From: Terriglobales bacterium
GTDB lineage: Bacteria > Acidobacteriota > Terriglobia > Terriglobales > Acidobacteriaceae
Assembly: GCA_025462725.1 (NCBI GenBank)
Contig: JAOAPE010000004.1
Coordinates: forward strand, 1-64,000
DNA length: 64,000 nt
Reading direction: 5' to 3'
Made by a program: the position numbers and the translations under genes. The notes beneath the pieces were generated by a model, which saw nothing but the letters and a program-made list of their open reading frames with translations, was not told the DNA's origin and made no database searches. Shown one piece after another: positions 1 through 64,000 of the stretch (positions are counted from its first letter, which is position 1; each line of letters begins with the position of its first letter).

Positions 1-314
1 CCCCCCTCCCCTAAGATAGCCAGAATGACGACTTTAGAAGGAAAGTGCCGCCTGAAATGAACGTCATTCATTCACGGGAACGTGTTATTGGACACCCCCT
101 ACCCCCCCTCCCCCTAAAAATCGCAAAATATTGATTCAAAACAGCTTAGGGAAGGCGGTCTGCAAAATATAGAAAGCAGGGGAGTTAAAGGTCATAATAT
201 TGAAAACAAAGCAATTAAGAGTCGCGGTGATTAATATCTTTTAGATAATGTTAAAATGACAAGTATATCTCACATTGCGGGAACGTGTCAACGGGCGTCT
301 TCACAAACGTGCAC
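1..314. other. Intergenic stretch at window edge, no gene recognised
   Basis: This stretch holds C-rich runs (about 91-115) followed by an A+T-rich segment (about 115-260). No reading frame with coding character or RNA gene was recognised. It ends where the left inverted repeat of the RAYT element begins at 315. Confidence 0.5.
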
Positions 315-344
315 GAGTCCGTAGGACGGAATTATTTAGCCCAG
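315..344. repeat. Left 30-bp inverted repeat of RAYT/REP element
   Basis: The 30 bases at 315-344 are the exact reverse complement of 905-934. The repeat contains a small hairpin (TCCGT / ACGGA, 318-330) and runs into a second hairpin at 341-358 (CCAGGAC, loop GTAA, GTCCTGG). A third short palindrome, GTCCC-AAA-GGGAC, lies at 381-393. Stacked short palindromes on both sides of a Y1 transposase are typical of REP sequences mobilised by RAYT proteins. Confidence 0.9.
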
Positions 345-402
345 GACGTAAGTCCTGGGTCAGGCGTGATAGATTGTCGAGTCCCAAAGGGACGGCACCC
401 AC

Positions 403-917
403 ATGTCACACACATATCCCAGCCTGCACACGCACATTATTTCAGCACCAAGGATCGCGCACGACTCATCCCCGGCGCGTTACAAGACCGCCTGTGGCAA
501 TACATGGCGCAGACCGCAGAAAACATCGGGATCAAGGTTCTTGCCATCGGTGGAGTCGAAGATCACGCGCATCTCGGCGTCATTCTCCCGGCGAAGATGG
601 GTGTGTCTGAAGCCGCACAAAAGATAAAAGCGAATTCATCGCGATGGATGAACGCCAATCACGTAAAAGGTTTTTCGTGGCAAGAGGGATTCGCCGGGTT
701 CGGCATCAGCGTCTCCCATAGTCCGGCATTGGTTAAATACATTCGGAGCCAACGCGAACATCACAGAAAGGACTCGTTCGAAGAGGAGTTGGAAAAAGAT
801 CTTGAACAAACACGGAATGAGTTTGAAAGATTTGCCGGGACGGAGATAGTGTCGTCCCTAAAGGGACTCGACCGCTCATTCTACGTTTTCCCAGCACTTA
901 CGTGCTGGGCTAAATAA
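403..917 (+). pseudogene. REP-associated tyrosine transposase (RAYT, IS200-like Y1 family), frameshifted
   Basis: The product would be a single-domain HUH/Y1 transposase that nicks and moves REP hairpins. The family start (MSHTY..., ATG at 403) lies in one frame, but the rest (FSTKDRARLIPG onward) lies in another. Adding one T to the T-run near 441-444 restores a continuous family-like N-terminus reading HIIFSTKDR. The HUH motif is visible as EDHAHL, and the catalytic Tyr lies in a YIRSQREHHRK segment. Translation could also begin at GTG 285 in the second frame, giving a 210-residue protein whose first ~40 residues come from repeat sequence. The last codons and the stop are encoded by the right REP. 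Family assignment is firm; activity is doubtful. A sequencing error in the T-run is the alternative. Confidence 0.85.
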
Positions 918-934
918 TTCCGTCCTACGGACTC
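905..934. repeat. Right 30-bp inverted repeat of RAYT/REP element
   Basis: This is the perfect reverse complement of 315-344. It adjoins a hairpin at 891-908 (CCAGCAC, loop TTAC, GTGCTGG) that mirrors the left hairpin with compensatory changes. GTCCC-TAAA-GGGAC at 854-867 is the counterpart of 381-393. It overlaps the last codons of the transposase. Confidence 0.9.
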
Positions 935-1224
935 AGGTGAAGGAGATCCGACTCGGGTCGGCAATGCATATTTCTAAAAAGCCCCTGGCGGCGCTCGTCC
1001 TTATGCATGAGGGTCACGCGGCTGGGGCTTAGGTTGTGCTAGCAGTTCTAAAATTATATCGGAAAGCGATATATCTGAGCAAGGCTGCACTTGTACAAAA
1101 AGCTAAAGGCGGAAGGGCAAGGCCCAGGGCTAAAGCCCAATTCATTTTCGGAACTTAACGCACGGCTAAAGCCCCTTCGACTTCGCTCAGGGCAGGCTTA
1201 AAGCTCTTCCACAAAAGGCAGAGG
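935..1224. other. Intergenic region with REP-like palindromes
   Basis: No gene was recognised. AAGCCCC (978-984) can pair with GGGGCTT (1024-1030) around a 39-base interior. A short palindrome GGGCTAAAGCCC lies at 1127-1138, and a related half (CACGGCTAAAGCCCC) lies at 1161-1175. CCTTCGACTTCGCTCAGGG at about 1176-1194 resembles a segment at 5403-5438. These look like remnants of dispersed repeat families. Confidence 0.5.
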
Positions 1225-1801
1225 TCAGTAGGAGTTGATGTTTTCGATGCGGCGGATGCAGGGGTTGCATTCCACCCCGCCAGCGGGAGCTGTCGGGGAC
1301 CCCGGTTTGTGTGTTTAAGTCGCGGTCCAGGCAGGTCTGTCCGCGGTGGAGGTCTTCGCAATATTCGCCTTCGTCGTAGAGTTCAATCTTGTCGGACAAT
1401 TTCTTGCTCCCATGACCCGGGTCCCTGCTCCCAATAGCGGGGTCCGGATTTCGCGGGCGCAATGAGTTCCCTCTTACTCCGTCGCGGCGCCAGAGTTGGT
1501 AGCTGGTCCACCAGTCGGCGAGTTCGATGTAGCATCCGGTGTCGTCGAGTTCGTAGACGCTGTCGGGCGCGATCTCCGTCCAGTGGGTGTAATCGGCGTT
1601 GCATCCCTTCGACATCAGCATGACCGGCAGCGTGTACCAGTCCTCGGCGACGTGGACGGCGCACCACGAATGGGCCTGACGTTTTGTGATGGATACGCCC
1701 TCTTTGCGGAGGGCGAGCGATTCGATGCGTCGGATGGCGGCGAGTTGTCGGACGGTGATTGCCACGCCTGCATCATCTCGATCCGGGTGAGAGATCGTCA
1801 A
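1225..1801 (-). pseudogene. Hypothetical protein, reading frame disrupted near the 3' end
   Basis: The frame opens at ATG 1801 (MTISHPDRDDAG...) and encodes about 115 residues with coding character, including a QLAAIRRIESLALRKEG segment and a Trp/Tyr-rich middle. It then passes through low-quality sequence. Around 1275 the frame that looks protein-like changes: the neighbouring frame reads VECNPCIRRIENINSY and stops at 1225, echoing the IRRIE segment near the N-terminus. The original frame instead runs on to 1187 through non-protein-like sequence. No family was recognised. A decayed gene next to the mobile element is the most likely reading; a single sequence error is possible. Confidence 0.4.
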
Positions 1802-1844
1802 GGATCTTGATCTACTCGCGATTTAATGTGATCATCTGGCACCC

Positions 1845-2312
1845 ATGCCAGACCATGTAAAGAACAAGGCCAAGCAGGTCCAAGGCCTTGGATTGCTCAA
1901 GAAGGTAATGCCCAGCTTTTACGTGCCATCTCTTCCTGAGAAGAAAAGGCTGCTTCAAATCCTCGGCATCAGTAAACGTTTTATCAACACATTTGACGGT
2001 ATCCGCATGAACGTCTCATCGTTTGCGGATGTCGAGAACGCCAAAGATTTTGACCTGCTGGAAATCAAGAACAGCGATGCGTACCTGCCGGACTTGCCTC
2101 ACGGCTTCTTCTTCGGGCTAACCGAGAATGAAGAAATGCTCCTGAAGGTCTTTGAGGACAAGTATTTCTTGTGCTTCGTTTGCCTGAATGAGAAGTCTCC
2201 CGGAGTGGAGCTAATCGGTTGGACGAAACTCCACAACCTCATCCGTAACAAACGGGTGCAATATCAAATAAACTTAAAAGCGAAAGCCGCATCCGCCGGG
2301 CTTGCAAACTAA
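1845..2312 (+). CDS. Small putative PD-(D/E)XK nuclease-like protein
   Basis: This is a 155-residue protein with no signal peptide or membrane segment. Residues 61-113 hold a D...D-x-x-EIK arrangement (Asp70, Glu73, Lys75). A downstream FFFGLTENE segment and hydrophobic strands (YFLCFVCLN) follow. That order resembles the core of DUF3883/NO-VEIN-type and other PD-(D/E)XK nucleases, where EVK is followed by an F-x-(I/L)-T-x-N-E segment. The gene converges on the DNA methyltransferase gene with only 9 bases between them, which fits a restriction role. The nuclease call is inferred from motif pattern alone; some other conserved hypothetical is possible. Confidence 0.5.
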   Translation: MPDHVKNKAKQVQGLGLLKKVMPSFYVPSLPEKKRLLQILGISKRFINTFDGIRMNVSSFADVENAKDFDLLEIKNSDAYLPDLPHGFFFGLTENEEMLLKVFEDKYFLCFVCLNEKSPGVELIGWTKLHNLIRNKRVQYQINLKAKAASAGLAN

Positions 2313-2321
2313 GATCACCCG

Positions 2322-3902
2322 CTAGACGGTCCGGCTCTTCACAGCACGCTTATTGTCTCGTGCGGGTTGGACCTGCTTCTTTAGAATTTCATCTTTAACG
2401 GCGCTTACTGCCGGGCGTAGTTTCAACTCCATTTGTTTTGCACTCTTCCCACGCTGAGCCGCGCGAAGAACCTCAATATTAAGCGGTAACTCAAGGCGCT
2501 TTCCTGACTCGATGATGTCCTCAACCGTCACAATTTGTATCTTGTCGTGGCTACGTCCCGAAAGTGGGTGAATGTATGGGCCAGCAGATTTTGCCTCAAG
2601 CATCATGTTGCGGGATGGCGGCTCCAAGGTAAGCAAAATCCCAATAGCGGCAGATTCTCGCTGTAAATCTCCTGCCAAGGTGGCCACATCGCTGCGTTTT
2701 ACTCCGCCAGACTTTACCTGAAAAATCGCTTTTGCGGTTTCATCTTTTGTTGCATAGAAATACGCAACGCCATCCACGCCTCGATCAGCTCCCTTTTTAT
2801 CGCGTACTACTGCGGCATTATCGGTGTACGTAAGAATCGCCCACTTCTCGAACTCTTTCCTTAGTCTATCGTCCTGCTTGTTTGCGAGCGCCAACGCAGA
2901 CTTCATGTCTTTCGGAATGCCGTCGAGAGAAATTGTTTCTATGTGTCCTTTTCCCCATTCTTGCTCCAGCCGAAAGAGAATGACGGAAATAGCCTGGTAC
3001 GTGATATCAATACCGATCCAGCTGCGTTTCATTCGCTCTGCCAAAACAACCGTTGTGCCACATCCACAGTAGGCATCTAGTACAACATCTCCCTCGCGAG
3101 TGGTGGCATCGATAATTCTCTCCAGTAGTGAATCTGGCTTTTGCGTTGGAAAGAGTTGCTTGATTGGTGGCACCCGTCCGATGTCCCACACATCATCCAT
3201 AGGCACTCCCTCAGACTCCTCAGCATCCATTTGGGAGGGCAGCCTCTTCCCTGAGGCATCGTGACCAGAAATAATCTTAGAATTTCCAAATCGTTTCAGA
3301 GTTGAAGGGGCTCGATCCATAAAGAGCTGCTTGAATTCTCTGCTAGGGTCATTGCTCTTTGTGTAGAAAAGAATGGTGTCGTGGTTACTAACGAATTGCT
3401 TCTGTCGTACTCCCCACTTTCTGTAGTGCCAAATGACCCCGTTCTTGAAATCACCGCCCTTGGAGCAAAATACGCCGTCCAAGATAAGCTTCAGGTAGTG
3501 ACTGGCTGTGGGATCGCAATGTAAAAAGAAGCTGCCCGTCGATCTGAGCACGCGCTGAATCTCAACGGCACGTAAGGTAATACTCACTAGATAGGCAAGG
3601 AGAGGTCCCTCCTTCAGTACGTTTCGCAAGCCCTTTAACAGTTCGATGGTAGGTTCGCTAAATCGACCTTCGCGGTTGCTCGTGATTTCGTGATAGCCAT
3701 GACTAGCCGGCGTATCCCAAATCCAAGTGTCTACAAATGCTTGGGCTTGGGCGCGATCCTCTTGACCAATATTGTTGTAGATCTGGTTGTAGGTGCGTTT
3801 TGAGTTAAATGGTGGGTCTACGTAGCAGAGGTCAACGCTCTCATCGTCGATACGAGAGCGCAACACTTCGAGGTTATCGCCGTAAAAAAGAGTATTTTTC
3901 AT
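2322..3902 (-). CDS. DNA methyltransferase (DPPF class) fused to Mrr-like nuclease domain
   Basis: This 526-residue protein is a probable site-specific adenine/cytosine-N4 DNA methyltransferase. The catalytic motif DPPFN is at residues 29-33. The AdoMet-binding motif LDAYCGCGTT is at 275-284, followed by WIGIDI. Catalytic before AdoMet motif is the beta-class order, with the region between as target recognition. Residues about 345-445 form a second domain with GVDG (Asp377) and FQVK (Gln395, Lys397), followed by a LAGDLQRESAAIGILLTL segment. This is the D...QxK pattern of Mrr-type PD-(D/E)XK nucleases. Both activities in one chain would make it a self-contained restriction-modification protein. 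The C-terminus is basic. It lies downstream of and co-directional with the TIR/NDT-like gene. The methyltransferase is certain; nuclease activity is inferred. Confidence 0.9.
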   Translation of the reverse strand: MKNTLFYGDNLEVLRSRIDDESVDLCYVDPPFNSKRTYNQIYNNIGQEDRAQAQAFVDTWIWDTPASHGYHEITSNREGRFSEPTIELLKGLRNVLKEGPLLAYLVSITLRAVEIQRVLRSTGSFFLHCDPTASHYLKLILDGVFCSKGGDFKNGVIWHYRKWGVRQKQFVSNHDTILFYTKSNDPSREFKQLFMDRAPSTLKRFGNSKIISGHDASGKRLPSQMDAEESEGVPMDDVWDIGRVPPIKQLFPTQKPDSLLERIIDATTREGDVVLDAYCGCGTTVVLAERMKRSWIGIDITYQAISVILFRLEQEWGKGHIETISLDGIPKDMKSALALANKQDDRLRKEFEKWAILTYTDNAAVVRDKKGADRGVDGVAYFYATKDETAKAIFQVKSGGVKRSDVATLAGDLQRESAAIGILLTLEPPSRNMMLEAKSAGPYIHPLSGRSHDKIQIVTVEDIIESGKRLELPLNIEVLRAAQRGKSAKQMELKLRPAVSAVKDEILKKQVQPARDNKRAVKSRTV

Positions 3903-4077
3903 GGTGGAAAAGACTCAGGGGAGTCGTATCTTTCCCTTTTCGAGTCACAACTGCAACGAAAATGGTGCAGCTGAACATGGCTCTTCACTAACCACAAGAT
4001 GTTGTGGCATATAATTGGGAGGCTACTAGGCGATCACGCGGCTTGGTTCCAGCTGCGGAACCGTTCACCCGCGATGC

Positions 4078-5223
4078 CTAATTAGTTTGTACTACTCGCT
4101 TGAAGACGGCCTCTTCTGGGTTTCGGATCGCTGAAAGAACATTTTCAGCTACCTTCTCGATTAGTTTTTCCCCCCAAAACGGATCGTTCACGTCGTAGTA
4201 GATGACCCTAATATGTTGAAGATCGAATGGAACATCTTCTTCATTTGAGGAGATTAAAACTACAGGTTTTTGCAATGCGTGGGCCAAGCCCAACTCGTAA
4301 AACACATTTGTATTTCGTTTCGTCAGTTCAGCGACGAGCACTTTGGCCGCATTGATGCCACTCCAAATCTGATCCATAATTTTTCCGGTCCCGAATATAT
4401 CTGCGTCTGCTCTAACTGGGTTGAGCCCGGCTTTCGCAATGGCAGGTTCATAAATTTTTTTGTAGTAGTCACCATAGGGCGAAGCAAATGCCATCATGAC
4501 AAAACAACTGTCAGTAGCTCTTATACTGACTTCTTGCCCCAACTTCTTGAGGCGCCCGGAAATTTCAGTTTTTATTTCTGGTTGCGATTCGGAGATATCT
4601 AGCAGACGAACCTTATCGCCTGTTTTTTCGAGCAACTTAGCCTTTTCAAGAGACTCCAAAAAAATATCGGTGAATTCACCCGTTTTTTCCTGGGGTACAC
4701 CAAATTTGTCAGTTAGCGCATTGTCAAGAAATTGGCGGTCGGGAAGATTTTCACCTCGGTAATGTTGGTATACGTCCGAGATGACCGGGGCTTTCAGAAC
4801 TGCTCCACGATACCCTGACAGTTCCTCAGCAGGTTCTTGAGGTCTTAAGATTTTCTTGACGAGTTCGGTTGGCCTAATTTGGCCGGGTGTTGGCCGTTCC
4901 AAAAAGCCATACTTCGCAGAAGAGCTGATTTCAACTGCGAAATCTCCACCGTAACCGACCCCCACGAATTCAGCGGCCTGTTTAGGTGTGCATTCTTTTC
5001 CGGCATTTTGCTCCATGATCGCGCGCGGAACCCGGAGTGCTCTCTCGACAGAGTGTCTCGGGTAGTTCGACTGCGTGGCGGACTTCGTTACAGTATTTCT
5101 CAGGACAGTACTTCTATTCTTGCTCTTCGCTTTTGACTTCTTCTTAGACTTCTTACGCCCTGTTTTGACGACCTCTGGATCCAGGTCTTCAATTTGACCT
5201 AATACACTGCTCTCATTTGCCAT
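4078..5223 (-). CDS. Putative defence effector: winged-helix-like region plus TIR/nucleoside-deoxyribosyltransferase-like domain
   Basis: This is a 381-residue protein starting at ATG 5223, chosen because GAGGA sits 8 bases upstream. A longer frame to 5394 crosses the groEL terminator and was rejected. A Lys-rich linker (residues 22-37) precedes a helical region (54-209) with two winged-helix-like units. The C-terminus (238-345) reads CFVMMAF, then IYEPAIAKAGL, LVAELTKRN, NVFYELGLAHAL (Glu310) and PVVLIS. This is the pattern of the TIR/nucleoside 2-deoxyribosyltransferase-like fold, in which the Glu is the usual catalytic residue for N-glycosidic cleavage. Related domains occur as NAD- or nucleotide-degrading effectors in phage defence. 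It sits 175 bases upstream of the methyltransferase-nuclease. The domain call is good; the defence role is inference. Confidence 0.65.
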   Translation of the reverse strand: MANESSVLGQIEDLDPEVVKTGRKKSKKKSKAKSKNRSTVLRNTVTKSATQSNYPRHSVERALRVPRAIMEQNAGKECTPKQAAEFVGVGYGGDFAVEISSSAKYGFLERPTPGQIRPTELVKKILRPQEPAEELSGYRGAVLKAPVISDVYQHYRGENLPDRQFLDNALTDKFGVPQEKTGEFTDIFLESLEKAKLLEKTGDKVRLLDISESQPEIKTEISGRLKKLGQEVSIRATDSCFVMMAFASPYGDYYKKIYEPAIAKAGLNPVRADADIFGTGKIMDQIWSGINAAKVLVAELTKRNTNVFYELGLAHALQKPVVLISSNEEDVPFDLQHIRVIYYDVNDPFWGEKLIEKVAENVLSAIRNPEEAVFKRVVQTN

Positions 5224-5350
5224 TTGCCATTTCCTCGCAAGCACGACGATACGGCGAAGAAACAGCGAACACAAGTCGAAAAACTGAGGGGTAAGAATAT
5301 TTCGTCGAGGATTTTCCCGTTTTGGGAATTTAGTCTTATTTGTTGAAAAA

Positions 5351-5378
5351 AAAAGCCCCGCATCTCTGCGGGGCTTTT
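5351..5378 (-). terminator. Intrinsic terminator of groESL (bidirectional shape)
   Basis: AAGCCCCGC (5353-5361) pairs with GCGGGGCTT (5368-5376) around CATCTCT-type loop bases. On the minus strand the stem is followed by nine or more T (complement of 5346-5354), ideal for ending groEL transcription. On the plus strand a shorter T-run follows, so it could act both ways. It separates groESL from the 4078-5223 gene. Confidence 0.85.
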
Positions 5379-5497
5379 CTCTGCCTGAAGGCAATTCGAG
5401 GTCCTTCGACTCCGTTCGCTTCGCGAACTTCGCTCAGGATTTCGGCAGCGGGCTCCCACTCGGCTAACGCCTCGTTCACGCCCGCTAGCGCCTCAAC

Positions 5498-7346
<1,849 letters not shown>

Positions 7347-7679
7347 CTATTTGCGCGAGCCAGTTTTTTCTGCTGCCTTGGCTGCGCCGGAGAGAATTCC
7401 GAGGACTTCTTCTTCGCGCATGATGAGCAGGTCTTCGTTGTCGAAACGGATCTCAGTGCCGGCATACTTGCCGAAGAGAACGCGATCGCCTTCCTTCACT
7501 GCGAGGGGGAAAGTCTCTCCCTTGTCGTTGGTCTTGCCTTTACCGGCAGCGATTACGACGCCTTCCTGGGGCTTTTCTTTTGCGGTGTCAGGGATGATAA
7601 TGCCGCCGCGCGCTGTTTCAGCCTCTTCCACGCGACGAACCAAGATTCGATCGTGCAGAGGTGTCATCTTTGTAGCCAT
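7347..7679 (-). CDS. groES: Co-chaperonin GroES
   Basis: GroES is the 10-kDa heptameric lid of GroEL. The start is taken at ATG 7679 because AAGGAGAT precedes it, giving 110 residues starting [16 protein letters not shown]. An upstream in-frame extension to 7748 lies in the promoter/operator region and was rejected. The mobile-loop segment ([22 protein letters not shown]) and [14 protein letters not shown] are typical. The C-terminus ([13 protein letters not shown]) extends past the usual ~97-residue end. It is first in the groESL operon, under a CIRCE operator. Confidence 0.97.
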
Positions 7680-7741
7680 GCTGTATCTCCTTTGTATGTA
7701 GGTGCTGCAGATGTGAATTAGAACTTGAGAGCGGGCCAGCT

Positions 7742-7768
7742 TTGGCAATCTGACCCATCGAGTGCTAA
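7742..7768 (-). promoter_or_regulatory. CIRCE operator (HrcA-binding inverted repeat) with one degenerate arm
   Basis: On the minus strand the element reads TTAGCACTC, nine bases, then GATTGCCAA. The first arm matches the CIRCE consensus exactly; the second differs from GAGTGCTAA at three positions. It lies about 65 bases upstream of groES and abuts the -10 box, so HrcA binding would block transcription at normal temperature. HrcA control is established for this element class; the effect of the weak arm is unknown. Confidence 0.9.
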
Positions 7769-7797
7769 TTCTACTAAGGGGCTTGCCGTAATGTCAA
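7768..7797 (-). promoter_or_regulatory. Sigma70-type promoter of groESL
   Basis: On the minus strand, a consensus -35 TTGACA (7797-7792) and a -10 TAGAAT (7773-7768) are separated by 18 bases. The -10 directly adjoins the CIRCE operator, the expected geometry for an HrcA-repressed groESL promoter. Confidence 0.85.
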
Positions 7798-7964
7798 CGT
7801 GGGTGCGGAAAATGTGAGTGTGTTGCGCTAAAGGTTTTAGGGGTGAGTAGAGGCTGGATTCTGGCGGAATGAGGCTGGGGCAACACATGGAAACAGGTTC
7901 ATTTCTAAGGACATAGTAGGTTTTCTGTTAAGCGTTGGTTGTGCACGGGAATCGGGGCTGTGGC

Positions 7965-9278
7965 ATGACGTTCTCGGCGGGTATTTCTCTCTTTCGCAGG
8001 CGTAGTTTCTTTCCTGCGGCTTCCTTCATATTCATCTCTTTCATCGTCACGGCGGTCGGCGCGGGGGCACAGGTGTCGGCGGTGGAGTCTGTTCTGTCGC
8101 CGAGCATTGAGATTCCGCACCGCGAATATCTGCCAAACCTTCCGGTGAACATTGCGCAGTTCTTTCGTCCCGAGATCGTGGTGGCGCGCGCGCATGAGGT
8201 GATTCCGAGATTCGCCGGCGGGGATACGCCGAAAGTTTTGGACGCGAAGAATCTGGAAGTGAATGTCGCGGGCGTGAAAGGCGGCACTGATGCCCTCCTC
8301 GCAAAAGCGATGATCAATCCGGCGGCTACGAACGTTGTTGTGGATGCGGCGGGACGTCCGATCGCAGTGAAGCGCCGATACGACGTCAGCAGGATCGGCG
8401 ATCGCGGAGTGGGCGGCGGAGTGAATTTCTATTCCCTGGACAAAGAAGTCCGCATGGGAAAAGAGATGGCGCAAGAGGTCGAACAGGAGTCCAAGCTATT
8501 TGCCGACAAAGTGGTGAACGAATACGTCAATAGGCTGGGGCAGAACCTTGTCCGGAATTCTGATGCACAGGTAGCGTTCACGATCAAGGTCATTGACAGC
8601 GATGAAGTCAATGCGTTCGCGCTGCCCGGCGGATTCTTCTACGTGAACACAGGGCTGATTTTGGCGGCGGACAATGAAGCGGAACTCGCAGGCGTGATGG
8701 CACATGAGATCGCGCACGTAGCGGCGCGACACGCAACGAAAAATCAAACCAAAAAAGACATCTGGAATTTTGCATCGATACCGCTGGTGTTCTTCGGCGG
8801 CCCAGCGGTGATCGCGGTGCGAAATTTCGCGAGCCTCGCGGTGCCAATGTCGTTGCTGAAGTTTAGTCGCGATGCGGAGCGCGAGGCTGATCTGCTGGGT
8901 ATCCAGTATGAATACGCGGCGGGATACGATCCGTCGGCGATGGTTAACTTTTTCGAGCGGCTGAATGCGAAGGAGAAGCAGCACCACAATTTCATTTCGC
9001 GGGCGTTTTCGACGCATCCGATGAACGAAGACCGTGTGCGTCGCGCGCAAAAAGAGATGGACACGATGTTGCCGCCGAATGAAGAGTACCTAGTCACGAC
9101 CAGCGAGTTCGATGAAGTCAAAGCGCGGCTGAATAAAATGACATCATTCAAGCGGCTGGAGGATTTTGATCCGCGGCATCCGACGCTGCGCAAGGCGAGC
9201 ACCGCCGATTCCAGCAAAGACAGCAAAGATGATAAACGTGATGATGATCCGACGTTAAAGCGGAGAAATAAGGAATAG
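7965..9278 (+). CDS. M48 family zinc metalloprotease, exported
   Basis: This is a putative periplasmic peptidase of the M48/BepA-like group, 437 residues from ATG 7965. TTG 7935 and GTG 7941 are possible earlier starts. The ATG is preferred because a basic-hydrophobic export signal (FRRRSFFPAASFIFISFIVTA) follows it directly. The zinc motif is HEIAHVAARH, and the downstream SRDAEREADLLGIQY carries the third zinc ligand. The C-terminus is Lys/Asp-rich. M48 proteins of this type handle misfolded outer-membrane proteins or lipoproteins. There is no clear operon with the following hydrolase (182-base gap). Confidence 0.9.
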   Translation: MTFSAGISLFRRRSFFPAASFIFISFIVTAVGAGAQVSAVESVLSPSIEIPHREYLPNLPVNIAQFFRPEIVVARAHEVIPRFAGGDTPKVLDAKNLEVNVAGVKGGTDALLAKAMINPAATNVVVDAAGRPIAVKRRYDVSRIGDRGVGGGVNFYSLDKEVRMGKEMAQEVEQESKLFADKVVNEYVNRLGQNLVRNSDAQVAFTIKVIDSDEVNAFALPGGFFYVNTGLILAADNEAELAGVMAHEIAHVAARHATKNQTKKDIWNFASIPLVFFGGPAVIAVRNFASLAVPMSLLKFSRDAEREADLLGIQYEYAAGYDPSAMVNFFERLNAKEKQHHNFISRAFSTHPMNEDRVRRAQKEMDTMLPPNEEYLVTTSEFDEVKARLNKMTSFKRLEDFDPRHPTLRKASTADSSKDSKDDKRDDDPTLKRRNKE

Positions 9279-9460
9279 TCAGCTGTTAGAAGACGTGTCG
9301 CTCCTCCGGAGCTCTAAAGTCAAAGTCCAAGGCAAGGTCCCTCCACTCAGTACTCACGTCCTTCGGTCGGGATGACAGACCTGCAGCTCGCGATTCCCTG
9401 CCCACCTATCGCCCGAATCTTGCTTCCAATTCCCCAGAACTTACTTCAGGGAAAATCACA

Positions 9461-10267
9461 ATGGACAAGATTCCTCTCTCCGGCAGCGATGTAGCTCCTC
9501 TGGACGATGTGGCGACGGACATCGTCGGACTAAAAATAATTTTCGTGAATGTCTTCGCCATTGGCGAGCCGGACAACTGGGTGCTCATCGACGGCGGTCT
9601 GCATTTGTCGGCCGGACGAATCCGGAGTTGGGCGGAGAAGCACTTCGGTGAAGCCAAGCCGCAGGCCATCCTGCTTACGCATGGACACTTCGATCACGTT
9701 GGAGCCGTGGAAGAGTTGGCGAATGGATGGGACGTTCCGGTCTACGCGCATCCGCAAGAGATGCCGTATGTGACTGGCCAGGCGGAGTATCCGCCGCCGG
9801 ATCCGGGCGTGGGTGGCGGGTTGATGGCAATCATGTCACCGTTGTATCCGCGAGGGCCGTATGACTTCAGACCTCGCTTGCGCGAGTTGCCGGCGGACGG
9901 CAGCGTGCCGCATCTGCAGGGATGGCAGTGGATCCACACTCCGGGTCACACAGCCGGGCACATTTCATTCTTCCGTGAGCAGGATGGCGCACTCATCGTC
10001 GGCGACGCGTTCTGCACGACCAAACCGGAATCGTTCTTTGCCGCGACCACCGGATATCCGGAACTACATGGGCCTCCGGCTTACTTCACTCCGGATTGGG
10101 ATTCCGCGCGTACCTCCGTGCAGCGCCTGGCGGAGTTACGGCCCACAGTTGTTGCTCCGGGACACGGACTGCCGATGATGGGAATGGATGTCGCGGAGAA
10201 GCTGAGCCGTTTGGCGGATGAGTTCGATCAAATCGCGCGTCCGGAGAAGGACCGCGAAGCCGCTTAG
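9461..10267 (+). CDS. Metallo-beta-lactamase-fold hydrolase
   Basis: This 268-residue cytosolic protein has the dinuclear metal motif HGHFDH (residues 74-79), TPGHTAGH near 165, GDAF, and a final APGHG. A substrate is not evident; glyoxalase II-like or other thioester/lactone hydrolases share the fold. The long loop after the first metal motif (PPPDPGVGGGLM) resembles uncharacterised MBL proteins. A small membrane protein gene follows about 95 bases downstream. Confidence 0.9.
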   Translation: MDKIPLSGSDVAPLDDVATDIVGLKIIFVNVFAIGEPDNWVLIDGGLHLSAGRIRSWAEKHFGEAKPQAILLTHGHFDHVGAVEELANGWDVPVYAHPQEMPYVTGQAEYPPPDPGVGGGLMAIMSPLYPRGPYDFRPRLRELPADGSVPHLQGWQWIHTPGHTAGHISFFREQDGALIVGDAFCTTKPESFFAATTGYPELHGPPAYFTPDWDSARTSVQRLAELRPTVVAPGHGLPMMGMDVAEKLSRLADEFDQIARPEKDREAA

Positions 10268-10362
10268 GGAGAATGAATATCGGCTCTGGAATCGTGAGCT
10301 CATTCTTAGAAGCGAACGCATCAAACCCCGAAGCACAAATCTTAAAACTCAGGAGTTTTCAT

Positions 10363-10623
10363 ATGGCTACACGCACTTGGCAGGGAGAATCACAGGAAGA
10401 CAATTTCACCGGGGCTATCGAGAAACAAACTTCAAAGGTGCCTTCCACAACATTTTTAGGGCTGGCGCTGGCTTCGATGGGCGCGTCGCTCACACTGAAA
10501 ATAATGGGACGCGACGATTGGGCCCTGTTCGTTGGACAATGGGCTGCCCCGTTCCTCATCATGGGCAACTACAACAAGATGGTGAAACAGCACGGATCAG
10601 ACGCAACCAGCAGGGCTGCGTAA
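10363..10623 (+). CDS. Small membrane protein of unknown function
   Basis: This 86-residue protein starts at ATG 10363, chosen for AGGAG 8 bases upstream. An in-frame extension to 10273 lacks support. Two hydrophobic stretches (FLGLALASMGASLTL and WALFVGQWAAPFLIM) suggest a small two-span inner-membrane protein. The polar N-terminus includes GESQEDNFTGAIEKQTSKVP. No family was recognised. A hairpin terminator follows directly. Confidence 0.75.
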   Translation: MATRTWQGESQEDNFTGAIEKQTSKVPSTTFLGLALASMGASLTLKIMGRDDWALFVGQWAAPFLIMGNYNKMVKQHGSDATSRAA

Positions 10624-10649
10624 TCACGTTTTGAGTTAATCTCCGGAAG

Positions 10650-10677
10650 CGCCGCCTGAAGGCGGCGTTTTCATTTT
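10650..10677 (+). terminator. Intrinsic terminator after small membrane protein gene
   Basis: CGCCGCC (10650-10656) pairs with GGCGGCG (10661-10667) around a TGAA loop, followed by TTTTCATTTTCT. It separates the gene ending at 10623 from mutS. Confidence 0.85.
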
Positions 10678-10754
10678 CTACGTGATTTATGCGCTGAATT
10701 CCCGCTCTGGCGTTTGTTATAATCCGCGCACGCCGTAACTTTTCTCTCCTATAA

Positions 10755-13409
10755 ATGACTGAGCCTTCTACGCCGTTAATGAGGCAGTATGCTGCCATAA
10801 AAAAGCAGCATCCCAGCGCGCTTCTGTTCTTTCGGCTCGGCGATTTCTACGAACTTTTCTTCGATGATGCGGTCACCGCGGCTCGCGAGTTGCAAATCAC
10901 ACTCACTTCACGGAATAAAGAGAAGGATATGGCCGTGCCCATGTGCGGCGTTCCTTACCACGCGGCGGAAAACTATCTCGCAAAGCTTTTACGCAAGGGA
11001 TTCAAGGTGGCTATTTGCGAGCAGATGGAAAGTCCCAAGCTGACGAAAACAATTGTCCGCCGCGAAGTGACTCGCGTACTGACTCCGGGAACGGCGCTCG
11101 ATAGTTCCATCGGCTGGGAAGAGAACAATTTTCTCGCTGCGCTGGCGCGAGTGGAGCAGACGGTGGGAATCGCGGTGCTCGATCTTTCCACAGGAGAGTT
11201 CCGCGCTACCGAGTTCACTGGCGATGACGCCGAGCGTCGCGTGCTGGAGGAGTTGCAGCAATTGCGTCCACGCGAGGTGCTTTTCCCTTCGCACATGCCC
11301 CTGTTTGATCGAGGCGTGAAGCAAACTGCCATGGACAATTCTGCGGAAGACGCGCTGCAAATTCCGGTGGGATTTACGGAGACTCCGCTGGACGACTGGG
11401 CCTTCGCGCCGGACTACGCGATTCCGCTGGTGGAAAATCAATTCGGAGTTTTGTCGCTGGAAGGCTTCGGACTTGCCGGACGGACTGCAGCGGCCTCCGC
11501 GGCGGGCGCGATACTGCATTATGTCCGCTCCACGCAAAGGGGCACGCTCGAACATATCGACCGAATCGGCTTTTATGATCGCCAACAATATCTGGTGCTC
11601 GATGCGGTCACAGTCCGAAATCTGGAACTCATCGAGCCGATGTTCACTGGCGCCGCTAATGCGGAAACTACTCTCTTCCGCGCCATTGACGCCACACTCA
11701 CGCCCATGGGCAAGCGCCTGCTGCGCGCATGGATATTGCGTCCATCCATTGACGTGAAGCAGATCAATGCACGGCTGGATGCGGTCGAGATCAACGTTCG
11801 CGAGTTGATAGCGCGGGAAGAGTTGCGTCGGACTCTCGAAGGCGTGCTCGACTTGGAACGTTTACTCAGCCGAGTGACTTTGGAATCGGCGAATCCGCGC
11901 GACTTGCTGGCATTGGCAGTTTCGCTGGCGAGGATTCCCGGGATCAAGGCGGCTGTAACGCGGTTGGATTCTGAACGCCTAGGCGAATTGAATACTGTGC
12001 TCGATGAACTCGCTGATGTGCGTTCGCGCATTGAGCAAACGATCGTCCCCGAACCGCCGCTCTCACTTGCCGATGGCGGAGTGATTTCGAATGGCATTGA
12101 TGCCGAACTCGACGAGCTTCGCAACCTGAGCCGGAATGGCAAGCAATACATCTCGCAGATTGAAGAACGCGAGCGGCAGCGGACGGGCATCAACTCACTG
12201 AAGATCAAATTCAATTCCGTCTTCGGTTATTACATCGAAATTTCCAAAGCCAACCAGCATCTTGCGCCCGCCGATTATGACCGCAAGCAGACACTGGTCA
12301 ACGCCGAGCGATTCACCACTCCGGAGTTAAAAGAGTACGAAGCCAAGGTGCTCGATGCGCAAGAGAAGATCGTGGAGATCGAGCGGCGGCTGTTTACAGA
12401 GCTGCGGGTTTCGGTCGCGCGCGAGGCGAAGCGCATTCGGCAAACATCATTGGCGTTGGCCGAAGTCGATGTACTCTGTGGACTGGCCCACATTGCGGCG
12501 CTGCGGGACTATTCGCGTCCCAAGTTCGACGATTCCGCAGAGTTGGAGATTGTCGAAGGCCGGCATCCGGTGATCGAGTGCCAGGAAGTAATGCGCAGCA
12601 ATAGCGAGCGGTTCGTTTCCAACGATCTATACATGAACTCCGGGACGCATTCTATCCTGGTGCTGACCGGACCGAACATGGGCGGCAAGTCCACATATCT
12701 GCGGCAGACTGCGCTGATAACAATCCTTGCGCAGATGGGATCATTCGTTCCGGCGCGTAGTGCGCGATTGCCGATCGCCGATCGCGTGTTCACGCGCATC
12801 GGCGCCAGCGACAATCTCGCGCGTGGCCGTTCCACCTTTATGGTCGAGATGACGGAGACGGCGGCAATCCTCAATACGGCAACGCCGCGCTCTCTGATCC
12901 TTCTGGATGAGATGGGACGCGGCACCGCGACCTATGACGGACTTGCGATTGCATGGGCAGCAATCGAGTTCATCCACGCGAATACCCGCGCGAAAACACT
13001 ATTTGCCACGCATTATCACGAGCTGACGGAATTGGCGGAAAAGCTCGAGGGCGTGAAAAACTTTCATGTCTCGGTGAAAGAGAATGCGGGTGGAATCGTC
13101 TTCCTGCGTAAAGTGGAACCGGGGGCGGCGGACCGCAGCTATGGAATAGAAGTGGCGAAGTTGGCGGGACTCCCGATGGCGGTGATCGTCCGCGCCCGTG
13201 AAGTCCTTGCTGAACATGAATCCGCAGAGCATGAATTGACGCAGCACTTGGCGGAATCCGCGGGAGCATCGCCCTCTCCGACCCAACTGACGATTTTCAC
13301 GCCGCTTTCACAAAAGGTGGTTGACCAGTTGAAGGCGGCGGATGTGAATCGCCTGACGCCGATGGAAGCGCTCAACCTGTTACATGAAATGAAAAAGCAA
13401 CTCGACTAA
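10755..13409 (+). CDS. mutS: DNA mismatch repair protein MutS
   Basis: MutS recognises base mismatches and short loops and starts methyl- or nick-directed repair with MutL. The 884-residue chain begins with the mismatch-binding domain, including [12 protein letters not shown] with the Phe-x-Glu wedge. Connector, lever and clamp regions follow. The ATPase has Walker [10 protein letters not shown] near residue 638, then [12 protein letters not shown] and [11 protein letters not shown]. The length matches MutS1. It starts at ATG 10755 and stands upstream of the nagZ-anmK set. Confidence 0.98.
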
Positions 13410-13433
13410 GGATCAGGAGCAATAGACCACGGG

Positions 13434-14528
13434 ATGAAAAGCACACAGCAGGAAATCCGGAAGCAAGCAGGACAGCTCTTGATCATGGGCATGGACGGGA
13501 CAGAGATGTCCGCGCATCTTCGCCACTTTGTTTATGGCATGCAGCCCGGCGGCATCATTCTGTTTCGCCGCAATATTGAAGGCGCAGGCGAATGTTACGA
13601 CATGCTTGCCGAGTGCAGAAGGCTAGTGGCCACGCCGCTGTTCACGTGCGTTGACTTAGAAGGCGGGCTCGTTGACCGATTCCGAGACCTGATCGCCCCC
13701 GCGCCTTCCGAGCACGAAGTAGCATCGACGAAATCTAAAAAGCTGTTTCGTCGGCACGGTGAGATTCTCGGCAAAGAAGCTCGCGCGCTGGGATTCAACA
13801 CGGACTTTGCGCCGGTATCCGATCTGCGGTTTCCGATTTCACACGCAGTGATGGGAACAAGAACTGTGTCGCCGGATGCAGATGAGACGATCACCTATGT
13901 CCGCGAGTTCCTGAAGGGGCTGGAGTCCTCAGGGGTGCTGGGTTGCGGAAAACATTTCCCCGGCTTGGGCGAAGCGAACCTTGACTCGCACCATGCGATG
14001 CCGGTGCTGCAGAAGTCCTGGAACAAACTGTGGGACGAAGACCTCCTGCCGTACCGCAAGCTGCATAAAGAGTTTCCGTTTGTGATGGTGGCGCACGCAG
14101 CGTATCCGATGGTGACTACGAACGGGACACCTGCATCGCTCTCGCAAAAATGGATGACGGATGTGCTGCGGAACAAGATTGGCTATCGCGGATTGATCAT
14201 GGCCGACGATCTGGAGATGGGCGGAGTGCTGGCAGCAGCGTCGATAGAGGAAGCTGCGATCGGCACATTGCGGGCTGGCGCGGACATCTTTCTCATTTGT
14301 CATAAAGAAGATTTCATCGTGAGGGCGTTTGAAGCTGTGGTGCGAGAGGCAGAGCGCGACAAGAGATTCGCGAAGATACTGCGCCAAGCGTCAGATCGCG
14401 TTCTGAAGTTCAAGAAGAAGGCGCCGGAGTTGAAGCGGGTTGCGCCACGTCCCACGGAGAAGACGGTTGCGAAACTGCGTGCTGAACTGGAAGCGTTCAA
14501 GCAGCAGGTCGCGGAAGCGCACATATAA
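13434..14528 (+). CDS. nagZ: GH3 beta-N-acetylhexosaminidase (NagZ-like)
   Basis: NagZ removes GlcNAc from anhydro-muropeptides or from other beta-GlcNAc ends during peptidoglycan turnover. The 364-residue protein shows the family's KHFPGLG (172-178) and DSHH (184-187) catalytic loop. The nucleophile segment IMADDLEMGG is near 255-264. No signal peptide is evident, so it acts in the cytosol. Residues about 310-364 form a basic/charged helical tail. Its stop abuts the ATG of anmK with no gap, indicating one operon and strengthening the recycling assignment. Confidence 0.92.
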   Translation: MKSTQQEIRKQAGQLLIMGMDGTEMSAHLRHFVYGMQPGGIILFRRNIEGAGECYDMLAECRRLVATPLFTCVDLEGGLVDRFRDLIAPAPSEHEVASTKSKKLFRRHGEILGKEARALGFNTDFAPVSDLRFPISHAVMGTRTVSPDADETITYVREFLKGLESSGVLGCGKHFPGLGEANLDSHHAMPVLQKSWNKLWDEDLLPYRKLHKEFPFVMVAHAAYPMVTTNGTPASLSQKWMTDVLRNKIGYRGLIMADDLEMGGVLAAASIEEAAIGTLRAGADIFLICHKEDFIVRAFEAVVREAERDKRFAKILRQASDRVLKFKKKAPELKRVAPRPTEKTVAKLRAELEAFKQQVAEAHI

Positions 14529-15680
14529 ATGATAGTTGCCGGAGTGATGAGCGGGACATCGGCGGACGGCATCAATGTCGCGCTCCTGCGCGTGGGCGGC
14601 AAAGATGCTGCGCTGCGGTTCGCAATGCTCGGCAGCGGCGAGTATCCGTACCCGGCGGCGGTGCGCAGGGCGATTCTTTCTCTCATGAATTCGCCTGCCG
14701 CGAAGGTGGCTGACATCTCTCGCCTGAACTTTCTTCTCGCTGAGCTATATGCAAATGCCGTGCTCGCGACTATGCGCGAGAGTGGCGTGCCTAAAGTTGA
14801 CTTGGTCGGATGCCACGGACAGACAATCTACCATCAGGGCGAAGCGGCAGATTTCCTCGGCAAGAAAATTGCATGCACCTGGCAGTTAGGAGAGGGCGCG
14901 GTGCTCGCCACGAGAGTCGGTGCGCCGGTCGTCTCTGATTTCCGACCCGCCGACATGGCTGTCGGAGGCAAAGGAGCGCCGCTGGTTCCCTTCCTCGATT
15001 ATCTGGTTTATCGCCACCGAAGCCGCGGACGCATTCTGCAAAACCTTGGCGGCATTGGAAACCTCTCGGCGATTCCCGCGGGAGCGTCAGCAGAACAAGT
15101 TATTGCCTTCGACACCGGCCCTGCCAACATGGTCATCGACGCTTGCATGGAGCGGCTATTCGGCAAGCCTTTTGATCGCAGCGGAAAGATAGCTGCGAGC
15201 GGCAAAGTGATCGATGGTGTCATTGGCGAACTCTTGCGGGATCCGTTCTTCAAACGCAAGCCGCCAAAGACCGCCGGACGCGAAGAATTTGGTCGCGAAT
15301 TCGTCTCTGCATTCATTAAGCGATGCGGACGCGCCCGCAAGCAAGATGTGATTGCGACCGCCACCGCGTTCACCGCGATGTCGATAGGTCTGGCATTGCG
15401 GAGATTCGTAATAACTTCCGATAACGCCCGCTACAAGGATTACGTTGTCGCCGGCGGTGGTGCGAAGAATCCCACGCTGATGAAGATGATTTCCGCGGAG
15501 GTTGTGCCGCTGAAGTTGACGCTGCGGATGTCTGACGAATTCGGCGTCCCTGCCGCGTCAAAAGAAGCAATCGCATTCGCCCTGATGGCATATCAGACAT
15601 GGCATCGACAGCCGGGCAACATTCCTTCCGCGACCGGAGCATTGCGACCTGCGATACTGGGCAAGATCTCCTATGCCTAG
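14529..15680 (+). CDS. anmK: Anhydro-N-acetylmuramic acid kinase
   Basis: AnmK opens and phosphorylates 1,6-anhydro-MurNAc to MurNAc-6-phosphate, feeding cell-wall sugar back to metabolism. The 383-residue protein begins with the diagnostic MSGTSADGI segment. It also carries VGCHGQTIYH, NLGGIGN, FDTGPANM and VVAGGGAKNP, all family motifs of the sugar-kinase fold. The ATG follows the nagZ stop immediately, and the 3' end overlaps the next gene by 8 bases, so the three are likely co-translated. Confidence 0.97.
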   Translation: MIVAGVMSGTSADGINVALLRVGGKDAALRFAMLGSGEYPYPAAVRRAILSLMNSPAAKVADISRLNFLLAELYANAVLATMRESGVPKVDLVGCHGQTIYHQGEAADFLGKKIACTWQLGEGAVLATRVGAPVVSDFRPADMAVGGKGAPLVPFLDYLVYRHRSRGRILQNLGGIGNLSAIPAGASAEQVIAFDTGPANMVIDACMERLFGKPFDRSGKIAASGKVIDGVIGELLRDPFFKRKPPKTAGREEFGREFVSAFIKRCGRARKQDVIATATAFTAMSIGLALRRFVITSDNARYKDYVVAGGGAKNPTLMKMISAEVVPLKLTLRMSDEFGVPAASKEAIAFALMAYQTWHRQPGNIPSATGALRPAILGKISYA

Positions 15681-17196
15681 ACGGCTGCTTCACTGCATTC
15701 TGATGGTCGCACTTGCCGCGTGGCTGACCTCGTGCAATCGCAGATCCGATCCGCAGACTGTGGTGATGATCATTGAGAGCAGTCCTACGAATCTCGATCC
15801 CCGGGTTGGCACGGACGCGCAATCGGAGCGGATTGACAAGCTGCTCTTCGATTCTCTTGTTCGACGTGATGGACATTTCAACCTGCAACCGTGGGTGGCA
15901 GAGCGGTGGGAAATCCCCGACCCACTCACTTACATATTTCATCTGCGTCACGATGTCCGTTTCCACAACGGCGCGCCGCTTACTTCGCGGGATGTGAAGT
16001 GGACGCTCGATTCCATAATGAATGGCAGCGTGATATCCGCGAAGGCAAGCACATACAAACAGATCGACAGGATTGACGCGCCGGATGAATGGACCCTCGT
16101 CATCAAGTTGAAGGAACCATACGTCACGCTACTGTGGAACCTGAGCGACGGAGCTTTCGGTATTGTTCCTTTCGGTAGCGACAAGAATTTCAATCGCAAG
16201 CCGATTGGCTCGGGGCCATTCAAGTTTGTCAGCGCGGAGCAGGACAGCGAAGTCATCATCGAGCGCAATGACCAATATTGGGGAGAACATGCTCGACTCC
16301 CGCGCGTGCGCTTCGCAGTTGTCCCGGATACAACAACGCGAGCACTCGAGTTGCGCAAGGGGTCGGCGGATGTCGAGATCAATGCCCTGACCCCCGACAT
16401 GGTGGTCGCGCTGCAGCGCGAGCCGAACCTCGACGTGAAGATTGCATCGGGCACCATCTACAGCTATATAGCGTTCAACTTGCGCGATCCGCTGCTGAGT
16501 GATGCGCGTGTACGACAGGCGATCGCTTACGCCATCGACCGGAACACAATGATCACGTATCTGTGGCGAGATCAGGCGGAGCCCGCCAACAACGTGCTTC
16601 CCAAACAACATTGGGCCTACAACCCGGATGCGCGAAATTATGACTACGATCCGGCACACGCGCGACAAATCCTAGATGACGCCGGATACGCCGCGAAGAA
16701 CGGCGTGCGCTTTCATCTCACCATGAAAACATCCACGGAAGAAACCACGCGGTTGCTTGCGGCAGTGCTGCAACAACAACTGCGCGAGGTGGGCATCGCG
16801 CTCGATATCCGCAGCTTTGAGTTCGGGACCTTCTATTCCGACGTTGTCAAAGGAGCTTTCCAGCTTTACTCGCTGCGCTGGATCGGCGGGAACGAAGACC
16901 CTGACATCTTCGAGCACGTCTTTCATTCCGCGAGCTTTCCGCCCAAGCGCGCGAACCGCAGTTACTACGTGAATCCGAAGGTGGATGCGCTCATTGATCA
17001 GGGTAGACGGGAACTTGATCAGGAAAAGCGCAAGCAAATTTATTTTGAACTCGAGCGCATCCTCGCCGATGATGCACCCTACGTTCACCTCTGGTATTTG
17101 GACAACGTGATCGTCTATTCGAAACGCCTGCGCAACGTGCAGCTCTCGCCTTCCGGCAATTACGATTTCCTCACAAAGCTGGAATTCGCGCAGTAG
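15673..17196 (+). CDS. Peptide-binding lipoprotein of ABC-transporter family 5 (SBP_bac_5)
   Basis: This is a 507-residue extracytoplasmic solute-binding protein of the OppA/DppA/MppA type. The N-terminus has a hydrophobic signal ending in a lipobox (LTSC), so it should be membrane-anchored. Family features include SSPTNLDPRVGTDAQS, DPLTYIFHLRHDVRFHNG, AIDRNTMITYLW and a C-terminal DDAPYVHLWYL. It overlaps anmK by 8 bases. No permease or ATPase genes lie adjacent. Given the recycling neighbours, binding of cell-wall peptides (as MppA does) is plausible but unproven. Confidence 0.92.
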   Translation: MPRRLLHCILMVALAAWLTSCNRRSDPQTVVMIIESSPTNLDPRVGTDAQSERIDKLLFDSLVRRDGHFNLQPWVAERWEIPDPLTYIFHLRHDVRFHNGAPLTSRDVKWTLDSIMNGSVISAKASTYKQIDRIDAPDEWTLVIKLKEPYVTLLWNLSDGAFGIVPFGSDKNFNRKPIGSGPFKFVSAEQDSEVIIERNDQYWGEHARLPRVRFAVVPDTTTRALELRKGSADVEINALTPDMVVALQREPNLDVKIASGTIYSYIAFNLRDPLLSDARVRQAIAYAIDRNTMITYLWRDQAEPANNVLPKQHWAYNPDARNYDYDPAHARQILDDAGYAAKNGVRFHLTMKTSTEETTRLLAAVLQQQLREVGIALDIRSFEFGTFYSDVVKGAFQLYSLRWIGGNEDPDIFEHVFHSASFPPKRANRSYYVNPKVDALIDQGRRELDQEKRKQIYFELERILADDAPYVHLWYLDNVIVYSKRLRNVQLSPSGNYDFLTKLEFAQ

Positions 17197-17259
17197 GCGC
17201 GGCACTTCCGCGCAAACTCAGCGTGTTAACATCGAACCTGAAAGTTTTGGAGCGAGCGC

Positions 17260-18057
17260 GTGCGCATTCTTTTTGTCGGCGATATTTTTGGCAGCCCCGG
17301 ACGCAAGATCGTCCGCGAGCACATTCACCATGTGGTGGAGTCGAATGAAGTCGAGCTTGTGGTGATGAATGCGGAAAATTCGGCCGGCGGATTCGGCGTC
17401 ACACCGGCGATCGCGGAAGAGCTTTTCGAACTCGGCGCGGATGTGCTTACCACAGGCAATCACGTTTGGGACAAGAAAGAGATCATCGACTACTTCAAGT
17501 CGGCGAATGGAAACCCCAATTCGTATGCGCGACGTGTGTTGCGTCCTGCGAACTATCCCGCAGGAACTCCGGGAACGGGCATTTACGAAGGAACGACGAG
17601 CTCAGGTGTTCCCTACGCGGTGATGAATCTGCAGGGACGCGTGTTCATGGCCAATAACGATGATCCCTTTCGCATCGCTAACGAACTGCTTGCGAATGTG
17701 AAAGCAAAGGTCATCCTGATCGATATTCACGCCGAAGCAACATCTGAAAAAATGGCACTCGGCTATTATCTCGACGGCCGCGTGACTGCGGTGCTAGGGA
17801 CGCACACACATGTGCCCACCGCGGATGAATGTGTTCTTCCCAATGGCACTGCTTACCAGACCGATGTGGGCATGACAGGGCCGTACGACAGCATCATCGG
17901 AGTAGAGAAAGAATTGGTGCTTAACCGCTTCCTCACCAACATGCCGGGGAAATTCGAAGCCGCGAAGAACGATCCGCGATTTGCAGCTGTGGTGATTGAC
18001 TGCGATCCGGCGACAGGCAAGGCGAGTTCGATCAAGCGCCTGATGCTGGCGGAATGA
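17260..18057 (+). CDS. ymdB: TIGR00282-family metallophosphoesterase (YmdB-like)
   Basis: This is a calcineurin-like phosphoesterase, reported in Bacillus to act on 2'3'-cyclic nucleotides and to affect development. The 265-residue protein starts at GTG 17260 (GGAG upstream) with RILFVGDIFGSPGRK. It carries NAENSAGGFG, TTGNHVWDKKE, IDIHAEATSEK and GTHTHVPTAD metal-site motifs. It is separate from the anmK set by 63 bases, and a strong hairpin terminator follows. Confidence 0.93.
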   Translation: MRILFVGDIFGSPGRKIVREHIHHVVESNEVELVVMNAENSAGGFGVTPAIAEELFELGADVLTTGNHVWDKKEIIDYFKSANGNPNSYARRVLRPANYPAGTPGTGIYEGTTSSGVPYAVMNLQGRVFMANNDDPFRIANELLANVKAKVILIDIHAEATSEKMALGYYLDGRVTAVLGTHTHVPTADECVLPNGTAYQTDVGMTGPYDSIIGVEKELVLNRFLTNMPGKFEAAKNDPRFAAVVIDCDPATGKASSIKRLMLAE

Positions 18058-18073
18058 TTTACTAGTAAATGAA

Positions 18074-18101
18074 AAAGGGCAGCGATCACTCGCTGCCCTT
18101 T
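18074..18101. terminator. Bidirectional intrinsic terminator between ymdB and the TPR-like gene
   Basis: A 12-bp perfect stem (18074-18085 with 18090-18101) flanks a TCAC loop. A-rich sequence precedes it and T-rich sequence follows, so it can end both the ymdB transcript and the convergent minus-strand transcript. Confidence 0.85.
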
Positions 18102-18120
18102 ACCTTTTACGACTTAAAAA

Positions 18121-19464
18121 CTACTTCTTGCGTGGGACCGGCTTCTTCGCCACTGGCTTCTTTGTCGCCGGTGCGGGTTTCGCGCCGATCTGCTCGCCGT
18201 CGATCATCTTCATCAGGAACCCGGGAGCAGCTGGTGTCGTGCCGGGCGCTGCTGCTGGTGCTGGCGTGGCCTGGTATGAATCCGGAACAGCCTGCACCTG
18301 GAAGTTGCTGCCAACCACAGGCGCGACTTTCAAAGGTGCTGCCATAGTCACTTGCACTTCCGGACGTTTGGCCTCGATGCCGTCTGCAGTCACAGCCATC
18401 TGCACCGTAGCCTTGGTGGCGTCAATCACTTGGCCTTGGAATCGCAGGGCCTTGCCTTTAAGCGCATTCCAAACCTGGTCGGCGGCCTGTTGATTGCCGG
18501 ACGTCAGGATGAAGATCCAGTCGGCAAATTCCATCTTTTCAACCGGAGTCTTGGCTATCATGTCGCGCGCCTGGTCCGCTGGGGACGGCGGCACATATTT
18601 CGCGATGGTGAAGCCAGCGGGCGGCATGGGCAAAGTCTTCGCCTGGGCCACAAGTTGCTGCCATCCTTCATCGCTGCCATGGAAACGCTTGTAAGTCCGC
18701 AAGCCGTAATCGCCAATCTGTTTTTCAGCCACCGCATTTCCGGCAACCAGGTTCAACGCGCGTGCGATGAACCAAAGTCCGTTGACGGTATTCTCGTCAG
18801 TGTTCGGCTTGGGCGTGAGATAGGCCAAAGCCAAGCTGTAGGTGTCATCGGGGCTGGTTGGATTTCCCGCCACTGCATCGCGTAAGTATTTCTGCGCTGA
18901 AGGATAGTCCTTCTTCTGCATGGCAGAGGCTCCGGCGGCGCCGTTGAAGATGGTGCTCAGCCCGGCTTTTTGTTTTTGGAAGTCGGCATCGCTGACGCCT
19001 TCGGGCTTGGTCCAAGTCTGCAAAGCCGTGATTCCGCGGACGGCGAGATCACCAGCTTCATTCATCATTGCAACGTTGTTGGTGTTCACCGCTTGTTGGC
19101 GCTTCGTATAGACCGAAACTGCGATCGCGGGAACGTTGTTGGGATTCGTCTGCAAGACGCGAGCGGCAACGTCAGCGCTCTTGGCCAAATTGCCGGCCTG
19201 CTGGTAGGCGGCCATCGCGGCTGCCATGGCATCTTCTTTCACCACACTGTTTGGATACTGCTGGACGAATGCCTCAAGGGCCGCGGCCTTCTGCGTGGGA
19301 TCAGTGAGTCCGGTGGCGGTTATATAAGAATTGTATTCAGCCGGATCCTTGATGGTCTTCTGTTGAGGTGCGCCTTGAGTGGCCCCTTGTTGCTGGGTGG
19401 CATCGGTCTGGGCAAATGCCGCGGTCGCGGTAGCGAGCACAACGGCAACGAGGAACTTCTTCAT
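18121..19464 (-). CDS. Exported TPR-like repeat protein of unknown function
   Basis: This 447-residue protein has a cleavable signal (MKKFLVAVVLATATAAFAQ). A Gln/Thr-rich linker follows, then Ala-rich helical repeats resembling tetratricopeptide units (for example YPSAQKYLRDAVAGNPTSPDDTYSLALAYL). The C-terminus has a Pro/Ala-rich segment and ends in KKPVAKKPVPRKK, a basic tail. It is probably periplasmic and a scaffold for protein interactions. No enzymatic motif is seen. It is convergent with ymdB. Confidence 0.75.
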   Translation of the reverse strand: MKKFLVAVVLATATAAFAQTDATQQQGATQGAPQQKTIKDPAEYNSYITATGLTDPTQKAAALEAFVQQYPNSVVKEDAMAAAMAAYQQAGNLAKSADVAARVLQTNPNNVPAIAVSVYTKRQQAVNTNNVAMMNEAGDLAVRGITALQTWTKPEGVSDADFQKQKAGLSTIFNGAAGASAMQKKDYPSAQKYLRDAVAGNPTSPDDTYSLALAYLTPKPNTDENTVNGLWFIARALNLVAGNAVAEKQIGDYGLRTYKRFHGSDEGWQQLVAQAKTLPMPPAGFTIAKYVPPSPADQARDMIAKTPVEKMEFADWIFILTSGNQQAADQVWNALKGKALRFQGQVIDATKATVQMAVTADGIEAKRPEVQVTMAAPLKVAPVVGSNFQVQAVPDSYQATPAPAAAPGTTPAAPGFLMKMIDGEQIGAKPAPATKKPVAKKPVPRKK

Positions 19465-19806
19465 TCAAATGCTCCTTGGCAGTGCGTCTTCAATAAGTTT
19501 CAAAATCGGATTCGCGCCGATGATCACCATCCCGAAACTCTGCCGGGTGGCGCTGGCTATGATGCGGGCCCTGTTTCTTAATCCTTGCAACTGCGGGTGG
19601 GTTTGCGATTCAAATGGCCGAACCGCATAGCCAGCTTACCGCAAGCTGGCGGGAACCGCACGAGGCGGTGCACAGGATTATAGAAACACAACCCTCACTA
19701 AGGCAAGCTCCTATGATGGTAACCTTTTGGTTAGGATGCAGAATTGCTGGTTTTGTTTGTATCCAGCGCATCTCAACCAGAACTAACCTAACGTTTGAGG
19801 CAGGAT
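19465..19806. other. Intergenic region between divergent genes
   Basis: About 340 bases hold the upstream regions of the TPR-like gene (minus) and the SDR gene (plus). A short hairpin CCAGCTTACCGCAAGCTGG is visible at about 19631-19649. No RNA gene or further reading frame was recognised. Confidence 0.45.
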
Positions 19807-20527
19807 ATGAGCGGTCAAGATGCATTACGAGGACAAATTGCCGTTATCACTGGCGGCGGCCGGGGCATAGGTGCGGCCATCGCGAAAGGGCTGGCCGGAC
19901 TTGGCGCGGATGTGGTGATCTGCGGCCGAAACCTGAAGCAACTGGAAGAGACCGCCAAAACGATTGGGTCGAATTCCGGCAAAGTTGCTGCTCTGAAATG
20001 CGACGTCGCCGACCTCGCTTCGGTCGAAGCGTTGGCCAAAGAGGTGAAGCAGAGATTCGGGAAGCTTCACATCCTGGTAAACAACGCTGGGATTGGCGCG
20101 TTCTCGCAACCGCTGCATCAGATGGACCCGCAGGAGTGGGACGCCGTCCTCAACACGAATCTGCGCGGCGTGTTTTACATGATTCGCGCGTTCGCCAATC
20201 ATGATCGAATCGGGCGGCGGACACATCGTGAACATCTCCTCGCTCGCGGGAAAAAACGCGCTTCCGAATGGCGCTGCTTATGCCGCTTCAAAGTGGGGAC
20301 TGAATGGCTTGAGCTACTCGGTCGCCGAAGAACTCCGGGGCAAGAACATCCGTGTGGCTGTGGTTTGTCCGGGCTCGGTGGACACGGATCTCAGTCCGCA
20401 TGAAGGCAAGAACAAGAGCAAGATGCTGCAGCCAGAGGACGTCGCGCATGCTGTGGAAGCGCTTGTCACTCAGGCGCCGCAATCGTTCATGAGCGAGATA
20501 CTGCTGCGTCCGACACAGAAGCCTTAG
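19807..20527 (+). pseudogene. SDR-family oxidoreductase, frameshifted
   Basis: This would be a ~240-residue NAD(P)-dependent short-chain dehydrogenase/reductase. The first frame (ATG 19807, after GAGGCAGGAT) gives the cofactor site TGGGRGIG, then NNAG and NLRGVFYMIRAFA. Near 20193-20200 the frame changes. The catalytic part (GGGHIVNISS, then YAASK) and C-terminus lie in the next frame to 20527. Insertion of two bases (GC) in the GCGTTCGCC run restores AFAPIMIESGGG, as expected for the family. Neither half has all catalytic parts. Either a recent 2-bp deletion or a sequence error explains it. The 3' end overlaps the convergent membrane-protein gene by 41 bases. Confidence 0.85.
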
Positions 20528-21224
20528 GAGTGGTGGTCGGCCGCAAGCGCATTGCCTCGCGCGTCAAGAACACACTTCCGAAGCTTGCGAAGACGATCAC
20601 TACCGCGAGATAGGCACTGAAAGCGCGAGCTTGCGGCGGGATTCCCGCGAACAGTAATCCGACAGCGCTAAGCGTAACGATTGCAAGCAGCCGCGTATCT
20701 CTGTCCGGGTCGAGCAGCAGGGTGTTCACCGCCGCGAGACAAAGCACTCCGGCGACTACCAGCCAATTGGTTCCTACTATCACCAGCGAGAGCGCCAGCC
20801 AGAAATCCGCGATGTAATAGACGTATAGCAGCATCTTGCGCGGAACCGACGGCTGGTTCGCGAAAAAGATTACGAACACATTCATTGAGCCCAGCCACAA
20901 CGCCGCTCCGGCGATGATCAGCAATCTCACGGGATTGAGGTTCCCACGGCTAGCAACAAGCGCGGCCAGCACTCCAACGGCAATCAGAATCCAGCGCACT
21001 CGAGCGGCGAGAAGAAACCGTCGTTCGGGATTACCCGTCAAATATGCCCGCTTGGGAAAGTAGCCGAACTGAATGGCTGCCACACAGACCATCGCGAAGA
21101 ATGCCGCCGTCTCGACGCGCAGTTGTAGCAGTGCCATAGAACCAGTCACGACTAGAATTGCCGCGCTCAGAACCCATTTCGAGTTGAAGCTGGCGAGCGC
21201 GTCCGATTGGCTGTTTCTCGTCAT
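20487..21224 (-). CDS. Multi-span integral membrane protein, unknown function
   Basis: This 245-residue protein has about seven hydrophobic spans (for example WVLSAAILVVTGSMALL, AAFFAMVCVAAIQFGYF, ILIAVGVLAALVA, LLIIAGAALWLGSMNVFVIFF). Polar ends include a Ser/Thr-rich C-terminus. No transporter or enzyme motif was recognised. It overlaps tail-to-tail with the broken SDR gene. Confidence 0.7.
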   Translation of the reverse strand: MTRNSQSDALASFNSKWVLSAAILVVTGSMALLQLRVETAAFFAMVCVAAIQFGYFPKRAYLTGNPERRFLLAARVRWILIAVGVLAALVASRGNLNPVRLLIIAGAALWLGSMNVFVIFFANQPSVPRKMLLYVYYIADFWLALSLVIVGTNWLVVAGVLCLAAVNTLLLDPDRDTRLLAIVTLSAVGLLFAGIPPQARAFSAYLAVVIVFASFGSVFLTREAMRLRPTTTPKASVSDAAVSRS

Positions 21225-21706
21225 GATCGAGAGTTCACTCTATCAAACCGGGATTAGCGAACGAAAAACCCTGTAAATACGAGCATTTTCGCTGGTTTTC
21301 CCTCTGAAGTTGAGGTAAGATGAAACAACTCTGCGGCTCTCCAACCAATCCCATCCACATAAAAGTAAGGTTCTGTTAATAACTGCACATTGAGCAGTTG
21401 TTGTGTTTGCTGGTTGTTTGCTACATGCGTGGTGCAATATAGTGGGGTTTGCGAAAATAATCCCCTACATATTGCGTTTAGGCCTTGACCGCGGCTCTCA
21501 ACACGGTTATTTTTGACCTCAGTTGAGCGGAGTGTCTGGCCTGTATCCATTCGCCCGGATCGGGGCCTGTAATGACTCCCCTCAGGACATTGCCAAACAG
21601 AACAGCGAACCGTGACGATTTCCCGTCGGGCTTTGTGCCCGTGGACATCGTTTGCATGATTACCCGGCGACCTTGAACGCCGGCACAGCAATTTAGGAGC
21701 AAGGCA
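21225..21706. other. Long leader/intergenic region upstream of smc
   Basis: This 482-base stretch has no convincing coding frame. It is A+T-richer in its first half and contains several short hairpins, including CCGGCG-ACCTTGAA-CGCCGG near 21666-21685 and GCCCGGATCGGGGC near 21554-21567. No known RNA family was recognised. It probably carries the smc promoter and a long 5' leader. Confidence 0.4.
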
Positions 21707-24700
21707 TTGCTGAAACTGAAGAAACTGCAAATCCTGGGATTCAAATCCTTCTGTGACCGCACCGAACTCAAATTCCACGGCGAAGGCATTGCCGCGGTGG
21801 TGGGCCCGAACGGCTGCGGAAAATCAAACATCTCTGACGCCATCTCATGGGTGTTGGGCGAACAGTCTGCCAAGAGCCTGCGCGGTGTGCGCATGGAAGA
21901 CGTAATCTTCGCCGGCACGCGCGACCGCAAGCCCACGGGCATGGCTGAGGTGTCACTCACGCTGATCGATCCTGAAGTCTATGGCGCGGAAGCGACAGGA
22001 GAACCGCAGATTGAAATTCACGACGGCTTCCCTGCCGGCGACGATTGGGACGAAGCCGCACTGCGCACCGCGGCAGAAGAAGATGCTGATGCTGCGGCGC
22101 TGGAAGCGCAGCCCGGACAGGTTCTGGACGATCAAGGAAACGTGGTCGCGATTGATTCCGCGGCCATGGGTGAATCCGAAATCGCGGAAGCTTCTGAGGC
22201 TTCCGCTGAAGCACCGGATGAGCAGCCAATAGCCGAAACGGCCACCCACAAGTCCGGCGAGCAAGTTGTTCTAAAAATCCGACGTCGGAAGTTTAGCGCT
22301 ACGAAATTCCGCGCAGGAGAACTGGTAGTCACGCGTCGCCTGTTCCGCTCCGGCGACAGCGAATATCTTTTGAATGGCAAGCTCTGCCGGTTGCGCGATA
22401 TCCAGGACATCTTTATGGGCACCGGCTTGGGACCGGAGTCATACGCGATCATCGAGCAGGGCCGCATTGGCCAGATACTCAGCAGCAAGCCCTACGACCG
22501 CCGCGCGATCATCGAAGAGGCGGCTGGCATCACGAAATACAAAACGCGCAAGCGTCTGGCGGAAGCGCGCCTGGAGCAGGCCAAGCTGAATCTTTCGCGC
22601 ATCAATGACATATTCGACGAAGTCACGCGGCAGATGAACTCCCTCAAGCGTCAGGCTGCAAAGGCCGAGCGCTATGCCAAGCTGCGTGACGAGATGCGCG
22701 AAAAGCTGCGCATCGTGCTCGCCAGCAAATTCGCACAGCTCGCAGGAGAAGCCACACAGGTTGACGACGAACTGGTGCGCGTCTCCGAGCAGATGCGCGT
22801 ACACACCGAAGCTGTCGAACTCATGGACGGCGAACACACTGAGCGCACACAGCGCGGATACGCGGTCGAGGCCGAAGCCAAGCAGAATCGCGAGCGGCTA
22901 AGTGCCATCACGCTGGAGTCGGAGCGCTCCACGGCGCGTCGTACGAACAATGAAGAGCGTTGTGCGGAACTGCTGGCGCGTTCGGCTGCGGCTGAAGGTG
23001 AGCTCACCCGCACCACTGTCCAACTGGAATCGCTATTGCAAGAGCGCGAAACTAACAATGCCATTCTCGAATCCGCCGCCGCTGATGTAGCTGCCGCGCA
23101 GAGCGAAGCACAACTTCGCCAACAGGAGTCAGCACAAGCTGCCGCTGCTGTCGCGGATCTTGAGCGTCAGCAGGATGCGCGTCGTCTGACTGTTCTCGAC
23201 ATCATGTCCAGCGCGAACCGCGTGCGCAATCAGATTACGCAAGGCGAGGAGAACATTGCGGCGCTGGATCGCGAGTCCGATCGCTTGCAGCGCGAGATCG
23301 CGGCTGCGTTCTCTGACGTCGAAACCATGGGTGGCAAGCGCGGACAGCTTGGCCTCGAATTCGAGACTGAGTCACAACGCGTTGGTGCATTGAACGAGCG
23401 CATCGGCGGCATCCGCGGCCAGCTCACTGAAAAGCGCACGTCGGAAACAAATTCCAAGCGGCATCTCGATTCCATGCGCGCCGAATACGCCACGCTGTTG
23501 GGCAAACGCAACTCATTAGACACGGTCATCAACGAACACGGATACTCCACTGAATCCGTAAAGCGCCTTTTCCAAACTGGCGCTCTGGGCGAGGGCCGCG
23601 CGCCCGTGGGCGTGCTCGCGGATTTCCTCGAAGTTGATCACAAGTATGAAGGCGTCGTCGAAGACTTCCTGCGCGATGAACTCAATTACATCGTCGTGAA
23701 ATCCTGGGACGCAGTGGATGAAGGTCTGCGTTTGCTGAAAACAGACGCCAGCGGTCGAGCCACATTTCTCGTTCACCCGACTGACTCGCAAGCGAAGTTC
23801 TCGTTCCTCGTGGATGAAGCGCGGCGGCCGTTACCACCGCGAGACAGCGTTGTCCCACTCACGCGTTGCATCCAGGTGCTCGATGGATTCGGGAAATCAC
23901 TGGAAGTAATTCTGCCCAAGCTGCGCGGCGGGTACATTGCTCCCGACGCCACATTAGCGCGGGAGTTGGCGCTGGAAAATCCTGACGCTTTCTATCTCGC
24001 ACCCACAGGCGAAACCTTTCACAACGTGACTGTGACCGGCGGCAAGCAGCGCAGCGAGGGTCCACTCTCGATGAAGCGCGAATTGCGCGACGTCATGAAG
24101 CTCATGGGCGAGCTTGAACTTGAAATGCGCGCCGAGGACAGCCGTGTCCAGACGCTTGGACACGAGATCACCGAACTCACTACCCTGCTCACGCGCTTGG
24201 AAGGCGAACTCCGCGAAGCCGAGAAGCAAGCCATGACGCACGGACACGCGCTCAAGCAGATGGAGTCCGAGATATCGCGCACCGAACAGCGCCTGAATTC
24301 TTATCGCGTGGAGATCGATCGGGTTCGCGCACAGCGCACGGAAAAGGAAACATCGATATCCGAGCGTCGCGAGGAGTTGGCGGCGCAGGAAGTCCGTCGC
24401 GAGCAGGCAGAAGCCGAGATTGCCGCCATGCAAGAAAGCGCTACGCAGTTGAAAGCCACTCGCGAAACTGCGGCGCAGACTGCGGCGGAAATGTCGGCCA
24501 AACTTGCCGGCCTCGAAGAGCGTCGCCGGTCGGCAGCCTCTTCCCTGCAGCGCATCGAGTCGCTCGCTACGGAAGTCTCGTCGCGGGTCGAAAACCTCAA
24601 AGGACAAATTGCCGCGTCCATCGCCGAGAAAGAACAGCGCGAGCGGGAGAATGTTGAAATCGCCGAACGACTGGTGATACTTGCAGCGGAGTGCGAGCAG

Positions 24701-25624
24701 GCAGAAATGCGCGCGACTGCGTTGCAAGCCGAATCAGAGCAAGTCCGTGCGCGCATCGCCGAGATCGAACAGCAGCTCAAAGATGCGCGGCATGAACTCG
24801 ATGCGGCGCGCGATCGTCGCGGAGAACTCGCAGCCAACGCCGCAAAGTTGCAATCTGACATTGCGCATATGGGCGAGACATGCCTGAACGAGTTGAGCAT
24901 CAGCGCTGACGAGCTTCGGTCTGACCAGTCAATCGCCATCGTTGAAGGCGAGTTGCTGGCGACGGAAGACGCCGCCTATCGCGAGATGCGCACGCGCTTG
25001 GACGCGATGGGCCCGGTCAATATGATGGCGCTCGAAGAATACAAAGAGACCGCGACCCGGCACGAGTTCCTCGAGACCCAACGCAAAGACCTGCTCGACT
25101 CCATCGAGAACACGCAGAACACGATTAAGGAAATTGATGTGGTTTCTCGGCAGAAATTCGAAGAAGCGTTCCACATCATCAACGAGAATTTCCAGCGGAC
25201 TTTCTCGAAGCTCTTCGGCGGTGGCCAAGGCTTCATGCGGCTTACGGACGAGGAGAACTCTGCCGAGAGCGGGATCGACATTGTCGCGTCACCTCCGGGA
25301 AAAAAGCTGCAAAACGTCCTGCTGCTCTCCGGCGGAGAGAAGGCGCTCACGGCGTTGTCACTGCTGGTGGGCATCTTCCAATATCAGCCGAGTCCGTTCT
25401 GCATCCTTGACGAAGTGGACGCACCACTCGATGAAGCCAACGTGGGACGCTTCGCGGAACTCGTTCGCGAGATGAGCGCGCACACGCAGTTCATCCTCAT
25501 CACGCACAGCAAACGCACGATGAGCGCGGCTCCGGTAATGTATGGCGTGACCATGCAGGAGCCGGGCGTGTCGAAGGTTGTGTCAGTGAAGTTCGGCGAG
25601 GACGCGCAGCGCGCTACCGCATAA
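21707..25624 (+). CDS. smc: Chromosome segregation protein Smc, with long acidic head insertion
   Basis: Smc is the ATPase core of bacterial condensin, organising and segregating chromosomes. The 1305-residue chain starts at TTG 21707 (AGGAG upstream) with LKLKKLQILGFKSFCDRT. Walker A is GPNGCGKSN (33-41). Two coiled-coil arms flank a hinge (about 620-700, APVGVLADFLEVDHKYEGVVEDFL). Signature LLSGGEKALTALS and Walker B FCILDEVDAPLDEAN are near the C-terminus. Between LTLID (about 87) and ELVVTRR (about 205) there is an acidic insertion of roughly 100 residues; Bacillus Smc has about a dozen there. This explains the length above the usual ~1190. The gene appears intact. Confidence 0.97.
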   Translation: MLKLKKLQILGFKSFCDRTELKFHGEGIAAVVGPNGCGKSNISDAISWVLGEQSAKSLRGVRMEDVIFAGTRDRKPTGMAEVSLTLIDPEVYGAEATGEPQIEIHDGFPAGDDWDEAALRTAAEEDADAAALEAQPGQVLDDQGNVVAIDSAAMGESEIAEASEASAEAPDEQPIAETATHKSGEQVVLKIRRRKFSATKFRAGELVVTRRLFRSGDSEYLLNGKLCRLRDIQDIFMGTGLGPESYAIIEQGRIGQILSSKPYDRRAIIEEAAGITKYKTRKRLAEARLEQAKLNLSRINDIFDEVTRQMNSLKRQAAKAERYAKLRDEMREKLRIVLASKFAQLAGEATQVDDELVRVSEQMRVHTEAVELMDGEHTERTQRGYAVEAEAKQNRERLSAITLESERSTARRTNNEERCAELLARSAAAEGELTRTTVQLESLLQERETNNAILESAAADVAAAQSEAQLRQQESAQAAAAVADLERQQDARRLTVLDIMSSANRVRNQITQGEENIAALDRESDRLQREIAAAFSDVETMGGKRGQLGLEFETESQRVGALNERIGGIRGQLTEKRTSETNSKRHLDSMRAEYATLLGKRNSLDTVINEHGYSTESVKRLFQTGALGEGRAPVGVLADFLEVDHKYEGVVEDFLRDELNYIVVKSWDAVDEGLRLLKTDASGRATFLVHPTDSQAKFSFLVDEARRPLPPRDSVVPLTRCIQVLDGFGKSLEVILPKLRGGYIAPDATLARELALENPDAFYLAPTGETFHNVTVTGGKQRSEGPLSMKRELRDVMKLMGELELEMRAEDSRVQTLGHEITELTTLLTRLEGELREAEKQAMTHGHALKQMESEISRTEQRLNSYRVEIDRVRAQRTEKETSISERREELAAQEVRREQAEAEIAAMQESATQLKATRETAAQTAAEMSAKLAGLEERRRSAASSLQRIESLATEVSSRVENLKGQIAASIAEKEQRERENVEIAERLVILAAECEQAEMRATALQAESEQVRARIAEIEQQLKDARHELDAARDRRGELAANAAKLQSDIAHMGETCLNELSISADELRSDQSIAIVEGELLATEDAAYREMRTRLDAMGPVNMMALEEYKETATRHEFLETQRKDLLDSIENTQNTIKEIDVVSRQKFEEAFHIINENFQRTFSKLFGGGQGFMRLTDEENSAESGIDIVASPPGKKLQNVLLLSGGEKALTALSLLVGIFQYQPSPFCILDEVDAPLDEANVGRFAELVREMSAHTQFILITHSKRTMSAAPVMYGVTMQEPGVSKVVSVKFGEDAQRATA

Positions 25625-25662
25625 ATTCGCGACACACAACCGGATGCATCAATTTTTCTTAA

Positions 25663-25689
25663 GGGGCCACCACACCAGCGGGTGGCCCC
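25663..25689 (+). terminator. Probable intrinsic terminator after smc
   Basis: GGGGCCACC (25663-25671) pairs with GGTGGCCCC (25681-25689) around a 9-base loop. The T-tract is weak (TGTCAATTCATTTTC). It is placed 39 bases after the smc stop. Confidence 0.65.
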
Positions 25690-25749
25690 GTGTCAATTCA
25701 TTTTCAAAAAATCTTTTTCTTCTTCTCTCGTAACTACTCTCGCACTGCG

Positions 25750-25777
25750 TTGACAAAAATCTCCCGTGTTCTAAAAT
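25750..25777 (+). promoter_or_regulatory. Sigma70-type promoter of purC
   Basis: Consensus -35 TTGACA (25750-25755), 16-base spacing and -10 TAAAAT (25772-25777). The start point would fall near 25784, leaving a short 5' leader of about 18 bases before the TTG at 25802. Confidence 0.75.
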
Positions 25778-25801
25778 ACGCCTCTGCTCGAAATTAATTT
25801 T

Positions 25802-26716
25802 TTGAGAAAAGGCACTCATCTGGTTCTCGATTCCATCATCTTGCAAACTGAATTACCGGGGCTGGCATTGCATGCCCGCGGCAAGGTGAGGGACATCTAC
25901 ACGCTGGACGAGCGGCTCCTCTTCGTCGCCACAGACCGCATCTCTGCTTTCGATTACATCCTCGCGTCCGGGATTCCCGCTAAAGGAAAAGTTCTGTCGC
26001 AGCTTTCGCTGTTCTGGTTCGATTTCCTCAAGGACATCATTTCCAATCACGTGATCACCGCAGATTTCAATCAGTATCCGGAGTCGCTGCGTGACTATGA
26101 GGAACTTCGCGGACGCTCGATGATCGTTAGCAGAGCAGAGATGGTGCCGGTCGAGTGCGTGGTCCGCGGATATCTTTCCGGCTCAGGATGGAAGGATTAT
26201 CAGAGGACTGGCGCGGTATGCGGTATCGAGTTACCGAAAGGAATGCGCGAGTCAGACAAACTTCCCGAACCGATATTCACTCCTGCGATGAAGGCCACCA
26301 GCGGACACGACGAAAATATCTCGTTTGCCGAAATGGTGAAGCGCGCCGGGCCGAAGGTCAGCGAGGAACTTCGCGACATCAGCTTACGTCTTTACAAGAA
26401 GGCATCCGAATACGCGCTTGCCCGCGGCATCATCATTGCGGATTCCAAATTTGAGTTTGGCATGACGGCGGATGGACTCGTCCTCGCCGATGAAGTCTTT
26501 ACTCCCGATTCGTCTCGATTTTGGCCCGCGGAAAGTTATTCGCCCGGCGGGCCGCAACTATCGTTCGATAAGCAATATGTTCGGGATTACCTCGAGAGCA
26601 TCAAGTGGAACAAGCAGCCGCCGGCGCCGGGATTGCCGGATGATGTCGCCGAGCAAACGAGTCAGAAGTACAAGCAGGCATACCGGCAGTTGACCGGACA
26701 CGAGTTGACGGTTTAG
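25802..26716 (+). CDS. purC: Phosphoribosylaminoimidazole-succinocarboxamide synthase (SAICAR synthetase)
   Basis: PurC ligates aspartate to CAIR in de novo purine synthesis. The 304-residue protein carries RGKVRDIY, TDRISAFDYILASGIPAKGKVL, ECVVRGYLSGSGWKDY and DSKFEFG, all family signatures. The length is that of the longer, yeast-like type. No ATG lies at the expected N-terminus; the frame opens at TTG 25802, and a second TTG at 25841 is possible. Start choice is therefore uncertain, while identity is not. cvpA follows after 30 bases. Confidence 0.96.
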   Translation: MRKGTHLVLDSIILQTELPGLALHARGKVRDIYTLDERLLFVATDRISAFDYILASGIPAKGKVLSQLSLFWFDFLKDIISNHVITADFNQYPESLRDYEELRGRSMIVSRAEMVPVECVVRGYLSGSGWKDYQRTGAVCGIELPKGMRESDKLPEPIFTPAMKATSGHDENISFAEMVKRAGPKVSEELRDISLRLYKKASEYALARGIIIADSKFEFGMTADGLVLADEVFTPDSSRFWPAESYSPGGPQLSFDKQYVRDYLESIKWNKQPPAPGLPDDVAEQTSQKYKQAYRQLTGHELTV

Positions 26717-26746
26717 CAATTTGAGAAATCACCAGCACGGAGCACG

Positions 26747-27325
26747 ATGGCTTTAGTTGACTGGATCATCATCGCGGTGTTGCTGATCTCAGTGCTGGTG
26801 GCAACAGCGCAAGGCTTTTTCTTTGAAGTGTTTTCGCTCGCTGGGGCGGTTTTCGGTTACATCCTGGCGGCGTGGGAATATTGGCGGATTGCGCCGTGGT
26901 TTGAGCAGTACGTAAAGTCGCCGGCTGCGGCGAATGCCGCCGGGTTCATCACCATCTTTATTTCAGTGATGGTGTTGGCAAGCATCGCGGGAAAAGTAGT
27001 GCGCTGGGCTTTACATGAGGTCGGGCTGCGCTGGGTGGACAGGCTCTTGGGCGCGGCGTTCGGGCTTATACGCGGAATTGTTTTAGTCACAGTGGCGATC
27101 ATGATGATGGCGGCTTTCGCGCCGGAATCAGAAGCGCTGAAGAAGTCAGAGTTGAGCCGTTATTTCTTGCTGTCGGCGAATGTGGCCACCTGGGTGGCGC
27201 CTTCAGACCTGCGGCAGAAGTTCAGAGACGGCTTGGCCTTGCTTCGGAAACAAAGAATGGAACTGATTGCGCCTCCTGCGAAAGCGGAAAAGGGCGCTGC
27301 GACTTCGGACCCTCATAACCGGTAG
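26747..27325 (+). CDS. cvpA: CvpA family membrane protein
   Basis: This 192-residue inner-membrane protein starts MALVDWIIIAVLLISVLVATAQGFFFEVFSLAGA, followed by three further hydrophobic spans. CvpA-family proteins are linked to colicin V production in E. coli and to envelope stress. Its position directly after purC (30-base gap) matches a common purine-gene association. The C-terminal 50 residues are polar and cytosolic. Confidence 0.88.
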   Translation: MALVDWIIIAVLLISVLVATAQGFFFEVFSLAGAVFGYILAAWEYWRIAPWFEQYVKSPAAANAAGFITIFISVMVLASIAGKVVRWALHEVGLRWVDRLLGAAFGLIRGIVLVTVAIMMMAAFAPESEALKKSELSRYFLLSANVATWVAPSDLRQKFRDGLALLRKQRMELIAPPAKAEKGAATSDPHNR

Positions 27326-27347
27326 CATTGATAGAAAGGCAGAACAA

Positions 27348-27641
27348 GTGAAGAACGAACTGGCAATCCTTGTATCCGAGATGAACACCAGCGGGATTCT
27401 CTACGATGAAGCAGTGCGGGAATTCAAAAAAGTATTTATCGCGCACGTCCTCGAACAGAACAAGGGGAACCAGTGTAAAGCGGCCAAGCAGTTGGGGATG
27501 CATCGCAACACGCTCAGCCGCACTATCACGGAACTGGCGCTGGACATCCGTCCCCTGCGCAAGTCGAATTTGCAGAATAAGGACAGGCGTCCGCCGCGCA
27601 GCGCGGCGCCGTTGACCATGGAGAAGAAAGCCGCGCGCTAG
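27348..27641 (+). CDS. Fis-family helix-turn-helix DNA-binding protein
   Basis: This 97-residue protein starts at GTG 27348 (AAAGG upstream); the longer open frame from 27267 overlaps cvpA and was rejected. Residues about 22-65 form the Fis/NtrC-type HTH: FKKVFIAHVLEQNKGNQCKAAKQLG, then MHRNTLSRTI. The C-terminus is basic (NKDRRPPRSAAP). It is probably a nucleoid-associated or local regulator. It is co-directional with cvpA, with a 22-base gap. Confidence 0.88.
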   Translation: MKNELAILVSEMNTSGILYDEAVREFKKVFIAHVLEQNKGNQCKAAKQLGMHRNTLSRTITELALDIRPLRKSNLQNKDRRPPRSAAPLTMEKKAAR

Positions 27642-27711
27642 CTCTCCGAATTGCGAGAAGTGCAGTTTCGCCGCGCCTCTTCGCGCCTTGATTCCGAATC
27701 TAATCTGACCT

Positions 27712-28422
27712 ATGAGGAATGGTGTGCCTGAAATCAAGTGGATCGATGCTGATGCTTACCTCTTTGACATCGATGGCACGCTCCTCAACGCCTTCGGCGG
27801 CGCCCACTACAACGCCTTTCACAGCGCGCTGAAAAAGAGCTTCAATCTGGATTGCAAGATTGACGGCGTGCAGATGCACGGCAACACTGATATTGGGATT
27901 CTCCGCGCCGTGATGACGCGCGAGGGCCTCACGAATGGTGAACTCGAAGCCAAACTCGACGAGACCTTGGAGCACATGTGCGATCAGGTGGAACTAAATC
28001 GCGCACAGCTTCACGCGACCGTCTGCCCGGCGATTCCGGAACTCGTTCGCGAGCTCCACGCACAAGGCAAACTGCTCGGAGTGGCTACCGGAAACCTCGA
28101 ACGCATTGGATGGATCAAGATCGAGGCAGGAAATCTGCGGGAGTATTTTTCTTTCGGCGCATTCTCAGACAAGCACGAGAAGCGCGAGGACATCTTCCGC
28201 AACGGCGTTGCCGAAGCAAAACGCCGATTAGGAGAATCGGCAACAGTCTGCGTGATCGGCGATACTCCAGCGGACATCACTGCCGCACAAGCGGCCGGCA
28301 TCCCGGTGATAGCCGTGGCTACGGGGATTTACAAACTGGAACAACTAGCGGAGCACAATCCTGACGTATGCGTCGCCGCCTGCAGTGAACTGCTGCATCT
28401 GGTATCTGCTGTCAAGCGATAG
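27712..28422 (+). CDS. HAD-superfamily hydrolase (phosphatase-like)
   Basis: This 236-residue protein has HAD motif I DIDGTLL (nucleophile and acid-base Asp), motif II GVATGN, Lys in the FSDKHEKRED region and motif IV GDTPADI. An alpha-helical cap follows motif I, as in phosphoglycolate phosphatase and beta-phosphoglucomutase. The exact substrate cannot be read from sequence. It converges on the DUF190 gene with a 1-base gap. Confidence 0.9.
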   Translation: MRNGVPEIKWIDADAYLFDIDGTLLNAFGGAHYNAFHSALKKSFNLDCKIDGVQMHGNTDIGILRAVMTREGLTNGELEAKLDETLEHMCDQVELNRAQLHATVCPAIPELVRELHAQGKLLGVATGNLERIGWIKIEAGNLREYFSFGAFSDKHEKREDIFRNGVAEAKRRLGESATVCVIGDTPADITAAQAAGIPVIAVATGIYKLEQLAEHNPDVCVAACSELLHLVSAVKR

Positions 28423-28423
28423 C

Positions 28424-28741
28424 CTATGCAGCGCTTCCCTGCTCAATGACCACTTCTTCGCGGACGATCAACCGGTTCGCAGCCATCTCTTTTATCTTCG
28501 GCATCACGCGCGCCACATGCTCATCGGTATCGATGAACGTCACGATCAGCGGCAGTTTGCCGCCCATGTCCACTAGGGTGGAAGTCTGCACGCGGCTTCG
28601 TCCAGTAAATCCAGCCACCGCATGGATGACCGTGGCTCCGGCAACGTTCTCCTGCCGCAGGTAGTTGAGGATTTGCAGATGCATTGGCCGGCGCTGCCAC
28701 TCGTCAGCCTCATTCAGGTAGATGGAGATTTGTACGGCCAT
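28424..28741 (-). CDS. DUF190 family protein
   Basis: This 105-residue cytosolic protein carries the DUF190 core: RPMHLQILNYLRQENVAGATVIHAVAGFTG followed by DLPVIV-type KLPLIVTFIDTDE. The family often sits beside crcB, as here (24-base gap, same strand). It likely belongs to the same fluoride-responsive transcript, perhaps as a P-II-like regulator. The regulator role is inference; operon membership is well supported. Confidence 0.9.
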   Translation of the reverse strand: MAVQISIYLNEADEWQRRPMHLQILNYLRQENVAGATVIHAVAGFTGRSRVQTSTLVDMGGKLPLIVTFIDTDEHVARVMPKIKEMAANRLIVREEVVIEQGSAA

Positions 28742-28765
28742 GTGTTGGCGCTTTCTTCAATCGAG

Positions 28766-29140
28766 TTAGACAGCCCTCGCGATTGCCGCCCCCGCAAGTA
28801 CTGCCAATAGACAGAGTAAGTTATTGCTCAAGATGTTGGCTGCCATCAAAGCCCAATGTCCCTGTTCGAAGTACGCAAACGTCTCAAACGCGTAGCTGGA
28901 GAACGTCGTATATGACCCGCAGAAGCCGATGGCCACGAACAATCGCCATCGCGGATCGACAAAGACGCGTTCAGTCGTCCGTATCAAGAAGAAGCCAACC
29001 ATGAGGCTTCCGGTGACGTTAATGGCCAGCGTGGCGTAAGGAAAGTCGGCGGAAAGAAATCTTGCAGTGAAACGGCTGACGGCATAGCGCAGATTGGCTC
29101 CGGCCAGCGCACCGATGGAAATCCAAATGTAGTCTCGCAC
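28766..29140 (-). CDS. crcB: Fluoride efflux channel CrcB (Fluc)
   Basis: Fluc channels export fluoride as dual-topology dimers. The 124-residue protein starts at GTG 29140 (GGGAG 9 bases upstream) with RDYIWISIGALAGANLRYAV. It has four hydrophobic spans and the family segments INVTGSLMVGF and GFCGSYTTFSSYAFE. The ATG at 29176 lies inside the fluoride riboswitch and was rejected. Fluoride binding to the upstream riboswitch should turn expression on. Confidence 0.97.
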   Translation of the reverse strand: MRDYIWISIGALAGANLRYAVSRFTARFLSADFPYATLAINVTGSLMVGFFLIRTTERVFVDPRWRLFVAIGFCGSYTTFSSYAFETFAYFEQGHWALMAANILSNNLLCLLAVLAGAAIARAV

Positions 29141-29163
29141 GATGGAGTTCTCCCAGGAGAAGA

Positions 29164-29218
29164 TCGTAGGAGTCATCAGCCCGAAAAAAAGGCGGTTATG
29201 GCGAACTCCATCGCCGAC
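29164..29218 (-). ncRNA. Fluoride riboswitch (crcB motif) aptamer
   Basis: On the minus strand this reads GGCGATGGAGTTCGCC, then ATAACCGCC, a poly-T linker, and CTGATGACTCCTAC. These are the conserved elements of the crcB RNA in the correct order: the GGCGAUGG...UCGCC hairpin, the AACCGCC pseudoknot strand and the CUGAUG...CCUAC 3' end. It ends about 25 bases before the crcB start. A run of T between the last two elements could act in expression control. Confidence 0.95.
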
Positions 29219-29263
29219 TTTCAAGAGTCTAACAAAATACATGTGAGTAGTTGAGTACAATAC

Positions 29264-31123
29264 TTGGTTACTGTGTCCGGAAGAAAACTACAATCCGCTA
29301 GGGTATTGGCGATCGCCTGCTGGCTGGTTTTTTGCGCCGCCGGGAATTGCTTGGGGCAAACTGCGCCCCCCGCCATTCCCGCGGCCAAAACCGCGAAGAC
29401 TGACGAGTCGCAGGCCACATCCAAAGCCGACATCAAGAAATCAGAGAAGCTCTTCAGCCGTGCCCTGCGCCTTCATTCCGACGAAAACAAGATTGAGGAA
29501 TCATTCGCGGCGTTTGAGGAAAGTGCCGCGCTGAATCCTACCGAAGTCACATATGCCACCACCCGCGAGTTCGTGCGGCAGGAGTTGGTCTCCCAGCACC
29601 TAAAGCGAGGTAACGCGTTGTTGGAACAAAATCGCCAGGTCGAGGCCTCGGCGGAATTCCGCCAGGCGCTAGCGCTCGATCCTTCCAATGCCTTCGCCGA
29701 GCAGCGGCTCCAAGACACTTGGGGAGCTGCGCCTCAAAGAACCGCCGCCCAATCTGTCGAATTCGCCGGCGAGCCGGAACTTGCGCCAAAGCCGGGTGCG
29801 CAGAGCTTCACATTCCGCGGCGACACCCGCCAGCTCATGCAGAACATAGGCCGCGCCTTCGGAATCGACGTCATCTTTGACGAGTCCTTCACTACCCGAC
29901 AAACTCGCTTCAACGTCCCGGACGTGGATTTTACCCATGCACTGCAGATTGCGCGACAGGTGACGCACTCGTTCATCCTGCCTGTTACGCCGACGCAGAT
30001 GCTGGTCGCTGCAGACACGCAAGACGTTCGCCGACGCCTTGAGCGCATGTCCCTAAAGACCTTTTACATTCCGACGGCAGGCAGTCCGCAGGACTTCCAG
30101 GAGATCGTGCAGGTCTTGCGCGCCATGTTGGACATTCGCTTCATTACCGCAAACCCCAGCGCGGCCACAGTGACGATTCGCGCGCCGGGAGAGGTCCTTC
30201 GCGCGGCAGGGCAGATCATCGACAACTTAAGCGAAGGCCGTCCCCAAGTGTTATTAGAGATCCGCGCGTTGCAGGTGAGCGAATCCATGTCGCGCAATAT
30301 CGGCGTCAATCTTCCGCTAAGTTTCACCATTTTTAATCTCAACACTGAACTCCGGGCGCTGGGACCCAACGCGCAAGATTTGATCAACCGCTTTAACGCC
30401 GGGACGCTGACTCCGGCAGACCTCGCCGCAGCGCAGGCAGCATTGGCAGCTTCGCAGAACTCGCCGCTGACAAAGGGATTCGCAACGTTCGGCGGCGGGA
30501 CAACGAAATTCGGAGTAGTAATACCCGCGTCGTCCGTGCAACTTGGATACGACAAGAGCGCCACGACCAGCCTGCAGCACATGACATTGCGCGCCGAGCA
30601 AGGTCATGCCGCAACATTCAGGGTCGGCGACAGATTTCCGGTTATCACTGGCACATTCAGTTCGGCACTCAGCGGAATACAGTTGCCTGCGGGAATTCCC
30701 CAAAGCGCTTTGCAACCAATTACGCCGTCATTCAATTATGAGGATTTGGGAATCACGCTGAAGGCGACGCCCTCGCTCACCGGAGAATCCGATGTGACCA
30801 TGCAGCTGGAGTTGCAGATCAAGGCGCTGGGTGCGCTCCAATTCAATGCCATTCCCGTGATCTCCAACCGCGAGTTCAAGGGGACTATCACTCTGCGCGA
30901 CGGACAGACATCCGTGATGGCCGGTTCGATCGATCAATCAGAGACCAAGTCGCTCTCCGGAATGCCGTGGCTCTCGCGCGTTCCCGGATTACGGCACGCG
31001 GTGAGCAGTACCAGCAAGCAGACTTCAACCAGCCAGTTACTCTTGCTGGTGACTCCGCACATCTTGCGGGCGAAGCGCGACAAAGACCAAAAGACCGAGA
31101 GTTATCTCGGCAGCGGCAACTAG
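29264..31123 (+). CDS. Secretin-family outer-membrane protein with N-terminal TPR-like region
   Basis: This is a 619-residue GspD/PilQ-like protein. An N-terminal signal (VLAIACWLVFCAAGNCLG) precedes helical repeats (about 55-150, LHSDENKIEESFAAFEES and AEFRQALALDPSNAFA). Secretin N-domains follow, with FIPTAGSPQDFQEIVQVLR. The secretin core at the C-terminus has VLLEIRALQVSESMSRNIG and LSGMPWLSRVPGL...QLLLLVTPHIL. No pilus or secretion genes adjoin it. The start codon is uncertain (TTG 29264 or GTG 29273, no clear ribosome site). It is divergent from crcB. Confidence 0.9.
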   Translation: MVTVSGRKLQSARVLAIACWLVFCAAGNCLGQTAPPAIPAAKTAKTDESQATSKADIKKSEKLFSRALRLHSDENKIEESFAAFEESAALNPTEVTYATTREFVRQELVSQHLKRGNALLEQNRQVEASAEFRQALALDPSNAFAEQRLQDTWGAAPQRTAAQSVEFAGEPELAPKPGAQSFTFRGDTRQLMQNIGRAFGIDVIFDESFTTRQTRFNVPDVDFTHALQIARQVTHSFILPVTPTQMLVAADTQDVRRRLERMSLKTFYIPTAGSPQDFQEIVQVLRAMLDIRFITANPSAATVTIRAPGEVLRAAGQIIDNLSEGRPQVLLEIRALQVSESMSRNIGVNLPLSFTIFNLNTELRALGPNAQDLINRFNAGTLTPADLAAAQAALAASQNSPLTKGFATFGGGTTKFGVVIPASSVQLGYDKSATTSLQHMTLRAEQGHAATFRVGDRFPVITGTFSSALSGIQLPAGIPQSALQPITPSFNYEDLGITLKATPSLTGESDVTMQLELQIKALGALQFNAIPVISNREFKGTITLRDGQTSVMAGSIDQSETKSLSGMPWLSRVPGLRHAVSSTSKQTSTSQLLLLVTPHILRAKRDKDQKTESYLGSGN

Positions 31124-32059
31124 CTATTTCTTCGCGGTAGTCGGCGCTTCATACGCCACCATCGCCTTGAGTTGCTCAAATGGCGTGGACGCCACGTTCT
31201 GCACCTTACGTCCATTGATGAAGAGTGTAGGCGTTCCACTCACGCCCACTTCCTTGCCCAGATCAATCGACTTCTGAATCTTGATGTAAGTGTTTCCTTG
31301 CGCGGCACAGGTGGCAGCTTTAGCGCCGTCCACTCCGGCTGCGGTCGCGAGCTCCAAAAATTTCTTTTCGGACTCGGGCTCTTTGATATCCGCCTGCGCG
31401 TCATAGACGCTGTTGGTGAATTTCCAAAAAGCGTCTGGATTCTGTTGCGCCACGCAATCCGCATACTCCGCCGCCTTGGTCGCCCACGGATGCAGCGAAG
31501 CAATAGGAAACGGCTGGAACACCAATCTCGCATTGGGGCTTTCAGCAATGAGCTTGTCAATGATCGGCTGTGACGACTTGCAATGCGGACACTGCAGATC
31601 GCTGAACTCCACCAGCAAGACCGGTGCGGATTGCGAACCCTTGCTTGGTCCATGCGCCTGGGCCTTCAACTTTTCACGGGCCGGTCCGAAGGGATCTGCG
31701 CCGAACGGGATGACTTCGCCAACCATCGCGAACTCTCCGCCGGGCAGAACGTAGAATGCCTGCGACTGGCCCCCATCGCCGATAGCGATCACCACGCGTG
31801 CTACTCCCGGAGCCTCTGACGGGGCAATGTCCACGATTTTCCAAGTAACAGTTGGACTGTACCCAAACATCCGTTTCATGAATGAATTCACCGTCGCTTC
31901 GGTGGGGAGGGATGAATCCGCAGGAGGCTTGGCCGATGCGGGCTTCGCCGGAGCGGCTTTTGCCGCCGGCGCTGGCTTGGCTTTGGGCGCAGCAGGCTGT
32001 TGGGCCACAGAAGTGAATGATGTCAACAACAGAGCAACTGCAAATGAATATCTACGCAT
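31124..32059 (-). CDS. DsbA-like thioredoxin-fold protein, exported
   Basis: This is a 311-residue thiol oxidoreductase or isomerase of the DsbA/DsbG type. The signal peptide ends near Ala19-Gln20, and an Ala/Lys/Pro linker (22-50) follows. The redox site is CPHC (157-160), and a cis-Pro segment VSGTPTLFING is near 280. An N-terminal domain (55-125) precedes the thioredoxin fold. It lies tail-to-tail with the secretin gene, 0 bases apart, and 14 bases downstream of nadE. Periplasmic disulfide handling of envelope proteins is the likely role. Confidence 0.9.
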   Translation of the reverse strand: MRRYSFAVALLLTSFTSVAQQPAAPKAKPAPAAKAAPAKPASAKPPADSSLPTEATVNSFMKRMFGYSPTVTWKIVDIAPSEAPGVARVVIAIGDGGQSQAFYVLPGGEFAMVGEVIPFGADPFGPAREKLKAQAHGPSKGSQSAPVLLVEFSDLQCPHCKSSQPIIDKLIAESPNARLVFQPFPIASLHPWATKAAEYADCVAQQNPDAFWKFTNSVYDAQADIKEPESEKKFLELATAAGVDGAKAATCAAQGNTYIKIQKSIDLGKEVGVSGTPTLFINGRKVQNVASTPFEQLKAMVAYEAPTTAKK

Positions 32060-32073
32060 GAATCCCTAACCTT

Positions 32074-33714
32074 TCAAACTTCGTATCTTGCCGCCACCGG
32101 AAATCGCCGGCCCACGCCAAACGCCTTCTCCGTGATCTTCAGTCCGGGCGGCGCTTGCTGCCGCTTGTACTCGCTGCGTTCGATCATCCTCACAATTTTC
32201 AGCACTAACTCTTTGTCGAGGTTTCGCTCGGTAGAGATCTGTTTCACCGTCTTCATGTCTTCGACATAATCCTCAAGGATCGCATCAAGCACTTCGTACG
32301 GCGGCAAAGTGTCTATGTCCTTCTGCCCGGGACGAAGCTCAGCAGATGGCGGCTTCTCAATCGTCGAAATCGGGATGATCGTCTTGTCGCGGTTCACATA
32401 TTTGCTGAGCTTGTAGACGACTGTCTTTGGCACATCAGATATTACGCACAGCGCGCCTGCGAGGTCTCCATAAAGAGTGCAGTACCCAACACCGATCTCT
32501 GACTTGTTGCCGGTGGCCAGCACCAGCGCCTTGAATTTGTTCGAGAGCGCCATCAGGATATTCCCGCGAATGCGCGACTGCATGTTCTCTTCGGTCACGT
32601 CTTCCAGATGTCCGTTGAAGACTTCTGTCATGGTCTTGCGGAATTCGTCGAACATGGGGCTGATGGGAACGACTTCAAAGCGAATGGCCAAGTTCTTTGC
32701 CAGCTCGCGCGCATCATCGATACTTCCCTTTGAAGAAAACGGACTCGGCATTCCCACGCCGATGACGTTGTCCTTACCGAGCGCATCTACCGCTATAGCC
32801 GCCACCAGGGCTGAATCTATGCCGCCGCTAAGCCCAATCAATGCGCGGGAGAATCCGCACTTGCAGACATAATCCCGAGTGCCTAACACGAGCGCAGCAT
32901 AGGCGTTCGCTTCGCGGGAATTCATTGGCTCACGAACATCGCCTTTCAGGGTTTCAGTGTCGAAGTAAATCAAGTCTTCTTCAAACGATTTCGCCCGCGC
33001 CACCACGCGCCCATCAGGAGCAATGACCAGACTAGTGCCGTCGAAGATCACGCTGTCATTCCCCCCGACTTGGTTGACCATCAGCACCGGCATCTTGTTG
33101 TCTACCGCGATCGCGGAGAGCATCTTCTCCCGTACTTGCAATTTTTCCAGATGAAAAGGCGATGCGGAAATATTCAAGATGAAATCTGCTCCGGCGCGCA
33201 CCAATTCATCCACGGGATCCATGCTGTACAACCGATGCTCCCAGAAATCCTTGTCATTCCATGCGTCTTCGCAGATCGTGAGCGCAAGCTTGCGGCTTCG
33301 GAACGCGAGCAACTCTTGTTTGCTCGCTGGAGCGAAATTGCGTTGCTCGTCGAAGACGTCATAAGTTGGCAGCAGCATCTTCGATTGCACAAATTGGACT
33401 TTGCCGTCCTTCAGAAAACCGGCGGAGTTCATCACGGATTTGCCCGTGCCCTTCGGCGCAGGGGTCACGAATCCGCAGATCACGGCAATGCCCACGGTCT
33501 CAGCCGCAATCTTTTCTATTGTCTTTTGGCTGCGCGCCACGAATGCAGGACGCTCCACCATATCGCGGGCGGGATATCCGCACACTGACATCTCAGGAAA
33601 AATAATAAGGTCCGCGCCTGCCGTTTTGGCGCGATGAGCGAAGTCTATGATCTTTGCAGAATTGCCGGAAAAATCTCCGACTGTAGGATTTATCTGGCCC
33701 AGCGCAATCTTCAC
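32074..33714 (-). CDS. nadE: Glutamine-dependent NAD+ synthetase
   Basis: NadE amidates nicotinate adenine dinucleotide to NAD+ using glutamine. The 546-residue protein has an N-terminal nitrilase-type glutaminase with Glu41, Lys112 and Cys148 (KLALTICEDAW). A C-terminal ATP-pyrophosphatase domain carries LSGGIDSAL near 295. Start MKIALGQINPTVGDF is standard. It is part of the long minus-strand run, 54 bases downstream of a BamE-like gene. Confidence 0.97.
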   Translation of the reverse strand: MKIALGQINPTVGDFSGNSAKIIDFAHRAKTAGADLIIFPEMSVCGYPARDMVERPAFVARSQKTIEKIAAETVGIAVICGFVTPAPKGTGKSVMNSAGFLKDGKVQFVQSKMLLPTYDVFDEQRNFAPASKQELLAFRSRKLALTICEDAWNDKDFWEHRLYSMDPVDELVRAGADFILNISASPFHLEKLQVREKMLSAIAVDNKMPVLMVNQVGGNDSVIFDGTSLVIAPDGRVVARAKSFEEDLIYFDTETLKGDVREPMNSREANAYAALVLGTRDYVCKCGFSRALIGLSGGIDSALVAAIAVDALGKDNVIGVGMPSPFSSKGSIDDARELAKNLAIRFEVVPISPMFDEFRKTMTEVFNGHLEDVTEENMQSRIRGNILMALSNKFKALVLATGNKSEIGVGYCTLYGDLAGALCVISDVPKTVVYKLSKYVNRDKTIIPISTIEKPPSAELRPGQKDIDTLPPYEVLDAILEDYVEDMKTVKQISTERNLDKELVLKIVRMIERSEYKRQQAPPGLKITEKAFGVGRRFPVAARYEV

Positions 33715-33768
33715 CCTTCCAGTGTAAAGCCGGAGAGACTTTGCGGCAAAGTGCCGGGCATTGCAGTA

Positions 33769-34815
33769 CTAGATTCCCGGCCCCTTGGGAACTGGGGGCG
33801 GAGACGAACCGTCAGGCGTTGGAGTTGGCTGTTGGTTAGGAGCCTTCGAGTTCAATCCGGGCTGGTCCGGTAGCGCTTCGCCCGGACGTCGCAACGTAGG
33901 CGCACCCGGCGCCTTGGGCTTAGGAGCAGAGTTATCGTCAGCCTTGCTTTCCACCTTAGGTGCCTTGGGCTTCTCTTCAAGCTGCACCTCAGGCTGCGTC
34001 TTCACGATCTTCTGGCCGTCCACCGTCATGGTTTTCACCTGCGTGACCTGGTCGCCCACAAAGCGGATGAACTCCACATCTTCAGGCGGGGTGCCGAAAA
34101 TCCATTCTTCGTAATCCTGTTTACCCTCGCGGTCGCGCAACCGTTGCGGCGGACGTCCCTTCGCATACGTGACCATCTCTTTATTCATGCCCACCAAGAC
34201 TTTGTGGTCGCGGATCGCGTTGCGCACGTTTTCCGGCAAGCTCTCGGTGTACGCCTGCGCGGCGGATTTCACGGTGAAGTCCAATACCGGCTTCACCATC
34301 TCCTTGATCTCAGTCAGGCTGATCTCGGGAATATACTTGGGAAATTGCAGCACAAGGTACGAGCCCTTCGCGACTAACTCTTTCGGATTCTGCGCCGCGG
34401 GAACGGTCGATCCGCCGGCTGATCCAATCTCAATCCTCTGATACCACTTCGACTTCTTCTTCGGTCCGCCATTCAGTTCAAACCAGATTCCGTTGTTCTT
34501 AAACAGCACGTTCGTGATCTGTGCCCTCTCGCCGGGACGTGCAGCAGGTCCGTATTTCGCCACCAATTGACGCAACTCGATGTCCCCGGGAGTTATTTCG
34601 CCATTCGTATTTATCTTCAACCCTGTCTCGCCCATAGGAAACGGCTTTCTTACCCAAACATATTCCGCATTCAAGAGACGAACAATCTCAATGCGGGTCT
34701 TGTCTGAAATGGGAGGAGCTTTCTGTGGGTCGTTGTTTCCGGCAACCGCGCTGGAAACGAACGACATTGCGAGCAGGAGCGCGAAAGGCAGCCGGAAAAA
34801 GGGATTAGAGATCAT
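33769..34815 (-). CDS. Exported protein with BamE/SmpA-like segment and proline-rich tail
   Basis: This 348-residue protein has a signal peptide (FALLLAMSFVSSAVAG). A middle segment (AIRDHKVLVGMNKEMVTYAKGRPPQ...EEWIFGTPPEDVEFIRFVGDQV) resembles the SmpA/OmlA/BamE fold, where a V-x-x-GM-x-x-x-x-V hairpin precedes a strand. Residues from about 270 are Pro/Lys-rich and disordered. It is probably periplasmic. BamE relation is inferred from pattern only; otherwise it is a conserved hypothetical. Confidence 0.65.
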   Translation of the reverse strand: MISNPFFRLPFALLLAMSFVSSAVAGNNDPQKAPPISDKTRIEIVRLLNAEYVWVRKPFPMGETGLKINTNGEITPGDIELRQLVAKYGPAARPGERAQITNVLFKNNGIWFELNGGPKKKSKWYQRIEIGSAGGSTVPAAQNPKELVAKGSYLVLQFPKYIPEISLTEIKEMVKPVLDFTVKSAAQAYTESLPENVRNAIRDHKVLVGMNKEMVTYAKGRPPQRLRDREGKQDYEEWIFGTPPEDVEFIRFVGDQVTQVKTMTVDGQKIVKTQPEVQLEEKPKAPKVESKADDNSAPKPKAPGAPTLRRPGEALPDQPGLNSKAPNQQPTPTPDGSSPPPVPKGPGI

Positions 34816-34870
34816 GACACCTGGATAAACAATGGCTCTATCATTCGCCGGATTCGAGCGAATTGCAAGT

Positions 34871-35833
34871 TCAAGCGTCCGGCGGCTGTTGAACGCCTTC
34901 TATGTTGGATGCTAACCCTGCCGCCGACGCCAGTGTTTCTGATGAGAGTTCCGCATCGGCACGATTTGGAACCAGCTTCACTATCAGGGCTATCCCCAAC
35001 AGGATGATGGCAGTTCCGGTAGCGCTCGCTTCCAGACCGTAGTCGGCGCCTGTCAGCCATTCTGGTCCGCTCGCACGGGACTGAACGATCACGCTGAACG
35101 CGGTAAGCCCGCTTACCGGCAAGCCGTAAAGCAAGCCGAGCGTCGCGTTCCATCCCAAGTGGATCCCAAATGGAAGCCATAGTCCCCGGGTGCGCAGGTA
35201 CGCGATGGAGAACAAGACTCCGATCAAGACGGTGTTCACTGCCCCCAGCCAGGTCGCGTGCGGATTGTGCAGATGCACTGCCCCGAAAAGCAATGACAGA
35301 ACCGCAATCGCACTGCTTCCGTACGGCAAGTGAATGGCGTTATCGACGGCGCTCAGGCCGTCCACCAGTCGTTGAAATGGATATCCGCGAAACACAACCT
35401 CTTCGAGCATGGCCGCAGCAGTCAGCGTCCAGAGCACTAACAATCCAGGCGGGATGGTGCGGCCGCTAATCTCAAATCTTGTCTCCAAATTTCCGAAGAC
35501 CGCGATTGCGATCACACCTAGAGTCACAAGCGCGAAGCCGATGCCCAATCCGATGGCGATGTCCTTCAGCCACGGCAATCTTGTGTTCAGCCCCTGTTCT
35601 GCCAAGCCTCCTCTGCAGACGCGATCGAAGAGTCGCACCATGCCGCTGTAAGCGATGAGCAAGAGCACGAGGTGTAATGGCCGATACACCGCTTCGAACC
35701 CCATACCCTGGGAGTGAGTAATAGCGATCGCGATCTTCCGCGCAAGCGGTTCGGTGAAAATGAAAAGGGCTACGGCGATGAGGAATCGCCAGCCATTCCG
35801 CAGGCGACCATCAGTCGAGATGAATGGATTCAT
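34871..35833 (-). CDS. CPBP family intramembrane metalloprotease
   Basis: This is a 320-residue multi-span membrane protein of the Abi/CAAX-protease-like family. Glutamate motif EEVVFRG is at 144-150, His187 lies in FGAVHLHNP, and His225 lies in HLGWN, the three conserved sites of the family. About eight hydrophobic segments are visible. Substrate is unknown; members process prenylated proteins or act in bacteriocin immunity. It is 34 bases downstream of the GHMP kinase. Confidence 0.92.
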   Translation of the reverse strand: MNPFISTDGRLRNGWRFLIAVALFIFTEPLARKIAIAITHSQGMGFEAVYRPLHLVLLLIAYSGMVRLFDRVCRGGLAEQGLNTRLPWLKDIAIGLGIGFALVTLGVIAIAVFGNLETRFEISGRTIPPGLLVLWTLTAAAMLEEVVFRGYPFQRLVDGLSAVDNAIHLPYGSSAIAVLSLLFGAVHLHNPHATWLGAVNTVLIGVLFSIAYLRTRGLWLPFGIHLGWNATLGLLYGLPVSGLTAFSVIVQSRASGPEWLTGADYGLEASATGTAIILLGIALIVKLVPNRADAELSSETLASAAGLASNIEGVQQPPDA

Positions 35834-35867
35834 TTACCGCCTGCCAACCAACGTTAAATGTAGGATG

Positions 35868-36944
35868 CTACTCCACTTGCACCGAGAGTCCCTTGGAAGC
35901 CAGCGAAAACGGCAGCACCTGTCCGCCGTTCGTGGCGATAACGTCAGCGACCCGCTGCTTTGTTCCGGGTTCGACGAGGAAGATTACACACCCTCCGCCG
36001 CCCGCTCCGCAGACCTTCGCCGCACGCGCTCCACTTTTCATCGCCGACGCGACCAGCTTCTCAATCAGCGGCGTGGTGATGCCCGGCGCGTTGGTCTTGC
36101 GCAGCTTCCATTCCGCGCGCAGCAGTCGCGCTACTTCGTTCCAGTCAGGCTTCTTGAGCGCAGCATGCATTGCTTGCGCAATGGCGCCGATCTCAGCGAA
36201 GTTACGCTGAACCCGCTTGTCACCATTGATATGCGACTTGAACACTTCCCAGTTGTTAATCCCCGATTGCCTCGGCGCACCCGTGTAAGCCAGAACGAAT
36301 CGCGAGTTGATCTCGCTTGCCGGAACCGCGATTGCTTCACGGTGGATACCATCAGCGGAAAGATGAATCGCGCTGACGCCGCCGTACAGAGCGGGATAAT
36401 AATCCTGGCATCCAGTAGGGACATTGATCAGTTGTGCTTCTACATTCTGCGCGATGACCCGCGTCTCCTCTTTCGACAGCCTCCGCCCGGTATGTCGCGC
36501 CAGCGCCGCAGTGGTTGCGATCATCAACGCGGACGAACCGGAAATCCCCGCGCCAGCGGGTGAATCTGAGTGTGTCTCCAGCAGGAATCCGCGCGCGTCA
36601 TTTGCGTCGAGGAAGAATCGGCAGAGAAATCCTGCCAGCGGATGCTTGTAACTCCGCGCCTTCTGCAGCGCCGCTGCATTCGCGAACCTGTCTTCCTTGC
36701 CCGTATCGAGCGACTTCAGCCGAATCCCATTTCCCTTCTGCGCAGTGATGCGGCAAAAGGTTTTGATATCCAGCGCGAAATTGACCGTCACTGCGCCAGG
36801 ATGAAACAAGTACAGCGGCCAGAGGTCGAGCGTGCCGCCTGCCAAGTCCACACGACATGATGCGCGCGCGATGATGCTTTTGATTTTCTTGTCTTTGATC
36901 AACAAATTGTCCGATTGGAGAATAAATTCTGCGCTCAGGCTCAA
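35868..36944 (-). CDS. GHMP-family sugar kinase (heptose-7-phosphate kinase-like)
   Basis: This 358-residue protein carries GHMP motif 1 (RVDLAGGTLDLWPL), ATP-binding motif 2 (SPAGAGISGSSALMIA) and motif 3 (KVCGAGGGGCVIFLV). GGTLD near the N-terminus is like the D-glycero-D-manno-heptose 7-phosphate kinase branch. This would fit LPS or S-layer glycan precursor synthesis, but other sugars or mevalonate-type substrates cannot be excluded. It is 41 bases downstream of accA and co-directional. The first ATG is used; later ones (about 36890) are possible. Confidence 0.85.
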   Translation of the reverse strand: MSLSAEFILQSDNLLIKDKKIKSIIARASCRVDLAGGTLDLWPLYLFHPGAVTVNFALDIKTFCRITAQKGNGIRLKSLDTGKEDRFANAAALQKARSYKHPLAGFLCRFFLDANDARGFLLETHSDSPAGAGISGSSALMIATTAALARHTGRRLSKEETRVIAQNVEAQLINVPTGCQDYYPALYGGVSAIHLSADGIHREAIAVPASEINSRFVLAYTGAPRQSGINNWEVFKSHINGDKRVQRNFAEIGAIAQAMHAALKKPDWNEVARLLRAEWKLRKTNAPGITTPLIEKLVASAMKSGARAAKVCGAGGGGCVIFLVEPGTKQRVADVIATNGGQVLPFSLASKGLSVQVE

Positions 36945-36985
36945 CGCCTTTGTCTCAAGCTGAGAGCTGACAGCTGATGACTGCC

Positions 36986-37942
36986 TTACCGCTCTGTGAA
37001 GAACTGCCCCATTTTGCGGAATTTTTCATAGCGGGTGTTCTTGAGTTCGGATATCGACTTCCCGCGCAACTCCGCCAAATGCTTAGTGAGCGACTCTGCA
37101 AGATACGCTGCGGCTTTGTCGTGATCGTTGTGCGCGCCGCCTTCGGGTTCAGGCACCACGTCGTCAATCATCTTGAGTTCTTTGAGGTCACGTGCGGTTA
37201 TCTTAAGCGCCTGAGCGGCGACTTCCTTCTTCGTCGCGTCACGCCACATGATAGAAGCGCAGCCTTCGGGCGATATCACCGAATAGACAGAATTTTCCAT
37301 CATCAGCACGCGGTCGGCGACGGCAATTGCCAGCGCTCCCCCGCTTCCGCCTTCGCCTGTAATCGTAGCGATGATCGGCACTTCCATCCGCGCCATCTCG
37401 CGCAGGTTGCGGGCTATGGCCTCCGCCTGTCCGCGCTCTTCCGCGCCAAGACCCGGATACGCGCCCGGCGTATCCACGAACGTCAGGATGGGACGTCCAA
37501 ATTTTTGTGCCATGTGCATGGTGCGCAGCGCCTTGCGATATCCTTCAGGATTCGGCATCCCGAAATTGCGATAGACCTTTTGCTTGGTGTCGCGCGCTTT
37601 CTGGTGTCCAATGATCAAAACTTCTTCATCATGGAATTTCGCCATGCCGCAGATGATGGCGGGATCGTCACCATAAGCGCGGTCGCCGTGGATCTCGCTC
37701 CAGTCGGTGAAGATGCGGTCGATGTAATCCAGCGTGTACGGACGCTGCGCGTGTCGCGCCAACTCCGTTCGTTGCCATGCGCTCATGCCGCTGTGGACTT
37801 GCATCCGCAGCGCGTTAACCTTCTCGTGGAGCTGATGCAACTGATCGAGGGCGACTTTGTTATCGCCGGCGAGCGTCTCCAGATGCTCGATCTGTTTTTC
37901 CAAAGACTTCAGATTTTGTTGTTGCTTGGAAGGTGAGTCCAT
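36986..37942 (-). CDS. accA: Acetyl-CoA carboxylase carboxyltransferase subunit alpha
   Basis: AccA with AccD transfers CO2 from biotin to acetyl-CoA, giving malonyl-CoA for fatty-acid synthesis. The 318-residue protein has a coiled N-terminus (LEKQIEHLETLAGDNK), the crotonase-like core with RAYGDDPAIICG, and GGSGGALAIAVADRVLMMENSVYSVISPEGCASIMW. It is 20 bases downstream of dnaE, a frequent bacterial arrangement. It is complete and normal in length. Confidence 0.98.
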   Translation of the reverse strand: MDSPSKQQQNLKSLEKQIEHLETLAGDNKVALDQLHQLHEKVNALRMQVHSGMSAWQRTELARHAQRPYTLDYIDRIFTDWSEIHGDRAYGDDPAIICGMAKFHDEEVLIIGHQKARDTKQKVYRNFGMPNPEGYRKALRTMHMAQKFGRPILTFVDTPGAYPGLGAEERGQAEAIARNLREMARMEVPIIATITGEGGSGGALAIAVADRVLMMENSVYSVISPEGCASIMWRDATKKEVAAQALKITARDLKELKMIDDVVPEPEGGAHNDHDKAAAYLAESLTKHLAELRGKSISELKNTRYEKFRKMGQFFTER

Positions 37943-37962
37943 AGATTGGTCTTGCGGTCTTG

Positions 37963-40900
37963 CTAGTCGATCACGCGAACGCTACCGCGTCCGCACAGCT
38001 CTTCAACGCGTCCGATGAAGGCCCGGTCAGCTTGGACATTATAGCCTTCCGCCTCAAGCACCACCATGAAGTCACGGGGGCGTTCCAAATCAAACAACAC
38101 CTTCGCCCCACCCTTGCGTTCTGTGCACAGCGAATGTAAGGCATCTACAGATTGCGGCGTGGCCGTATCAAGCGGCACGCGGATGCGGATCGACTTTGGC
38201 AGCTTCGGCGTCGCCTCTTCCAGCGGAGTGATCTGGCTTATAGCGAGTTTCGGATTCGATCCCTCCTCCACGCGCACCGTCGCGGAAACCAGCACTGGGA
38301 CTTCCAGCTTTAGTTTCTCCGCGAGTTTCTTGTACGCTTCCGGGAATACTAGGACGTCAACTTTTCCGGTCATGTCCTCAAGTCCCGCTTGGGCATAGAA
38401 ATCGCCTTTTTTCGACTTGAGCACTTTCACTCCAGTAATCACGCCGCCGGCACGAATCTCATCTTTTCCGGATCCCTGCTTCATCTCGCAGATGGCGCGT
38501 GTATCCAGCGCCTGAAAGTCAGCGAGCTTGTCTGCGTACTTTTCCATGGGATGTCCCGTGATGAAAAATCCCAGAATCTCTTTCTCCGCCGTAAGCCGCT
38601 GATGCTCGTCCCAATCGGGAACATTGGGAAGTTTCTCCGGCGGAGGGGGCGCCTCGTCCTGTTTGAACACTCCGAACAAGCCATGCTGTCCGGACTCCGC
38701 ATCACGCTGCGCTTTCTGTCCACCTTCGATGGCGCGGTCAACCACAGCCATTAGCTGCGCGCGGGTGCCCAGCGCATCCATGGCACCGCTCTTTATGAGT
38801 GATTCCAGCACGCGCTTATTCAGCAGACGCAGATCAACGCTTTCAGCGAATTCGAAGAATGAATTGAACTTGCCCAGCTTCTTGCGAGCATTGACGATCG
38901 ATTCAATCGCGTTGTGTCCAACGTTCTTCACCGCAGCCAATCCAAAGCGGATAGCGTTCTCATGCGGAGTGAAATTCGCATCGCTCACGTTGATGTCTGG
39001 CGGCTCGACGGAAATCCCCATCTCGCGACATTCATTGATGTACTTCACCACATCGTCCGTGCTTCCTGTGACGGAGGTGAGCAGCGCGGCCATAAACTCC
39101 AGTGGATAATGCGTTTTCAGGAACGCCGTCTGATACGCGAGCAGCGCATACGCCGCGGAGTGCGACTTGTTGAACCCGTATCCTGCGAACTGCTCCATGA
39201 GATCGAATATCTTTACGACTTTCTTTTCGTTGAATCCGCGCTCTTTCGCGCCGCTGACGAAGCGTTGCCGCTGCTTCGCCATCTCCTCGGCATCTTTCTT
39301 TCCCATCGCGCGACGCAGAATGTCGGCCTCTCCTAACGAGTATCCCGCCAGACGGTTCGCGATCTGCATCACTTGTTCCTGATAGACGATCACGCCCAGC
39401 GTCTCGCGCAGGATCTCTTCGAGCTCCGGCAATTCGTATTCAACCTTCTTGCGTCCGGCTTTGCGGTCAATGAAGTCATCGATCATGCCGCCTTGGATCG
39501 GCCCTGGCCGATACAGCGCATTCAACGCGGTGAGGTCCTCGACAGCCGTCGGATGATAGCGGCGCAAGACGTCGCGCATGCCACTAGATTCAAACTGGAA
39601 TATGCCTGACGTCAGTCCCTTGAAAAACACTTTCTTGTAGGTCTCTTCATCGTCCAAGGCGATGGTGCTCAGGTCGAGCGCCGCCCCGCGTTGAGCGATA
39701 AGCTTCAGCGCATCATCGAGAATCGTCAGCGTCGTCAGCCCGAGAAAGTCCATCTTCAGCAGGCCGATCTTCTCGATGGCCTTCATGTCAAAGGCAGTAA
39801 CGATTTCGTCGTTCTTGGTCTTGTGCAGCGGGACAAGGTCAGTCAGCGGTTGCGGCGATATCACCACTCCTGCCGCGTGTACGCCCACGTTGCGCACTAG
39901 GCCCTCGAGCTTTCGCGCGGTGTCGAGCAACTCGCGCACCTGCGGCTCAGTGTCATACGCCGTCTGCATTGTCGGGGATTCTTTGAGCGCATTGTCCAGC
40001 GTAATGTTCAACGTTGTTGGAACCATCTTGGCGATGCGTTCCACTTCGTTGTACGGCATGTCCATGGCGCGGCCCACGTCTTTGATCGCCGCCTTCGCCG
40101 CCATCGTGCCGAACGTGATGATCTGCGCCACATTTTCGCGTCCGTACTTCTGCGTAACGTAATCAATCACTTCGCCGCGACGATTCATGCAGAAGTCGAT
40201 ATCGATATCCGGCATCGACACACGCTCCGGATTGAGGAACCGCTCGAAGAGCAATTCGTTCTGCAGCGGATCGATGTCCGTGATGCCCATGGCGTAGGAA
40301 ACTAGCGACCCAGCGGCCGAACCGCGTCCAGGGCCCACAGGAATATTCTTCTCTTTCGCATAGCGGATGAAGTCCCAAACGATGAGGAAGTATCCGGAGA
40401 ACTTCATCTGCTGGATAAGTTTTATTTCCAGCGTGAGCCGCTGCTCATAATCGGAAATGGTCTTCTTCAGGAGACCTTTGTCCGCCTTAGGACGAATCAG
40501 CTCGAACCTGCGCGACATCCCCTCACGCGACACGTGCTCGAAGTAGCTGTCAATGGTGTGGCCATCGGGGACGATGAATGTGGGAAACGGATTCCCGACT
40601 TTCTCTATCTTCACATTGCAACGTTCGGCGATGCCCATCGTGCGCGTCAGCACCTGCGGAGCGTCTTTGAAGACGCGGCCCATCTCGTCAGCGCTTTTCA
40701 CGAAGAACTGGTCGCCGTGAAACTTTAGCCGATTCGTATCGTGGACAGACTTCCCCGTCTGCACGCAGATCAAAACGTCATGCGCGTGCGCATCACCTTC
40801 GCAGAGATAATGACTGTCGTTGGTGGCGACCATCGGAATACCGAGGTCAGATTCCAACTTGAACAGATCTTTGTGAATGCGGTGTTCTTCGGGGAGTCCT

Positions 40901-41430
40901 TGGTCTTGTATCTCGAGAAAGAAATTGTTCTTTCCGAAAATTTCGCTGTACTCGCCCGCAGCAGCTTTGGCTTTTTCGAAATGGCCTTCCATCAACTCTT
41001 CGCAGACTTGTCCGGCAAGACAACCTGACAATCCGATCAGCCCCTTCGAGTGGTCCGCCAAAAACTTTTTGCTCACCCGCGGCTTGTAATACATGCCGTG
41101 CAGTGAAGCCTCAGAAGTGATCTTCATCAAATTGCGGTATCCCTCATCGCTCTCCGCCAGCACCAGCAAATGGTTGTACTTATCGCCCTCGGGCGCCGCG
41201 CGATGGTCATCCTTCTTGCAGATGTAGAGTTCGCACCCAATGATCGGCCTGATATTGGCAGCTTTGGCGGCATTGTAAAAGTGCATCGCTCCAAAGATGT
41301 TCCCGTGGTCCGTCATGGCGACAGACGACATCCCCAGCGCTTTCACGCGCTCAACCAACTTCTCCGGCTCGCATGCGCCGTCCAAAAGGGAAAAATGGGA
41401 ATGCAGATGTAGGTGGGTGAATTCAGACAT
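37963..41430 (-). CDS. dnaE: DNA polymerase III subunit alpha
   Basis: DnaE is the catalytic polymerase of the replisome. The 1155-residue chain starts with a PHP domain (HLHLHSHFSLLDGACEP, MTDHGNIFG). The palm has PGRGSAAGSLVSY and the catalytic PDIDIDF. An HhH-type region (GFNKSHSAAYALLAYQTAFLK) follows, with an OB-fold near the end (AGGVITGVKVLKSKKGDFYAQAGLED). Length is normal for DnaE1. It leads the dnaE-accA-GHMP kinase run. Confidence 0.98.
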   Translation of the reverse strand: MSEFTHLHLHSHFSLLDGACEPEKLVERVKALGMSSVAMTDHGNIFGAMHFYNAAKAANIRPIIGCELYICKKDDHRAAPEGDKYNHLLVLAESDEGYRNLMKITSEASLHGMYYKPRVSKKFLADHSKGLIGLSGCLAGQVCEELMEGHFEKAKAAAGEYSEIFGKNNFFLEIQDQGLPEEHRIHKDLFKLESDLGIPMVATNDSHYLCEGDAHAHDVLICVQTGKSVHDTNRLKFHGDQFFVKSADEMGRVFKDAPQVLTRTMGIAERCNVKIEKVGNPFPTFIVPDGHTIDSYFEHVSREGMSRRFELIRPKADKGLLKKTISDYEQRLTLEIKLIQQMKFSGYFLIVWDFIRYAKEKNIPVGPGRGSAAGSLVSYAMGITDIDPLQNELLFERFLNPERVSMPDIDIDFCMNRRGEVIDYVTQKYGRENVAQIITFGTMAAKAAIKDVGRAMDMPYNEVERIAKMVPTTLNITLDNALKESPTMQTAYDTEPQVRELLDTARKLEGLVRNVGVHAAGVVISPQPLTDLVPLHKTKNDEIVTAFDMKAIEKIGLLKMDFLGLTTLTILDDALKLIAQRGAALDLSTIALDDEETYKKVFFKGLTSGIFQFESSGMRDVLRRYHPTAVEDLTALNALYRPGPIQGGMIDDFIDRKAGRKKVEYELPELEEILRETLGVIVYQEQVMQIANRLAGYSLGEADILRRAMGKKDAEEMAKQRQRFVSGAKERGFNEKKVVKIFDLMEQFAGYGFNKSHSAAYALLAYQTAFLKTHYPLEFMAALLTSVTGSTDDVVKYINECREMGISVEPPDINVSDANFTPHENAIRFGLAAVKNVGHNAIESIVNARKKLGKFNSFFEFAESVDLRLLNKRVLESLIKSGAMDALGTRAQLMAVVDRAIEGGQKAQRDAESGQHGLFGVFKQDEAPPPPEKLPNVPDWDEHQRLTAEKEILGFFITGHPMEKYADKLADFQALDTRAICEMKQGSGKDEIRAGGVITGVKVLKSKKGDFYAQAGLEDMTGKVDVLVFPEAYKKLAEKLKLEVPVLVSATVRVEEGSNPKLAISQITPLEEATPKLPKSIRIRVPLDTATPQSVDALHSLCTERKGGAKVLFDLERPRDFMVVLEAEGYNVQADRAFIGRVEELCGRGSVRVID

Positions 41431-41490
41431 TCGGATACTTACAATTTTACCTTGTTGCAGAGCGACTGCGGCACGGGAATATTGACCCTA

Positions 41491-42690
41491 TTATTGACGT
41501 ATAGGGCTTTGTTTGGGAGTTGGCTTCTGCGTTGCCTGGTACCAGTCCATCCAAGCTTTCGGGTCACGCCCGAGGTCACGTCCTACGATTTCCCAAAGTG
41601 CCGCTTGAGCGTCACTCCCGCCGTAATCGGTTGTGACAAACGGAGCAAGCAAGGGAACGGTTTCAGGGAATTTGTGTTTAGATAATGCCCTTTCAACATC
41701 AACGTCAATCTGCGGCGAGAATTTCTGGTGAACTAAATCAATAACGGGAAGATTCGCCTTTTGGGGCAAAGACCGGAACGCGGTAAGTGTGGCTTCCGCC
41801 GTTTGTTCAATTTCATATTTCGTTGCCCATAGAGCGATCTCTCTGAAGAACGGCAGGTCGCTGGTCTGACGAAACTTCGCCAATCCGGCTACACCGTAAT
41901 ATATTTCTCCATTAAGTCCTTGAATCGCTTTTGGAAACGTTCTCCAATCGCGTTCCGTCGGTATTCTTCCAAGCCGCTCTACGAAGTCTGCATAAGCTCT
42001 GCGTTGCTGATCAATGTGGTTCCTCAGTTTGTCGTGCAGAGCACTGCTGCCGTAGTCGCCCGCATCGGCGAGCAGCAACATTCTCTGATCCGAAGACATT
42101 TCATCCAGATGTGCGGCAAAGTACTCTCCGGCTTGGGGACTTATTCTTTTCAGTTCTGAAGTTGTGCGATGTACGAAGTCAACGCCGTATTCATGCAAAT
42201 CCAGAAATGGCCAAAGCGCAGCAACTTTCTGCTTGGGATCAGCTATCCTGAGACAATCTTCCCACTGATTTCTAACGCTTACAGCGCGCTCTGCTGCTCT
42301 TTTCAAGAGAGGGGAATCTTCAACCTTTTTGACCCAGAAGTACGAGTGCTTGTAATAGGTCGGCTCCCAAACAGTAGGCGAGCCCTGTTTGCGCTGTAGA
42401 AAAAGCAGGATTCTTGTTCCGGGTGTGATTGCGTCAATGAGGTCTGGGCCGTATTGCTGTTCAGTGGCGAGTTGGAACTCACCAAGATCGACAGTTTCGC
42501 CGGGTTTGGCGTTGCCGAGGAATACTTCCTCAATGATGAAAGGATTAGCGGTTTGGGTGTGTCCCGGCCTGACAATAACCACAAGTTGCGCGCTCAGTAC
42601 ACCGTCAAGCGGATCCTTGCCAGGGACAAGCTTTGCGGACGCGCTTAGGGCGACCAATCCGATACAAAAAAGCATAAACAGCGAGCGCAT
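41491..42690 (-). CDS. Exported hypothetical protein
   Basis: This 399-residue protein starts at ATG 42690, preceded by GGAGGG. A ten-residue upstream extension was rejected. A signal peptide (MLFCIGLVALSASA) leads a beta-rich N-terminal domain (VIVRPGHTQTANPFIIEEVFLGNAKPGE). Helical, possibly HEAT-like segments follow (for example FFREIALWATKYEIEQTAEATLTAF). No catalytic motif was recognised. Lack of a lipobox suggests a soluble periplasmic protein. Confidence 0.65.
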   Translation of the reverse strand: MRSLFMLFCIGLVALSASAKLVPGKDPLDGVLSAQLVVIVRPGHTQTANPFIIEEVFLGNAKPGETVDLGEFQLATEQQYGPDLIDAITPGTRILLFLQRKQGSPTVWEPTYYKHSYFWVKKVEDSPLLKRAAERAVSVRNQWEDCLRIADPKQKVAALWPFLDLHEYGVDFVHRTTSELKRISPQAGEYFAAHLDEMSSDQRMLLLADAGDYGSSALHDKLRNHIDQQRRAYADFVERLGRIPTERDWRTFPKAIQGLNGEIYYGVAGLAKFRQTSDLPFFREIALWATKYEIEQTAEATLTAFRSLPQKANLPVIDLVHQKFSPQIDVDVERALSKHKFPETVPLLAPFVTTDYGGSDAQAALWEIVGRDLGRDPKAWMDWYQATQKPTPKQSPIRQ

Positions 42691-42737
42691 GGTGGAGTTC
42701 CCTCCTCTATGGCAGCGCAAAAACGAAACCGGAATCC

Positions 42738-44453
42738 CTACTTCTTTTTCTTAACCGTCTTCTTTGCCGGCTTCTTCGCCGCGTTCTTCTTCACCGGCGC
42801 TTTCTTAGCAGGCTTTTTCGCCGCAGGTTTCGCCGCCTTTTTGGCGGGAGCCGCATTCTTAGCCGCCGGCGCAGACTTCTTCGCCGCCGCTGCCACCTTT
42901 GCCGACGCAGCCTTCAGAGGCGCTGCCTTGTCCGTAACTGCTTTGACCACGTTGCCAACTGCTTTGCCTACGGCGACTGCAGCTTTTTCCAGCTGCGTTG
43001 TCGGATTGCCTTTTTCGTCCATAGCACCCTCTACTTGAGTAGGATTCGCTGCTGCTGCCCCTGAGCCCGGCTTGCGCCCACGCTTGCCTTTGATCGGTTG
43101 TCCGTCTGGCCCCACTGCCTTCTTTACTTCTTTCTTTGCACGTCCGCGACGCGGCGGCGGCGGCGGCGCTACCGGCTCCGGCGGAGAATATGGTTTCAAG
43201 AAATTGATGATCTCCGTCTCGTTCTTGAGTTTGCCGTCAAGCAGGAGCAGGAAGACCTCTTCCGCCAGCTTCGGATACTCCGGCAACTCCGGCGTGATCC
43301 GCATCGGCGCCATCTCCGGAAGCGGAAGCCGTCTCTTCACGTCGCGCCACTTGCCGAAGAAGTCGTTGATCTTTCTTACAGCGGGCGTGACCTTTGAAGT
43401 AGCCGCAGTGAACAGAATCGTCTCGGGCTTCGCAGCGGAAAGCATCTTCCATGCTTGCGAAGGTGTCGCCGCATCTTTGCTCAGCAATTTCTTCGCAAAA
43501 TCCTTGGCGTCATCTTCGAGACTTTTCCACGCGGTGACAAAAGCCTTGCGGTGGATAGCCGTCTGCAGCGCATGAACATCGTTATTGTTCATCTTCGCGG
43601 TAATGAAGTACATCACTGCCGGGCCCGCATCGAGCGTGTATCCAAGGTTGAGCATCTGCTCGCGGACTTTCATCAGGTGGTTCAGTCCGGAGATATCCAC
43701 CTTGGCCACTGACCAGTGCGGATGCAGCACTGCAAGCCAGCCTTCTTTTTCCAGCGCGCGCATGACCTTCAGCGGATCATTCTCGTGCGCTACCTGCTCG
43801 ATCTCGTGTCCCAGGACTTTCTTGTTCACGTGATCGATGTAGTTGTTCTCTTTCGCTGCGTCATAACGTGACTTGGTGCGCTCTTCGAACTGCCAGTCAA
43901 AACGGGCGCAGAAGCGCGTGGCGCGGATCATCCGCGAGGGCTCTTCTAAAAACGAATAATTGTGCAGGATCCGGATCAGCTTGGATTCAATGTCAGCGAC
44001 GCCATTGAATGGATCCAGCAGAAGTCCGCGCGATCCCGGATTCAGTGACAACGCCATGGCGTTCATCGTGAAGTCGCGACGCCGCACATCTTCATTGATC
44101 GTCGCCGGAGACATCTCCGGCGCTTTGCCCGGCTTCTCGTAAACTTCAGAGCGCGCGCTGGTCACTTCCCCGCGCAGGTTTCCCGGCAATAGCACCCACA
44201 CGGTCTTGAGATTCTCATCAGTGCCTTCGATCACCGCGCCGGCTTTTTCCAGATCTTTCGCTAGCTTGAGCGCGTTGCCTTGCACCGCAAAGTCCAAGTC
44301 GCGAATGCTCGCGCTGCCAATGATGTCGCGCACCACACCGCCGACAAGATAAATGTTCATGCCGTGTGCCCGCGCAACTTCCTGCACCAGGGTCACACCG
44401 CGTTGCTGTTCCGGCGTGAGCCGGCTTTCCATGATGTATATGTAATCGGCCAT
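42738..44453 (-). CDS. cca: CCA tRNA nucleotidyltransferase with histone-H1/AT-hook-like C-terminal tail
   Basis: This enzyme adds or repairs the 3' CCA of tRNA (class II polymerase-beta superfamily). The 571-residue protein has the head motif LVGGVVRDIIG, the metal pair RDLDFAV and RRRDFTMNAMAL. An RNA-binding body follows to about 423. Residues 424-571 are Lys/Ala/Pro-rich: two AT-hook-like cores (RRGRAKKE and GKRGRKPG) then KPAAKKPAKKAPVKK-type repeats, as in bacterial histone H1-like proteins. A poly(A) polymerase role is possible. The tail is unusual for this family; its DNA or RNA binding is inference. Confidence 0.9.
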   Translation of the reverse strand: MADYIYIMESRLTPEQQRGVTLVQEVARAHGMNIYLVGGVVRDIIGSASIRDLDFAVQGNALKLAKDLEKAGAVIEGTDENLKTVWVLLPGNLRGEVTSARSEVYEKPGKAPEMSPATINEDVRRRDFTMNAMALSLNPGSRGLLLDPFNGVADIESKLIRILHNYSFLEEPSRMIRATRFCARFDWQFEERTKSRYDAAKENNYIDHVNKKVLGHEIEQVAHENDPLKVMRALEKEGWLAVLHPHWSVAKVDISGLNHLMKVREQMLNLGYTLDAGPAVMYFITAKMNNNDVHALQTAIHRKAFVTAWKSLEDDAKDFAKKLLSKDAATPSQAWKMLSAAKPETILFTAATSKVTPAVRKINDFFGKWRDVKRRLPLPEMAPMRITPELPEYPKLAEEVFLLLLDGKLKNETEIINFLKPYSPPEPVAPPPPPRRGRAKKEVKKAVGPDGQPIKGKRGRKPGSGAAAANPTQVEGAMDEKGNPTTQLEKAAVAVGKAVGNVVKAVTDKAAPLKAASAKVAAAAKKSAPAAKNAAPAKKAAKPAAKKPAKKAPVKKNAAKKPAKKTVKKKK

Positions 44454-44825
44454 TTAAGGACTTAACCCCGCGGTCTCTGTTGCTGCCCTTGGCGATCATC
44501 GAGGAGACGATGGCTCGAACAGGCACACAACTGGACTGAAAGTGGCTGATGCACCATAAACGGGGCTACCCGTTCAAAGCCGCTTTCTTCGCGATGGTTC
44601 GTAAGTTACTCCGAAATATAGACTTAGACAGCTTTCGCAGACAATTGCTAAACGCAACACAATAACACAACAGGTTACCATTTGGCTACATTCGTCTTCA
44701 CCGCGATATTCCCCGCGCGAAAGCGTGCGAGAATCTAGCGAGCGTTCTAGTTTTTGCATTCAGTTTCCCGTGCACTACCCGGCGTCACTAAATGCTAAAT
44801 GCTGGGTGCTAATTGCTGGTTTTCC
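44454..44825. other. Intergenic region between divergent genes
   Basis: This is 372 bases without a coding frame I accept. Near 44792-44822 it holds a low-complexity run built from AATGCTAAATGCTGGGTGC units. No RNA gene or clear promoter was recognised. Confidence 0.4.
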
Positions 44826-45308
44826 ATGCCCTCTACTCACAAGAAAGTTGTTGTCCGCAAGATGAGCCGTGACTCCATCAGCGGATACGTCACGCCTGCA
44901 ACTTTTGTTTCAGAAGGCAAACTGGAACTGCTGAACACATCGGGAAATCTGGTCAAGATCGACCTCGCCGAGATCAAGTGCGTTTACTTTGTGCGCGACT
45001 TCAACGACGTCGACAGTTTCAGTCGCAAGACTTTCACTACGCGTCCGCGCACTGAGGGCCTCTGGGTCAGGCTGAAGTACAAGGACAATGACATGGTCGA
45101 AGGCCTCATGCCCAACGACCTCACGCAGATCTCTCCCGATGGATTCCTTCTCAATCCGCCTGACACCCGCGCCAACACGCAGCGGATTTTCGTCCCTCGC
45201 AGCGCGCTCTCTTCCCTCACTGTGCTCGCTGTCATCGGCGGCATGCAAGGTCGCCGACGCCCAACGAAGGAAGCCGAGGCACAGGAAAAGCTATTCAGCG
45301 AAAGTTAA
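44826..45308 (+). CDS. Conserved hypothetical protein
   Basis: This 160-residue cytosolic protein starts at ATG 44826; the first nine codons of the longer frame look like repeat sequence. It appears beta-rich, with KMSRDSISGYVTPATF, ELLNTSGNLVKIDLAEIKCVYFVRDF and LWVRLKYKDNDMVEGLMPNDL. A PilZ-like or Sm-like beta barrel is imaginable, but no family was recognised. It precedes the GntR gene by 65 bases. Confidence 0.7.
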   Translation: MPSTHKKVVVRKMSRDSISGYVTPATFVSEGKLELLNTSGNLVKIDLAEIKCVYFVRDFNDVDSFSRKTFTTRPRTEGLWVRLKYKDNDMVEGLMPNDLTQISPDGFLLNPPDTRANTQRIFVPRSALSSLTVLAVIGGMQGRRRPTKEAEAQEKLFSES

Positions 45309-45373
45309 GTTTGTCCGCATCCTTGGCCGTCGTTGCGTAAAGAATAGGGATTGTTCCTGCCCTATAATGCCGC

Positions 45374-46294
45374 ATGCGATTTTGGCTCTCACGCCAGAGC
45401 GAAGTGCCCATCCGCGAGCAACTTGTCCGGCAAGTGGTACTCGGGATTCTCAGCGATGAACTGCAACCCGGACGTCGCCTCCCCAGCACTCGTGAATTGG
45501 CGCGACGATTCAACGTCCACGCCAACACCATCAGCGCCGCCTATCGTCAACTCGAAGACGAACAATGGGTGGAGTCGCGACGCGGCAGCGGAGTGTACAT
45601 CCGCAAAAGCAGACCGAAAGCGCCTCACTCTCCCGCCCTTGCTTTGGACCAACTGATCGCCAGCCTCTTCCACTCCGCGCGCGAGATCGGTGTGCCATTG
45701 TCGAAGGTGCATTCGCGACTGCGCCACTGGTTGGCGTTGCAACCTCCAGATCGCTTTCTGCTCATTGAGCCGGACGAAGAGTTGCGCCGCATCGTTGTCG
45801 CGGAGATGCAAGCCGCACTCAAGCTCCCGGTCAAAGGCGGCGGACTGGAACTCTGCAAAGCTTCCCGCAAGTTGGCAGGCGCCATTCCCGTCGCGCTCCC
45901 CAGCAAAGTGGAAGCAGTTCGCAAGGCATTGCCTGTCGGCACCGAATTGTTGCCCTTGCAAGTCAGTTCGGTGCCAACGTCGCTATTGCAATTGCTTCCT
46001 GCCAGAAAGCAGGAGTCTCTCATCGGCATCGCTTCCCGTTGGCCAGATTTCCTCAAATCTGCGCGAACGATGCTCGGCGCTGTGGGCTTTCACCCTGACA
46101 GCCTCATCTTCCGCGACGCGCGCCAGCCCGGTTGGAAAAAGGGATTGAACCAAACTGCGGCTGTTGTTTGCGATTCTCTCGCCGCCACCAACCTGCCAAC
46201 CGGATGCCGCGCAATTCCCTTCCCAGTGCTCTCTCACTCTTCTCTCGACGAACTGCGTCGCTACGAGCAGTTCATCACGCATCCGCTCGGCTGA
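45374..46294 (+). CDS. GntR-family transcriptional regulator with uncharacterised C-terminal domain
   Basis: This 306-residue protein has the GntR winged helix at residues 8-75 (VPIREQLVRQVVLGILSDELQPGRRLPSTRELARRFNVHANTISAAYRQLE is spread over this span). A helical linker and an alpha/beta C-terminal domain follow (about 120-306). The C-domain lacks a fold-type-I PLP motif, so it is not MocR-type; ligand is unknown. Its target may be the neighbouring exported genes. Confidence 0.88.
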   Translation: MRFWLSRQSEVPIREQLVRQVVLGILSDELQPGRRLPSTRELARRFNVHANTISAAYRQLEDEQWVESRRGSGVYIRKSRPKAPHSPALALDQLIASLFHSAREIGVPLSKVHSRLRHWLALQPPDRFLLIEPDEELRRIVVAEMQAALKLPVKGGGLELCKASRKLAGAIPVALPSKVEAVRKALPVGTELLPLQVSSVPTSLLQLLPARKQESLIGIASRWPDFLKSARTMLGAVGFHPDSLIFRDARQPGWKKGLNQTAAVVCDSLAATNLPTGCRAIPFPVLSHSSLDELRRYEQFITHPLG

Positions 46295-46396
46295 CATCTT
46301 CCGAACCTTGAATTGTGACACCCGCGAAAGTGCCACAAACCGCATGCACTGCTCCGCCGCTCTCTCTTTAAGCTTGTTCCTGAAAGAGAGGGCACC

Positions 46397-46820
46397 ATGA
46401 AAAGGATTCTTGCATTGGCTCTACTTCTGTCACTCACCCTTCCCGCGCTCGCCATCGACGACGCAGACGTGATCTATACCGGGGGCACCGTCTCCGGCCT
46501 GAAAGAGGGCACTCTGGGCAAGTTCGACACTACCCAAGATCTGCTGCTCGCCTTCAACCACTCCGGCGGAAAAATCACGATTCAACGAAATTCTCGCCCG
46601 ACACCTCGGCGTTATCGCGACCATCGCAGTCGTGATGGTCAAGCATCGTCAACGCCGACACCTGTTCCGCATTTCCTACCACGATGAGAAAAACATTCCG
46701 CAAGTGGCCGTCTTCGAGGTGCCGAAAGAGATGCCGGAAACATTGCTGCCCGTCCTACAGACCCGCGCGCCAGCCGCTTGCAAAGCCAGCGAACATCTCC
46801 AATGCGAACGGCACAAATAG
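46397..46820 (+). pseudogene. Small exported protein gene, frame-disrupted
   Basis: The first frame (ATG 46397) gives a signal peptide (MKRILALALLLSLTLPALA) and a conserved-looking N-terminal half up to GGKITI. Near 46580 the protein-like reading moves to another frame: EILARHLGVIATIAVVMVKHRQRRH, then ISYHDEKNIPQVAVFEVPKEMP, ending at 46820. A one-base frame change explains the switch, possibly with loss of some residues between KITI and EILARH. Both halves together would form one ~140-residue protein with a membrane segment. A sequencing error is possible. Function is unknown. Confidence 0.65.
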
Positions 46821-46833
46821 GCAAACTCCAGGG

Positions 46834-46857
46834 ATGGGGAACCCGGCGGTTCCCCAT
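46834..46857. terminator. Hairpin downstream of the broken exported gene
   Basis: ATGGGGAAC (46834-46842) pairs with GTTCCCCAT (46849-46857) around CCGGCG. No strong T-tract follows, so terminator function is uncertain. Confidence 0.5.
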
Positions 46858-46916
46858 TCTCGCTGCATCATCTATTCACCTTGTAATTGTGAGTACGGTG
46901 TAATAACCTGCGCGCC

Positions 46917-48563
46917 ATGCGTTGTAAGTGGCGCACCCCCCACTCTGTATTGATAACGATTTTCTTGTTGATGACCACCGCTGCGCATGCGCAGTCCGGC
47001 CGATCAGCTAGCCGTTCACAGCCTCCACCGCCAGACGGCCCCAAGTACACGCTCAGCGGCAGAGTCGTAAATTCCGAGACTGGCGATCCGATCCCCAACG
47101 CCCTGGTGCAAGTCACCGGTGCTCGTGTTGGAGCAACCTTCACAGATCGTGAAGGTCGATTCGAGATTCCTAATGTCTTCGGTCCCAAGGTGATGTTTTC
47201 CGCGCGCAAGCCCGGATTCTTCGACGAACGCGAGACCCGCGGCGGCGACGGACAATCGCGAACAACGTTAGATCTCGAAATTACAAAGTCCCCATTGCTC
47301 ATCAAGCTTGTGCCTGAAGGCATCATCTTCGGACGCGTGCTCGTGGAAAACAACGAACCCTTTGAGGGCGTTTCAGTAAGGGCGATGCATTATGTTGTCC
47401 GGCGAGGCCGCAAGGTCTGGGAGGCCGCTGCGCATGGCACCACTGACGATCAGGGAGACTTCCGCATCGCCGGGCTAAAGCCGGGTTCTTACTTCCTTGC
47501 GACCGGCGCCCGTTTCGGACAGTCTGCGTTTACTCCACCCGACCCGAATGAAAAACGGCAGGCGTATGTTTCAACGTTCTACCCGGGAGTGGCAGACCTT
47601 GCCTCTGCCGCTCCCATTGCACTAAGAGCTGGCGGATCTTTTCAACTTGAGATGTCCTTAAAGCTGACGCCTGTTTTTCTGGTCACGGGAACCATCAAGG
47701 GAATCGCGCCCGGCCAGCAGGTCAACTTGAAGATTAGCAATAGCACCAGCGACGAATCGTCTCCGTTTCCCATTCAACGCGCCGGCAATCGCTCTGAGTT
47801 CCGCGCGCTCGTACCCGCGGGATTGAGCACACTTTTTGTTACTACCCAAGGCGATCCTGATCATGTGATGTACGCGGAGAAATTGCTCGACGTCAAAGGT
47901 GATACTCCGAACGTGTATGTCGAGTTGTCTCCGCTGCTTCCGATACCCGTGAATGTGCGCGTCGAAAATACAAAACCGCCGGTGACCCAATTCACTCGCC
48001 AGTTCGGTCGCCCGGGGGAAAACGTTTCCCTGACACTCCATCCTGTGGACGTCACAAAGCATTCGATCGGAGCGGGCCGCGATGGCAACCGACTCACAAT
48101 GGCCATCAACGCACCGCCCGGCAGTTACGTTGTTGACGTCTCCCAGATGTCTGAGTCGTACTACGTTCAAGCAATCGTTCGCGGCGCTGTTGATCTCACT
48201 CGCGAAGAGATGACCGTAGTTGCCGGAGACGCTTCTCCTGTTGAGATCACCGTACGCGACAACGCCGCAGTGGTGCTGGGCCGAGTTCAAGATGGAGATT
48301 CCGGCGCGGCCGCCACAATCATTCTGGTGCCGGATCGTTCGCCCCTTCTTTTTAGGGTGGGTAACAGTTCTCCTGAAGGCATTTTCCAACTCTATGGCAT
48401 GGCTCCCGGAGACTACAGGGTTTACGCCTTCGATTACGCAGATGACCTCGAATACTCCAATCCGCAGGTCCTTGCGGAATTCGCCGACCGCTCAACTCAC
48501 GTCACTCTTGATGCAGACAAGACCACCAGAGTCACACTGAACGTAATCAGGAGGCTAAATTGA
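46917..48563 (+). CDS. Exported carboxypeptidase regulatory-like domain protein
   Basis: This 548-residue protein has a signal peptide (SVLITIFLLMTTAAHAQ) and a Pro/Ser linker. A CarboxypepD-reg-like beta sandwich (YTLSGRVVNSETGDPIPNALVQVTG...GRFEIPNV) follows, then more beta modules (IIFGRVLVENNEPFEGVSVRAM, GDFRIAGLKPGSYFL). It is cell-surface or periplasmic, typical of Acidobacteriota. There is no TonB-receptor barrel. It overlaps a paralogue-like gene downstream by 4 bases, so the two are likely co-translated. Confidence 0.85.
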   Translation: MRCKWRTPHSVLITIFLLMTTAAHAQSGRSASRSQPPPPDGPKYTLSGRVVNSETGDPIPNALVQVTGARVGATFTDREGRFEIPNVFGPKVMFSARKPGFFDERETRGGDGQSRTTLDLEITKSPLLIKLVPEGIIFGRVLVENNEPFEGVSVRAMHYVVRRGRKVWEAAAHGTTDDQGDFRIAGLKPGSYFLATGARFGQSAFTPPDPNEKRQAYVSTFYPGVADLASAAPIALRAGGSFQLEMSLKLTPVFLVTGTIKGIAPGQQVNLKISNSTSDESSPFPIQRAGNRSEFRALVPAGLSTLFVTTQGDPDHVMYAEKLLDVKGDTPNVYVELSPLLPIPVNVRVENTKPPVTQFTRQFGRPGENVSLTLHPVDVTKHSIGAGRDGNRLTMAINAPPGSYVVDVSQMSESYYVQAIVRGAVDLTREEMTVVAGDASPVEITVRDNAAVVLGRVQDGDSGAAATIILVPDRSPLLFRVGNSSPEGIFQLYGMAPGDYRVYAFDYADDLEYSNPQVLAEFADRSTHVTLDADKTTRVTLNVIRRLN

Positions 48564-50170
48564 GATTGCTCCTATGTGTGCCGTTCTTGTCACTCGCACT
48601 CTTTGCGCAACAGACAACTCCTCAACCTTCCGAAACCAATTTCCAGATCAGCGGCATCGTCGTGAACGCGATTCGCGGCGAAGCTCTTCCCCACACCAAA
48701 GTGACGATCGCTGCAAGCTTCGGACGAAACCAGGTCTACACAATGACCACCGGCGGAGATGGAAAATTCCTATTCGCGAACCTTGCCCCGGGCAAATATT
48801 CCCTCGGCGCACAGCGTCAAGGATTTTACGACCAGGGATTCCAGCAGCATGAGGCTTACACCACAGCAATCGCAGTAGGTCCAGGCAAGCAATCAGACAA
48901 CATCGTTTTTCCGGTTAAGCCGGAATCTGCGATTTACGGAAGGATCGTCGACGAACAGAGTGAACCACTTCGTAACGCCCAAGTCATCTTGTATGAGAGA
49001 ACCGCGGAAGAGGGAGTTCTGAAAACACAGAATCGGCACCAGAGTCGCAGCGATGATTTAGGTGCTTTCCGGTTCAGTCATCTCAGGCCCGGCACGTACT
49101 TCATAGCGGTCATCGCACGTCCCTGGTACGCCATGGCACAGAATTCATACTCAGTTGCAAGCGAGGGTGCAACCCTGCTCGACGTTGCTTATCCCGTGAC
49201 TTACTTTCAGGGCACGCAGGATCCCGATTCTGCGTTGCCAATTGTTCTTCATGCGGGCGACAGCGCCACAGCCGACATTTCGCTCGTTCCCGTAGCGGCA
49301 TTGCATTTGCAGGTGTCGCGCCGAAGGGTTGATCCTTCCCGACCGACAATGCCGAGCCTGGTGCCCCGGGTGTTCGGAAGAAGTCAGGACCTGAGCGGCT
49401 CGACGCAGATGTCATCCACTAGCTCTAACGGCGGCACCATAGTCGAAGAGATAGTTGGAGTCGCTCCCGGGCAATATGATGTTCAAACGCACACTGTTTC
49501 GGCCGGGAATGCTCTTCAAACCTCAAACCGGACAGTGACGCTAAGCAAGGATGGCATTCTCGATGTCGAAGATTACACTCCGGTGGTACATGTCTCCGGA
49601 ATCGTAAATTTCGCAGGCGCAACCGGACCGCAAGAGGCGTCGATCCAGTTCCGTGAAGCAAATTCGGGAGTGCTGAATTCCAATACGCTTTCTGCTAACA
49701 ACGACTTTCAAAACATTCCTCTCAAACCCGGTTCCTATCAGATCCTCATGGCTACCAGAGGGGGTTATTTCATTCAAGGGATCACCGCGGTCGGCGCTAA
49801 GGTTACCGGGAGAAGCATTGAAATACCATCCTCGGGCCCGGTGCAATTAACCATCACCGCCTCGCGCGGGGTCGCGCAGATCAGCGGCGTAGCGCAACGC
49901 AATGACGACCCCGCTTCGGGAGTCATGATCGTGCTCGTTCCGCAAGACCCGGCAAGCAACACTCCGCTCTTCCGCCGTGACCAGAGTGATAGCGACGGGA
50001 CTTTTACCTTGGCAGATGTCCTTCCCGGAAACTACACCGCGCTTGCCATCGAGAACCGCTGGGACTTGGAATGGGCGAACCCCTACGCGCTGGCTCCGTA
50101 CATGGCAAAAGGCGAGGCCGTAAAAGTGGAAGCGGGAGCGAAGTTGAATCTTAGGTTGAACGTGCAGTGA
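48560..50170 (+). CDS. Exported carboxypeptidase regulatory-like domain protein, tandem paralogue
   Basis: This 536-residue protein starts at TTG 48560, overlapping the stop of the previous gene (TTGA). A signal peptide (LLCVPFLSLALFAQQ) precedes FQISGIVVNAIRGEALPHTKVTI and later SGVAQRNDDPASGVMIVLVPQD beta modules. Domain order and ending (...WANPYALAPYMAKGEAVKVEAGAKLNLRLNVQ) match the upstream protein in layout, suggesting gene duplication. Role unknown; adhesion or polysaccharide contact is only a guess. Confidence 0.83.
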   Translation: MRLLLCVPFLSLALFAQQTTPQPSETNFQISGIVVNAIRGEALPHTKVTIAASFGRNQVYTMTTGGDGKFLFANLAPGKYSLGAQRQGFYDQGFQQHEAYTTAIAVGPGKQSDNIVFPVKPESAIYGRIVDEQSEPLRNAQVILYERTAEEGVLKTQNRHQSRSDDLGAFRFSHLRPGTYFIAVIARPWYAMAQNSYSVASEGATLLDVAYPVTYFQGTQDPDSALPIVLHAGDSATADISLVPVAALHLQVSRRRVDPSRPTMPSLVPRVFGRSQDLSGSTQMSSTSSNGGTIVEEIVGVAPGQYDVQTHTVSAGNALQTSNRTVTLSKDGILDVEDYTPVVHVSGIVNFAGATGPQEASIQFREANSGVLNSNTLSANNDFQNIPLKPGSYQILMATRGGYFIQGITAVGAKVTGRSIEIPSSGPVQLTITASRGVAQISGVAQRNDDPASGVMIVLVPQDPASNTPLFRRDQSDSDGTFTLADVLPGNYTALAIENRWDLEWANPYALAPYMAKGEAVKVEAGAKLNLRLNVQ

Positions 50171-50207
50171 ACTGGGTTGAAGGCGCCTAATTAACCGGCC
50201 CCAAATA

Positions 50208-53129
50208 TTAATTGAACCAACTCAGCGATTCCTTAATCAGTTCATTGCGCGGGATATTGTGGCCTGTGTCGTAGAGCAGGTGCTTCTTCTCCTCTTTCTT
50301 TGCCCCAAGCAGCCGGAAAAAAACTTCCTGGCTTGATTCCATTGGAAAGAAGAAATCATAACGTCCATTGAGCAACAAGGCGGGTTGCTTCACGTGAGTA
50401 ACGAAATTGATGGTGTCCACTTCCGGAAGTGAGTGATGGAAGTCGATGCCGCCCAAGGCAAATACGCAAACTTTTATCCGCGGTTCCACGGCTGGCACCA
50501 AGCCGCCTTGTTCCGCTCCCCAGCTATAGCCGTAGTATGCGATCTTGTGGCTGTCCAATTCAGGACGTGTTTCAACATAGTCAATCGCCCGCGACACATC
50601 TTTTGCCCACATGATCACGTGGTCCCGCCAGGTGCTGGTCAGATTGGGAACGTCGCTCTCCATCCCATCGCCACGCTCGTATGTGCCCTTGTAAATGGGA
50701 TAGACCACTGCGCGCCCGCTTCTCAGTACCGCATCAAGGGCTGCCGTTGGATATGGCGCGAAAGTGCGCAGGTTGAGTGCATTCGATCCAGGAAAAAATA
50801 TTACCGTCTGGAACGGTGGTTTTGCTTTCTTTGGGAGGAAAAGGTACGCAATAGCTCGTTCATTCCCATACGCAGCCGTATATGTGATCTTTTCGGCTGT
50901 CCAGTCTTCTTCGTCTTTTCCAAAATGCTCCGCCGATGCGTTCAGAGGGATTTTGTCGTAGGAGTACAAACTGCGATACGCCTTGAACAATTCGTCCGAT
51001 ACCGGCTTCTCTTTGGTCACATCGCGCCGCGGAGATGGCACCGCCGCCATTGCAACTTTCGGGATCGATTCTGGGGCGATGTATTTCACACATCGGAATC
51101 CGATGTTCGGCGCGCGCAGGAATGGAGATCGCGCGTCCGGATCGATGAACATGTAATTGGGCTCGTCCCATGCTCCGCCAAGAACATATCTCTTTCCCGA
51201 ATCCGCTTCATTCCATATCCACTCTTTCACGTTCCCTGCCATATCGTAGGTGCCAAACAGGCTGGGATTTTGTTTACTGCCCACTGGCAGAACGCCTGTG
51301 CCGCCGAAGTTGCTCGCAGGTTCAATGTATGCCGCCAGATGCGGCCCCGCCGCGCGGTTCCAGTGATAGATACTTGGCAAGCTCTTCCCCGCAAACTCCG
51401 CATAGGCTGCGGCTTCGTACCAACTGATTCCCGTCACCGGGTACTCATCTTGCCCATTAGGATACTGTCCTTGTATCCAATCCTTTGGCCCGGGTTGACC
51501 AGCCGAGTCGCGGAACATAGCTGTCGCTTCTTCCCATGAGAGGCGCTTGCCGTCTTTTTGGAAATCATTTTTCCAATACTCGCGCTTACGGTATCCCCCT
51601 TGGTCAACGAAGCGCTTGAACTCGCGATTGGTCACCTCATATCGATCTATCCAATAATCATTGAGGTCTAGTTCCGGCATGCCTTCAAAACCAGGAATGA
51701 ATAATGTTTTCGGAAACTTTGCCGGCCAAACCCGCACCATTCCGAACGGTACCTTGCCCGATTCGTCCATCGTGGGCGTCGAAGACTGCAATTCGCCCGC
51801 TATGCGGCGATTGATGACCCTTAACATCGTTGCAAGCCCGGGCTTCTCGATTCTCAACAGAAATGCGCCTTGAGCTTGGCGGGCTTTTTTCAGCGGTGTT
51901 GTTCCAACTTGTTCCCACGGAGCATTCGCCTCGTTGTACGGCCTGCGGTAGACGGCAGCTCCTGTCGGCAAAGAATCCAGCGTGAGTTCAAATGAGATCA
52001 ACGGCCACAGCTTCGCTAACGTGGGATCGCTTGGAATGGATTTCTCCGCTCTAACGGCAAGCACGTAAGCCTCTTCACTCTTTCCTTGCTCAGCCAGTTG
52101 CGATATCTGCGGCAATGCCACCTCGCGCGCCCAATGGAGGTCGCGACTGCGTTTCACCAGCCACGTTACTCCGCTGCCAATGATTAGGAGCAAGAGAAGC
52201 ATCGGAATCAGCACCTTGGGACGTCCCGCTTCCTGCGCAATTCGCGCCGGGCTCATCATCGCGCCTGATTCGGGGAACAACTGCTCGCGACACTTTCTTA
52301 GCTCCTGCGCTAGCTCAGCGCCTGAGGCATAGCGGCCCTCCGGTTCTTTGCGGAGACATCGCGTAACGATCCTGCTCAGCTCCGCCGGAATGTCTCGCCG
52401 CGATTGGTTCAGCGGTTTTGGAGTGTCGCGAATAACAGCCGCGAGAAGCGCGGCGCTCGATTCGCCCTCAAACGCGCGTTTCCCCGAAAGCATCTCGTAG
52501 AGCACAGCGCCGAAAGAGAACACATCGCTGCGGGCGTCAATCGGCTTACCTTCAGCTTGCTCCGGCGACATGTAAGCCACGGTTCCAACGATCATGCCGG
52601 GCGACGTTGTAGCCACTACTCCCAATGTCGCTGCTTCGCTACTGGTGGAGACCGCCATTTTGGCAAGGCCAAAATCAAGCACCTTTACCAGTCCAGTCGA
52701 GTCCACCATGATGTTCGAAGGTTTTAGGTCTCGATGCACTACACCGGCATTGTGTGCGCAAGTTAAGGCTTCGGCGACCTGTATCGCATACTTAAGCGCC
52801 ACGTCTGTCGGCAAACCACCCGCCGGTATCAGTTTGTCCAGAGTTTGTCCGGCCAAGTATTCCATGACCATGAAGTCAACGCCATCTTGCGAACCAATGT
52901 CGTGGACTACGCAAACGTTCGGATGTTGCAAGCCTGAGATGGACTTTGCTTCTTGTTCGAAGCGGGCATGCAAGTCTGGATCAGAAGATAGATGAAGCGG
53001 CAGAACCTTTATGGCCACCGTGCGCTGAAGTCTCAGATCGCGAGCCCGATACACTTCGCCCATTCCGCCCGCGCCAGCAGCAGAGAGGATTTCGTATGGG
53101 CCAAGCTTGGAGCCGGATGTCAGGGGCAT
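50208..53129 (-). CDS. Membrane Ser/Thr kinase fused to PEGA-like, sulfatase-modifying-like and alpha/beta-hydrolase domains
   Basis: This is a 973-residue protein. The kinase (1-285) has the glycine loop GAGGMGEV, Lys41, HRDLKPSN (132-139) and DFG (152-154). A single span lies at about 308-325. A PEGA-like strand region (about 386-430) is followed by a SUMF1/FGE-like domain (about 470-683, IDRYEVTNREFKRFV to NIGFRCV). It lacks the usual second catalytic Cys, so it is probably not a formylglycine generator. Residues about 745-973 form an alpha/beta hydrolase with GYSWG (Ser869), Asp925 and His957. The kinase would be cytosolic and the rest outside. This domain set in one chain is uncommon. 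Confidence 0.92.
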   Translation of the reverse strand: MPLTSGSKLGPYEILSAAGAGGMGEVYRARDLRLQRTVAIKVLPLHLSSDPDLHARFEQEAKSISGLQHPNVCVVHDIGSQDGVDFMVMEYLAGQTLDKLIPAGGLPTDVALKYAIQVAEALTCAHNAGVVHRDLKPSNIMVDSTGLVKVLDFGLAKMAVSTSSEAATLGVVATTSPGMIVGTVAYMSPEQAEGKPIDARSDVFSFGAVLYEMLSGKRAFEGESSAALLAAVIRDTPKPLNQSRRDIPAELSRIVTRCLRKEPEGRYASGAELAQELRKCREQLFPESGAMMSPARIAQEAGRPKVLIPMLLLLLIIGSGVTWLVKRSRDLHWAREVALPQISQLAEQGKSEEAYVLAVRAEKSIPSDPTLAKLWPLISFELTLDSLPTGAAVYRRPYNEANAPWEQVGTTPLKKARQAQGAFLLRIEKPGLATMLRVINRRIAGELQSSTPTMDESGKVPFGMVRVWPAKFPKTLFIPGFEGMPELDLNDYWIDRYEVTNREFKRFVDQGGYRKREYWKNDFQKDGKRLSWEEATAMFRDSAGQPGPKDWIQGQYPNGQDEYPVTGISWYEAAAYAEFAGKSLPSIYHWNRAAGPHLAAYIEPASNFGGTGVLPVGSKQNPSLFGTYDMAGNVKEWIWNEADSGKRYVLGGAWDEPNYMFIDPDARSPFLRAPNIGFRCVKYIAPESIPKVAMAAVPSPRRDVTKEKPVSDELFKAYRSLYSYDKIPLNASAEHFGKDEEDWTAEKITYTAAYGNERAIAYLFLPKKAKPPFQTVIFFPGSNALNLRTFAPYPTAALDAVLRSGRAVVYPIYKGTYERGDGMESDVPNLTSTWRDHVIMWAKDVSRAIDYVETRPELDSHKIAYYGYSWGAEQGGLVPAVEPRIKVCVFALGGIDFHHSLPEVDTINFVTHVKQPALLLNGRYDFFFPMESSQEVFFRLLGAKKEEKKHLLYDTGHNIPRNELIKESLSWFN

Positions 53130-53316
53130 TTAGGGTTGCAGAATTGTAAAGGGGAACGGCTGGCGCGTATACAGGAAAGCTTTGTTAGTCAATCCTTTCG
53201 TGAGACCTTCGTGCGAACCGAGCCTCTCGGTGCGCGATTCGTCCCCGCCCACCGAACTTGGGGCTATAATTCGCGCGACACCTGTCCTTCCGTCGAAAGC
53301 ACTTGGAGGTTTCTCA

Positions 53317-55266
53317 ATGCGTACCTTCGTTTTCTGTGCAGTCCTGTTGGGTTCTATTTCTGTATTCGCCGATGGTCCGCAAAATCGATCAGCGACCGAT
53401 CCTAAAAGCATCACATCTGCACAAAGTGCAAAGGCCGCGCCCGTCTCAGTCGAAGACTTGTTCTTTACGCGCCGGATCGGGAGTGCGGCGTGGTCACCAG
53501 ACGGAAGCGAGATCGCCTTCGTGACCAATGCGTCAGGCCGAGTGAACGTCTGGAAGATGAAGTCCGACGGCAGCGGTGCCCAGCAACTTGCGACATCAAA
53601 CGACCGTCAGAGCAATCCCTCCTGGTCATCGGATGGCAAGTTCATCGTCTATGAGCAGGACAAAGGCGGTGATGAGAACTACGATTTGTTTGCAATCCCC
53701 AGCAATGGCGGCACACCGGTCAACCTAACCAGCACCGATTCGAACCGCGAAGACAACGCCCACTTCTCACCCGACGGTAAATGGATCGCATTTCAATCCA
53801 AACTGAAGTCCGCCGCCGTAACAAACGTCGGCGTGATGGATTGGAAGACGCGGGAAGTCAAGTTATTGACCACTGAGAAGACGCCTGACCACTCATGGTC
53901 TGTGGCCTTCTGGAGCCCCGCCGACAAATACGTATACGCGGTCCGCACTGATCGCGGCAATGAAGATTCGGACATTTACCGCGTGAACGTGGTCACCGGC
54001 AGCGCCGAAAATCTCACACCTCATTCGGGAAAAATTCTTAACCGCGCAAGCTCAATATCGCCCGATGGCAAGCATGTGCTCATGAGTTCCACTGAGCACG
54101 GCGGATACAGCAACGTCGCCCTTCTCGACCTGGCGGGCAAACAAAAGAAGTGGGTCACGAATACGCAGTGGGACGCTGACTCCGGGGATTGGTCAACGAA
54201 AGGCGACCGCTTCGTGTACTCGCTGAATGCCAACGGACGCACATCACTCTATTTCGGTACGCCTTCTTCGCCAAAAGGAACCAAGATCAATTTGCCCGAG
54301 GGAATTAATTCAGAGGCAGGAAATCCTCATGCATTTTCCCCGGACGGAACAATGTTGCTGGTCTACCACCAGGATTCGACCAAGCCCAACGATGTCTGGG
54401 TGGTACCGGTCGCCGGCGGCGAAGCAAAACAGTTGACTGAGTCAGCACGGCCAGCACTAGTGGCAAATGTCTTGCCCAAGTCGCAGATCATCTCTTACAA
54501 GACCTTCGATGGCAAGATGATCTCGGCCTTGCTGTGGATGCCGTTCAATCTGAAGCGTGATGGTACGAATCCGGCTGTGGTTTATCCCCACGGCGGCCCC
54601 ACGGGCCAGACCAGGGATGCGTTTGCGTCAACTCCGCTGGCGCTCGCTTCGCGCGGCTACATCGTCATTGCACCCAACGTCCGCGGATCCACCGGCTATG
54701 GAATGGAGTTTCAGAAGGCAAATCATCAAGATCTCGGGGGCGGCGATCTCCAGGATGAAGTGTACGCCGTGAAATGGCTTCAGCAGACAGGCTACGTCGA
54801 TTCCAAAAAGATCGGTATTGCCGGAGGCTCTTACGGCGGATTTATGACACTAATGGCGATAGGCAAGGTTCCGGAGATGTGGGGCGCGGCCGTTTCGCTC
54901 TTCGGCATTATCGATTGGAAAACAATGCTCGAGCATTCCGACCCTTCGCTGCAGGAATACGAGAAGTCGCTGCTTGGCGATCCTGTTAAGGATGCCGCCG
55001 TTTATGACGCAGCGTCGCCGATCAAATACATTCGAAATGCAAAGGCCCCGCTGCTTGTGTTGCAAGGTGAGCGCGATATCCGCGTGCCCGCCGAAGAAGC
55101 GCGCCAGGTAGTCGAGATCCTAAAATCCGCAGGCAAGACGGTGGACGCGAACTACTATGCGGAAGAGGGACACGGATTCATGAAGCGCGAAAACCAGATT
55201 GATTCGCTGAACCGCCTGCTGGCCTGGTTCGATAAGTACCTGAAAGGCAATAAGGCGGCTGATTGA
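53317..55266 (+). CDS. S9 family peptidase (acylaminoacyl-peptidase/DPP-like), exported
   Basis: This 649-residue serine peptidase starts at ATG 53317 (GGAGG 7 bases upstream) with signal FVFCAVLLGSISVFA. The longer frame to 53182 has no site. The N-terminal beta-propeller has PD40-like repeats (SPDGKWIAF, SPDGKHVLM). The catalytic domain has GGSYGGF (Ser), LQGERDIRVP (Asp) and EEGHGF (His). It cleaves short peptides, likely in the periplasm. It is divergent from the kinase gene with 187 bases between. Confidence 0.95.
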   Translation: MRTFVFCAVLLGSISVFADGPQNRSATDPKSITSAQSAKAAPVSVEDLFFTRRIGSAAWSPDGSEIAFVTNASGRVNVWKMKSDGSGAQQLATSNDRQSNPSWSSDGKFIVYEQDKGGDENYDLFAIPSNGGTPVNLTSTDSNREDNAHFSPDGKWIAFQSKLKSAAVTNVGVMDWKTREVKLLTTEKTPDHSWSVAFWSPADKYVYAVRTDRGNEDSDIYRVNVVTGSAENLTPHSGKILNRASSISPDGKHVLMSSTEHGGYSNVALLDLAGKQKKWVTNTQWDADSGDWSTKGDRFVYSLNANGRTSLYFGTPSSPKGTKINLPEGINSEAGNPHAFSPDGTMLLVYHQDSTKPNDVWVVPVAGGEAKQLTESARPALVANVLPKSQIISYKTFDGKMISALLWMPFNLKRDGTNPAVVYPHGGPTGQTRDAFASTPLALASRGYIVIAPNVRGSTGYGMEFQKANHQDLGGGDLQDEVYAVKWLQQTGYVDSKKIGIAGGSYGGFMTLMAIGKVPEMWGAAVSLFGIIDWKTMLEHSDPSLQEYEKSLLGDPVKDAAVYDAASPIKYIRNAKAPLLVLQGERDIRVPAEEARQVVEILKSAGKTVDANYYAEEGHGFMKRENQIDSLNRLLAWFDKYLKGNKAAD

Positions 55267-55372
55267 ATCTTGTAGGGCACTACACACAGTAAGCCGTGCG
55301 TACATGCGAAGGTTGTGAGGCTGGGATTGGGAGTCCACCCCGCCTCTTGCTTTCGTGGTAAGAGCAGTGGCA

Positions 55373-55410
55373 ATCCGCGTTTATCAGCGTTCATCTGCGG
55401 CAAAGCTTTT
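55373..55410. repeat. Dispersed intergenic repeat copy (ATCTGCGGCAAA type)
   Basis: The segment AATCCGCGTTTATCAGCGTT...ATCTGCGGCAAAGC recurs in altered order at 61233-61268 (shared ATCTGCGGCAAA, GCGTTCATC). A related segment lies near 60245-60285. These are intergenic only. Confidence 0.55.
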
Positions 55411-55454
55411 CAGCAAACTAGAAACTACAAACTGCCGCCCTGTAGAATCCCCCC

Positions 55455-56507
55455 ATGCCCAACTCTCATACGTTGCAGCAACTGGCCGAAGCCCTTGGCG
55501 CGCGCCTCGATTCCCTCTCTCCTGACCAGGCCAATACCGATATCACTGGCGTCGTCGGCATCGAGCAGGCCTCTCGCGGACACATCACCTTTATCGCCAA
55601 TCCCAAGTACGCCGCGATGGCGAAGACCACTGGCGCCTCTGCCGTGCTCGTGACCGAGGACTTTGCCGGCCTTCCCACTGCGACCACCGCCGCGCTGCGC
55701 ATCAAGAATCCGTATCTGGCATTTGCGAAGGCAATTGAACTGTTCTACCACCCGCCCCGATACTCCCCCGGCATTCACTCCACCGCCGTCGTGGACCGTT
55801 CCGCCAAGCTTGGCAAGAACGCCCACATCGGCGCGTACGTTGTCATCGGGTCCGGGGTCGTCATCGGCGACAACTGCGTCCTGCTTCCTCACGTTGTGAT
55901 CTATGAAGGCGTTCACATCGGAAACAATTTCTTTGCCCACGCGCACGCTGTGGTTCGCGAGCACTGCAAACTCGGCGACAACGTCATCCTTCAGAACGGA
56001 GCCATCATCGGCGCGGATGGATTCGGCTTCGCCAAAGACGACTCCGGACACTGGTACAAAATCGTTCAATCCGGAACTGCCATTCTCGACAACAATGTCG
56101 AAGTCCAAGCCAACGCCTGCATCGATCGCGCCAGCATCGGTGAGACACATATCGCGGACGGTGCGAAAGTCGACAACCTCGTCCAAGTGGGACACGGCTC
56201 CAGCGTCGGAGAAAACTCCCTCGTCTGCGCCCAGGTCGGACTCGCGGGCTCCACCTCCGTCGGCAAGAACGTGATTCTCGCCGGGCAAGTCGGCGTCGCC
56301 GGACATTGCCACATTGGGGACGGAGTGATTGTCACCGCGCAGAGCGGCACTCACGGTGACATCGAACCCGGGAAAATGGTCAGCGGCTCGCCTGCATTCG
56401 ACCATAGTCAGTGGATGAGAAGCGTCTCTGTATTCAGCAAGTTACCGGAATTAGCTAAAGCTGTGCGTGCTGGCGCTTTGAGAAAAGCCGCGGAAGTGGA
56501 AGAATAG
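55455..56507 (+). CDS. lpxD: UDP-3-O-acylglucosamine N-acyltransferase
   Basis: LpxD adds the N-linked acyl chain in lipid A synthesis, implying an LPS-bearing outer membrane. The 350-residue protein has an N-terminal uridine-binding domain (VVGIEQASRGHITFIANPKY). A left-handed beta-helix of hexapeptide repeats follows (KLGKNAHIGAYVVIGSGVVIG, NGAIIGADGFGFAKDDSGHW). It is complete and family-length. Confidence 0.97.
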   Translation: MPNSHTLQQLAEALGARLDSLSPDQANTDITGVVGIEQASRGHITFIANPKYAAMAKTTGASAVLVTEDFAGLPTATTAALRIKNPYLAFAKAIELFYHPPRYSPGIHSTAVVDRSAKLGKNAHIGAYVVIGSGVVIGDNCVLLPHVVIYEGVHIGNNFFAHAHAVVREHCKLGDNVILQNGAIIGADGFGFAKDDSGHWYKIVQSGTAILDNNVEVQANACIDRASIGETHIADGAKVDNLVQVGHGSSVGENSLVCAQVGLAGSTSVGKNVILAGQVGVAGHCHIGDGVIVTAQSGTHGDIEPGKMVSGSPAFDHSQWMRSVSVFSKLPELAKAVRAGALRKAAEVEE

Positions 56508-56617
56508 TTTTTTAGCCGTCCGGGCGTTCCCCTGCATCCAAGTAGCTGAAAGAAAAAGCACTCAACCTAATAGCGGCATTGCACCTGGTTCGGCACCCCG
56601 AATTTCGCACACACCTC

Positions 56618-57400
56618 ATGGCGATTTCTGATCAGGAAACAAAAAAGCCCGAAAGCAAACCGATCCGAGTCCTGCTCCTAGACGACCGCCCGGATCTACT
56701 TATCCTTCGCTCCGCCATCCTCCGCCAGAACGGATACGAAGCCATCTCCTCTTCCTCGATCGAAGAGGCCGAGCTGAAGCTCAACGACATCGACATCGCC
56801 ATCCTCGATTACCACCTCGGCGAAGGAAAGTTCGGTACCTCAGTCGCCGAGACTCTGCGTGAAAAACGCCCGCAGGTCCCCATCATCATTCTTTCGGCAA
56901 CTCTGGAGCGCAAATTCGGCGGCGTGGAAGACATGCACCTGCTCAAGGGACACAGTTCCGTTGACGACCTTCTCGCTGCGCTCCGCTCTTTCGAAGCCAA
57001 ACGCCGCGGCAAGCCGGTCGTCGTGGACGCCCGTGATTTTTTCTATTCCCGCATCAGTATGGCCATGGGCGATGATGTCGTCCTTGAGATCATGGACGAC
57101 GAAGGCAACTGGCAGTATGTGAATGACACCTTCGCCAAGTTATACGATAAGAAACGCTTTTGGTTTGTTGGCAAAAATCTTTTCGACGAGTTCCCCGAAC
57201 TTCGCGGCGAGTGGGAAGAGATCATCCAGACCGTCGCCAACACGCGTGAAACCTACGTGGACCGCAGCTTCCGCGGCCTCCCCAACCTGCCAAAGAAAAA
57301 ATCAGGATGGGCATGGAACGTTCTCGCTTTCCCGCTGCGCCTGCACGACCACCGCAGCGGAGTCGTCCTCAGCGCCCGTATCATCGAGCGGAAGAGTTAG
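56618..57400 (+). CDS. Response-regulator receiver plus PAS-like protein
   Basis: This 260-residue cytosolic protein starts at ATG 56618; a longer frame from TTG 56579 lacks support. The receiver (17-130) has acidic pair Asp22-Asp23, phospho-acceptor Asp64 (AILDYHL), Ser93 and Lys110. A PAS-like domain follows (about 150-255, VLEIMDDEGNWQYVNDTFAKLY). There is no DNA-binding or enzymatic output, so it may pass signal by protein contact. The partner histidine kinase is not in the window. Confidence 0.85.
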   Translation: MAISDQETKKPESKPIRVLLLDDRPDLLILRSAILRQNGYEAISSSSIEEAELKLNDIDIAILDYHLGEGKFGTSVAETLREKRPQVPIIILSATLERKFGGVEDMHLLKGHSSVDDLLAALRSFEAKRRGKPVVVDARDFFYSRISMAMGDDVVLEIMDDEGNWQYVNDTFAKLYDKKRFWFVGKNLFDEFPELRGEWEEIIQTVANTRETYVDRSFRGLPNLPKKKSGWAWNVLAFPLRLHDHRSGVVLSARIIERKS

Positions 57401-57412
57401 ACTAAGTTCCTA

Positions 57413-57781
57413 ATGTCCACCCGCAAGCCGCTCGCCGTCTTCGTACTTGGTCTCTCTTTCCTTTGTTGCCTGTTGCTCGCCGGTTGCACTTCACGCGTGA
57501 TCGTCGTGAGAATCAACAACGCCTCCGCCGCCCCCATCCGCAACATTGAAGTCACATTCAACGGCGGCTCCTATGGAGTCTCCTCCCTCGCGCCCGGCAA
57601 GACGCATCAGAACCACATCAAGCCATTCGGAACATCAACATTGGAAGTCGCGTACGACGACGCAAGCGGAAAACGAAAAACCCAGGCAGGACCACGCATC
57701 GCTAAGAATGATGCGGGCACGACTGAAGTCACGATCACAAACACCGGAGCCCAATGGACAGGCTCCGTCTCCGGCAAATAG
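57413..57781 (+). CDS. Small lipoprotein of unknown function
   Basis: This 122-residue protein has a signal ending in a lipobox (LLAGC), then a small beta-rich domain (VIVVRINNASAAPIRNIEVTFNGG). Diacylglycerol attachment to the envelope is expected. No family was recognised. It is 12 bases after the receiver-PAS gene. Confidence 0.75.
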   Translation: MSTRKPLAVFVLGLSFLCCLLLAGCTSRVIVVRINNASAAPIRNIEVTFNGGSYGVSSLAPGKTHQNHIKPFGTSTLEVAYDDASGKRKTQAGPRIAKNDAGTTEVTITNTGAQWTGSVSGK

Positions 57782-57785
57782 CCCC

Positions 57786-58073
57786 TTACTTTCCTTCGGC
57801 TAACACGATCTCTCCGTGTGAGCACGATCGCCGGATCTCTTTCGGCCCCGCGTATTCCGTAGAATTCCACCACTCCCGCGCTTTCTCTGCCGACGGAAAC
57901 TCCACGATCACCAACCGCTTCGGATGCCACTCACCTTCCAGCACCTCGGTTGTGCCGCCGCGCGCCAAATATTTTCCGCCGAACATCTCTATGGTCGGAG
58001 TCACCAACCGGATGTACTCCGCATAGCGCACGGGATCGTGCACCTCGATATTCACCACAAGATAAGCTGCCAT
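57786..58073 (-). CDS. DUF1330 family protein
   Basis: This 95-residue alpha+beta-barrel dimer-type protein has AAYLVVNIEVHDPVRYAEYI and HPKRLVIVEFPSAEKAREWWNSTEY, diagnostic of DUF1330. It is likely cytosolic; function is unknown. It is convergent with the lipoprotein gene, 4 bases apart, and 10 bases downstream of plsC. Confidence 0.92.
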   Translation of the reverse strand: MAAYLVVNIEVHDPVRYAEYIRLVTPTIEMFGGKYLARGGTTEVLEGEWHPKRLVIVEFPSAEKAREWWNSTEYAGPKEIRRSCSHGEIVLAEGK

Positions 58074-58083
58074 TCGAACCTCC

Positions 58084-58788
58084 CTACCGCATTCTCTCCG
58101 GCAATCCGCTCGCGATCACCTCACGCACAGCCTCCATCAACTGATCGCGATCCGCAAAATCTTTCGGCGATATCGGCGGATGAAAAATCAGCGTCGCCTT
58201 CCCTTTTTTAATCTTCCACGTTTTCTTCGGCATCATCTCTTCGGTTCCGAAGATCGTCATCGGCAAAATCGACACGCCGCTCTCCATCGCCAGGTGAAAC
58301 GGCCCTTTTTTGAACGGCAACAGCTTTCCATCAGGAGACCGCGTCCCCTCAGGAAACACCGTCATGTTTACTCCCGACTTCATCACATCCGTCGCGCGTT
58401 GAATGCTCGCGATGGCCGCGTCGCGATTCCGGCGGTCCACCGGCACGAATGAAGCCATGCGCATCGCCTTTGACAGCAGCGGGATGGCGAACAATTCTTT
58501 TTTAACCATCACTGACGAACGCCTCGGGATCATCGGCACCACGAGCGGCGGATCCAGATTCGACACGTGGTTGCACATATATATGTATGTCCCCTGCGTA
58601 TCAAAGCCGTTGAGCCCACGCACATCCACATCCACTCCGATGATCCGCACACCGGTGTACGCTGCCCACATCGCCGCCCAATATAAGCGCTCAACGCTGC
58701 CCGTGATGAACGTCCATGGAATCAGCACCAGTCCGATGCTCGGGATCATCAGCAGATAGAACGCCGCGCAGATGAGGCTCCGGATCAC
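58084..58788 (-). CDS. plsC: 1-acyl-sn-glycerol-3-phosphate acyltransferase (PlsC family)
   Basis: PlsC makes phosphatidic acid from lysophosphatidic acid at the membrane. The start is GTG 58788, giving 234 residues; the frame is open far upstream but that part is antisense-like to mpl. An N-terminal span (AAFYLLMIPSIGLVLIPWTFI) precedes NHVSNLDPP (HX4D) and the FPEGTRSPDGKL motif. The GTG overlaps the mpl stop (GTGA), suggesting translational coupling. Confidence 0.93.
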   Translation of the reverse strand: MIRSLICAAFYLLMIPSIGLVLIPWTFITGSVERLYWAAMWAAYTGVRIIGVDVDVRGLNGFDTQGTYIYMCNHVSNLDPPLVVPMIPRRSSVMVKKELFAIPLLSKAMRMASFVPVDRRNRDAAIASIQRATDVMKSGVNMTVFPEGTRSPDGKLLPFKKGPFHLAMESGVSILPMTIFGTEEMMPKKTWKIKKGKATLIFHPPISPKDFADRDQLMEAVREVIASGLPERMR

Positions 58789-60215
58789 TCCCGCGCCCTC
58801 AATCGTTGCGGAAGTTTTTCGTAAATATTTCCGAAGCCGCCGTTTGAAAGGATCGCGACCACATCGCCGCTGCGCAGCTCCGGCGATATCGCATCGACGA
58901 TCGCGTCGGCATCGCGCAACTCGCGCGCATGTTTTCCCGCTGCTGCGATTTTGCTCACCACCGACGCCACTGACAACCGCTCGTCTTCCGCGATTGCTTC
59001 CGGTCTGAAGATGCTTGTGATGATGATCTCGTCCGCAATCGCAAGGCTCTCCGCCAACTCTTTCTCGAAGACTTTCCTCCGCAAAGTATTCGACCGCGGC
59101 TCGCAGATCGCCCACAGCCGCGCTCCCGCATATCGCGTTCGCAGCGCCTTCAACGTCTCCGCAATCGCCGTCGGATGGTGCGCGAAATCATCAATGATCG
59201 TGATCCCATTCACCTCAGCTCTCACTTCCAACCTGCGCTTCACGCTCTGAAAACTTTTCAGCGCATTCGCGATCGCATCTTTGCCGATTCCATATCCTGC
59301 CGCCAGCGCCGCCGCTGCCGTCGCATTCAAGACGTTGTACTCACCCGCGAGCGAGAATTCGAAATCCCCCCAAGCCGCGCCATCCTTCATCACTCGCCAG
59401 TTCGTTCGCTCCCGCGAAAACTCCAGGTCAATGATCCGCCACTTCGCGCCCTCGCTGAATCCATACCGTTCCACCGGACAAAATGCCTTCACCAAACACT
59501 CATCCAGATTCGCTCCCGCATCGTATGCGATGATCCGCCCGCGCTGCGGCACCAGATTCACCAGCCGCTTGAACGCCGTCTTCACCGCGTCCAGGTCTTT
59601 ATATATGTCCGCGTGATCAAACTCGACAGACGTGAGAATCATCGCGTCCGGAAAGTAATGCAGAAACTTCGGCCCCTTATCGAAGAACGCAGAATCGTAT
59701 TCGTCGCCTTCGATGATGAAGTGCTGCGTTTCATTCAGCGCAAAGCTGCTGCCGAAATTCTCCGCTATCCCGCCCACAAGAAACGACGGCCGCTTCCCCG
59801 CACTCTCAAATATCCACGCCAGCATCGATGTCGTCGTCGTCTTCCCGTGCGTCCCCGCCACCACCAGCGACTCGCGCCCGGTGATAAAGTCCTCATGCAG
59901 AATCTGCGGCAGTGACTTGAACGGGATGCGCTCATTCAGCATGTACTCCACTTCCGGATTTCCCCGCGAGATCGCATTTCCTACCACGATCAAGTCCGGC
60001 TTCGGATTCAAATTCGCTTCCGCATACGGCTCCATGATCCGGATGCCTCGCGCCGCAAGAAATTCAGACATCGGCGGATAGGCCGCAGCATCTGACCCCG
60101 TCACTCGGAATCCTCGCTCTTGCAGCAGTCCCGCCAGCGACGCCATTGCCGTCCCGCAGATTCCGATCAGGTGTGCGTGCTTCTGTGAATTAGGATTTGA
60201 TTTTGAATTCGACAT
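58785..60215 (-). CDS. mpl: UDP-N-acetylmuramate:L-alanyl-gamma-D-glutamyl-meso-diaminopimelate ligase
   Basis: Mpl re-attaches recycled murein tripeptide to UDP-MurNAc. The 476-residue Mur-ligase protein has the N-terminal HLIGICGTAMASLAGLL, the ATP site GTHGKTTTT, and the Mpl-type IIEGDEYDSAFFDKGPKF. A C-terminal domain follows with DDFAHHPTAI and ICEPRSNTLRR. MurC would be the nearest alternative; the DEYDSAFFDK segment favours Mpl. It lies with ldcA on the same strand (65-base gap). Confidence 0.92.
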   Translation of the reverse strand: MSNSKSNPNSQKHAHLIGICGTAMASLAGLLQERGFRVTGSDAAAYPPMSEFLAARGIRIMEPYAEANLNPKPDLIVVGNAISRGNPEVEYMLNERIPFKSLPQILHEDFITGRESLVVAGTHGKTTTTSMLAWIFESAGKRPSFLVGGIAENFGSSFALNETQHFIIEGDEYDSAFFDKGPKFLHYFPDAMILTSVEFDHADIYKDLDAVKTAFKRLVNLVPQRGRIIAYDAGANLDECLVKAFCPVERYGFSEGAKWRIIDLEFSRERTNWRVMKDGAAWGDFEFSLAGEYNVLNATAAAALAAGYGIGKDAIANALKSFQSVKRRLEVRAEVNGITIIDDFAHHPTAIAETLKALRTRYAGARLWAICEPRSNTLRRKVFEKELAESLAIADEIIITSIFRPEAIAEDERLSVASVVSKIAAAGKHARELRDADAIVDAISPELRSGDVVAILSNGGFGNIYEKLPQRLRARE

Positions 60216-60280
60216 CCAGAACTTTTCTGTGAATTTAACCTGTTTCGTCTTATCCGCTTTTATCTTTCTTTTATCCGCGG

Positions 60281-61216
60281 TTAAGCGCCTTTGATGTTGA
60301 CTTCACTTTCCGTCACCACCAACTCCACTTCCATCCCTATCGGCAGAGCCAGGTTCGGCTGCTTGGAAACGTGTCCTGATCGCAGTCCGAATCCTATCGG
60401 CACTTTCAATTCACTGAGGGTCCGTTTGATCACTCCCTGCAACGAGTAGTCTTGTCCGCCGGGCTGCACGCAATCCACCATCTCACCGAAAACGATCCCG
60501 CGCACCTCATTCAGTTTTTCTGAGAGCAGCAGCTGCATCAGCATGCGATCAATCTGATACGGCTTCGTCGCAATGTCCTCAATGAACAAGATTGTGCCCG
60601 TTGTCTGAATTTCATAAGGTGTGCCCACCGACGCAGCCAGCATCGACAAGCACCCTCCGTAAAGAACACCCTTCGCATTTCCAGTAACCGGTTGTTTCGC
60701 CTTCGCGCTCAACTCGCGAAATGCAGCAGCTCCTGACGTCAGCACTTCCCCGGCAAACATCTCCGGACTGAAAAGCGCGTAGTCCTTCGCCACCATCGGC
60801 CCGTGAAATGTGACCATGTTCGCCTGATCGCAGAAGTATGTGAGCAGCGTGGTCACGTCGCTGTATCCCATGAAGAATTTCGGATTCGCGCGAATCACTC
60901 CCATATCGATATCGCGCAAAAGATGATTACTGCCGTATCCCCCGCGCGCACAGATGATTCCGCTGATGTCCCCGCGTTTGAACATCTCTTCAAGTTCCCA
61001 CTTGCGGCGCGTCTCATTACCAGCAAAGTACAAGTCCGATTCAAATATCGAATCGAAATAAAATGTTTTGTAGCCCATCTGCTGAAGAACGCCGCATCCG
61101 GCCTCGAGTTCATTGCGCTTCACCGCACTCGCAGGCGCAATGATCCCGAGCGCCTGATTCGCATTGGGCTTAGGGATGTTGGGGATTTTGCGGGCGGGCT
61201 GTCCAGGCTGTCTCAA
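60281..61216 (-). CDS. ldcA: LD-carboxypeptidase (peptidase family S66)
   Basis: LdcA removes the terminal D-Ala from murein tetrapeptides, making the tripeptide used by Mpl. The 311-residue protein has IIAPAS, ARGGYGSNHLL, and the Ser-Glu-His triad: Ser119 (GYSD), Glu213 (FIEDIATKPYQID) and His282 (SGHVSKQPNLALP). No signal peptide, so it is cytosolic. An upstream neighbour of mpl on the same strand, it completes a recycling pair. Confidence 0.94.
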   Translation of the reverse strand: MRQPGQPARKIPNIPKPNANQALGIIAPASAVKRNELEAGCGVLQQMGYKTFYFDSIFESDLYFAGNETRRKWELEEMFKRGDISGIICARGGYGSNHLLRDIDMGVIRANPKFFMGYSDVTTLLTYFCDQANMVTFHGPMVAKDYALFSPEMFAGEVLTSGAAAFRELSAKAKQPVTGNAKGVLYGGCLSMLAASVGTPYEIQTTGTILFIEDIATKPYQIDRMLMQLLLSEKLNEVRGIVFGEMVDCVQPGGQDYSLQGVIKRTLSELKVPIGFGLRSGHVSKQPNLALPIGMEVELVVTESEVNIKGA

Positions 61217-61232
61217 AAGATTCCTTGTTAGT

Positions 61233-61268
61233 ATCTGCGTTCATCCGCGTGGATCTGCGGCAAAAGCA
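61233..61268. repeat. Dispersed intergenic repeat copy (ATCTGCGGCAAA type)
   Basis: It contains TATCTGCGTTCATCCGCG and GGATCTGCGGCAAAAGC, related to the copy at 55373-55410. It lies in the ldcA/dapF-like intergenic gap. Confidence 0.55.
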
Positions 61269-61300
61269 TTTGCCTTTGACTCTCAATCACAATTCACAAA

Positions 61301-62128
61301 TTACAAATAGAAGAACTCTCCATCGCAGACGATCTCCGCCGGACCTCTCAAGAAAAGGTTCTTCTCCCAACGCACTTGCTGTGTTCCGCCGGGCGCAACC
61401 ACCCTCACCGGAGACTTCACTGCACCCGAAACAATTGCCGCCGCTGCTGCTGCGCTCGATCCCGTTCCGGATGACTGCGTCTCTCCCACACCACGTTCGA
61501 AGAAGCGGCAGGATATCTCCGCGTCACCCGTGACTTTTACAAATTCCACGTTAGTTCCTTGAGGAAAACATTTTTCTGCTTGAATCTCTTCGCCTGTCTT
61601 CTGCCAACCAAAATGAAAATCGTTCACGAACACCACAAAGTGCGGATTTCCCATAGATACGATCGTTCCTCGCACCGTTCGGGAATTCAGGAACAACTCG
61701 AATTCCGGAAACGTCTGCGGCTGGCCCATGTTCATCTCAAACTCGAAGTGCAGTCCTGAGTCTGAGTGCGACGTCAACACGCAATGTTTCACGCCCGCCC
61801 CGGTGCGCACGCGCACATTGCTGCCGCGTCCTTCTTCCTTCAACAACCAGTACGCTGCCACACACCTGGTGCCGTTGCCTGAAATCTCCGCTTCGCTTCC
61901 ATCGGAGTTGATCAGCCTTGCATCCACATCAGCGTCATCTGATTTGCTTTCCGATATCCACTCCACTCCGTCCGCGCCGATTCCCAGATGCGGATGGCAC
62001 ATCCTCTTGCTCAACTCATGTATGTTTTCAGGAGCAATCGCCGAGTCCGCGATCAGGAATGTGTTTCCGCAAGCCGTCGCCTTTACGAATGGCACATGCA
62101 GCGCGGAATTTGCGCGGATGTCGTTCAT
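61301..62128 (-). CDS. dapF: Diaminopimelate epimerase-like protein with both catalytic Cys replaced by Ser
   Basis: DapF interconverts LL- and meso-diaminopimelate for lysine and cell wall. The 275-residue protein has family segments FVKATACGNTFLI, GIGADGVEWI, DGSEAEISGNGTRCVAAY and GNPHFVVFV. The residues that normally carry the two catalytic Cys are Ser83 (ISGNG instead of CGNG) and Ser220 (ETQSSGTG instead of ETxxCGTG). Fold membership is clear, but epimerase activity is not assured. ATGA overlap with mgtC (4 bases) suggests coupling. Confidence 0.8.
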   Translation of the reverse strand: MNDIRANSALHVPFVKATACGNTFLIADSAIAPENIHELSKRMCHPHLGIGADGVEWISESKSDDADVDARLINSDGSEAEISGNGTRCVAAYWLLKEEGRGSNVRVRTGAGVKHCVLTSHSDSGLHFEFEMNMGQPQTFPEFELFLNSRTVRGTIVSMGNPHFVVFVNDFHFGWQKTGEEIQAEKCFPQGTNVEFVKVTGDAEISCRFFERGVGETQSSGTGSSAAAAAAIVSGAVKSPVRVVAPGGTQQVRWEKNLFLRGPAEIVCDGEFFYL

Positions 62129-62826
62129 TCGCTTTCCATATCGCGCAGCATGTCAACCCGTTCAATGCCCGTGCACTTGCGAAGTTTTTCCGTCAGCGCC
62201 ACATGGTCGCGGTGCTTCGCTTCTACCGTGAACTGCACGCGATGCCCGCCGTTACCCTGCCCCATCTTCACTGTTTGCATGATGAGCCGCTGCTCTTCGA
62301 GTATGCGATTCACCTCGGCCAACATTCCCTCAGGGTCTTTCGACCCCACCTCGTAGCTCATCAATACAGACTTGAAATTGAATCGCGCTTCCACCCATCC
62401 CAACACATTCAGCGCCAGCAGGATCACCACAGTAGCAAACGTTGCGGACAGATACTCACCGCCGCCCACCGCCATTCCGATCGACGCCACAACGAACAAT
62501 GTTGCCGCGGTGGTTATTCCACTGACGGACCCACCGGAATGCAAGATGGCGCCTGCGCCAATGAAGCCGATACCCGGAATGATCTGTGCGGCGATCCGAT
62601 TGTGATCGAGTGTTCCTTGGCTATATCGGAAAGACAGCAACGTGTACATCGCCGATCCGAAGCAGATGAACATGTTGGTGCGCAAGCCTGCCGGCTTATG
62701 TTTAAGCTCTCGCTCCAACCCGATGATGCCACCAAGTATCGCCGCGATCAGCAGCTTCAACACAGTGTCGGAGACGAACGTCGCCATGTCCATGTGCGGA
62801 GTGAGCGCATCCCATATCTGTTTCAT
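62125..62826 (-). CDS. MgtC/SapB family membrane protein
   Basis: This 233-residue protein begins with a cytosolic helix. Four or five spans follow (LLIAAILGGIIGLERELKHKPAG, GIGFIGAGAIL, TTAATLFVVASIGMAVGGG), with the family motif ERELKHKPAGLRT. A C-terminal ACT-like domain (about 155-233) follows. MgtC proteins affect magnesium and ATP homeostasis. Its stop overlaps the dapF-like start. Confidence 0.93.
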   Translation of the reverse strand: MKQIWDALTPHMDMATFVSDTVLKLLIAAILGGIIGLERELKHKPAGLRTNMFICFGSAMYTLLSFRYSQGTLDHNRIAAQIIPGIGFIGAGAILHSGGSVSGITTAATLFVVASIGMAVGGGEYLSATFATVVILLALNVLGWVEARFNFKSVLMSYEVGSKDPEGMLAEVNRILEEQRLIMQTVKMGQGNGGHRVQFTVEAKHRDHVALTEKLRKCTGIERVDMLRDMESE

Positions 62827-62897
62827 TTGCCTGCCTGTTTTTGAGAATTAATGTCAGTTCTGGAGAAAACAAATTCTATCACCGCATTCCGGCGCCG

Positions 62898-64000
62898 CTA
62901 GTGGCTAGATTTCCTGGTTTCCGACTCATATACCACTGCCTTCGGCTTGCCCATCGTATGCAGCACCACCACAGCTTTCAGATTCTCCGGATGCGCCTGC
63001 ACCGCAGCCGCCACTGGATCACCTTCCACCGCCACCACGTAATCGGCCACGTTCGCTGGAGCTTTCAAGCCGCCCTGCCAACTCTCGTAGTTGTTCTCAT
63101 TCACAACCCGTTTTAGGTGGATGCCCGCAAGTTGCAACGCGCCCACATGGTCGCCCGTATACATCATGAAATTCGCACTCCGCGGGGCATGCAATAACTC
63201 TTTCGCTAACGACTGTTCAAACGCCACGCGTGTCACCGCATTCACCCTCGCCTCGCGTAACGCAAGCGGCACTCCCCGGATTACGCTGATGTAACTCAAT
63301 CCCACCAGAACGAAGAACACTACGTTGGCAATTTGATTGGACCGCTGCGAGTAGTTCACCCGACGAACAAACTCCAAGCCCAACGCCACAAATACCGCGA
63401 TTGCCGGAAGCAGTTGCACCCCATAACGCACGTTGTAGTAGGAGAAAGGCGTCCACACGGGAATGAATATCGGCACTCCGCCATACGCGATTGAAAAGAT
63501 GTAGAACGGCAGCGGCAACCACAACAGCAACGCCGGACGAAATTGCCGCCGCAACAATGCCAAAAATCCCGCGATCACTGACAAGCGCAGCAAAATGTTC
63601 TGCCATCTGTTGTCGCCCACCAGAAGCTTTGCGCACTTGATGAAATAGATCCAAGCTGTCAGCGGACTGTGATATCCCGGATGCGGCGAGTCTCCGCGCT
63701 TCGTCGACTGCTCAGCAATGGCCCGCGCCGAGTACGGCCCGTTCGCAAACTCCAGCGCATTGTGAAAGACGCGCCAGTTGTATCCCAGCCACAACAGCGG
63801 CGGAATCGCGAGCAGAAACAAAAACCACAACATCGGACGCATCATGCTGCGACGAATCTCCGGCGCGCTCCGCATCCAGAAGAACAGCGCCACTATTCCC
63901 ATCACGAATGCCAGGAACCATCCGTCGTATCGCGTGAACATCGCCGCACCAAGCACCAGCGCACATCGGATCAGTGCCTTACTCGCGCTCTCGCTCTGCT
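62898..64000 (-). CDS. Polytopic glycosyltransferase (GT39/PMT-like), partial at window edge
   Basis: The frame is open to the window end, so the N-terminus is missing. About 367 residues are present, with many hydrophobic spans (AMFTRYDGWFLAFVMGIVALFF, MLWFLFLLAIPPLLWLGYNW, ALLLWLPLPFYIFSIAYGG). FTRYDGW and the loop GPYSARAIAEQSTKRGDSPHPGYHS fit ArnT/PMT-type lipid-linked sugar transferases. The C-terminal ~110 residues are soluble and outside. The substrate cannot be read. Confidence 0.75.
   Translation of the reverse strand, partial: QSESASKALIRCALVLGAAMFTRYDGWFLAFVMGIVALFFWMRSAPEIRRSMMRPMLWFLFLLAIPPLLWLGYNWRVFHNALEFANGPYSARAIAEQSTKRGDSPHPGYHSPLTAWIYFIKCAKLLVGDNRWQNILLRLSVIAGFLALLRRQFRPALLLWLPLPFYIFSIAYGGVPIFIPVWTPFSYYNVRYGVQLLPAIAVFVALGLEFVRRVNYSQRSNQIANVVFFVLVGLSYISVIRGVPLALREARVNAVTRVAFEQSLAKELLHAPRSANFMMYTGDHVGALQLAGIHLKRVVNENNYESWQGGLKAPANVADYVVAVEGDPVAAAVQAHPENLKAVVVLHTMGKPKAVVYESETRKSSH

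Follow-up and report, generated by a model that had tools for sequence, protein, structure and literature searches.

A DapF-type protein with serine at both catalytic cysteine positions is probably a diaminopimelate epimerase in Acidobacteriota

Our analysis of a 64,000-nucleotide stretch of Terriglobales DNA (hereafter the window) highlights a gene of the dapF type (61301..62128, minus strand) whose 275-residue product carries serine at the positions of both catalytic cysteines of diaminopimelate (DAP) epimerase, and which is probably a genuine LL-DAP epimerase that carries out two-base proton transfer with this Ser/Ser pair. The Ser/Ser state is found in most of the sampled Acidobacteriota families and is not a feature of one genome, and in the genome that holds the window no known route to meso-DAP other than this protein was found. 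Our searches of open-access journal papers returned no description of a natural Ser/Ser DAP epimerase.

The reading frame is intact, starts with ATG, and its product passes the curated cut-off for DapF over its full length (TIGR00652 cut-off 114.65 bits, score 197.6 bits, aligned to positions 3-269 of the 270 in the model), with a match to PF01678 that is likewise above threshold (152.3 bits, cut-off 34.7). The initial annotation had placed Ser83 and Ser220 at the positions of the two proton-shuttling cysteines, and alignment with solved DAP epimerases agrees with it to the exact residue number. Ser83 (codon TCA, 61880..61882, minus strand; context AEI-S-GNGTRC) replaces the first catalytic cysteine, Cys73 of H. 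influenzae DapF, and Ser220 (codon TCC, 61469..61471, minus strand; context GETQS-S-GTGSS) replaces the second, Cys217. As TCA lies two base changes from any cysteine codon, a single sequencing error is ruled out at Ser83. Because the catalytic cysteine pair is missing, we treat the protein as a Ser/Ser variant that would work like DapF and not as a standard member of the family. A relocated cysteine that takes over catalysis was considered and rejected; no such residue was found among the columns that are mostly cysteine in the Ser/Ser clade, of which residues 44 and 89 are also cysteine in the Cys-type proteins, and residues 164 and 225 are more variable and are Phe and Ser in the window protein itself.

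An AlphaFold2 model built from six sequences only (pLDDT 74, pTM 0.72) predicts a DapF-like fold of two pseudosymmetric domains, in which Ser83 directly precedes helix 84-97 and Ser220 directly precedes helix 221-233, the same helix N-terminal placing that is described for the catalytic cysteines of DapF (PMC12039745). All but one of the top 15 PDB matches of the model are DAP epimerase entries, the exception being O-ureidoserine racemase; the best of them, DAP epimerases with Z scores up to 22.8, outrank PhzF, PrpF and the hydroxyproline epimerases. The Cys/Cys DapF proteins of TIGR00652 from H. influenzae, E. coli, Anabaena and C. glutamicum (VIA-align Z 18-23, 23-30% identity) resemble the window protein in fold, in length, in the residues that contact DAP, in the placing of the catalytic pair at helix N-termini and in pathway context. 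O-ureidoserine racemase (7vdy), a natural-product enzyme that relies on cysteine, is a relative in both sequence and fold (phmmer 2e-29, Z 21.1) but acts on another substrate. The histidine racemases HisR and CntK share the fold (Z about 16-17) and a cofactor-free two-base mechanism, but employ a Cys/Cys pair on histidine, and the PhzF/YddE family is alike in overall fold (Z about 16-18) at an identity of only 10-16% and differs from DapF in its chemistry. Two enzymes of the proline racemase superfamily, 4-hydroxyproline 2-epimerase (Ser/Cys) and trans-3-hydroxyproline dehydratase (Ser/Thr), have a DapF-like fold and keep their function although Ser takes the position of a catalytic Cys (PMC4113996), but they form a separate sequence family with other substrates, and only one residue of the epimerase pair is Ser. 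The hydroxyproline epimerases share a common fold with the window protein at 13-14% identity; membership of the window protein in the proline racemase superfamily was rejected, as a Pfam scan yields PF01678 alone (E up to 0.001).

Five residues of Anabaena DapF, namely Asn66, Asn164, Asn197, Glu215 and Arg216, grip DAP at its distal end, Asn13 binds the alpha-amine, and Gly76, Asn77, Gly225 and Thr226 bind the alpha-carboxylate (PMC12039745). The equivalents in the window protein are N74, N161, N193, E211, R212, N22, G84, N85, G221 and T222, and both the Asn/Asn/Asn/Glu/Arg set for the distal end and the helix N-termini for the alpha-carboxylate are present. N74, N161, N193, E211 and G221 are identical in all 132 Ser/Ser proteins of our collection, N22 and R212 are kept in 131 and N85 in 128 of these 132, and position 222 is Thr or Ser across the set. 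The columns that separate the Ser/Ser from the Cys/Cys proteins are 83, 220, 92, 209 and 17; besides the catalytic pair itself, position 92 is Ala in the former and Arg or Lys in the latter, and position 209 is Phe or Ile as opposed to Thr or Val. The second shell, to which the changes at 92 and 209 belong, also differs at position 163, which aligns with the conserved His. Each of the 48 Cys-type proteins has His there, whereas 44 of the 124 main-type Ser/Ser proteins have Gln, Val, Asn or Ala. Judged by the alignment, the Ser/Ser site appears to have released a part that is invariant in the Cys type while retaining its grip on DAP. The same alignment holds no Ser/Ser-specific Lys, His, Asp, Glu, Tyr or Arg that is obviously able to activate a serine.

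The genome, which is estimated to be 100% complete, has a clear need for meso-DAP and no other known source of it. The genes asd, lysC, dapB and dapA are clustered on contig C56, lysA scores above its cut-off, as in 38 of the 41 genomes, the murE product matches the DAP type (550.5 bits, cut-off 373) and mpl is present; aminotransferases occur, none of which exceeds the cut-off for the LL-DAP aminotransferase DapL. A search with PF01678 returned a single gene and no second dapF, Cys-type or other, which answers the check that the initial annotation had proposed; the only other match, of 13 bits at 6566-6715 of the window, lies inside a 559-aa frame that we take to be groEL from its length and sequence. 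Meso-DAP dehydrogenase (Ddh) is below its cut-off in 41 of 41 relatives and is missing from this genome, by which the Ddh bypass was rejected. A survey of 297 genomes across the phylum gave Ddh in two, G118 and G225 from family f31, and the DapF proteins of these two are Cys/Cys (L067, L040). The glutamate racemase MurI of the window's genome (216.5 bits) retains both of its cysteines (ACNTA, GCTHY); there is thus no general avoidance of cysteine, and general cysteine loss was rejected as the cause of the Ser/Ser pair. A bifunctional DapF/glutamate racemase (NF038284) was also rejected, at 71.3 bits against a cut-off of 350 and with a separate MurI present. Our search of the open literature returned nothing on the peptidoglycan chemistry of Acidobacteriota. 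The serines had earlier been read as a sign of an altered reaction, a different substrate or reliance on another epimerase. The last is disfavored because the genome holds neither a second DapF nor Ddh, and the second because the residues that hold DAP are kept; what is favored is an altered catalysis, in which other catalytic residues would act on the ordinary substrate to give the ordinary product.

The gene lies in a minus-strand series in the order mgtC, dapF, ldcA, mpl. Upstream, a gene for an mgtC/sapB-family membrane protein (62125..62826, minus strand; PF02308) overlaps the dapF start with its stop (ATGA); downstream lie an ldcA-like gene for an S66 LD-carboxypeptidase (60281..61216, minus strand; PF02016, PF17676) and, two genes from dapF, mpl (58785..60215, minus strand; TIGR01081 456.6 bits, cut-off 388.7), which encodes the ligase for L-Ala-gamma-D-Glu-meso-DAP. 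The cell-wall context that had been proposed from mpl and ldcA is borne out by the profile matches of both neighbors and is retained through the window's family (f1), where every sampled locus has an LdcA homologue beside dapF and most have MgtC and Mpl homologues nearby. Outside this family no murein neighborhood was seen beyond single MgtC matches, and the commonest families of 50 neighbor proteins include no common dap operon across the phylum. As the murein neighborhood is confined to family f1, it is no guide to the function of the whole clade.

We collected 183 DapF sequences, made up of relatives, a phylum-wide draw, five named Acidobacteriota loci and eleven plasmid-borne references from other phyla, and the letters at the two sites are Ser/Ser in 132, Cys/Cys in 48 and Cys/Ser in 3. 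The nearest named relatives of the window are classified in Acidobacteriota, and its placement in the phylum was based on them. The Acidobacteriota rows with a known family (n=167) divide into 127 Ser/Ser, 38 Cys/Cys and 2 Cys/Ser, and among the matches listed 33 of the 48 families have Ser/Ser proteins alone and two (f31, f44) are mixed, counts that lean to high-scoring matches and are not unbiased rates because the listed phylum matches reach down to ~193 bits. In the mixed families the Ser/Ser and Cys/Cys genes reside in separate genomes, and DapF matches in the phylum survey are nearly always one per genome. Both serines are present in 124 of 124 main-type homologues, whose pairwise identity has a median of 38% and a minimum of 25%; at this divergence two invariant serines represent a strong constraint. 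Each site is encoded by TCN as well as by AGY codons. In a tree of 89 rows, all 53 rows of the main Ser/Ser type fall together with a support of 100/99, as a single, ancient clade.

The tree sets apart from the main clade another Ser/Ser lineage, which comprises families f25 and f68 and in f25 shows the motif SGNGLRIF. Genomes of family f25 contain a Cys/Cys DapF that is divergent and fails to reach the TIGR00652 cut-off, and some of them an additional Ser/Ser homologue with the motif SGNGLRIF...ASGSSSC; the loci concerned are L066 and L114 (G280, G101), L220-L222 and L226. Beyond Acidobacteriota our sampling consists of plasmid records, among which a plasmid of Streptomyces sp. NBC_01216 (L240:2992-3936) encodes a distant Ser/Ser homologue (MSGNGLRMF, ASGSGAC); Ser/Ser variants therefore also occur outside the phylum. 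The genes around it, which may form a natural-product cluster, encode a molybdopterin oxidoreductase, an aldo/keto reductase, a 2OG-Fe dioxygenase and an iron-containing redox enzyme. Natural homologues with Cys at the first site and Ser at the second are L125 (G046, f11), L191 (G060, f21), in which Phe replaces the conserved His, and L207 from a Burkholderia cenocepacia plasmid. Most Acidobacteriota Cys/Cys DapF proteins (L098, L101, L102 and others) form another branch, where Val usually replaces the Asn of GNPH that binds DAP (GVPH; EVPH in L098). Two low-scoring DapF-like proteins, L225 (G262), the sequence of which is covered in part, and L237 (G326), which also carries SGNGLTIF, end in FERGEGPTLSSGSSATAVA with an inserted stretch. 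One Ser/Ser genome has a second, Cys/Cys DapF-like gene (L235, G191:C114) whose match holds one in-frame TGA and which is possibly recoded or on a contaminant contig. No viral relatives were found in viral_contigs, and BFVD gave no confident match.

The surroundings of the Acidobacteriota Ser/Ser DapF suggest that it has retained its normal job, and we infer its catalytic activity from its fold, its conserved serines and DAP-binding residues, and the absence of known alternatives. In the mechanism that we favor, LL-DAP derived from tetrahydrodipicolinate would be bound, and the domains would close, as in ordinary DapF, with the contacts to the distal amino acid and the alpha-carboxylate retained. 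In place of the thiol/thiolate pair, each of the two central helices would present a serine hydroxyl at its N-terminus. Inside the closed, water-excluding site, one serine, either acting as an alkoxide or relaying to Glu211 or an active-site water, would remove the alpha-proton, and the other would donate a proton back from the opposite face. This would invert one alpha-carbon and yield meso-DAP, which would then pass to LysA for lysine and to MurE and Mpl for peptidoglycan. The least certain part is whether the serine would be the base itself or only a relay. The pKa of the serine hydroxyl is far above that of the cysteine thiol. Single Cys-to-Ser mutants of HisR show greatly reduced turnover (PMC11602996), and Cys-to-Ser mutants in the DapF fold have been employed to hinder catalysis for crystallization (PMC12039745), though a natural Ser/Ser enzyme with a co-evolved second shell need not act like a point mutant, and 4-hydroxyproline 2-epimerase of the same fold functions with a Ser93/Cys255 pair (PMC4113996).

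We also weighed a reading, to us a doubtful one, in which the protein does epimerize DAP but the serines serve only in substrate positioning or as proton relays, and the transfer itself falls to Glu211, a trapped water or groups of the substrate. Glu211 is invariant across all Ser/Ser proteins, the freedom of the aligned His163 to vary implies that the site was rebuilt, waters lie near the proximal alpha-amine in the DapF site, and in H. influenzae DapF Glu208, which corresponds to Glu211, is close enough to reach waters (PMC12039745). Yet both serines are invariant despite codon switching, which suggests that their hydroxyls matter, and the hydroxyproline epimerase keeps its activity with Ser for Cys (PMC4113996). 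It is rather improbable, in our judgment, that the protein is no DAP epimerase and converts DAP or a similar amino acid in some other way, for example in murein peptide recycling, while an enzyme of another kind makes meso-DAP. The loss of both catalytic cysteines and the murein-recycling neighbors LdcA and Mpl in the window's family would accord with this, as would the occurrence in family f25 of another Ser/Ser lineage alongside a divergent Cys/Cys DapF and the Streptomyces plasmid homologue among redox enzymes that resemble a biosynthetic cluster; residue conservation would also be compatible with a partial or different reaction on DAP. Such a reading, however, requires an undiscovered epimerase across most of the phylum and sits poorly with the retained DAP contacts, the neighborhood outside the window's family defines no separate role, and the f25 sequences are a separate lineage which the Streptomyces homologue resembles in motif. 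A pseudogene or an artefact of assembly or sequencing is extremely unlikely, given the intact frame, the two-change distance of TCA from cysteine, and the pair of serines shared by 124 main-type relatives, which come from many independently assembled genomes and form one supported clade.

Cofactor-free racemases have been a standing puzzle, in which a weak base must act on a very weakly acidic proton, and a recent explanation invokes a cysteine thiolate together with the exclusion of water (PMC12039745). For the broader proposition, that a thiol-free Ser/Ser pair removes an alpha-proton of pKa about 29 without a cofactor and that this enzyme, fixed early, is the normal DAP epimerase of Acidobacteriota, we see the balance as even. 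If it is true, enzymes of this class could do without a thiol/thiolate pair, and DapF inhibitors aimed at the thiol would be expected to fail on the Ser/Ser enzyme, which bears on DapF as an antibiotic target. It also carries a warning for the annotation of DapF, in that the absence of catalytic cysteines does not equal inactivity. Should the role as DAP epimerase hold, these bacteria would have an unrecognized way to a difficult chemistry, and a natural, apparently essential Ser/Ser version in most sampled Acidobacteriota families makes the role of the thiol readily testable.
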